A stretch of 32,131 bases of DNA from Candidatus Thorarchaeota archaeon. GTDB lineage: Archaea; Asgardarchaeota; Thorarchaeia; Thorarchaeales; Thorarchaeaceae. Position numbers and translations under genes: made by a program. How positions within the stretch are numbered: position 1 is the stretch's first letter; every line of letters begins with the position of its first letter. Location: contig DAOVDG010000011.1 of assembly GCA_030669595.1 (NCBI GenBank), forward strand, positions 1-32,131, written 5' to 3'. Under the pieces are notes generated by a model. The model was not told the origin of the DNA and searched no databases. It worked only from the letters and a program-made list of their open reading frames with translations. Positions 1 to 32,131 of the stretch are shown one piece after another.

Positions 1-1107
1 ACCCATCTTCCGGCGTCCCGAATCGATTCTCTTACCCTTGACGGAAACTCTCACAGTCTTGTTGTCGTGTCTTAGATTCGCCGTTATTGTTCCTGCACCG
101 AAATTCACCTTGCGACCTATCACTGAGTCGCCCACATACGAGAGGTGACCAACATTGGTGCCATCCATAATTATGCTATTCTTGATTTCGACCGCGTTTC
201 CAATCTTGACTTGTTTGCCCACTGAAGTGTGTGCCCGTAGGTAGCAATTCGGTCCTATGGTTGAACCTTCACCTATGTAGACCGGGCCTTCAATGTAAGC
301 TCCGCTTCTAATGGTGGCCCCTGTTTCAACAAAGACCTCTCCCTTTAGTACTGCTCCCTCTTCAACCTCTCCTGAGATGTATCCAGTCGCATCATTCAGA
401 ATCAACCTGTTGGCTTCAAGCAGGTCCCAAGGCTTGCCAACATCCATCCACCACGACGGGATCTCAAACGCGCCTACTTTCCCCTGATCAATCAACATCT
501 TAATCGAGTCTGTTATCTCAAGTTCCCCTCGATTCGAGGGCTGAGTCTTATCTATCATGTCCCAAATCTCGGGGCCCGCGGCATAGATTCCTGCATTGGC
601 CAGATTGCTTACTATCTGCTCAGGCTTTGGTTTCTCAATCAGGTCGACTGCCTTCTTCCTATTCACGACAACGATGCCATAGGCAGAGGGGTTATCAACT
701 GGCTTGACGGTCATGGTAAGACTTCGTTTACTTCTTCTGTGGCGTTCTATCAGCCCTTTGAAAGTGCCGGGCCCGCTCAATACGTCGCCGTTCATGAGTA
801 TGATATCATCATCCAGCGCGAATGCTTTTGCATACCGTGCTGCATCCGCTGTGCCTTTCCTTTCTTTCTGCAGGATGCACGAGATACGCATCGGTTTCCA
901 ATCCTCAGAGTCTATGGCGTCCTGGAGGTCCTGCCCTCGGTAGCCGTAGACAATCAGGGTTTCCTTAATGCCTGCATCGCGAAGCGCCTTGAGGTTATGA
1001 AAGATCAATGGTTCTCCCGCAACTGGCAATAAGTGTTTAGAGATATTTGCTGAGAGTGGCATCATCCTTGTGGAATCGCCTGCTGCAAGTAGAGCGGCCT
1101 TCTTCAT
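1..1107 (-). CDS. Bifunctional sugar-1-phosphate nucleotidylyltransferase / acetyltransferase (3' end cut by window)
   Basis: The reading frame runs from ATG at 1107-1105 to window base 1 without a stop, giving 369 codons with the C-terminus missing. The N-terminal half is a nucleotidyltransferase: MKKAALLAAG, then a variant signature loop GDSTRMMPL where GxGTRxxPL is usual, and the metal-binding MNGDV near residue 105. The second half is a left-handed beta-helix of hexapeptide repeats (EGSTIGPNCYL, GNAVEIKNS, GAGTITANLRHD), ending at RIDSGRRKMG, a stretch typical of GlmU-like acetyltransferases. Archaeal relatives activate GlcNAc-1-P or glucose-1-P to UDP or dTDP sugars and acetylate glucosamine-1-P. 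Probably about 30-40 residues are lost. It would supply the nucleotide sugar used by the GlcNAc-phosphotransferase at 26952-27989. Family is secure; exact substrate is not. Confidence 0.9.
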   Translation of the reverse strand, partial: MKKAALLAAGDSTRMMPLSANISKHLLPVAGEPLIFHNLKALRDAGIKETLIVYGYRGQDLQDAIDSEDWKPMRISCILQKERKGTADAARYAKAFALDDDIILMNGDVLSGPGTFKGLIERHRRSKRSLTMTVKPVDNPSAYGIVVVNRKKAVDLIEKPKPEQIVSNLANAGIYAAGPEIWDMIDKTQPSNRGELEITDSIKMLIDQGKVGAFEIPSWWMDVGKPWDLLEANRLILNDATGYISGEVEEGAVLKGEVFVETGATIRSGAYIEGPVYIGEGSTIGPNCYLRAHTSVGKQVKIGNAVEIKNSIIMDGTNVGHLSYVGDSVIGRKVNFGAGTITANLRHDNKTVRVSVKGKRIDSGRRKMG

Positions 1108-1283
1108 CGTTGCTCGATGGTGCAGTCTGTCCACGTCATTAAAGAGTTTGCCACAGATATCTGCGGCGCACGCTCTCATCAACTCACATAATCTATCTCG
1201 ATGGCAGCAAGTCAATAGCATTCTGAAAGCCAAGAATACACCGCGGTGTGGGCCCGCGACACAGGACTTCAGACTGCGATACA

Positions 1284-1333
1284 TTAATATAGCTGATTGC
1301 GGCATAAGTGCGTGTATTGTAAATTTTTACAAT
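1284..1333 (+). promoter_or_regulatory. Promoter with palindromic operator upstream of the winged-helix pair
   Basis: A TATA-like TTAATATA lies at 1284-1291, which would place transcription start near 1313-1316. Starting there is a perfect inverted repeat, ATTGTAAA (1316-1323), TT, TTTACAAT (1326-1333), 18 bp in all. It sits 30 bp before the TTG of the first winged-helix gene, after which a GGTGA ribosome site follows at 1352-1356. A symmetrical site across the start of transcription is a common place for a dimeric repressor. Autoregulation by the downstream proteins is inference. Confidence 0.55.
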
Positions 1334-1363
1334 CTGTAACTTAGATAAACAGGTGAACAACGA

Positions 1364-1609
1364 TTGATGACGAATGAACAACTCGCCGAGGAACTGAAAG
1401 GCATGAAGCTCACTAAGAGCCAAATGATAGTCCTCGATATTTTGCGAAGCAGCGGGAGAAATGGTGTGACACCCAAGCAGCTCTTGGACAAAGTGTCTTT
1501 TGCCCCTAGAACCGTCCGTTACGCACTTAGGAAGCTTTTGAAGAAGCAGTTGATTAGGAGAGTGCCCTGTCTGCAGGATATGCGGCAGTTCATCTACATG
1601 CCTTGTTGA
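1364..1609 (+). CDS. Small winged helix-turn-helix protein, tandem paralogue 1
   Basis: An 81-residue protein almost entirely made of one winged helix. Helices cover about residues 16-30 (LTKSQMIVLDILRSSGRNG) and 36-45 (TPKQLLDKV), the recognition helix is SFAPRTVRYALRKLLKK, and the wing follows at RRVPCLQDMRQFIYMP. It resembles archaeal MarR/ArsR-type DNA-binding folds, but I cannot name a family. TTG at 1364 and ATG at 1367 are adjacent in frame; TTG sits 7 bases after GGTGA, the spacing used by other genes here, so I prefer it. The next gene is about three-quarters identical and starts 12 bases after this stop, so this is a tandem duplication and probably one transcript. A palindrome just upstream suggests autoregulation. 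There is no ligand-binding domain. Confidence 0.8.
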   Translation: MMTNEQLAEELKGMKLTKSQMIVLDILRSSGRNGVTPKQLLDKVSFAPRTVRYALRKLLKKQLIRRVPCLQDMRQFIYMPC

Positions 1610-1621
1610 GGGTGAATCACA

Positions 1622-1867
1622 TTGATGTCCAACGCTGAATTAGCCAATGAATTAGAGGGTTTGAAGCTTACGAAGAGCCAAGTGGTGGTTCTTGATATCC
1701 TACGAACGAAGGGAAGAAAGGGAATTACTCCAAAACAACTACTGGATACAGTTTCTTTCGCACCAAGAACTGTACGCTATGCACTTAGAAAGCTCTTGAG
1801 AATGAACCTTGTCAAGAGGGTCCCATGCCTGCGAGACATGCGACAATTCATCTATGTCCCTGCATAG
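1622..1867 (+). CDS. Small winged helix-turn-helix protein, tandem paralogue 2
   Basis: The same length (81 residues) and architecture as its upstream neighbour, with roughly 60 of 81 positions identical by eye. The recognition segment VSFAPRTVRYALRKLL and the tail RQFIY are unchanged, so both proteins may bind the same or similar DNA. Differences cluster in the first 14 residues and at residues 60-65. It repeats the start arrangement of the first copy: GGTGA at 1611-1615, then TTG at 1622 and ATG at 1625. The ribosome site overlaps the end of the first gene, which points to translational coupling. The cysteine in VPC is shared, but the terminal cysteine of copy 1 is alanine here. Homodimer or heterodimer formation is possible but not shown. 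Confidence 0.8.
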   Translation: MMSNAELANELEGLKLTKSQVVVLDILRTKGRKGITPKQLLDTVSFAPRTVRYALRKLLRMNLVKRVPCLRDMRQFIYVPA

Positions 1868-1902
1868 ACGAAACATCTCTTCGAAAAGGGACATTTCTGA
1901 AT

Positions 1903-1943
1903 CCTTATAGTATTAGGAGCCAGTACACTACCTAGTTCGGAGG
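1903..1943 (+). promoter_or_regulatory. Promoter and ribosome site for the CTG-start regulator
   Basis: A TATA-like run CCTTATAGTATT begins at 1903 and would place transcription start near 1933. The strong Shine-Dalgarno GGAGG lies at 1939-1943, eight bases before CTG at 1952. No ATG, GTG or TTG occurs in that frame between the upstream stop (TGA 1898-1900) and 1952. Confidence 0.5.
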
Positions 1944-1951
1944 AACGCAAA

Positions 1952-2620
1952 CTGGACACTCTGAAAATCCTGACTGGTCAGGAAGCAGTAGATGCTGTTC
2001 ACGCGCTCAATGAAGAGAGCCGTCGACAGATTCTCCATGCACTCAGAGCAAAGCGGATGTCTACTTCCGAGCTATGCGACTTTTTAGAGCGGCAAGAGAA
2101 CCAGAAAGAAATCAAGCCTCAGACGGTCCGCTATCACCTGAAGGAATTGGGGAAGGCTGGACTCGTCGAGCAAGACGGCCACGAACCGGCTGGCAATGGC
2201 AGTACGCACATCATGAAGAAGCTCTGGAGGGCAACTGCAGAGAATGTCTTCATTGCCACTGGGGACATGGACAATCTCCCGGAGCGGTATCCCCTTGATA
2301 TGGACCGGTTACTCGATATTATCGGAGTCATGAAGTGCCTAGGATTCGACTTACCCGCTGATGATAGCACTCAACAGCTGGCCGATGACTTCACTGATCG
2401 CGATCGCCTTGCAAACAAGGGCAGCGAAGGGGCGAAGAAGACACTCAAAGAGGTCGCTGAGATTGACCCAGCAGTCTATGCAAGGATGTATAGAATCCTG
2501 AGTGTCGTTCAGCTCGAAGATGGCGACTATAGGCAATACTGGGAATTGAACCGGAGCGTCACAGACAGGCTCAGAGAGGCGTACAGTAAGGGCGTTGGAA
2601 AGAATCCGGAAGTATACTAG
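1952..2620 (+). CDS. ArsR-like winged-helix transcriptional regulator, probable CTG start
   Basis: A 222-residue protein if read from CTG at 1952. Residues 1-35, which lie before the first ATG (2057), complete the first helices of an ArsR-type domain (GQEAVDAVHALNEESRRQIL) and carry straight into ELCDFLERQ and the recognition helix QTVRYHLKELGKAGLV. An ATG start would cut the DNA-binding domain in two, so the upstream start is favoured. The wing covers about residues 78-95, and the remaining 120 residues are an acidic helical domain with no recognised family (RLLDIIGVMKCLGF, YARMYRILSVVQL). It has its own promoter and lies after the winged-helix pair; its stop is five bases from the end of the convergent hef gene. 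Target unknown. Confidence 0.75.
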   Translation: MDTLKILTGQEAVDAVHALNEESRRQILHALRAKRMSTSELCDFLERQENQKEIKPQTVRYHLKELGKAGLVEQDGHEPAGNGSTHIMKKLWRATAENVFIATGDMDNLPERYPLDMDRLLDIIGVMKCLGFDLPADDSTQQLADDFTDRDRLANKGSEGAKKTLKEVAEIDPAVYARMYRILSVVQLEDGDYRQYWELNRSVTDRLREAYSKGVGKNPEVY

Positions 2621-2625
2621 AGCAG

Positions 2626-4992
2626 TCAAGAATCCTCTTCACTACTCTCACTGTAATCTGGATGCTTGGTTGTAAGCAGCCTTCGAATCCTAGATGCAAT
2701 CTTTTTCCCTACTCCACTGACCCTTTGGAGCTCTTTCTCTTCTGCAGAAAAGACCTTGTCTAAGGTCCCGAACTCTGCCAGAATTGCACGCGAGATGACT
2801 GTATCAACCCCTGGGAATCCTGACAGTATGTACTCCAGCGCCTTAGCATCCGTTCCCATTGTTTCTCCAGATCGTGTTCTGAGAGTCTTCTTTGCGCCTA
2901 TCTGCTCAAGGTGCGCCATGCGATAGAGAACAATGGCGGTTTCCTCAGCATTTCGTGTCCAAATAATCGGTACCTGAACCCTAATTGCGATGGATGCTAA
3001 TGCGCCATAGATTGCAGCTGGATTGACTGCTCTCAGGCCAATGAGCTGCTCTCCCTCCATGATGAGTACCGGCCTACGATAAGCTGAGCGAAGCGCCACC
3101 AGCTGGTCGAAGAGACGTCCATCGATCATTGACTGGATGAAATCTCCCATCTCCTTCCGTTCCACAGCCACGTCCTCTGAAACAATATAGTCCCCAATCT
3201 TCAAGCTTTCATCTGAAATCTCGACGTTTAGACGCGTAAGCTCCCGAGCCACACCTGTAGGAAGCTCCCTAGAGTCCACAATGAGCCTTATCGTATCGTC
3301 TGTCTTGGACACGCGAGCGGCCCCTGTGCTGGGAATGCTTGGCTTCTCACCAGCTTCGTTAGCAAACTCATCCAAGCTAGTCTGCTTATCATCTGGTTCT
3401 TTCTCTGCCTCTTTCAAGGCGTCAGGCATCTTCTTCAACTTCCTAATCACACTCCAATGATAGAACTCATCGTGTGTTCCCTTTGCTACGAGAATCACTA
3501 CGCGCCCCGGAGTCCTACGTCCTGTTCTTCCTTTCCGCTGAATGTACGGCACAACAGATGGCACACAGTCGTAGAAGATAACTAGATTGCACTCTGGAAT
3601 ATCTAGACCCTCTTCTCCTACTTGGGTGGCAACCAAGACGTTGAACTCGTTGTTCCGGAACCCCTCAAGGATTTCCACCTGTTTTTTCTGGCTGAGTCCC
3701 TTGTCTGAACCTCTCGTGCTTTGGCCCACAAACCGACTAGCACGAGTTTCATCTAGCTGGTTCAGTATTTCAACGACCTCGATTGCCGTGTCACGAAAGC
3801 GCGTGAATATCAAGATACGCGAATCCAGATTGACAGAGAGCTGCTCGCTGACTATCTCTAGTATTGCATCCGCCTTAGGATGACGATGTCCTTTCGCTAC
3901 CATGGCTTGCAACAGGTTCTCAAACTGCTTGAACTCAAGGCGCGAAATCAAATCCTTGACACCCTTAGAGCTTTTCTTGTTGCGGACTTCTTCGTACATC
4001 CCTTGGACGTACCTGTGAGTAGGCGCTAGTCCTTGTGTACCAACGAATTCTAGGAGGTGCACAATGCGTAGCGATGCAGTCAGGTTACGCATGACCAAAT
4101 AGAGCTGACGAGGGGGCTTGGTGTAGGAACCAATCTCTCGACGCACTTCGCCCTGAACTTTCAGTATCTCCTTCTTGCTGAGTCTACGACTGTCAGGAAG
4201 CGAGAAGCCGTTGCTTACGACTGGAGCGACATAGTCATCCAACAATGAATATAGGACGTCTCTCAGAACTTCGATCTCGGGGGGAAGAGTCACATATCGG
4301 ATGGCGCTCTCTACTGAAACGATATAGTCACGTACATCGGGACTCTGTTCATCCCTCACCTCAACATGGGCTAGACGAAGGTTGTCACATACCGTCTTGA
4401 TATGCTCTACTTGATGTCCCGGGGATGCTGTTATTCCCAGTGACAGAGCGTTCTCTCCCTGCTTCTCATACATTTCGGCAATGAATGTGTATGCGTAGTT
4501 GCCGACTCCCCGGTGAGCCTCGTCATAGATAATCAATGAAACTTCAGCCAGATCATAGCTTCTCCGCACGAGGTCATTCTGCAATGCCTGAGGCGTCATC
4601 ACAATCACTTGAGCGTTAGCCCATATGGTTCGCCTGTCCTCGGGTGAGTCCTGCCCAGTCATGCACACAATCAAATCAGCACTAATCTCGAGGACTCGTC
4701 TAAGGAACTGTGCCTGTTGGTCTACAAGTGGTCGAGATGGCGCAAGGAAGAGAACCTTGCTGTCTTGATGGAGTTTCAGGCGTTTAGCAGCAATAAGAGC
4801 TGCGATTACAGTCTTGCCAAGTCCGGTGCTTAACACGACCATCGTGCTCTCTTTCTCAGCAATCTCCGCAATGTTGACCTGATATGATCTATACTCAATA
4901 CTATTCTTCTTTACAAGCGGCAAATCGACAAAGGACGCTCTCTTAACCAACGCTCTTTCCTCACATAGCCAGAAGCGCCATTCTGCGTTCAT
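2626..4992 (-). CDS. hef: Hef-type fork helicase/nuclease (FANCM/XPF family)
   Basis: 788 residues, the usual Hef length. The N-terminal superfamily 2 helicase shows Walker A STGLGKT (about 55-61), DEAH in IIYDEAHRG (157-160) and late motifs GEEGLDIPECNLVIFYD and QRKGRTGR. The C-terminal ERCC4 nuclease keeps its catalytic set: GD at 600-601, VERK around 610-613 and D617. Two helix-hairpin-helix motifs (FPGVDTVISRAIL and VSGVGKKIASRI) end the protein. Archaeal Hef unwinds and cuts branched DNA such as stalled forks; helicase, nuclease and HhH parts all look intact, so I expect an active enzyme. The ATG at 4992 is the first start after an in-frame stop at 5002-5004. The flanking genes are unrelated except the divergent PRC-barrel gene. 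No PIP box was recognised in the acidic tail. Confidence 0.95.
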   Translation of the reverse strand: MNAEWRFWLCEERALVKRASFVDLPLVKKNSIEYRSYQVNIAEIAEKESTMVVLSTGLGKTVIAALIAAKRLKLHQDSKVLFLAPSRPLVDQQAQFLRRVLEISADLIVCMTGQDSPEDRRTIWANAQVIVMTPQALQNDLVRRSYDLAEVSLIIYDEAHRGVGNYAYTFIAEMYEKQGENALSLGITASPGHQVEHIKTVCDNLRLAHVEVRDEQSPDVRDYIVSVESAIRYVTLPPEIEVLRDVLYSLLDDYVAPVVSNGFSLPDSRRLSKKEILKVQGEVRREIGSYTKPPRQLYLVMRNLTASLRIVHLLEFVGTQGLAPTHRYVQGMYEEVRNKKSSKGVKDLISRLEFKQFENLLQAMVAKGHRHPKADAILEIVSEQLSVNLDSRILIFTRFRDTAIEVVEILNQLDETRASRFVGQSTRGSDKGLSQKKQVEILEGFRNNEFNVLVATQVGEEGLDIPECNLVIFYDCVPSVVPYIQRKGRTGRRTPGRVVILVAKGTHDEFYHWSVIRKLKKMPDALKEAEKEPDDKQTSLDEFANEAGEKPSIPSTGAARVSKTDDTIRLIVDSRELPTGVARELTRLNVEISDESLKIGDYIVSEDVAVERKEMGDFIQSMIDGRLFDQLVALRSAYRRPVLIMEGEQLIGLRAVNPAAIYGALASIAIRVQVPIIWTRNAEETAIVLYRMAHLEQIGAKKTLRTRSGETMGTDAKALEYILSGFPGVDTVISRAILAEFGTLDKVFSAEEKELQRVSGVGKKIASRIRRLLTTKHPDYSESSEEDS

Positions 4993-5057
4993 TGATAATA
5001 CTCACTGTAAAAAGCCTCCTACTTCTTCTGCAACTTGGAACAAGGAGTCGAGATGTT

Positions 5058-5393
5058 ATGTCTACCAAGGAGTCCATGCCCAGTATCGAAGCAGAGCTCT
5101 ACGAGCTGAGCATGCCCGGCCGCCTTCTAGGAAAAGAGGTTCTTGACAATAGAGCGCGAAGAATCGGAATCGTGAGGAGCATTAGAATCGGGCTCCATCC
5201 AACCCGCTCCGAGCTGATTGTGAAAGGTGCAGAAGTTGAGTTTCCGGTTGACTTCGAAAGGATTGATGCTGTGGGAACGGTAGTACAGCTCAACTCGGTC
5301 GTCAAGGACGCTGAAGAAATCGAGGTTCACGATGTTTTGCGGCTCCAAAAAGAAGTACTAGACGACATCCGAAGCTATCTTGGCTCAAGGTGA
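5058..5393 (+). CDS. PRC-barrel domain protein
   Basis: 111 residues from ATG at 5058, with GGAG at 5044-5047 ahead of it. An open frame reaches back to TTG at 4992, but that extension is leucine-rich, unlike the family, and would abut the hef start. The core matches a PRC barrel: GRLLGKEVLDNRARRIGIV, then a basic loop, KGAEVEFPVDFERIDAVGTVVQL. A short acidic helix follows. PRC barrels serve as adaptor domains, for example in RimM, photosynthetic reaction centre H subunits and the archaeal division proteins CdvA and CdpB. Which role applies here cannot be read from sequence. It is divergent from hef across 65 bases and could share regulation with it; the next gene, deoC, is 72 bases downstream with its own ribosome site. 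Confidence 0.7.
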   Translation: MSTKESMPSIEAELYELSMPGRLLGKEVLDNRARRIGIVRSIRIGLHPTRSELIVKGAEVEFPVDFERIDAVGTVVQLNSVVKDAEEIEVHDVLRLQKEVLDDIRSYLGSR

Positions 5394-5465
5394 TTGTCCA
5401 GCATCTCTTCATTTCGAAGGGATTAATAGCGGTAAGAGCTTTTTTCCAAAACCGGAGGCACTCTC

Positions 5466-6287
5466 ATGGACCTCACAGTCGAAGATCTAGCCAAAACGAT
5501 TGACCATACGGTGCTAAAGCCAGAAGCAAAGCAGTCCAAAATCAAGCAGCTCTGTGAGGAGGCACTCCTGTATGAATTTGCTGCGGTGTGCATCAATACT
5601 ACACATGTTGAGTATGCTGCCGAGCTACTCAAGGACTCATCTGTGAAGGTTTGCTGTGTTATCGGATTCCCTCTAGGTGCCAATCTAACACAGGTGAAGG
5701 CTATGGAAGCCAAGGAGGCCGTCCGTTTGGGTGCTCATGAAATCGATATGGTCATCAACGTTGGAGCACTCCGCGATAAGAACTATGATTTTGTCCGCAA
5801 AGACATCGAAGCTGTAGTCGAAGCATCCGGAGCCGCGCATGTGAAAGTGATTCTAGAAACCGGTCTTCTGATTGACGACGAGAAGCATCAAGCATGTTTG
5901 TTAGTGAAGGAGGCCGGTGCAGACTTCGTCAAGACATCAACTGGCTTTGGTCCTATGGGCGCGACTCCACACGATGTAAGGCTCATGCGTGAAACAGTCG
6001 GTGATTCCATGGGGGTGAAAGCGGCCGGAGGCATCCGCAACTTCAAGGATGCAATCAAGATGCTTGATGCAGGCGCAAACCGTCTCGGAACTAGTGCGGG
6101 AGTTGCCATTGTGGAGGACTTCCGCTGGATCCAGTATAGCGATGCTTGGATGCAACCAGATAGACCATGCTGGGACTGCCCAAGCCGTCATGCCAGTATG
6201 GCCAAGCAACCCAAAGAGGTCTATCTCTGGTACAAGAAACGATGTCTCACATGTCCCCACCGTGAGGACAATGTTTTCAACGACTAG
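5466..6287 (+). CDS. deoC: Deoxyribose-phosphate aldolase with a four-cysteine C-terminal tail
   Basis: 273 residues, about 45 longer than typical archaeal DeoC. The class I aldolase barrel is complete: D94 in EIDMVINVG, the Schiff-base lysine K156 in FVKTSTGFGP, and K185 in GVKAAGGIRNF. It splits 2-deoxyribose-5-phosphate into glyceraldehyde-3-phosphate and acetaldehyde. After the barrel (about residue 220) comes an unusual tail with CWDC (235, 238) and CLTC (260, 263), a spacing that could bind zinc or a cluster. GGAGG at 5455-5459 lies six bases before ATG. The AOR gene starts 12 bases downstream with its ribosome site overlapping this stop codon, so the two are co-translated. Acetaldehyde made here is a plausible AOR substrate. 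Aldolase call is firm; the tail's role is unknown. Confidence 0.93.
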   Translation: MDLTVEDLAKTIDHTVLKPEAKQSKIKQLCEEALLYEFAAVCINTTHVEYAAELLKDSSVKVCCVIGFPLGANLTQVKAMEAKEAVRLGAHEIDMVINVGALRDKNYDFVRKDIEAVVEASGAAHVKVILETGLLIDDEKHQACLLVKEAGADFVKTSTGFGPMGATPHDVRLMRETVGDSMGVKAAGGIRNFKDAIKMLDAGANRLGTSAGVAIVEDFRWIQYSDAWMQPDRPCWDCPSRHASMAKQPKEVYLWYKKRCLTCPHREDNVFND

Positions 6288-6299
6288 GAGGAATCTTGT

Positions 6300-8087
6300 T
6301 TGTCAAAACAAACCTATACCAATGCCGCGATTCTTCGTGTGTCACTGACTGATGGTTCCATTCGCCGGGAACAGATATCCTCTGATGATTTTGCGCAGTA
6401 TCTTGGGGGACGAGGTCTCGGAGTGAAACTCCTCTATGATAACCTGCCTTCAGGGATTGACCCACTGTCTCCGGATAATTGGCTCATCTTTGCTGTGGGT
6501 CCAATGACTGCGACATCCGTCCCTACTGCTGGACGCTTTGTTGTGGTGACTAAATCCCCGTTGACAGGCACCATCTTCGACTCACATGCGGGTGGTTACT
6601 TCGGTGCTCAGCTGCGAAAGGCTGGCTACATTGCCATTATTTTCGAGGGTGCTTCATCTTTACCAGTCTATCTTTGGATTAATGATGGCGAGGTGGAGTT
6701 GAGGGATGCTTCGAAACTATGGGGAAAAGACACTGCTGTGACTACTGAGGGTCTTCTCAAAGAAACTGGCTCTAAAGCTCAGGTCGCATGCATAGGGCCT
6801 GCCGGTGAGAACCAAGTCAAGCTCGCCGCAATCATGACCGACCTGCATAGGGCCGCTGCACGCGGCGGTGTTGGCGCAGTGATGGGGTCCAAGAAGTTGA
6901 AGGCTGTTGTCGTCCGAGGAACCGGTGACGTGGCCATAGATGATACTGATCGACTGAACGAAGCCGTGAAACATGCAAGGCGTCTCATCAAGAAGAACCC
7001 AGTCACAAGCAAGGCACTTCCAGTTTACGGAACCGCAGTTTTGGTGAATGTCACAAACGAGTTTGGCATGCTCCCAACCTTTAACTTCCAAGAGGGAAAC
7101 TTCAATGATGCTGTGGCAGTGTCAGGTGAGAAGCTTTTAGAGCGCCTTTCGGTGAAGCGTTACAACTGCTACGGATGCCCCATTGGTTGTGGGCGCATCA
7201 GTACCGCATATGGTCAAGAGGTTGGAGGCCCAGAGTACGAAACGATTTGGGCCTTTGGTCCTCAGTGCGGCATTAACGACCTAGAATGGATTGCGATGGC
7301 GAATCACCGCTGCAACCTATTGGGTGTTGACACAATATCGGTAGGAAGCACCATCGGTTGTGCCATGGAGCTCGTTCAGAAGGGCAAGATGGAAGCACCT
7401 CTCAAGTTTGGTGACACGACAGGTATCCTCGATCTAATTGAGGATATTGCACTTGCACGCGGTCTCGGCGCAGAACTGGGTGAGGGCTCCCGTACTCTTG
7501 CCTCGTGTTACGGTGCACCTGAGCTTGCTATGCATGTTAAGGGGCTTGAAATTCCCGCATATGATCCAAGAGGAGCGCAAGGCCACGCTCTTGGGTATGC
7601 AACATCTAACCGTGGAGGATGCCATCTACGATCCTACTTGATTGGTCCAGAGATAATGGGCTCCCCTGTCCGAATCGACCGTGACACGACTGAGGGAAAG
7701 CCGGACCTTGTCATTCTCTTCCAGAATCTCTCTGCGGCAATGGACTCCTTGGTGGTCTGTCGCTTTACAAGCTTCGCTTGGACAGTTGATGATTACGCTG
7801 ATATGGCGGCTGCCTGTACTGGGCTGCCAATAGATGGCTCCGCCTTACTCGCCATTGGTGAACGAATCTGGAATCTAGAGCGCCTCTTCAACCTCCGCGA
7901 GGGTCTTACTGCAGAGGATGATAAGTTACCAGAAAGATTCTCCACGGCTCTTCCTGAAGGGGGTTCTCGCAATCGCGTGGTTCATCTCGAGGAGATGCTT
8001 ACAAAGTACTATGCGTTGAGGGGCTGGAACAAGGTAGGTCAACCCGCTAAGAATACACTCAAGAATCTGGATATTCCCATATCCTAA
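6300..8087 (+). CDS. Tungsten-dependent aldehyde:ferredoxin oxidoreductase family protein
   Basis: 595 residues, the family's usual size, read from TTG at 6300 eight bases after GGAGG (6287-6291). It has the AOR N-terminal domain (YLGGRGLGVKLLYDNLP, VGPMTATSVPTAGRF) and the cluster-binding CYGCPIGC (C290, C293, C297), with a fourth cysteine at C487 in SLVVC, matching the 288/291/295/494 pattern of Pyrococcus AOR. AORs hold a tungsto-bispterin and one [4Fe-4S] cluster and oxidise aldehydes to acids with reduction of ferredoxin. It lies in an operon after deoC, whose products are two aldehydes, so acetaldehyde or glyceraldehyde-3-phosphate are reasonable substrates; this is inferred from position. 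The next gene carries a ferredoxin-like domain and starts 17 bases downstream. Confidence 0.92.
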   Translation: MSKQTYTNAAILRVSLTDGSIRREQISSDDFAQYLGGRGLGVKLLYDNLPSGIDPLSPDNWLIFAVGPMTATSVPTAGRFVVVTKSPLTGTIFDSHAGGYFGAQLRKAGYIAIIFEGASSLPVYLWINDGEVELRDASKLWGKDTAVTTEGLLKETGSKAQVACIGPAGENQVKLAAIMTDLHRAAARGGVGAVMGSKKLKAVVVRGTGDVAIDDTDRLNEAVKHARRLIKKNPVTSKALPVYGTAVLVNVTNEFGMLPTFNFQEGNFNDAVAVSGEKLLERLSVKRYNCYGCPIGCGRISTAYGQEVGGPEYETIWAFGPQCGINDLEWIAMANHRCNLLGVDTISVGSTIGCAMELVQKGKMEAPLKFGDTTGILDLIEDIALARGLGAELGEGSRTLASCYGAPELAMHVKGLEIPAYDPRGAQGHALGYATSNRGGCHLRSYLIGPEIMGSPVRIDRDTTEGKPDLVILFQNLSAAMDSLVVCRFTSFAWTVDDYADMAAACTGLPIDGSALLAIGERIWNLERLFNLREGLTAEDDKLPERFSTALPEGGSRNRVVHLEEMLTKYYALRGWNKVGQPAKNTLKNLDIPIS

Positions 8088-8104
8088 AACCTGAATGGGG
8101 GCTG

Positions 8105-10063
8105 ATGCAACTGGGTAGGACGAGCCGTAGAAGAAGGAAGTTTCGCAGAGGACATGCACCATATCTAGGCAAGATACGGTTGTTTTGGTGTGACGAGTGC
8201 AATGTTCCGCGATTCGAGGAAACGGAATGCAGTATCTGCAAGTCGACGCCTCGAAAAATCAACATTTCTCCCCCAGGTGACCCATTCCCCGCAATGGATG
8301 GTCACCTTGAGCGCGCTATCCTAGCGATAGATCGCCAATTCGGTGAAGGCATTGGTGAGAGCGTTCTCCCTTCTGACAAGACTATCGTGATGAACAAGGT
8401 ATCATCCTTGGACGCAATGTATGAAGTAGTGGTCGATGGGTACATCGTGGGGCGACTGCGATTCGACATTCCAGAACACAATTACGCTTTTCTACTTACA
8501 CTCGAGGGAGGTCGACGGATAGGGGCGCTCACGAGGAAGAAGTGGGTTTCGCTTCATGATGGGATATTGAAGTTTCTCAAGGATGGAGCTAACCTCATGG
8601 TCCCGGGGGTAGCTGGTTGCGACTCAGGAATCAAGAAAAACAATGAAGTCATGCTTATGGATTCGGATGGAGTCGTTGTTGGCGTAGGAACTGCAAGAAT
8701 GAGCGGCCCAGACATGGCGCATAAGGAGAAGGGTTACGCAGTCAAGATGCGCGACGTTGCTGACGCCAGTATCCCAAACATCAATCCCAAGACAGCATCA
8801 TGGGACGACGCTGTGCAGGCTAATGAGAATGACTTGATTTTGATTGAAAAAGAAGCCACCAATTTCATCAAGCGCACGGCTCAGAGAGAGGATGCGCCGG
8901 TGGTCGTGGGGTTCAGCGGAGGTAAAGACTCACTCGTGGTCTATCTTCTTGTTGAGAAGGCTCTGGGACTCAGCCCGCCCATGTTCTTCGTGAACACCGG
9001 CTTGGAGTTTCCCGAAACAATCCGCCATATCGAGGAGTTTGCAGAAACCCACAATACTACAATCATAGGTTATGATTCGGGAGAACAGTTCTGGGAATCT
9101 GTTGATGTCTTTGGTCCCCCCGCGCGAGACTTTCGCTGGTGCTGTAAGGTCCTAAAGCTGGGCCCCGCAGCCAAGTCGATAGCAGAGAAGCTGGGCGGGC
9201 ATGTGCTCACCTTTATGGGTCAGAGAAAACTAGAATCATTCCAAAGATCTCAGGAATCCCGCGTATCTTCCAACCCTTGGGTACCCGGTCAGAAGTCCGC
9301 TAATCCGATTCAGAAGTGGAACGCTCTGGAAGTCTGGCTGTACATCTTCAAGGAGAATGCGCCATTCAACCCCCTTTACAACAGAGGATATCACAGAATG
9401 GGGTGTTACCTCTGTCCCTCTTCTCCTATGGCCGAGTTGGATAGCATACGTGAAACCCATCCTGCCCTCTACGAGCGATGGAATGAGAAGCTTAGGACTT
9501 GGGCGAAACGATACGGGTTTGCAGATGGATGGGCAGAACATGGTTTCTGGCGTTGGAAGAACCTTCCTCAGGGCCAACAGAATCTAGCCGAAAACCTTGG
9601 ACTCGACATAAGGAGCACTCGAGCAGGACCCAAGGACCAATTGGACCTTAGCATTGTGAACGGCGTGTCACCATGCACAGATTCAGGTTTCAGCCTGGAG
9701 GGGCAGTTCTCTGCGGGAGTAGACCTCAACCGGGTATCAAGAGTCATGCCCATCTTTGGCAGCACGAAAGTTTCTGAGAGTCTTGGCGCGTTGAGGACCA
9801 AGTCTGGAGAGAACTCAATCACGATGTTCAGCTCCGGCTCTCTTGTTGTCAGAGGAAATGATGAAAAATCAATTAAGCGGCTGGCGGGCCAAATCGGTCG
9901 TGCCGTGCAGAGAGCAATATTCTGTCAGGCCTGCGGATCATGCATACCTCAGTGCGAACATGGGGCTTTGAACTTGGACGAAGGCAAAGTGTCAGTTGAC
10001 CCTGAGAAATGCATTAACTGTCTGAAGTGTGATAACTGGCCATGCCCCACCTACTTGGGCTAG
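8105..10063 (+). CDS. PAPS-reductase-like protein with zinc ribbon, PUA-like and ferredoxin domains
   Basis: 652 residues. In order: a basic start, a zinc ribbon (C29, C32, C42, C45, in FWCDECNVPRF), a PUA-like region about 105-220, the PP-loop SGGKDS (271-276) of the PAPS reductase/ATP pyrophosphatase fold, CC at 346-347, MGCYLCPSS (C434, C437), then a C-terminal two-cluster ferredoxin (C607, 610, 613, 617 and C636, 639, 642, 647). This layout is known in archaeal proteins annotated as PAPS reductase, though their substrate is unproven. PUA domains usually bind RNA and PP-loop enzymes often thiolate tRNA, so RNA sulfuration is an alternative to sulfate reduction. It is the third gene of the deoC-AOR operon. 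Its stop overlaps the convergent deacetylase stop in the four bases CTAG. Confidence 0.85.
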   Translation: MQLGRTSRRRRKFRRGHAPYLGKIRLFWCDECNVPRFEETECSICKSTPRKINISPPGDPFPAMDGHLERAILAIDRQFGEGIGESVLPSDKTIVMNKVSSLDAMYEVVVDGYIVGRLRFDIPEHNYAFLLTLEGGRRIGALTRKKWVSLHDGILKFLKDGANLMVPGVAGCDSGIKKNNEVMLMDSDGVVVGVGTARMSGPDMAHKEKGYAVKMRDVADASIPNINPKTASWDDAVQANENDLILIEKEATNFIKRTAQREDAPVVVGFSGGKDSLVVYLLVEKALGLSPPMFFVNTGLEFPETIRHIEEFAETHNTTIIGYDSGEQFWESVDVFGPPARDFRWCCKVLKLGPAAKSIAEKLGGHVLTFMGQRKLESFQRSQESRVSSNPWVPGQKSANPIQKWNALEVWLYIFKENAPFNPLYNRGYHRMGCYLCPSSPMAELDSIRETHPALYERWNEKLRTWAKRYGFADGWAEHGFWRWKNLPQGQQNLAENLGLDIRSTRAGPKDQLDLSIVNGVSPCTDSGFSLEGQFSAGVDLNRVSRVMPIFGSTKVSESLGALRTKSGENSITMFSSGSLVVRGNDEKSIKRLAGQIGRAVQRAIFCQACGSCIPQCEHGALNLDEGKVSVDPEKCINCLKCDNWPCPTYLG

Positions 10064-11085
10064 ACAGAAGGGAACTTGGCTTTCCATCTCTTGGAAAGCT
10101 CCGCCGACGTGAGAATCTCGGCGTCCGCCTCGATGATGATGGACAGCAATTCTCTGTATGCCTTGTGATGCTTCGGATGACCGAAGTCTTCTTGGTCCGG
10201 ATGAATCACGAACACTGCGAGACCCCCTCTGGACTTGATGTAGTCTAATTTCTTCTTCCAGACCTTCAGCATGGACTGCTCTGAAAGACGGTAGTAGTAA
10301 AGAAGAGTCCAGTCTTGAGGCATTGATACTGGGAATTCCAACATGCCGCTTCTTTGCCATTCAGTTCCGTTGAAATACAGCGGATAGAACGGAAAGATTG
10401 TTCTACTCCCAGTAGAGGCGTAGCCGGTTGTTGATGCATCGGTATCGGGAAAAGAGGAGTCCCAGTGAAATCCCTCCTCAGTCAAGATCCGCACCATCTG
10501 CTTGGTGCGATGTAGTAGAGGTGCCCGGTAACCAAGAACTGACACACCCAATCTCCTTCCAATGGAAGCAGCCTCTTTGATTCGTTCCCTCTGCTCCGAT
10601 GGTGTCAGATATGCGAACTTTCCGTCATGATGAAGGCCATGAATGCCTACATCAAAGCCATCATCCAATAGCGATTTCACTAGCTGTTTTGAAACGTCGT
10701 ATTCATAGGATTTGGGTACAATATTGAATGTGGACACGAAGTTCATTTGCTTCTCGATTTCAACAAACTTGGCAAGTCCGTAATTATAGCCAAGGCGTGT
10801 ATCCACATCATGAGTCATCAATACACCAAAGTCTTTGTCCCAGAATTCTCTCTTCTCCTCAGTGCTGGGATCCAATCTATCAGCAAGGTCGTCTATCGGG
10901 AATGACCTCCTCGGCGCACCTGAAGACCGATTCCCCATGATGGAGATGAGTGAAACAAACTTATCCCGGACTTGGTACGGAATGTGCTGAATCAGATTGA
11001 GGTTCATCCCAATCTGAAATCCTATACCGGGGTCGTAGGGTATGTCCATCTCATTCCTGTAGTAGTCACTCTCTGAGATTTTCAA
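10060..11085 (-). CDS. Polysaccharide deacetylase (NodB homology) family protein
   Basis: 341 residues from TTG at 11085, preceded by GGTGGAG. The NodB core has THDVD (91-95, catalytic base and metal aspartate), the metal motif H149-x3-H153 in GIHGLHHDG, and GYRAPLL near residue 185. A late FVIHPDQED supplies the usual catalytic histidine. No signal peptide or membrane segment is visible, so the enzyme may act in the cytoplasm on a lipid-linked or nucleotide-linked sugar. Relatives remove N-acetyl or N-formyl groups from glycans. It follows the membrane hexapeptide transferase by 18 bases in one operon, so acyl addition and removal may be paired in building a surface glycan. Substrate unknown. 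Confidence 0.88.
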   Translation of the reverse strand: MKISESDYYRNEMDIPYDPGIGFQIGMNLNLIQHIPYQVRDKFVSLISIMGNRSSGAPRRSFPIDDLADRLDPSTEEKREFWDKDFGVLMTHDVDTRLGYNYGLAKFVEIEKQMNFVSTFNIVPKSYEYDVSKQLVKSLLDDGFDVGIHGLHHDGKFAYLTPSEQRERIKEAASIGRRLGVSVLGYRAPLLHRTKQMVRILTEEGFHWDSSFPDTDASTTGYASTGSRTIFPFYPLYFNGTEWQRSGMLEFPVSMPQDWTLLYYYRLSEQSMLKVWKKKLDYIKSRGGLAVFVIHPDQEDFGHPKHHKAYRELLSIIIEADAEILTSAELSKRWKAKFPSV

Positions 11086-11103
11086 GCTCTCTCCACCATC
11101 AAT

Positions 11104-12588
11104 CTAGGACATGTACTTGAGCCAGTGACCATATCTGCTCAGAAAATCGCTCATCATGACGCTTACATTTGTGTGGAGTCCGCCCCATTCGCTGGTTTCG
11201 AGGTCAAACCACCAGCTGCCTTCTTCCTCCAACCTCTTCCTATGTGTTTCATCAAGGGCAAAGAGCGACACCACCAGAGTCCTGTTCTTCACTAGACTCC
11301 ATACATCATCTGTGTTCTCAAACATGAACAGAATGTGGTTATCAACCTTTGATGAGGGGCCCTTGGGAGTTCTAAACATGGCGGCCGCGTAGCTCTCCTC
11401 AATGTTGGGGTCTTCAATAATCCAGTCTTCGATTCTAAGATAACCAACTAGGTCGACTAGTACATTCCTCAGAATCTCGCACTTCTCTGTGTCCGTGAAC
11501 CTCTTGATGTACTCTTCATCTCTTCGAAGTACCTTTGCTGGGACTCCTGCAGCAAGGGCGCGTGCAGGAACATCCTTGTTCACAACAGCACCTGCGCCAA
11601 TGGTGGCTTCTTTGCCTATGTGCACATTAGGTAGCACGAACACTCGCCATGGAAACCAGACACCATCCTCAATCGTGATTGGCCCAAAAGCCACTGGAAA
11701 TCCATCCAGAATGGGTTGCCACGTGCCGTGAGTAAAGAGGTAGTTGTAGCCGCCAATACCAACTCTCTTGCCAATCTTGATTGGATGTGTGGGGTTCAGC
11801 ACACTACCCGAGAATATCATGGATAGGTTTCCAATCTCAATGACTGATTTGTCAGTCTTCAGGCCTCCGATGTAGACCTGTTCCTGTATCGTGACCTCTT
11901 CTCCGATTATTACCTTGTGTGTATCGATAATCACAAGCATTCCAAGTTTTGAGTATCTACCAAGATGGAACTCGTTCGCTCTGATCATACATGCCATCCC
12001 TATCTTCGCATGATCTCCAATTACTACCTTCTTGCACTCAAGAATCGAGAGTAGACCCATTGATACCCCCTTACCTATCTCTGCGCCTCTCCGCCTATAG
12101 TATGCTATCTTGATTCCTGATGGAAGCAAACCAATGGTCGCCATCTTACCAATGGGCATACTGGCTAGGTCTGGATCGTCCTCAGGAATCCGTCCGAAGA
12201 AACGCGGACAGAGGAAAACCACAAGCAGCACGATAAAGCCGAAACGACCTGCGAATGTATCATAGTCAGATAATGCGCCATCCAGTGGAAGGGCAAGAAA
12301 GTAGAGCCCATACACTAGATTGAATGCGAAGAAGAGAATCGCCCAAATGAATCCAATCCGAAATAGAACTCTGCCAGTGTATTCCGAGTTTATGTTTCTG
12401 AAGAATACCCGTGACACAAGCAGAATGAGCAGGATTAGCACCAATGATTCTAGGGCATATGACGCGTAGGCATCCATCAGGGAGTATACGTATTGCTGCC
12501 AGAGGATGCCCAATACCATTGCTATGAATGGTAGCACAATCCAGAAGGCCAGCGCGTAGGCATTCCTGTTTATGTTCGTCTGATGCAT
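11104..12588 (-). CDS. Membrane-anchored hexapeptide-repeat acyltransferase
   Basis: 494 residues from ATG at 12588. Residues 1-135 hold about four membrane segments (for example AFWIVLPFIAMVLGILW, ESLVLILLILLVSRVFF, GFIWAILFFAFNLVYGLYF). From about 150 to 360 there is a left-handed beta-helix with hexapeptide turns (IGKGVSMGLL, IGDHAKIGM, VTIQEQVYIGG, IGKEATIGAGAVVNKDVP). The last 130 residues are a helical region with no recognised family. This layout resembles the transferase part of Pls/PosA-type synthetases and O-acetyltransferases of polysaccharide clusters. It probably transfers an acetyl or other acyl group to a sugar at the membrane. The deacetylase gene follows in the same operon. 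Acceptor and donor are not known. Confidence 0.82.
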   Translation of the reverse strand: MHQTNINRNAYALAFWIVLPFIAMVLGILWQQYVYSLMDAYASYALESLVLILLILLVSRVFFRNINSEYTGRVLFRIGFIWAILFFAFNLVYGLYFLALPLDGALSDYDTFAGRFGFIVLLVVFLCPRFFGRIPEDDPDLASMPIGKMATIGLLPSGIKIAYYRRRGAEIGKGVSMGLLSILECKKVVIGDHAKIGMACMIRANEFHLGRYSKLGMLVIIDTHKVIIGEEVTIQEQVYIGGLKTDKSVIEIGNLSMIFSGSVLNPTHPIKIGKRVGIGGYNYLFTHGTWQPILDGFPVAFGPITIEDGVWFPWRVFVLPNVHIGKEATIGAGAVVNKDVPARALAAGVPAKVLRRDEEYIKRFTDTEKCEILRNVLVDLVGYLRIEDWIIEDPNIEESYAAAMFRTPKGPSSKVDNHILFMFENTDDVWSLVKNRTLVVSLFALDETHRKRLEEEGSWWFDLETSEWGGLHTNVSVMMSDFLSRYGHWLKYMS

Positions 12589-12678
12589 GTCTTCACGTTC
12601 CTAGCCATCATAATCCAATAGCCCAATACGAGGTTTCAATCAAGATGAATCGTCTGTGGAGTCAGCCTCGGTTATGCG

Positions 12679-12688
12679 TTATATATTA
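12679..12688. promoter_or_regulatory. Near-symmetrical TATA element between divergent glycan genes
   Basis: TTATATATTA sits in the 234-base divergent gap 12589-12822. Read on the minus strand it would start transcription about 70 bases before the hexapeptide transferase; read on the plus strand, about 115 bases before the membrane protein at 12823. A second AT-rich run, GTTAATTACC, near 12760 is closer to the plus gene. I saw no RNA gene or coding frame in this gap. Confidence 0.4.
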
Positions 12689-12822
12689 CCATGGTCCTGA
12701 CTAGTCCCCTGCAACTCAGTGAATGAATACTATAGGTCACTTCCCCGAAGTTAGAAAAGGTTAATTACCCCGAGTAAGGAAGATTTGCGAAACACCCATT
12801 CTGGCATGGCGGTCACAAGAAG

Positions 12823-14169
12823 ATGCTCAGCGCAATCTCTCTAAGCATATACGAGTTCAGAAAGTATCTCGTGCTGAGCTTGATCATCTCAATACTTGCA
12901 ATTCCTATTGCAGATACGATGGTCATCGAACGTGATCGCAACAGAAACGAGATGTACGGAGAAGCATTCTGGATATATGGCTTCGGCGTATACAGCATGA
13001 CAGACCAAGAGCTAGCTGAAGCGCTTCCTCCCGAGTGGGGTTACAACGATGGTGACCACGTACTTCCGGGATATCTTGGCAACATTACTTACGAGTATCC
13101 TGTATTTGGACTGATTTTTTTTGCAATTGCAACTTGGCTTTTTCCTGGTGTGAATGAACTACAGCCTCTCTGGATAAACTTCGTTCTTGTGCTTGTGTTC
13201 AACCTGAACTTGGTCTTCATAGCGATTCTACTCCGTGATAAGATCTACACAGTACAATGGGCCCGTTTATTCTTCGCCGGATACTTCATCTACGGTCTGG
13301 TAATGTCTGCAGGAGGAGGGAAGCTGGAACCAATTGTTGACTGTCTCCTTCTGATAGCACTAGTATTGCAGAAAGAGGGTCAGATGAACAAAGCGATGCT
13401 CACGCTGGGCTTGTCGGTGCAGACCAAGGTTTACTCCGGAGTGGCATTTCCAATGATGTTCCTAAGCGCCCCCGGCTCGTCGATCTGGTTCTTCTTGTCA
13501 TCTCTGCTAACGATAATTCCCTTCACCTTTTTTGGAGCCAGTTTCGATTCGCTCATGGCACATTTCTTCAACACTTCTGCGTATAGCACAGAAATAGTCA
13601 ATCCGATGTATCCCGGATTGTTCTTCACGTCGCCAACAAAGGGTCCGCTTGCAGGAGTGACGTATCTCTGGCCTCCAGCATTGATTCCACTTGTAATCTA
13701 CACAGCTTTCATGCTCCTCACAGTAGGGAAGTACTTCCCCCAGAAGCAGGAATTTATTGAAGCTTCTTGGCGAGAGAAACTGAATCTTCTTGTGCCGCTC
13801 TATGTCTATATGCTTCCAGCAATCCTGTTTTATTTTCGTTGGGAAATGCCATGGTATGTCTTCTGGTTGGGTCCCATAGCGATTTTTCTCAAGGATGATG
13901 AACAAGCCATGGGTTATATCAAGCAGATTGCCCTGGTAGCTCTTCTCTATACGATTGGAGTCTTCATCAACTGGCCTTACTTCATTGCAGGGCCATTACC
14001 AGATTTTTCAGAACATTTCAAGATGGGATGGTGGGCACTGGGTGGATTAGTACTAATGATAGGGCTAGCTGGAGTATCCTATTTCCTATGGAAGGTCACA
14101 TTCGACCGTCAAGAACGGTTAGCTGCCATGCGGCATGATGCGGAGGCACGTGGCGAGCTAGTGATTTGA
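12823..14169 (+). CDS. Polytopic membrane protein, possible GT-C/GT87-like glycosyltransferase
   Basis: 448 residues with around ten hydrophobic segments, including the N-terminal YLVLSLIISILAIPIADTMV, then VFGLIFFAIATWLF, INFVLVLVFNLNLVF and IPLVIYTAFMLLTV. A large first outer loop carries acidic residues (DQELAEALPPEWGYNDGDH) and the motif ITYEYPVFG, like the loop of GT-C mannosyltransferases such as the GT87/DUF2029 group. Those enzymes use dolichyl-phosphate sugars at the outer face. The resemblance is architectural, and I cannot see a diagnostic active-site motif. It stands opposite the hexapeptide transferase-deacetylase operon, so a surface-glycan role fits. It ends four bases before the convergent ribL stop. 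A polysaccharide-unit polymerase is a possible alternative. Confidence 0.6.
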   Translation: MLSAISLSIYEFRKYLVLSLIISILAIPIADTMVIERDRNRNEMYGEAFWIYGFGVYSMTDQELAEALPPEWGYNDGDHVLPGYLGNITYEYPVFGLIFFAIATWLFPGVNELQPLWINFVLVLVFNLNLVFIAILLRDKIYTVQWARLFFAGYFIYGLVMSAGGGKLEPIVDCLLLIALVLQKEGQMNKAMLTLGLSVQTKVYSGVAFPMMFLSAPGSSIWFFLSSLLTIIPFTFFGASFDSLMAHFFNTSAYSTEIVNPMYPGLFFTSPTKGPLAGVTYLWPPALIPLVIYTAFMLLTVGKYFPQKQEFIEASWREKLNLLVPLYVYMLPAILFYFRWEMPWYVFWLGPIAIFLKDDEQAMGYIKQIALVALLYTIGVFINWPYFIAGPLPDFSEHFKMGWWALGGLVLMIGLAGVSYFLWKVTFDRQERLAAMRHDAEARGELVI

Positions 14170-14173
14170 GTAG

Positions 14174-14635
14174 CTAGCGGGCTCTGCCATTCTCTCTATA
14201 GTAGTCGATTATTCGCTTTCTGATTAGCGTAGATGAGCAAAGACCGTCAGCCTTCATCTTCTCGAGTCTGACAATTTTCGTGCTCATTCCAGCTTCAGAC
14301 AGCCGCTCCTCAATGGCGTGTGTATTGGCATTCTGATCATATCCAAGAGCCACGATATTTGGCTTGATATCCTGCACAATGACGGACTGATCTTCAGTTT
14401 CATATCCGAGGACCGCCCTATCAACGGCTTCTAGGGATTCAACAAGTCGACGCCTTTGTTCTTGCGGGAAGACTGGCGGGGCGCCTCTCTGCTTTTCTAT
14501 GGTCTTATCGAGAGCTATAACGACCACTAGCTCGCCATCCTCACCCGCTAGTTGTCTAGCTTGGTTTAGGTATGCAAGATGTCCAAGGTGTAGAATGTCA
14601 AACTTACCCGCTGCTAGGACCCTCTTACCACGCAT
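14174..14635 (-). CDS. ribL: FAD synthetase-type adenylyl/cytidylyltransferase
   Basis: 153 residues, normal for archaeal RibL. The nucleotidyltransferase signature is GKFDILHLGH (HLGH at 16-19), and the later motif is SSTLIRKRI near residue 135 (the ISSTxIR-type element). ALGYDQNANTH in the middle fits the RibL/TagD group. In Methanocaldococcus jannaschii RibL joins AMP to FMN to make FAD; TagD relatives instead make CDP-glycerol, and sequence alone does not fully separate them. It is the third gene of an apparent operon behind cdc48 and a small winged-helix gene, 28 bases after the latter. Family high, exact substrate moderate. Confidence 0.75.
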   Translation of the reverse strand: MRGKRVLAAGKFDILHLGHLAYLNQARQLAGEDGELVVVIALDKTIEKQRGAPPVFPQEQRRRLVESLEAVDRAVLGYETEDQSVIVQDIKPNIVALGYDQNANTHAIEERLSEAGMSTKIVRLEKMKADGLCSSTLIRKRIIDYYRENGRAR

Positions 14636-14663
14636 AGGATTTCCACCTTAGCGCCGAGGCGCA

Positions 14664-14924
14664 CTAGTCCTCGTCCACTGCAAGGAACTCTCTACCCTCT
14701 CCAACGACTTCTACACGACGCTTGGTCCTAGTGATCTGACTGACATGTACGAGACCGTTGATTTCAAGCTGCATTAGAGCCGAGTTAAGCTCAGCCTCAC
14801 TGGGTTCTTTGCCAATCTCCTTCTTCAACGCCCTCCTGAGCTCATCCTCTAGGATGACTCCATGACGTTTCTTTAGTATATTTACCACCAAATTTCTAAG
14901 CGGTATCGCTGTCCAAGTCGCCAA
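14664..14924 (-). CDS. Small conserved winged-helix protein
   Basis: 86 residues read from TTG at 14924. The fold is a single winged helix: IPLRNLVVNILKKRHGVI, the helix EDELRRALKKEIG, the recognition helix EAELNSALMQLEINGLV, and the wing HVSQITRTKRRVEVVGEG, then a short acidic tail. It could be a DNA-binding regulator or a protein-binding domain like those in proteasome or ESCRT partners; nothing decides it. It lies 21 bases after cdc48 and 28 before ribL on the same strand, so co-transcription with cdc48 is likely. The ribosome site is poor: GGTGG is almost adjacent to the TTG. A later start at TTG or GTG in RNLVV would remove the first helix, so I keep the longer form. Confidence 0.65.
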   Translation of the reverse strand: MATWTAIPLRNLVVNILKKRHGVILEDELRRALKKEIGKEPSEAELNSALMQLEINGLVHVSQITRTKRRVEVVGEGREFLAVDED

Positions 14925-14945
14925 TCCACCATCACTTTCCGTTAT

Positions 14946-17141
14946 TCATATTGTTCCGGGACGTTGAGTCATTTCCGTCACGGCAATCCTTCGAAGTTCC
15001 TTATCCATTTTCTCGTAGTTCTCAAGGATCTGCGGCGTGACGGATGCGTGCAACGTTTTCAATGCATCCTTGAAGTGTTTCATTGAAACGATTTCGGCAT
15101 CCATATTCTCCCTAAGGGCTTGCATGCCTGCCTCCCGACATAGCGCCTCAACATCGCCACCAACGAAGTACTCGGTCATCTCCACCAGTTTCTCGATTGC
15201 TACATCCTCGTCAAGTGGCATGTTTTTGGTATATATCTCAAATATCTTCTCTCTGCTGCTTTTGTCGGGTGCTGGCACATAGACAAACCGGTCAAACCTG
15301 CCAGTCCTGAGAAGAGCTCTATCTATGAACTCTGGACGATTTGTCGCCGCTAGAACAATCACATCTTTCATAGATTCAAGACCGTCCATCTCTGTCAAGA
15401 GTTGACTAATGACCCTCTCAGTGACATGACTATCTCCAGCGATTCCACCCCTCGTCGGGGCAATTGCATCAATTTCGTCAAAGAATATTATTGCTGGTGC
15501 CGCAGTTCTTGCTTTTCGAAATATCTCGCGGACCGCTTTCTCGCTCTCGCCCACCCACTTGGAGAGCAGTTCTGGGCCTTTGACACTAATGAAGTTCGCC
15601 TCGCTTTCTGTTGCTACAGCTCTAGCAAGGAGGGTTTTTCCAGCACCAGGTGGACCATAGATAAGTACGCCCTTTGGGGGCGTGATTCCTAGACGCGTGA
15701 ATGTTTCGGGTCTTTTGAGAGGCCACTCTACGACCTCGATTAATGTATCTTTTACTTCCTGAAGCCCTCCAATATCGCTCCAGTGCACGTTTGGAATCTC
15801 AATGAATACCTCCCGCACCGCGGTCGGTTGAATCTCCCGTAGTGCCCCGAGGAAGTCATCGTTAGTGACCTCCAACTGGTCGAGCACATCTTGTGGTATC
15901 TCCTCTTCATCAAGATTCATTTTTGGCAAGTATCTTCTCAATGCTTTCATTGCCGCTTCTCTGCAGAGGGCATGAAGATCGGCTCCTACGAACCCATGTG
16001 TTCTATTGGCTAATGATGCTAAGTCAACGCGTAGATCGCCCTCTTCTGTAAGAGGCATACCCCTTGAATGGATGTGGAGTACCTCGAGTCTTCCCGTTTT
16101 ATCTGGAACGCCAATCTCAATCTCGCGGTCAAACCTGCCCGGCCTTCTCAGTGCCGGATCAACCGCATTCACTCTGTTTGTGGCCGCAATGACTACAACC
16201 TGTCCTCTAGATTTGAGGCCATCCATTGTTGCGAGAAGTTGTGCGACGACCCTCCTTTCAACTTCTCCCTGCACATCCTCCCTCTTGGGCGCAATCGCGT
16301 CAATCTCATCTATGAAGATGATACTGGGGGCATTTTCTTCTGCGTCCTCGAAGATTTTTCTAAGCTTCTGTTCTGACTCACCGTAGAACTTCGACATGAT
16401 TTCAGGGCCGTTTATGTGAATGAAATTCGCCTCTGACTCGCTAGCCACGGCCTTAGCCAGAAGTGTCTTTCCCGTACCCGGCGGGCCGTGGAGAATCAGT
16501 CCGCGCGGAGGATCGATTCCCAGCCTCTTGAAGAGCTCTGGATGCCTCATGGGAAGCTCGACCATCTCTCTAATGCGCTGGATCTCGTCCGAAAGACCAC
16601 CTATCTCTTCATACGTGACCTGCGCCGTGCCAACGATATCACCGGTCGGTTTCTCGGCAATCGTAAGTATAGTTGAATGTTGCACAACAACGGTGCCAGC
16701 AGGTTTTATCGATGTGACTTTGAAGGGAATCGCTCGTCCTAGAATCGGAATGAATACAGTATCTTGAGGAGTTACAGGACAGTTAAGCAGCTTCCTTTTT
16801 ACAAACTCTTCGAATCTGGGTTCGGGCCTGATTGGAACAGAGGTTGGAGCAAGTATGACATTGCGTGCGGGTTCCTCATTAGCTCTGGAAACTGTCACCT
16901 TCTCGCTTAAACTAACGCCTGCATTTCTTCTAATCCGGCCGTCCATTCTGATAATCTCGCGGCCCTTATCGCCTTGATAGGCTGGCCAAGCGATGGCAGC
17001 GGTTCCTCTCTTGCCCTTGATTTGGATTATGTCTCCTGTCCTGACACCCAATTTCTCCATCGATACCGCGTCAATTCTTACTATGAATCGCCCGATATCT
17101 CTGTGCTCAGCCTCTGCAACCTTCAGAACAATCTCGACCAC
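14946..17141 (-). CDS. cdc48: Cdc48/p97/VAT AAA+ unfoldase
   Basis: 731 residues, a full-length archaeal Cdc48. The N domain (1-175) has the double-psi barrel with [17 protein letters not shown]1 has Walker A GPPGTGKT (219-226), Walker [10 protein letters not shown] (274-282) and [14 protein letters not shown]2 has GPPGAGKT (496-503), IIFFDEIDA (551-559) and [14 protein letters not shown]. All ATPase motifs are intact. It unfolds ubiquitin-like-tagged or damaged proteins, often for the proteasome. The C-terminus ends RPGTI, with no obvious HbYX motif of the kind some partners use to dock on the 20S proteasome. The 248-base gap upstream (17142-17389) holds TATA-like runs but no gene I can see. 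A winged-helix gene and ribL follow in the same direction. Confidence 0.97.
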
Positions 17142-17389
17142 TAGCCAAACGCAACCTCCATAGTATGAGTTTGCAGTCCAGAAACAAGGACGGTAAATCC
17201 CTATTCAATGAATGCCGTCTTGTTACTCTGTCCTGGTTTTCTGCTAAAGAGTATTTCTCTACCACCGATATATCTTGGTATGTATCAACTCTTGTTATGT
17301 GACCGCCGCGCGCTAGCTTCCAATATAAACTCTGACTTGCCTGCTATCATAACCAAATGTAATCGTGTTACCACAGATTGGCTTCATAA

Positions 17390-17656
17390 TCACATTCGTG
17401 AAACCATCTCGACCTCTACTTGCGCAACGCCATCTAGGGCGCTTATTGCGGCTTCGATGTCGTCGGTTCCCCCCATTGACTCTTCCCTGGCCACATTCAT
17501 TCTGAGAGCATTGAGACCAAACGCTACTGGAATCACCTCATTGGCTCTGACATCAGTGCCCTCCGGAATGGCGCCTTTTACGCGTTCCAGCAAGTTATCC
17601 ATATTCACATCAGTGCTATCTGGCATAATCTTTAGTGTGATAATCACTCTTGCCAT
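17390..17656 (-). CDS. ef1b: Translation elongation factor aEF1B (EF-1 beta)
   Basis: 88 residues, the archaeal length, equal to the C-terminal exchange domain of eukaryotic eEF1B-alpha. Family landmarks are VIITLKIMPDSTDV, IPVAFGLNALRMNV and GTDDIEAAISALDGVAQVEV. It swaps GDP for GTP on aEF1A. The zinc-ribbon gene is 20 bases upstream on the same strand; this pairing recurs in archaea (for example HVO_2753 beside EF-1 beta). The ATG at 17656 gives the standard start. Confidence 0.95.
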   Translation of the reverse strand: MARVIITLKIMPDSTDVNMDNLLERVKGAIPEGTDVRANEVIPVAFGLNALRMNVAREESMGGTDDIEAAISALDGVAQVEVEMVSRM

Positions 17657-17676
17657 TCTGCTTCACCGCTGCCTAT

Positions 17677-17844
17677 CTATGGCCCTTCGAATCCGCAGTT
17701 GGGGCACTTGTATTTGTTTGAGAAACGTCTACATGATTCACATCGCCAAATCACGAATGCACCGCACGATGGACACTCGAATTTCACACTGCTTTCGTGC
17801 GGTGAAATCGACCCGTGGCACGATGCACATCTGATCGCCTGCAT
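17677..17844 (-). CDS. Small double zinc-ribbon protein, HVO_2753 family
   Basis: 55 residues from ATG at 17844, with four zinc knuckles: CASCHG, CPSCGA, CESCRR, CPNCGF. This four-CxxC pattern and the position directly before aEF1B match the HVO_2753 family of archaeal zinc microproteins, where Haloferax deletion affects biofilm and swarming; its molecular role is unknown. An open frame extends to ATG at 17898, but a TATA-like TTTATAAC on the minus strand at 17916-17909 would start transcription near 17888, inside that extension, and GGTGAT lies 12 bases before the 17844 ATG. I therefore prefer the short form. Confidence 0.8.
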   Translation of the reverse strand: MQAIRCASCHGSISPHESSVKFECPSCGAFVIWRCESCRRFSNKYKCPNCGFEGP

Positions 17845-17908
17845 ATTTGACAAAATATCACCGGAAGGTTTCTTCTTAGACCAGTTTCTGGCTTTCAATT
17901 GCAGATTT

Positions 17909-17916
17909 GTTATAAA
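17909..17916 (-). promoter_or_regulatory. TATA box for the zinc-ribbon/aEF1B operon
   Basis: Minus-strand TTTATAAC. Counting about 25 bases on gives a start near 17888 and a leader of about 43 bases to ATG 17844, which decides between the two possible starts of the zinc-ribbon gene. Confidence 0.5.
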
Positions 17917-17955
17917 CCTAGCGAAGCGGCATGCCAGTCACCTTGAGAGAATAGA

Positions 17956-17964
17956 ATAATATAC
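17956..17964 (+). promoter_or_regulatory. TATA box for fen1
   Basis: ATAATATAC on the plus strand. Transcription would start near 17985, leaving about 20 bases before ATG 18006, which is preceded by a purine-rich GAAGGCG. Confidence 0.5.
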
Positions 17965-18005
17965 GACAGGATACTGGATGCAGACCCGACGAAGGCGAAA
18001 ACCTG

Positions 18006-19040
18006 ATGGGAACGAAGCTCGGTGATATAATCAGAGCAGAACCAATCACACTGAATGACTTGTCAGGTCGAGAGATTGCCGTTGATGCGTTCAACACACT
18101 CTATCAGTTTCTCTCAAGCATTAGGCAGCCAGATGGCACTCCGCTGATGGACCGACGCGGCCAAGTAACGAGCCACTTGAGTGGGCTGTTCTACCGGAAT
18201 GTGAATCTTCTCGAAAGTGGCATACGCCCAGTTTATGTCTTTGATGGCAAGGCACCGCAACTCAAAGCTGATGAGGTGAAGCGAAGGCGAGAAATCAGAG
18301 AGGCCGCTTACAAAACTTGGGAGAAAGCAAAGGCAGAGGGGCGGATTGAAGACGCCCGGAAGGCAGGACAAGCCAGTTCACGACTGACTTCTGATATGAT
18401 TGAGGAGAGTAAGAAGTTGCTCACTGCCTTGGGCGTACCAGTTATTCAAGCTCCGTCTGAAGGAGAAGCACTTGCAGCACAGATGGCTCGTGAAGACTTA
18501 GTATGGGCGAGCGCAAGTCAAGATAATGACTCTCTCTTATACAACTGCCCTAGAATGATTCGTAACCTATCCATCTCTGGTCGTCGCAAAGTCGCTAGAT
18601 CCAAGACCTACAAGACAGTACATCCCGAGGTCATAGACCTAGACCTCAACCTCAAGCTATTGGGCATCACCAGAGAACAGTTAGTGGATATTGCCATCTT
18701 AATCGGTACTGATTACAATGAGAAGGTTCCTCGTGTCGGTCCGAAAACAGCTCTAAAGCTTGTGAAACAGTATGGTTCGCTCGAAACGATTGAATCCGAG
18801 AAAGGAATGGAGCTGAAATTTCCTTACGTGGAAATAAGAGGACTGTTTCTAAATCCGCCCACGCCAAAGATGGAGAAACTGGAATGGCCTGATCCAGAGC
18901 CGGATGAGATAAAGCGAATTCTGTGCAAGGAACATGACTTTAGCGAGAATCGCATTCAGAGCACTCTCAATAGACTTTCCAAAGCGCTAGAAGAACTGCA
19001 CGGGTCGACTAAACAGAGTGCATTGAGTGATTACTTCTGA
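18006..19040 (+). CDS. fen: Flap endonuclease FEN1
   Basis: 344 residues, standard for archaeal FEN1. The N-terminal nuclease region starts MGTKLGDII and has the metal-ligand stretch IAVDAFNTLYQFL, then YVFDGKAP, EGEALAAQMA and ASQDNDSLLY. The helix-hairpin-helix region has GTDYNEKVPRVGPKTALKL. The C-terminus carries a PCNA-interacting box, QSALSDYF, as the last eight residues. FEN1 removes 5' flaps during Okazaki-fragment maturation and repair, held by the sliding clamp. All acidic ligands appear present. It is divergent from the zinc-ribbon gene and is followed, after a 123-base gap with a new TATA box, by an RPA32-like gene. Confidence 0.96.
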   Translation: MGTKLGDIIRAEPITLNDLSGREIAVDAFNTLYQFLSSIRQPDGTPLMDRRGQVTSHLSGLFYRNVNLLESGIRPVYVFDGKAPQLKADEVKRRREIREAAYKTWEKAKAEGRIEDARKAGQASSRLTSDMIEESKKLLTALGVPVIQAPSEGEALAAQMAREDLVWASASQDNDSLLYNCPRMIRNLSISGRRKVARSKTYKTVHPEVIDLDLNLKLLGITREQLVDIAILIGTDYNEKVPRVGPKTALKLVKQYGSLETIESEKGMELKFPYVEIRGLFLNPPTPKMEKLEWPDPEPDEIKRILCKEHDFSENRIQSTLNRLSKALEELHGSTKQSALSDYF

Positions 19041-19118
19041 CATCAAAACGATTACGTTTCATCAAACATTGCAGTTCATATAGCCGCTTGAGAAGTGTTC
19101 CTTTGCTCCAGAGAATGG

Positions 19119-19126
19119 TTTATACA
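19119..19126 (+). promoter_or_regulatory. TATA box for the RPA32-like/aIF2-beta/DUF424 operon
   Basis: TTTATACA in the 123-base gap after fen1. It predicts transcription from about 19147, giving a 16-base leader to ATG 19164. Confidence 0.5.
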
Positions 19127-19163
19127 GCTGAACAATAATGAGTATCTACGGACGGACTACTGA

Positions 19164-19859
19164 ATGCGAGAACGAATGACTGCTGTGAGAGCATCAGTTG
19201 CTGACATTGTTCGTGGGACGTATAATGAGGAAGACGGCTATCACGTTGTGTCTCCTCAAGGCGTCGAGCTTCGGCGTGTCGTTTTAGTGGGTTTCATAGT
19301 TCGTCAGTATGTGGGCCAAGGAAGCTTCGCCAGCGTAACAATCGATGACGGAACTGAAACAATCAGAGCAAAAGCTTGGAGCGAAACACAATCACTTGAA
19401 CAAGTTGAAACCAACACACTTGCAATGATTGTAGGGAAAGTACGGGAGTATGAGGGCGAGGTCTACATAGTGCCCGAGATTGTGCGGCCTCTGGATGACG
19501 CAAACTACATGACACTTCATCAGCTGGAGCGCTATAGAGGCATTCTCACTCGCAGTGGTGTCTCAACTCCCAGTGAGAGTGAATCTATGGATAATGTCCA
19601 AGAAACCCTCAAACCGGCCAAGAGTAAGAGCTCGGCCTCGACTAGTACGCCCAAATCCCCTGGGACGCTGGCTACACAGATTCTTCAATTCATCCGAGAG
19701 AATGTATCGCCGGATGGCGTCTACCTTCAGGATATCGTGTCACACTTCGAGAAACAGGATAAAAGCAAATCTGCCATCACACTGAAGGTCATTGATCTCA
19801 TGGATCAACAGAGGATTCGCGAAGTGAAGATTGGATACTATTTGCCCATTGATACATAG
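19164..19859 (+). CDS. RPA32-like single-strand-binding protein (OB fold plus winged helix)
   Basis: 231 residues. Residues about 32-112 form an OB fold (RRVVLVGFIVRQYVG, FASVTIDDGTETIRAKAW, VGKVREYEGEVYIVPEIVRPL). A serine/threonine-rich linker covers 132-165, and a C-terminal winged helix covers 166-229 (LATQILQFIRENVSPDGVYLQ, HFEKQDKSKSAITLKVIDLM). This is the layout of eukaryotic RPA2/RPA32, in which the OB fold binds the RPA trimer and the winged helix recruits repair factors. Placement beside fen1 supports a replication or repair role. A partner RPA subunit is not in this window. ATG at 19176 is a second in-frame start. Another OB-fold nucleic-acid-binding role, for example with RNA, cannot be excluded. 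Confidence 0.8.
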   Translation: MRERMTAVRASVADIVRGTYNEEDGYHVVSPQGVELRRVVLVGFIVRQYVGQGSFASVTIDDGTETIRAKAWSETQSLEQVETNTLAMIVGKVREYEGEVYIVPEIVRPLDDANYMTLHQLERYRGILTRSGVSTPSESESMDNVQETLKPAKSKSSASTSTPKSPGTLATQILQFIRENVSPDGVYLQDIVSHFEKQDKSKSAITLKVIDLMDQQRIREVKIGYYLPIDT

Positions 19860-19898
19860 TCCATTGACACGAGCAGAACCTTCAATAGCAGAAACGGT

Positions 19899-20324
19899 GT
19901 GAATCAACTCATGGACGACTATGATAGCCTTCTTGATAGAGCAAGAAGCCAAATTCCGGAAGATGCCTTCAAGAGGTCAGGTGAGCGATTCCAGGTCCCC
20001 GACGTACAGCTCATAGTTCAAGGCAACCGAAGCATCTGGCAGAACTTTCAAGAGATTATCATGGTTCTGAACCGGCCTGGAAAAGAAGTCATGAAATTCG
20101 TTTCGGGGCAACTCGCCACAGCAGGAAACTTCGAGGGGAGCACAGCAGTCTTCCAAGGCAAGTTCACTGCTGAAGGTGTTGGAGACGTTCTGAAGCGCTA
20201 TGTAGAGGCCTACGTCACTTGCCCGGTGTGTGGAAGACCAGACACAACCATGGGCAAGGAGAAAAACGCTTACTACTTGCATTGTAGTGCGTGTGGAGCT
20301 CGCACAGCTATCAGACCCGTCTAG
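19899..20324 (+). CDS. aif2b: Translation initiation factor aIF2 subunit beta
   Basis: 141 residues, normal for archaeal aIF2-beta. It opens with the gamma-binding helix YDSLLDRARSQIP, then the alpha-beta core (NFQEIIMVLNR, VMKFVSGQLATAG, VFQGKFTAEGVGDVLKRYVEAYV), and ends with a zinc ribbon CPVC...CSAC. It forms part of the aIF2 trimer that brings initiator tRNA to the ribosome. GTG at 19899 is used as the start; ATG at 19911 is a second option that trims four residues. The RPA32-like gene ends 39 bases upstream, and DUF424 begins 16 bases downstream, a pairing found across archaea. Confidence 0.94.
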   Translation: MNQLMDDYDSLLDRARSQIPEDAFKRSGERFQVPDVQLIVQGNRSIWQNFQEIIMVLNRPGKEVMKFVSGQLATAGNFEGSTAVFQGKFTAEGVGDVLKRYVEAYVTCPVCGRPDTTMGKEKNAYYLHCSACGARTAIRPV

Positions 20325-20340
20325 CAAAGGTGATCTTTCA

Positions 20341-20640
20341 ATGTCGTCCGTCTACATGCGAGTTCGAGCAACCCACGATCATCTACTCGTGTCAATCTGT
20401 GATGAGAGCTTGTTGGGACGCACTCTAGTCGAGGGCGATCTCACATTCAAAGTCAGCGAGGAGTTTTATGGGGGGGAACTCGTGGATATGACGAAGTGCT
20501 TTGTGCAACTTAAGGATGCCACGATTGCGAACATGATTGGACATACTACCGTGAAAGCAGCAATAGATGCTGGCCTTGTTCACGAGAGTGCCGTGATATA
20601 TATAGAAGGCCATCCACATGCCCAATGGGTGCGCCTGTAA
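20341..20640 (+). CDS. DUF424 family protein
   Basis: 99 residues from ATG at 20341, seven bases after GGTGA (20328-20332). An upstream extension in frame overlaps aIF2-beta and looks non-coding. It matches DUF424 through YMRVRATHDHLLVSICDE, LLGRTLVEGDLTFKV and FYGGELVDM, then a helix and the strand HESAVIYIEGHP. The family's function is not established, but its repeated adjacency to aIF2-beta suggests a translation-linked role. It ends 45 bases from the convergent UPF0251 stop. Confidence 0.85.
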   Translation: MSSVYMRVRATHDHLLVSICDESLLGRTLVEGDLTFKVSEEFYGGELVDMTKCFVQLKDATIANMIGHTTVKAAIDAGLVHESAVIYIEGHPHAQWVRL

Positions 20641-20685
20641 GTGCATTCGACATATGAAGATGGATCTCGGTTGTTTTTCATCGGA

Positions 20686-21117
20686 TTATGCAGGACCCCG
20701 CTTTCCGGTTTCCCATCTATTCCATCGCAGGTTGGTTGAACCACATTTGGGACAGAAGCTCATGTCATCCGATTTCATGTCAAGTGTGTATCTGCAATCA
20801 ACACACTCCAAGACTCCTGAGCCATCTTCAAGAAGATAGCGTCCCCCCTCAATCCGCAGAACATCACCCTGAACTAGCCCTTTTGCGATTTTGCTTCTAG
20901 CGGATGATAACACTCGGTTAAACGTAGGCTGACTGATCTGCATTGTTACGCTGGCTTCTCTCTGGCTCATGCCTTCAAAATCCGCCAGTCGGATTGCCTC
21001 GAACTCGTCCACAGTTATCAGAATCTCGTCAAGATTCCTTGCAGGTATGCCTGCAGGCTTGAAGACGGAAACTGGTGGTTCCCGATGGACCCTTCTATGT
21101 AGTTTCTTTCGAGGAAT
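20686..21117 (-). CDS. UPF0251/DUF134 DNA-binding protein, probable ATT start
   Basis: 143 residues if started at ATT 21117-21115. The family begins M-P-R-x-R and has a conserved FKPAGIP, and here IPRKKLHRRVHREPP and VFKPAGIPARNLDEI are in frame upstream of the first usable GTG (21012). A GTG start would lose this block. GGGGG lies eight bases ahead of ATT, a good distance for a ribosome site; CTG at 21144 is the other candidate, and TAA closes the frame nine bases further up. A sigma-70 region-4-like helix-turn-helix follows (VDEFEAIRLADFEGMSQREA, QISQPTFNRVLSSAR), then a zinc ribbon CVDC...CPKC. It is probably a transcription regulator. It is divergent from nmd3. Confidence 0.82.
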   Translation of the reverse strand: MPRKKLHRRVHREPPVSVFKPAGIPARNLDEILITVDEFEAIRLADFEGMSQREASVTMQISQPTFNRVLSSARSKIAKGLVQGDVLRIEGGRYLLEDGSGVLECVDCRYTLDMKSDDMSFCPKCGSTNLRWNRWETGKRGPA

Positions 21118-21217
21118 CGCACAAACCCCCTTGGCTCTTGCCAGCTGTACTACTTAGCTTAGAATTGTTCTCATCATTGAAGTATATCTGACGTTCGTAA
21201 GGCATATTGCATCCACA

Positions 21218-21224
21218 TTTTAAA
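21218..21224 (+). promoter_or_regulatory. TATA-like box placing a leaderless start at nmd3
   Basis: TTTTAAA centred at 21221 would start transcription close to 21246, essentially at the TTG of nmd3 (21245). No Shine-Dalgarno is visible before that TTG, so the mRNA may be leaderless. A second element, AGTATATC near 21181-21188, is almost symmetrical and could serve the divergent UPF0251 gene. Confidence 0.4.
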
Positions 21225-21244
21225 GGTTTCACGACACTTCTCAG

Positions 21245-22330
21245 TTGATAAATTTGCCAGCACCCTGTTACCTCTGTGGCGAAGATGCAGTTCTAGAGGG
21301 ACTGTGCGCTTCATGCTATGCAAAGGAGCACCCTCTAATCCGAGTGGACACTCCGCTTCAGATTCGCACATGCAAACGTTGTGGGGCAGTGAAGGTGCCA
21401 GGTGGCTGGAAGGTGATTACTGGGCCTCCTCCAGCTAAGGATGAGCTGGTTGAGCGACAGCTGGAGTTGCTGCTACACCAGAGCGTGACACGCCTCGTTT
21501 CGGGCGTTGAGATTTCGCTTGAAGAGGAGAATCGACTTGATAGGGTATTGCACGTCACGGTGAATGCATCAGGCCGCTCCCACAACACTCTTCCTTCCCA
21601 CGAAGAGAGTTATCCATTAGAGGTCAGATTCAGTCATGGGACTTGTGATACCTGCGGAATGATGAGCGGAGGCTATTATAACGCCATTCTCCAGATACGA
21701 GCAGATAATCGATCCCTCACTGAATATGAAGAAGAGAGAATCAACACCATTGTCACTCAACGAACGGTGGAAGCGTACGGGAAAGATGTCAAGGCTTTCA
21801 TCACCTCGGCGAGCAAGGACCGGTACGGTCTCGATTTCCGAATTGGCTCAGAACACCTCTGTCGACGTCTTGCAGATGAGATTGAGGGCATGTTCTTGGC
21901 AGATAAAAAGGTGAACTACAAGCTGGTTGGGCAGAAAGGTGGCAAGAATCAGTATCGAACCACAATCTTGCTAAGGCTTCACAAATTTGTTACTGGTGAT
22001 TTCATAAGGGTCGCCACGAAACCTTGTCAGATTCAGTCCATGAGCAAGAATGGCATCTTATGTTATGATCTCACTGAGAGCTCTACATTCACAATCAATC
22101 CAAAGAGTTCCAAATGGAAGGGAATTGAGTTTCTTGCTCCGTCATCTGAGAATCGGCAATGTATGGTTATCTCTCGCCAGCATGGACAGCCCGCTCAGCT
22201 CATGGACTCGAAGACGTATGAAACAATCGAGGTTGAGGATCACCTATTGAATCCTAAGAGCACAAATGGCAGTGTTGTTCATGTCGTTCTAATCGACGGG
22301 CTTTTCTATCCTCTACCAACTGAAGATTAG
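21245..22330 (+). CDS. nmd3: NMD3 family ribosome-maturation protein
   Basis: 361 residues read from TTG at 21245. The N-terminus has the NMD3 zinc knuckles CYLCGEDAVLEGLCASCYAK and, later, CKRCGAVKVPGGW and CDTCGMMSGGYYNAILQIR. The middle holds the conserved SKDRYGLDFRIGSEHLCRRLADEI. Eukaryotic NMD3 exports the 60S subunit; archaeal versions lack the export tail and are thought to act in large-subunit maturation, which fits this protein's length. It is divergent from the UPF0251 gene, and 160 bases separate it from aIF1A, with a TATA-like box in between. TTG at 21254 is an alternative start. Confidence 0.93.
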   Translation: MINLPAPCYLCGEDAVLEGLCASCYAKEHPLIRVDTPLQIRTCKRCGAVKVPGGWKVITGPPPAKDELVERQLELLLHQSVTRLVSGVEISLEEENRLDRVLHVTVNASGRSHNTLPSHEESYPLEVRFSHGTCDTCGMMSGGYYNAILQIRADNRSLTEYEEERINTIVTQRTVEAYGKDVKAFITSASKDRYGLDFRIGSEHLCRRLADEIEGMFLADKKVNYKLVGQKGGKNQYRTTILLRLHKFVTGDFIRVATKPCQIQSMSKNGILCYDLTESSTFTINPKSSKWKGIEFLAPSSENRQCMVISRQHGQPAQLMDSKTYETIEVEDHLLNPKSTNGSVVHVVLIDGLFYPLPTED

Positions 22331-22414
22331 GAATCTCTTTGCGAAACCGTAGGAAATCGATTCTCCCGCTCCTTGATGCAATAAGGGCACGCAGTTTCGC
22401 TCATATGTAGGTAC

Positions 22415-22422
22415 GCTTAAAT
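22415..22422 (+). promoter_or_regulatory. TATA box for aIF1A
   Basis: CTTAAATG in the 160-base gap between nmd3 and aIF1A. A start near 22445 leaves about 45 bases of leader with GGAGG at 22480-22484, six bases before TTG 22491. Confidence 0.4.
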
Positions 22423-22490
22423 GGCCCTCCAATGCGTATTCTTTTGAGGCCATTAGACTGAGTAGTCTGGCTTCTAACTGGAGGATTAAC

Positions 22491-22838
22491 TTGCCCCCAA
22501 GAGGAAAAGGAAAAGCAAAACGCGGTCGCAGAGGCGCCCCCACAACTGGCGAAGAAGTAATGCGAGTGAGGACGCCAAGGAGAGACGATGGAGAACTCTT
22601 TGGCATCATCGTTCAGATGTTGGGTTTTGATAGAGTCAGAGTAAGATGTGAAGACGGGGAGATTCGCGTAGGTCGTATCCTTGGTCGCATGAAGAAGCGA
22701 GTCTGGATGCGAGTTGGGGACACAGTTCTGGTTGTTCCGTGGGAGTTTCAGACCGACGCCAAGTGTGATGTGGTATGGCGCTACAGGGGCAATGAAATTG
22801 AGTGGCTCCAGAAGAAAGGCCATCTGAAGATGTTCTGA
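22491..22838 (+). CDS. aif1a: Translation initiation factor aIF1A
   Basis: 115 residues from TTG at 22491, six bases after a perfect GGAGG. A basic tail (MPPRGKGKAKRGRRG) leads into an S1-like OB fold: GELFGIIVQMLGFDRVRVRCEDG, RVGRILGRMKKRVWMRVGD and VVPWEFQ. It binds the ribosomal A site during initiation. The rio1 and pno1 genes follow on the same strand, an order often kept in archaea. A T-rich run after the stop may end some transcripts. Confidence 0.96.
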   Translation: MPPRGKGKAKRGRRGAPTTGEEVMRVRTPRRDDGELFGIIVQMLGFDRVRVRCEDGEIRVGRILGRMKKRVWMRVGDTVLVVPWEFQTDAKCDVVWRYRGNEIEWLQKKGHLKMF

Positions 22839-22850
22839 TAGTTCCAAGAC

Positions 22851-22861
22851 TTTTTCTTCTT
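22851..22861 (+). terminator. T-rich terminator-like tract after aIF1A
   Basis: TTTTTCTTCTT begins 12 bases after the aIF1A stop. Archaeal RNA polymerase tends to terminate in such tracts without a hairpin. The rio1 gene begins 60 bases further on, so partial read-through is possible. Confidence 0.4.
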
Positions 22862-22921
22862 ACGGGGTTATTTTCGGCATTGGATTCCCTTAGGCCCTGC
22901 AATCTGGAGTGACAGTTCGAT

Positions 22922-23707
22922 TTGAAACGTGCAGAAACCAAACGCAAACAGATAGACGACAAGCTAGAGCGCCGTAGGATGAAGCGCAGAAAAGATGCTG
23001 ATGAGTTCAAGGTGGTTGAAGGCGTAATCGATCCGCCTACTCTAAAGGTTCTCTACAAGTTGTTCAACCGCGGGATGATTCGTGAGCTGCATGGTGCTAT
23101 CAGCACAGGAAAAGAGGCCAATGTGTATCGAGGCGTAGACCCCGAAGGCAACTCGGTTGCTGTCAAGATATACAGAATAAGTACTGCAGAAACTGACTGG
23201 ATGCGTGAGTACATCGTTGGTGATCCTCGGTTTCAGCGCGTGGCCAAGCGAAGTCGGTTTCTGATTCCGCAGTGGGCAATGAAAGAATACAAGAACCTGA
23301 TGCGTTACCACAAGGCCGGAATCAGAGTTCCAAAACCACTAGGCATTGAGCGCAATGTCTTAGTCATGGAGTTCATCGGAGATGAACAGGGTCTTCCTGC
23401 GCCACTACTCAGAAATGTTAAGTTAGAATCTCCAGTTGAAGTCTTCAACCAGCTGATTGAGATAATCGAGCAAGGTTACAAGGAGGCCGGCCTTGTGCAT
23501 GCAGACCTTAGCGAGTACAATGTATTATGGCTAGACGGGCCGGTTATCATTGATGTTTCTCAGGCCGTACTTCAAGGTCACACTAGCGCTGGACGGTACC
23601 TGTTCCGTGACATTCAAAACATAACCCAATACTTCAGAAAGCTAGGGGTCGAAACAGAAGATCCAAAGGTCATAACCAAGTATATTCTCTCTTCTGGTGA
23701 GAAATGA
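22922..23707 (+). CDS. rio1: RIO1 family atypical kinase/ATPase
   Basis: 261 residues from TTG at 22922, nine bases after GGAGTGA. A lysine/arginine-rich N-terminus precedes the RIO kinase core: the flexible nucleotide loop STGKEANVYRG, the lysine in VAVKIYRIS, the catalytic loop LVHADLSEYNVL and the metal motif IIDVSQAV. RIO1 acts in the last steps of small-subunit maturation, releasing factors by ATP turnover. All catalytic residues are present. It sits between aIF1A and pno1, and its end contains the ribosome site for pno1, so the two are translationally coupled. Confidence 0.96.
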   Translation: MKRAETKRKQIDDKLERRRMKRRKDADEFKVVEGVIDPPTLKVLYKLFNRGMIRELHGAISTGKEANVYRGVDPEGNSVAVKIYRISTAETDWMREYIVGDPRFQRVAKRSRFLIPQWAMKEYKNLMRYHKAGIRVPKPLGIERNVLVMEFIGDEQGLPAPLLRNVKLESPVEVFNQLIEIIEQGYKEAGLVHADLSEYNVLWLDGPVIIDVSQAVLQGHTSAGRYLFRDIQNITQYFRKLGVETEDPKVITKYILSSGEK

Positions 23708-23708
23708 G

Positions 23709-24272
23709 ATGCGATATAGCGAAACTGTTAGAGTGCCCGCCGAAAGGCTTGGTGTCATTGTTGGAAGAAACGGGCGAGTGAGGAAGCGGGTTCAGAAACT
23801 CACTAATGTTAAGATAGAGGTGAATCCAGAAGGTATTGTGACCATCACCAGTCCCGAGAAGACCGAGGATCCCGTGCTTGCCTGGAAGGCACGTGACATG
23901 ATTCGTGCAATGGCTCGAGGTTTTAGTCCAATGAGGGCTCTCTCGCTTATCGACGAGGATGCTCGACTAGTTGTAATATCATTGCGCGACACTGTAGGAA
24001 CATCACGGAACCAGCTGAAGCGGGTGGCTGGAAGAATAATCGGGGAGAATGGTCGCACCCGTAGAGCCATCGAAGAGATTACAGAAACCAAGATTTCGAT
24101 TTACGGTCATACAGTTTCGGTGATTGGTGCCGACCCAGGGCTTGAGTTCTCAAATCGAGCAATAGACATGCTCATTGGAGGCGCCCCCCATGGCACAGTC
24201 TACAGGTATCTTGAGAAGATGCGCAGAGAGATGAATCGTCAGAAGGCGGAGCTATGGGAAGAGGACTTCTGA
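23709..24272 (+). CDS. pno1: KH-domain rRNA-processing protein (Pno1/Dim2 homologue)
   Basis: 187 residues from ATG at 23709, eight bases after GGTGA (23696-23700). A GTG at 23697 would add four residues but would consume that ribosome site. Two KH domains are visible: the first with GVIVGRNGRVRKRVQKLT, the second with GRIIGENGRTRRAIEEIT, in which the GxxG loops bind RNA. Dim2/Pno1 binds the 3' end of pre-16S rRNA with Nob1 and RIO1, which fits the rio1 gene directly upstream (its stop is at 23705-23707). The C-terminus is charged and helical. Confidence 0.95.
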   Translation: MRYSETVRVPAERLGVIVGRNGRVRKRVQKLTNVKIEVNPEGIVTITSPEKTEDPVLAWKARDMIRAMARGFSPMRALSLIDEDARLVVISLRDTVGTSRNQLKRVAGRIIGENGRTRRAIEEITETKISIYGHTVSVIGADPGLEFSNRAIDMLIGGAPHGTVYRYLEKMRREMNRQKAELWEEDF

Positions 24273-24392
24273 GCGATTGAATTCTTGCAGATCTCTAGTA
24301 GTCCAAAACACAGAAATCTAAGAACTGGGTTATTCCAAGCGTTGTAATACCTCGTCTAATATGAAGTTGAACGCTTTTTCATTCGGATCGTT

Positions 24393-25910
24393 ATGAATCA
24401 AGATAACTCACTACACGGGGAATTCAGCAGCATCTCACCTGCCGAGTTCTTCTATCGTAATCGCCAGATGGCAGGCTTTGGTAATCCGAGTCAGGCGGTG
24501 TACTCGACGGTTAGGGAGTTGGTGGAGAACAGCATTGATGCCTGCGAGGAGGCACGTAGGCATCCCGATGTGCGAGTGAGCATAGATGAAGAGCGGTCCG
24601 GCATCGTAAGGGTCACGGTGTCTGACAACGGCACTGGAGTTCCCTACGACGAAGTTCCCAATGCCTTCGCTCGGGTACTCTATGGCGATAAATTCACAGC
24701 ACGACAGAGGCGTGGAACCTTTGGCCTCGGAGTGACCATGGCGGCACTCTACGGACAAATCACTACAGACTCTCCCGTGATTGTAGTGACTCAAACTAGC
24801 CACACGACTGGAAGATACTACCAGCTTCTCATTGACATAGAAAACAACCAGCCTGTAATTCTGTCTGACGAATCATATGAGAGAGAGGGCCCAGGCACTG
24901 AAGTTACAATCCGGCTCAAAGGCGACCTCAACCGATCGAGAGAACGCGTATACGACTATCTACAATTGACTACAGTGGCTTCTCCTCATGCACACATGGA
25001 ACTTGCAATCAATGGGTCCTCTATAATGAGGATGGGCTGGTGGCACCAGATACTTCCAGCGCCAACTACAACATCAAAGCCACATCCTCATGGTGCTGAT
25101 TTGGAATTGCTTCGGCGTCTTGTTGCTGACGCCGGTAAACGGAGTCTTCATGACTTCTTGGTTGAATCATTTCAAAGGATGGGAACACGTACTGCAACGC
25201 GTTTTCTCAAGTTCTTGGCAATCAATCCCCGGCAGGCTGTGAATACGCTTAGTCGAGGAGATATCTCTCGTCTTAGCTCTGCACTTCGCTCCTTTGACGG
25301 ACTCGGTCATCCCGATGGCAAATGTCTAAGTCCGATTGGAAAAGATGCCTTTCTTACCTCAATTGAGTCTGTATTCGCCCCCTCAGCTTTGACCTACGGA
25401 AGCAGAGGGCCTACCGAATGGAGTGGTAATGCATTCATTGTCGAGGGCGTGGTAGCGATTGGTACGGGCGCACGTACAGCCGAAGTCCCGACACTGTACA
25501 GATTCGCCAACCGGGTTCCGCTCTTGTACGACAGTGGTGAAGATGCTCTTACAAAGATGCTGAAACGGGTGAACTGGGTTCAATATGGGGTTGGGTCGAC
25601 CACCCCTGTTTCAATCTTCCTTCATCTATGCTCGACGAGAATTCCCTTCAAAGCCGCTGGAAAGCAGTCGATTGCCTCTTTGCCAGAGATCGAGCACGAA
25701 ACACTCTCATTGCTTAGAGAATTAGGAAGAAGCCTGAAGAAGACTCTCAAGAGGGGCGAACGTTCAGTGCGCAATGCGCAGAAAAAGCGTGAATTTGACA
25801 AGGCAATGAAACAGGTGGCACAGTTCAGTGCGGAACTGGCAGAATGCGATGCAGTTCCATCAACAGCTGAACTCGTTCACAGATTGTTCGAGGTGGGCCA
25901 TCATGTCTGA
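24393..25910 (+). CDS. top6B: DNA topoisomerase VI subunit B
   Basis: 505 residues. The GHKL ATPase motifs are clear: VRELVENSIDACEEARR (N box), VSDNGTGVP (G1) and RRGTFGLGVTMAALYG (G2/lid). The middle H2TH and transducer regions follow, with GVGSTTPVSIFLHLCSTRIPFK near 395-420. It supplies ATP-driven clamp closure for the type IIB topoisomerase. ATG at 24393 follows a TATA-like CTAATATG about 30 bases upstream, so the leader is short. Its last eight bases overlap the top6A start, which keeps the two subunits matched in amount. Confidence 0.97.
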   Translation: MNQDNSLHGEFSSISPAEFFYRNRQMAGFGNPSQAVYSTVRELVENSIDACEEARRHPDVRVSIDEERSGIVRVTVSDNGTGVPYDEVPNAFARVLYGDKFTARQRRGTFGLGVTMAALYGQITTDSPVIVVTQTSHTTGRYYQLLIDIENNQPVILSDESYEREGPGTEVTIRLKGDLNRSRERVYDYLQLTTVASPHAHMELAINGSSIMRMGWWHQILPAPTTTSKPHPHGADLELLRRLVADAGKRSLHDFLVESFQRMGTRTATRFLKFLAINPRQAVNTLSRGDISRLSSALRSFDGLGHPDGKCLSPIGKDAFLTSIESVFAPSALTYGSRGPTEWSGNAFIVEGVVAIGTGARTAEVPTLYRFANRVPLLYDSGEDALTKMLKRVNWVQYGVGSTTPVSIFLHLCSTRIPFKAAGKQSIASLPEIEHETLSLLRELGRSLKKTLKRGERSVRNAQKKREFDKAMKQVAQFSAELAECDAVPSTAELVHRLFEVGHHV

Positions 25911-26955
25911 TTTGTCCAAGTCGTTAAGCGTCCTTAAAGACCTTGGAATTGCCATAGTTCAGTCAATCGATAACGAAGAGTTTCCAACGCTCGAATTTCC
26001 CGGTCGCGGGACTGAGAATCTCGTGTATGATGAAGAGAGTAAGCAATTCGTGCTTGGCAAAACCCGTGTCATAAGGGACTCTAGTAACCTTCGTCATATC
26101 AAGAGTTTCACACAACTTGTTTGGGTCGCTTCCTACGCCAAACAACTGCTACAGGCTGGTAGAACCTGTTCTCTAAGAGACCTCTACTACTCGAGCGAAG
26201 CATTTGGTGTTGAATTTGCAGATCAAGCCGAATCAAATCGAGCTGTGACAGATCTCGAGTGTCTGACGGGCATTGCCAGAGAAGCATTTGGTGTGTTTCC
26301 AGAAGAGCGTTCGTCAATCTATGGTCAGGTGACAATGCGCTACACTGTTGCGGGATACGAAGGACGGGACGTGGACCTCACACTCAGTCCTGATGGGCTG
26401 CCGATAGGTCCGGCACTAGTAACTGCGGACCCAGTCGAATCCCAGGCTGAGCTGATTCTGGCAGTTGAATCCGGAGGCATGTTCTCTCGCCTGATTGAAA
26501 CAAGAGCTTGGGAACGTTTCAATGCGGTATTGATACACTTGGGAGGCCAGCCCCCACGAGCCACGCGTCAGTTGATACGTCGACTACATGACAATCTGAA
26601 TCTACCTGTGTACGTCTTCACGGATGGAGATCCTTGGGGAATGCATATTGCAAGAGTCATCTCCACAGGCAGTGCCAACGCCGCACACATCCAGGGGTTA
26701 ACAACTCCGGATGCGGAATGGATTGGAGTCACTGCTGATGACATAACCAAATACTCCTTACCATCGGAGCCACTGAACAATGCTGATCTGAAGCGCTTAG
26801 ACGAGCTCTCAAGAGACGTGAGATATTCTGATTCTATATGGCAGGACTACATCCGTGATTTCCATCAGTTGCAGAGGAAGGCGGAACAACAGGCATTCAG
26901 TAGGCATGGTATGGACTATGTCGTAGACACGTATATCCCAGAGAAGATCCACTAG
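25903..26955 (+). CDS. top6A: DNA topoisomerase VI subunit A (Spo11-like)
   Basis: 350 residues from ATG at 25903, with GAGGTGGG just ahead; longer in-frame readings into top6B are not needed. The winged-helix domain has the catalytic tyrosine in LRDLYYSSEAFG. The Toprim domain has the acidic E in LILAVESGGMFSRL and DGDPWGMHIAR. It cuts both DNA strands and passes another duplex through, relaxing supercoils and unlinking replicated DNA with Top6B. The stop overlaps that of the convergent GlcNAc-phosphotransferase gene in the four bases CTAG. Confidence 0.97.
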   Translation: MSDLSKSLSVLKDLGIAIVQSIDNEEFPTLEFPGRGTENLVYDEESKQFVLGKTRVIRDSSNLRHIKSFTQLVWVASYAKQLLQAGRTCSLRDLYYSSEAFGVEFADQAESNRAVTDLECLTGIAREAFGVFPEERSSIYGQVTMRYTVAGYEGRDVDLTLSPDGLPIGPALVTADPVESQAELILAVESGGMFSRLIETRAWERFNAVLIHLGGQPPRATRQLIRRLHDNLNLPVYVFTDGDPWGMHIARVISTGSANAAHIQGLTTPDAEWIGVTADDITKYSLPSEPLNNADLKRLDELSRDVRYSDSIWQDYIRDFHQLQRKAEQQAFSRHGMDYVVDTYIPEKIH

Positions 26956-27989
26956 AACAATCCAACTCCCCACGGGTATGCTATGAGAAGAAGAAGTACT
27001 GTTCCATATGCCAAAAGCGCTTGGAAGATGACAAGAAGAATCACATTCTTCTTTTCGGTCATGTTCTTGAAAAAGTGAGGTAACACCCAGTACATGGTGA
27101 ATGGGCCAACTACCTCCAAGGTCCCATCTTCTCTGGGACTGGCAAACTTGGCGTAATCCATCCCCGTCCTTTTCACATGAACCCTGTACAGGATGTAAAG
27201 CAGGAAATTAACTGCAAAGGGTGCAAAGATGATGATTGCAAGCCTATCCATGTTTCCCAGAATCAGCGCCACGGCAATTGCTGCACCAATTGGCAGTCTT
27301 CCAACATCACCTGGCAGAATCTTTGCGGGGTATTTGTTGTAAATAAGAAACGCCAACGCCGCGCCCAGCAGAGCAGCCGCAACTGTGCCGGCATCTAGCT
27401 GGCTCTGCATGATTGCCTTCCCTGTGAATAACGGAAGAAGAAGCACGTACAAAACCACGGCTGACGAGTTCACAGTCGCCAACCCCGCCTCCAATCCATT
27501 CATGCCCCCATACATGTTCGTGGAGTCGATGATGAATGTCATCATCAATGGCACAATAATCAATGGATAGAGAACTCCGAATTCTATCGTTCCTACGAAG
27601 GGAATCGAGATGATGGTCGTGCCCACAGCCATCACCGCCATTGGAATCGAAGCGATAAGTGGGAGTACTATCTTTGTCTTGTTTTTGAAATCTAGATTAT
27701 CATCGAGAAGTCCAATCATACCTGCCATCAGTATTGATACCAACGCAGCCAAGAGCCCAGGGGCTACTGCCTCAGCCCTGAGGAATGTGGTGCAACCGAT
27801 GACAACTAGCAGACTTGTCACAATCGCAAAGAGGACTATGTAGCCACCCCCCTTTGCCACCTCCGGCTTCCCAGATTTATGGACATCAATCCCCACTTTA
27901 CCCCTCTCTTTGAGGGTTCGGATTGTGGTTGGCATTGCTAGGAACACAATGAAGAATGCGATTATGACGGCGACCGCGATTGCGTACAA
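26952..27989 (-). CDS. ALG7/AglH-like polyprenyl-phosphate GlcNAc-1-phosphate transferase
   Basis: 345 residues from TTG at 27989, nine bases after GGAG. About ten membrane segments. Family motifs are GIDVHKSGKPEVAKGGG (the substrate loop, 33-49), MIGLLDD (DD 96-97, metal site), STNMYGGMNGLEAGLA (156-171) and PGDVGRLPIGAA. The NGLE-G signature is nearer to eukaryotic ALG7 and archaeal AglH than to bacterial MraY, so the likely reaction is UDP-GlcNAc plus dolichyl phosphate giving dolichyl-PP-GlcNAc, the first step of N-glycan assembly. It is divergent from a sequon-rich surface protein gene, 187 bases apart. Donor sugar is inferred. Confidence 0.88.
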   Translation of the reverse strand: MYAIAVAVIIAFFIVFLAMPTTIRTLKERGKVGIDVHKSGKPEVAKGGGYIVLFAIVTSLLVVIGCTTFLRAEAVAPGLLAALVSILMAGMIGLLDDNLDFKNKTKIVLPLIASIPMAVMAVGTTIISIPFVGTIEFGVLYPLIIVPLMMTFIIDSTNMYGGMNGLEAGLATVNSSAVVLYVLLLPLFTGKAIMQSQLDAGTVAAALLGAALAFLIYNKYPAKILPGDVGRLPIGAAIAVALILGNMDRLAIIIFAPFAVNFLLYILYRVHVKRTGMDYAKFASPREDGTLEVVGPFTMYWVLPHFFKNMTEKKNVILLVIFQALLAYGTVLLLLIAYPWGVGLF

Positions 27990-28176
27990 CTAGACTGTCT
28001 CCTTGTGTACTGGCGCATTTACAATCCGTTTTACACTTTTCGGGATGAACCAAGCACAGTACGAAGATTTCCTTGCCGAAATCTATTTTAGCAGTTCCGA
28101 AGTTGGGGCGCAACGTTTGCGGTGCAGTGAAACCTGAGACTGCATACCGTAAATGCATCAAATTCGGTGATTCATC

Positions 28177-31128
28177 TTGAGCCTACTACGTAGAAGAATA
28201 GCAACAGTTGCGTTACTGGCGATATTTGTCATCAGTGGCGTCGCGTTGACTATTCCTGAGTTGAATTCTTGGAATCCCACGACCTTGGCTCACAACACCC
28301 AACAGGACTACTCCTACGCGGAGTCGATGCTAAACGCCTCAATACCCTATGTCGACGTCCACTATGGCTCTGCTGACGGGATAATCGACCCAACAGAGTA
28401 CGCGTACAGCTACACAGACGTAGCCACTGGAGTTACCATTTACCTTGAGCACAATTCAACACTCCTCTATGTCGGGCTCTCAGCCACCACTTCCGGCTGT
28501 ATTGCCCTTGGTTGGCAGAACTACACCTCAGACTTCACAAGCAGCGGCCTCAACGGTAGCGACTTGATATTTGGATGCGCTCCAGATACGCCGCACGAGG
28601 ACTATTTGAGAGTGACTAGCAATGATATTGTCACTGTTCACTACAAGCTGTTTGACCGGAATGGAACCCTGATGCAGGAGAGCGATATTCCTAACGATGA
28701 TTCTACAACCCCGATAGGAGAAGAACGGCTACTCCAGGGCTACATAGATGAAATAATCGGCATGAGAATCGGTGAAGAGCGTCATTTCATTATTCCTGCT
28801 GAGGAAGGCTACACTACGATTAACCATGAGCTATATGGAAAGGACCTTGAATATGTCATAACTCTGACACGAATCGGGTCCAATACAAACAACCCTGCTG
28901 ACGCAAGTCAGATAGTCTACAGGGATGACCATGCCATAGGCACATTCCAGCATCTTCCGGACGCTGATCAAAGCCGGATTGTTGCAGCGAATGGCAGTGA
29001 TGATGGCACCACAACAGAACTAGAGTATTTCATCAAAATGAACAGTACCGATCCCAATGACATTCCTCTGTTCAATGCAACAGATGTACAGTTTCCTTTC
29101 ATCCTGATGTTCGGAGGTTCTGAGAACTTCGATGAACTTCCGGTACAGCACACTGATTGGGCAAACCCCCTTATGGTTGAATTAGTGGGCAATACAGCAC
29201 CATCCATTGTTGTGGAAAACCCAACTCAGGATGGAGTTCTTGGTTTGGTGGCGGCGTTGAAAATCAACGTGACCGACAACACATACGTGCGGACGGCTCA
29301 CTACCGGATTGATGATGAGAACTGGACACAGATATTTCACAACTTCCAGTCCGACTTATGGGAAGTCAATGTTGACCTTTCTGAATTCGAGATTGGAAGC
29401 CACCAAGTCTGGTTCAAGGCAACTGATGTTTCCAATGTGACCAGTACGGCAATAGTGAACGTCACAATTGATTGGCCTTTTACTCCACTTATTGGAATGC
29501 GTCTTGATGTCGATAGGAGCTTCATGACACAGCCGTATCATAACACGAAGATTGAGGATGCATACACAATCCGCAACAACGGAACGGCCCCGATTGGAGC
29601 ATTGGAATTCTTCCTTCCGCAACCATGGCCGAGCAATTTCCTCTCAGTGTTGGCGGAAGACAGTGCTGGGAACGAGCTTGAGCTAGTACAACTTGATGAT
29701 CTCAACGGAATGATGCACTTCAGAGTCTATTTCGTTGAACCAGTCGGATTCCAAGATTCCCTAACATTTACGACGACAATGATGATGCATTCGTTGCATA
29801 AGCTCGTGGAAAACAATATCTACGACGCTACATATCTGAAGTACCCCACTGTACCCTATGTCCTGAAGACTGCGACGATGAAAGTCAGTTTCAGGAGTGG
29901 TGACTCTATTCAAGGCGATGTTCCAGACACTGACGACATCAATGTGGCTCCGATGAGCATGGAGGAGTTCGACTTCTCGCTACGGTCATACACACCGTTG
30001 ATTGATGCTGAACGGACCACTCAGATTGTAGTCGATGCATGGGGATGGCTCTCTTATAGCGAAACTATCAGCATAGAAAACATTGGTCCTGCAAAGGAGA
30101 ACTACTTCACATTCACGCTACCTGCTTACACAGCTGATCTCCGGATCTATGACGAAGTCGGAACTCTTGCGGAGTCGATGCCCCGTGAAGAGCTGAATTT
30201 CAATGATACACTTGAGATTAGGATTGATCTCAGGAGTGACCGCTTTGGCCTCGACGGATTCTCGCCCGGATACTCGTATACATTCTGGATTGACTACGTT
30301 ATACAGGCATCAAGTTATTCGGATGCTATTCCATCAGGTAGTCAGCTGAAGGTTCCGATAGCAACGTTCGGTGATGTGCTCGTAAGCAAGCATACAATCG
30401 ATATTGTATTTCCAATCTCAACCAACCTCGTAGAAACCTCAGGCGATTATGCTCTCATATATGGTGTATTTGACACGTCGATTAGATACACAGTCTATAA
30501 CACGACACAGGACAACCCACCCAACATCGTGTTGGTATACCAGGTTTCGGTAGGAGCTGCTGCTCGACCCATCCTCTTTTCACTGATTGCGGGTTTCATT
30601 GCCCTCATCTACGTAATGTACAGAAAAGTAGACTTGCCAGAGGAGATTGTCGGTTCGGGTGAAGAAGAACCAACTGCAACTGAGGCCAAATCTACGGGTG
30701 CGCCTCCAGAGCTCCTGAGGGAGTTTGCTACGCTCTATTCTAGGAAGACCGCTTTGAACATGGATCTTGAGAAGTTTGAGGCATCTCGAAGAAGAGGAAA
30801 GGTCAAGAAGAGGGAGTTCATGATTCGTCAGAAGGACATCAAGTCGCAGATGGAAAAGATTGACTTTCAGCTCCCATCGTTAAAGGATAAGCTCATCAGC
30901 GAAGGCGTGAGATACAGAGACATCGTAGCTCAGCTCGAGCTTCACGAAGAACGAATCGAGGGTGCAAAGGCCGGTCTCCGTCAGCTCCTTCTCAGGAAGA
31001 AGAAACAGAGGATTAGCCGTGCGGCTTTCGAGAAGGCTCGACAGGACTATCTAAAGGTCATCAAGAAGAGCACCAGCGCTACAGACCGCATTCTACTCTC
31101 GATTCAGGATGAGGCTGGAGATATCTAG
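28177..31128 (+). CDS. Large membrane-anchored surface protein: DOMON with inserted FKBP-like domain, Ig-like domain, coiled-coil tail
   Basis: 983 residues from TTG at 28177, six bases after GGTGA. Order: a signal or anchor segment (8-28); a DOMON-like first half (64-136: DGIIDPTEYAYSYTD, LLYVGLSATTSGCIALGWQ); an FKBP-like domain (147-235: VTVHYKLFDRNGTLMQESD, LLQGYIDEIIGMRIGEERHF, YGKDLEYVITL); a DOMON-like second half (245-336); an Ig-like domain (341-433); a long beta-rich region; a membrane helix (about 796-815); and a basic coiled coil to the end (about 845-983). Many N-x-S/T sites outside suggest N-glycosylation. The topology puts the bulk outside and 167 residues inside. FKBP may act as a chaperone for extracytoplasmic proteins; DOMON domains often bind haem or sugar. 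Function as a whole is unknown. Confidence 0.78.
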   Translation: MSLLRRRIATVALLAIFVISGVALTIPELNSWNPTTLAHNTQQDYSYAESMLNASIPYVDVHYGSADGIIDPTEYAYSYTDVATGVTIYLEHNSTLLYVGLSATTSGCIALGWQNYTSDFTSSGLNGSDLIFGCAPDTPHEDYLRVTSNDIVTVHYKLFDRNGTLMQESDIPNDDSTTPIGEERLLQGYIDEIIGMRIGEERHFIIPAEEGYTTINHELYGKDLEYVITLTRIGSNTNNPADASQIVYRDDHAIGTFQHLPDADQSRIVAANGSDDGTTTELEYFIKMNSTDPNDIPLFNATDVQFPFILMFGGSENFDELPVQHTDWANPLMVELVGNTAPSIVVENPTQDGVLGLVAALKINVTDNTYVRTAHYRIDDENWTQIFHNFQSDLWEVNVDLSEFEIGSHQVWFKATDVSNVTSTAIVNVTIDWPFTPLIGMRLDVDRSFMTQPYHNTKIEDAYTIRNNGTAPIGALEFFLPQPWPSNFLSVLAEDSAGNELELVQLDDLNGMMHFRVYFVEPVGFQDSLTFTTTMMMHSLHKLVENNIYDATYLKYPTVPYVLKTATMKVSFRSGDSIQGDVPDTDDINVAPMSMEEFDFSLRSYTPLIDAERTTQIVVDAWGWLSYSETISIENIGPAKENYFTFTLPAYTADLRIYDEVGTLAESMPREELNFNDTLEIRIDLRSDRFGLDGFSPGYSYTFWIDYVIQASSYSDAIPSGSQLKVPIATFGDVLVSKHTIDIVFPISTNLVETSGDYALIYGVFDTSIRYTVYNTTQDNPPNIVLVYQVSVGAAARPILFSLIAGFIALIYVMYRKVDLPEEIVGSGEEEPTATEAKSTGAPPELLREFATLYSRKTALNMDLEKFEASRRRGKVKKREFMIRQKDIKSQMEKIDFQLPSLKDKLISEGVRYRDIVAQLELHEERIEGAKAGLRQLLLRKKKQRISRAAFEKARQDYLKVIKKSTSATDRILLSIQDEAGDI

Positions 31129-31199
31129 CCGCCTCCTCCCACTTCGCAAGTCTTATCACATGAACCGTCACAAGAGAATGTCCCCCTGGGGGCCTAGTC

Positions 31200-32054
31200 A
31201 TGAACGAGCATCAAGTCTTCAACAGAAATGACGTCACCGTCAGTGATTTGCTCGAGCCCAACTCAAAGGCTCTAGAGATGTATCAGTATCTCAAGAATTC
31301 GCCAAAGGTCCAATCCTACCTCCGAACGGCGAACAGAATGGCTGTCTCTCGACTGGGCTACACAGACCACGGGCCTGTTCATGCAGAGGTGGCAACTTGG
31401 AACGCCATCAAGATATTCAACATTCTCGACGACACCTTCAGGCCCAATGTTGTGGCTGAGGGCATAGGTGACACTGATGATGCTCGCCTAATCGTGCTAG
31501 CATCGACATATTTGCATGACATTGGAATGACGGTACACCGAGAAGAACACTACCAAGCCTCACTCCAACTAGCAGTTCCAATCCTTGAGCCAAAGCTAGA
31601 AGCCATATACTCGGATACGTCATTAGCGACTGACATAATGTCCTTCATAATGCACGGCATCTACTCCCACGACGACGACACTCAATGTCTGACTCTTGAG
31701 GCCGGAATTACAAAGCTAGGTGATGGCAGCGACCTAACGAAAGGGCGCACCATTGTGCCCTATCACAAAGGCAAGGTTGACATCCATTCAGTGAGTGCGC
31801 TTGCCATCAACAATGTTATTGTTGAGAAAGGTGAGAAGAAGCCCCTTCGCATTACCGTGGCAATGGACAATCCTGCAGGAGTCTTTCAAGTGCAGGCTGT
31901 CCTAGAGAAGAAGATTCGCACTTCGGGCCTACGTGATCATATCACAATATACGTGCTTGTCAACGGCGAAAGGCTTATTCTCTCACACGTTAAACGACTC
32001 TTCAAAGTACAGATCACTGATCCTCCGGATGATTTGAAAATCGAATCGAAGTAA
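31200..32054 (+). CDS. HD-domain metal-dependent phosphohydrolase
   Basis: 284 residues from ATG at 31200, with GGGGG ahead as ribosome site. HD superfamily signatures are TDHGPVH (H57, H61), TYLHDIGMTVHREEH (H106, D107, H113) and, later, ITKLGDGSDLTKGR, where the aspartate completes the metal site. The last 90 residues (IHSVSALAINNVIVEKGEKK onward) form an alpha-beta domain seen in archaeal HD proteins of this kind. The family hydrolyses phosphate esters, including nucleotides and cyclic dinucleotides; the substrate here is not evident. The stop codon is immediately followed by the 3' end of a tRNA gene on the other strand. Confidence 0.85.
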   Translation: MNEHQVFNRNDVTVSDLLEPNSKALEMYQYLKNSPKVQSYLRTANRMAVSRLGYTDHGPVHAEVATWNAIKIFNILDDTFRPNVVAEGIGDTDDARLIVLASTYLHDIGMTVHREEHYQASLQLAVPILEPKLEAIYSDTSLATDIMSFIMHGIYSHDDDTQCLTLEAGITKLGDGSDLTKGRTIVPYHKGKVDIHSVSALAINNVIVEKGEKKPLRITVAMDNPAGVFQVQAVLEKKIRTSGLRDHITIYVLVNGERLILSHVKRLFKVQITDPPDDLKIESK

Positions 32055-32130
32055 TGGTAGCCCCGCCAGGACTCGAACCTGGGTCGGAAGGACCAAAACC
32101 TCCCATGCTTGACCTCTACACTACGGGGCT
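32055..32130 (-). tRNA. tRNA-Gln (anticodon UUG), CCA encoded
   Basis: The minus strand folds into a full cloverleaf of 73 bases plus CCA. The acceptor AGCCCCG pairs with CGGGGCT; the D stem GTGT pairs with GCAT using G-U pairs; the anticodon stem GGAGG pairs with CCTTC around the loop TTTTGGT, giving anticodon TTG; the variable loop is CGAC; the T arm CCAGG/TTCGAGT/CCTGG is perfect. The discriminator is A and the following CCA is encoded. There is no intron at the canonical position. The CCA directly abuts the stop codon of the HD gene. Confidence 0.95.
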
Positions 32131-32131
32131 A

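Follow-up and report, generated by a model that had tools for sequence, protein, structure and literature searches.

Introduction

What kind of protein would carry an FKBP domain set within another domain, outside the cell? This question is raised by a locus in a 32,131-nucleotide stretch of a Candidatus Thorarchaeota genome (contig DAOVDG010000011.1, assembly GCA_030669595.1; hereafter the window). A first-pass annotation of this DNA had described an FKBP-type region splitting a DOMON domain, had read it as a prolyl isomerase built into a sugar- or haem-binding domain on the outer cell surface, and knew of no described system of this form. What it missed, and what decides the biology, is that the DOMON-FKBP unit is the N-terminal arm of ribophorin I/OST1. 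Thorarchaeia belong to the Asgard archaea, which are related to the ancestor of eukaryotes. Oligosaccharyltransferase (OST) transfers sugar chains onto newly made proteins, and ribophorin I is a core part of this enzyme. The OST1 of Asgard archaea has been described before (PMC10307638, PMC8813620, PMC11417166). What is new is the nested DOMON{FKBP} arm carried by OST1; it is real and conserved, and we infer a function for it.

Organisation of the gene and of the protein

The features of the locus are collected in Table 1. Domain identities, nesting, lineage-wide conservation and the single copy were established by computation. About 30 genomes have an orthologue of the open reading frame that is collinear with it from residue 1 to residue 983, which rules out an artefact of the reading frame or of the assembly. 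The 983-residue protein taken alone is poorly informative in Pfam/NCBIfam scans, where only the FKBP domain is recovered, trigger factor and other families staying under the cut-off. The AlphaFold2 model of the full-length protein has a pLDDT of 81.9 and a pTM of 0.43, the latter value meaning that the mutual orientations of the domains are not given by the model. The arm lies on the extracytoplasmic face of the membrane, in agreement with the first reading of the sequence.

Table 1. Features of the OST1 locus, in coordinates of the window
Feature	Residues	Coordinates	Strand	Evidence or remark
Glycos_transf_4, polytopic (ALG7/DPAGT1-MraY type)		26952..27989	-	divergent neighbour of OST1, 11/11 Thorarchaeial loci
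Whole OST1 (ribophorin I) gene with N-terminal DOMON{FKBP}-Ig arm		28177..31128	+	983 aa, TTG start
Signal sequence/N-terminal hydrophobic helix	8-25	28198..28251	+	hydropathy; helix in full-length model
DOMON, first part	52-138	28330..28590	+	profile evidence; AlphaFold2
Inserted segment with FKBP	139-244	28591..28908	+	junction set by uninterrupted DOMON relatives
FKBP_C domain	146-230	28612..28866	+	Pfam PF00254
DOMON, second part	245-345	28909..29211	+	joined-flank profile; uninterrupted DOMON relatives
Ig-like domain	346-432	29212..29472	+	Pfam Big_7 in 22/29 members
Ribophorin I/OST1 extracytoplasmic domains (two)	440-790	29494..30546	+	PF04597 in orthologues; RPN1/Ost1 profile and fold
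Transmembrane helix	792-817	30550..30627	+	hydropathy; AlphaFold2
Cytosolic four-helix bundle	844-983	30706..31125	+	homologous to MK-D1 OST1 ribosome-binding domain, PDB 8WHN

The C-terminal part is ribophorin I/OST1

From residue 440 to residue 983, the protein is the oligosaccharyltransferase subunit ribophorin I/OST1. The true nature of the protein was pointed to by a split in the span of its matches among 59 related genomes. In nearly every genome of the family to which the window belongs, a collinear orthologue of 48-91% identity is found, covering residues 1-983 where the contig end does not cut the reading frame. In the other Asgard families, the match is mainly confined to residues ~424-980, at ~22-27% identity. 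When the full-length model was compared with the PDB using Foldseek, the first eight ranks were all human RPN1 or yeast Ost1 (E 2.7e-28 to 2.5e-17). Integrin and complement chains were also returned, but these matches reflect multi-domain beta-sandwich architecture (TM ~0.1) and were rejected.

Sequence profiles lead to the same identification. A profile of residues 430-983 together with other Asgard members matches human RPN1 over its full length (E 2.3e-35), as well as the OST1 of MK-D1 (8WHN, E 9.8e-34) and yeast Ost1 (E 9.4e-13). Because this profile contained members from outside Thorarchaeia, the search was rerun with Thorarchaeial sequences only; 8WHN was matched again, at E 1.1e-10, and human RPN1 was not found with this restricted profile. 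The Ribophorin_I family (PF04597) exceeds its cut-off in 14 of the 59 related genomes, including fused Thorarchaeial reading frames (for instance in genome G018), and does not reach it with the window protein alone. Homology of the extracytoplasmic domains is accompanied by the single transmembrane helix and the cytosolic four-helix bundle of an OST1.

An FKBP domain nested in a DOMON domain

In the arm, the FKBP domain is inserted inside one DOMON domain spanning residues 52-345. FKBP_C itself is recognised by Pfam in the window protein (39.2 bits against a cut-off of 21.1, E = 8.9e-10), at residues 146-230 where the first-pass annotation had proposed 147-235, and it is present in all 29 family members; profile and fold both assign it to the FKBP family. 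The assignment of the flanks required evidence from the whole family. As had been suggested, the two halves were joined and compared with DOMON profiles; with the window protein alone, Pfam gives no DOMON match to the joined flanks, which are too divergent. With the insert in place, PF03351 matches 8 of 29 orthologues (best E 3.9e-5), and across 39 relatives it gives a single, sub-threshold match.

A joined-flank profile was therefore built from residues 52-138 and 245-345 of the family sequences with the insert removed. A profile search of 228 Asgard genomes, retaining loci with the DOMON parts and without FKBP, yielded the set of uninterrupted relatives. In five of these (L089-L093), the joined-flank profile runs across the junction with E values from 4.7e-16 to 3.7e-12 (Z = 1e5); in the control, the best E value over 2000 shuffles was 18. 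These five proteins, from other Asgard lineages, are DOMON by Pfam alone (E 1.1e-9 to 5e-29). They carry the same domain, aligned through the junction, without FKBP insert. In L093, profile positions 98 and 207 fall on residues 123 and 126, so that two residues stand where ~108 are inserted in the Thorarchaeial protein. By this alignment, the two-residue junction is the natural empty site of the insertion. Hence the proposal that both halves form one domain once the middle is removed is borne out, and tandem rather than nested domains are ruled out by the joined-flank profile and the L093 junction. A complete FKBP within a DOMON therefore constitutes a clear case of domain insertion for which empty-site relatives exist in nature. 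One of the uninterrupted proteins (L092:801-1967) continues after its DOMON with a Big_1 Ig-like domain and has a hydrophobic segment at its C-terminus; this DOMON-Ig-TM layout resembles that of the OST1 arm minus the FKBP.

Nesting rests on this profile evidence, with structure prediction as support. The AlphaFold2 model of residues 40-440 is confident (pLDDT 89.7, pTM 0.84). Taken together, profiles and model speak against separate independent domains and against flanks devoid of a DOMON fold. Compared with the PDB using Foldseek, this model returns mostly multi-Ig chains and FKBP chains, at low whole-query TM, which is why these matches were used as support. Among the matches listed, the highest query-normalised TM belongs to the haem-binding, DOMON-like NxrC, a subunit of nitrite oxidoreductase (7b04_C), with probability 1.00; the alignment runs over 344 columns, more than an insert-free DOMON would span. 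At the family level, profile, fold and contiguity without the insert all concur on DOMON.

The match to NxrC raises the idea that the arm is an OST-coupled redox DOMON carrying haem b. Consistent with it, His325 aligns with the DOMON haem histidine and is conserved in 25 of the 29 members; the uninterrupted relatives keep a Met/His pair that we take to be the haem pair of DOMON cytochromes, the methionine being present in all five. In contrast, the position of the axial methionine is Leu or Ile in every one of the 29 members of the Thorarchaeial family, which therefore lacks the axial Met-plus-His signature of haem-binding DOMON domains. Haem is thus unlikely despite the histidine; the haem-binding domain of the first reading is doubtful, and a redox role for the arm would be very surprising.

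Distribution and conservation of the arm

The N-terminal DOMON-FKBP-Ig module is found in 44 of 47 genomes of the family, a count that includes a few genomes with fragments at contig ends. The three remaining genomes are all MAGs at most 87% complete, and in one of them (G005) a fragment of the C-terminal end of OST1 is present. A profile search of 228 Asgard genomes gave no match to the whole module elsewhere in the phylum, where single pieces are matched, namely free FKBPs, Ig domains and free DOMONs. The OST1s examined in other Asgard families begin at the OST1 domain, without the arm. Each genome of the family has at most one copy of OST1, and no other OST1 was found there. The arm, about 430 N-terminal residues, is a new extracytoplasmic addition to OST1.

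The architecture is preserved over about 13 genera; beyond the genus of the window protein, its DOMON and FKBP parts are matched at 44-72% identity, a degree of preservation that exceeds chance. Outside the genus, the mean identity to the window protein is 65% for the first part of DOMON, 61% for FKBP and 53% for the second part of DOMON, against 46% for the extracytoplasmic domains of OST1. That the first DOMON part and FKBP exceed the OST1 extracytoplasmic domains argues that the arm is under selection. The cytosolic domain is the most conserved part of all (70%). The corresponding domain of MK-D1 OST1 has been crystallised and binds ribosomes (PMC11417166), and such conservation makes co-translational docking of the Thorarchaeial protein plausible.

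An additional DOMON-FKBP-Ig protein was noticed in one genome (L038:630-2387, G023). It has 586 residues, a C-terminal hydrophobic anchor and no ribophorin part; its DOMON match after the FKBP is weak and its branch is long.

Gene neighbourhood and other OST components

The gene upstream of OST1, in divergent orientation, belongs to Glycos_transf_4 by Pfam (2e-28). Among solved structures, it is closest to human DPAGT1 (5e-15) and bacterial MraY (3.5e-14), scores that do not separate the two. In an archaeon with an OST, the natural reading would be an ALG7-like enzyme acting at the first step of N-glycan assembly. The order OST1, ALG7-like, TopoVI A, TopoVI B, KH, RIO1, NMD3 is found in all 11 Thorarchaeial loci compared. 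On the downstream side, an HD-like protein (31200-32054, 66-96% identity) also lies inside the strictly conserved order, which occupies 21245-32054 of the window. Two further Asgard families (L087, L088) have a gene related to the glycosyltransferase close to OST1.

STT3 was found in relatives, including genomes of the same genus; in the MAG of the window, which is 84.6% complete, only a sub-threshold fragment of it was detected. Asgard homologues of Ost3/6 are short reading frames, often of 140-220 residues, matching only positions ~176-290 of PF04756 (for example G000:C72:34317-34631), with equivalents in many relatives, several of them near STT3. These short proteins correspond to the membrane part without the thioredoxin domain and resemble human DC2/OSTC.

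The FKBP pocket and the possible role of the arm

The pocket was compared, in the 29 aligned members, with what we take to be the catalytic residues of FKBP12 (Tyr26, Phe36, Asp37, Phe46, Ile56, Trp59, Tyr82 and Phe99). The canonical set is not retained in these members. The equivalents of Tyr26 and Tyr82 are invariant, Ile56 is replaced by Leu throughout, and Tyr stands for Trp59 in 28 members and for Phe99 in 27. The catalytic Asp37 is changed to Gln or Glu, and Phe46 to Ser, in 27 of 29 members each, and the Phe36 position is mostly aliphatic. The nearest FKBP relatives found in the phylum are Asgard membrane FKBPs (L094-L098), which are free-standing and have a hydrophobic anchor. Most of them keep Phe36-Asp37, unlike the FKBP of the OST1 arm, and the pair is retained in five of six free Asgard membrane FKBPs aligned. 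Two of these loci, which like L095 come from other Asgard families (L094:64-705 and L098:754-1491), show a cysteine-rich, zinc-ribbon-like C-terminal tail beyond the hydrophobic segment, and two FKBP genes adjoin in L095:735-1760.

The replacement of Asp37, Phe46 and Phe36 suggests that the FKBP of the arm would serve chaperone-like holding or docking of a peptide rather than fast, efficient isomerisation. Of the prolyl isomerase first proposed, the FKBP fold is thus retained and the activity is doubtful. A genuine folding catalyst, that is an active PPIase speeding proline isomerisation of secreted proteins during their glycosylation, would be in keeping with FKBP_C scoring over the cut-off in the window protein and recurring in every member, and with the maintenance of Tyr26, Tyr82 and the tyrosines at positions 59 and 99. 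However, the loss of Asp37 and Phe46 in nearly all members, set against the Phe-Asp pair of the free Asgard FKBPs, makes such a catalyst improbable.

The arm is probably a membrane-tethered clamp that keeps nascent chains, and perhaps also glycan, close to where glycosylation takes place, as a cis-fused counterpart of FKBP11. The OST1 subunit of the Thorarchaeial oligosaccharyltransferase is composed of the DOMON{FKBP} arm, in which the FKBP occupies one loop of the DOMON beta-sandwich, followed by an Ig-like spacer, the OST1 domains, the transmembrane helix and a four-helix bundle of the ribosome-binding kind. In the proposed mechanism, on leaving the translocon, the nascent chain would meet STT3, and the arm may reach over the site. 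The FKBP pocket would bind extended proline-containing segments, and the DOMON face could bind polypeptide, glycan or a partner. Acceptor sequons would thereby be kept unfolded and near the catalytic subunit. We put forward more tentatively the wider idea that Asgard archaea may have independently built a chaperone/prolyl-isomerase-type arm into OST1, DOMON{FKBP} being a new substrate clamp of N-glycosylation.

Alternatively, the arm may clamp glycan or the lipid-linked oligosaccharide, the CBM9-like face of DOMON holding either the donor or the newly formed N-glycan, with the FKBP as no more than a structural insert that shapes a loop. Carbohydrate binders exist among DOMON-type folds, and the neighbouring gene is of an N-glycan-pathway type. 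Yet the identity maintained by the FKBP (61%), together with its invariant Tyr26, Leu56 and Tyr82, is more than a passive spacer would need, and we regard this alternative as rather unlikely compared with the clamp for nascent chains.

Comparison with known systems

Human RPN1, yeast Ost1 and MK-D1 OST1 (8WHN; PF04597) share with the Thorarchaeial protein the two extracytoplasmic beta domains, the single transmembrane helix and the cytosolic four-helix bundle. In contrast, the human, yeast and other Asgard OST1s examined are without the ~430-residue DOMON{FKBP}-Ig part of Thorarchaeial OST1. No published description of an FKBP-OST1 fusion was found in a search that covered papers outside subscription, so that an earlier mention is possible; the published accounts of Asgard OST1 that were searched for the word FKBP do not mention it. 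To that extent, the impression that no system of this form had been described holds. The arm also shows that the Asgard OST is not simply a stripped-down eukaryotic complex but one elaborated lineage by lineage, which bears on the origin of the eukaryotic translocon. Moreover, an FKBP covalently held in ribophorin I, in a module present throughout most of the family, connects FKBP domains with N-glycosylation in the manner of a Rosetta stone, a link that is testable on soluble fragments.

The closest parallel is FKBP11, a transmembrane-anchored FKBP that has been captured by cryo-EM at the human OST-A/Sec61 translocon (PMC12804085, PDB 9n9j) and has been called metazoan-specific (PMC13261788). 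The Thorarchaeial fusion bears on why human cells have an FKBP at this translocon. FKBP11 is among the Foldseek matches to the model of residues 40-440. By sequence, it is matched by the FKBP of the arm at E 0.038, behind plant FKBP70, FKBP2 and many others. This similarity is that of FKBPs in general; membership of the FKBP11 family was rejected on this ground, and the parallel is most likely convergent. In addition, the ligand site of FKBP11 lies buried under CCDC134, and the authors of that structure favour an adaptor role and argue against an isomerase role (PMC12804085), so that the parallel alone gives no support for isomerase activity.

An adaptor role may also be imagined for the arm, as a docking element for an envelope partner such as the S-layer or a translocon subunit specific to Thorarchaeia, taking no part in the handling of nascent chains. 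The proposal that FKBP11 is an adaptor for CCDC134 (PMC12804085) would favour such a view, as would the paralogue with its own membrane anchor in L038, which indicates that the module can work away from OST. However, no candidate partner was identified, and we consider a purely docking function as a minor possibility beside the nascent-chain clamp.

If the clamp is the true function, FKBP-assisted handling of nascent chains at the OST-translocon arose separately in Thorarchaeia and, with FKBP11, in metazoa. The arm would be the cis-fused equivalent of human FKBP11 docking at the OST-A translocon, probably reached independently. Both cases present a membrane-tethered, extracytoplasmic FKBP at an OST that contains ribophorin I. 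FKBP11, however, is a separate protein with a transmembrane helix of its own, whereas the Thorarchaeial FKBP is provided in cis, within a DOMON domain, on OST1 itself.
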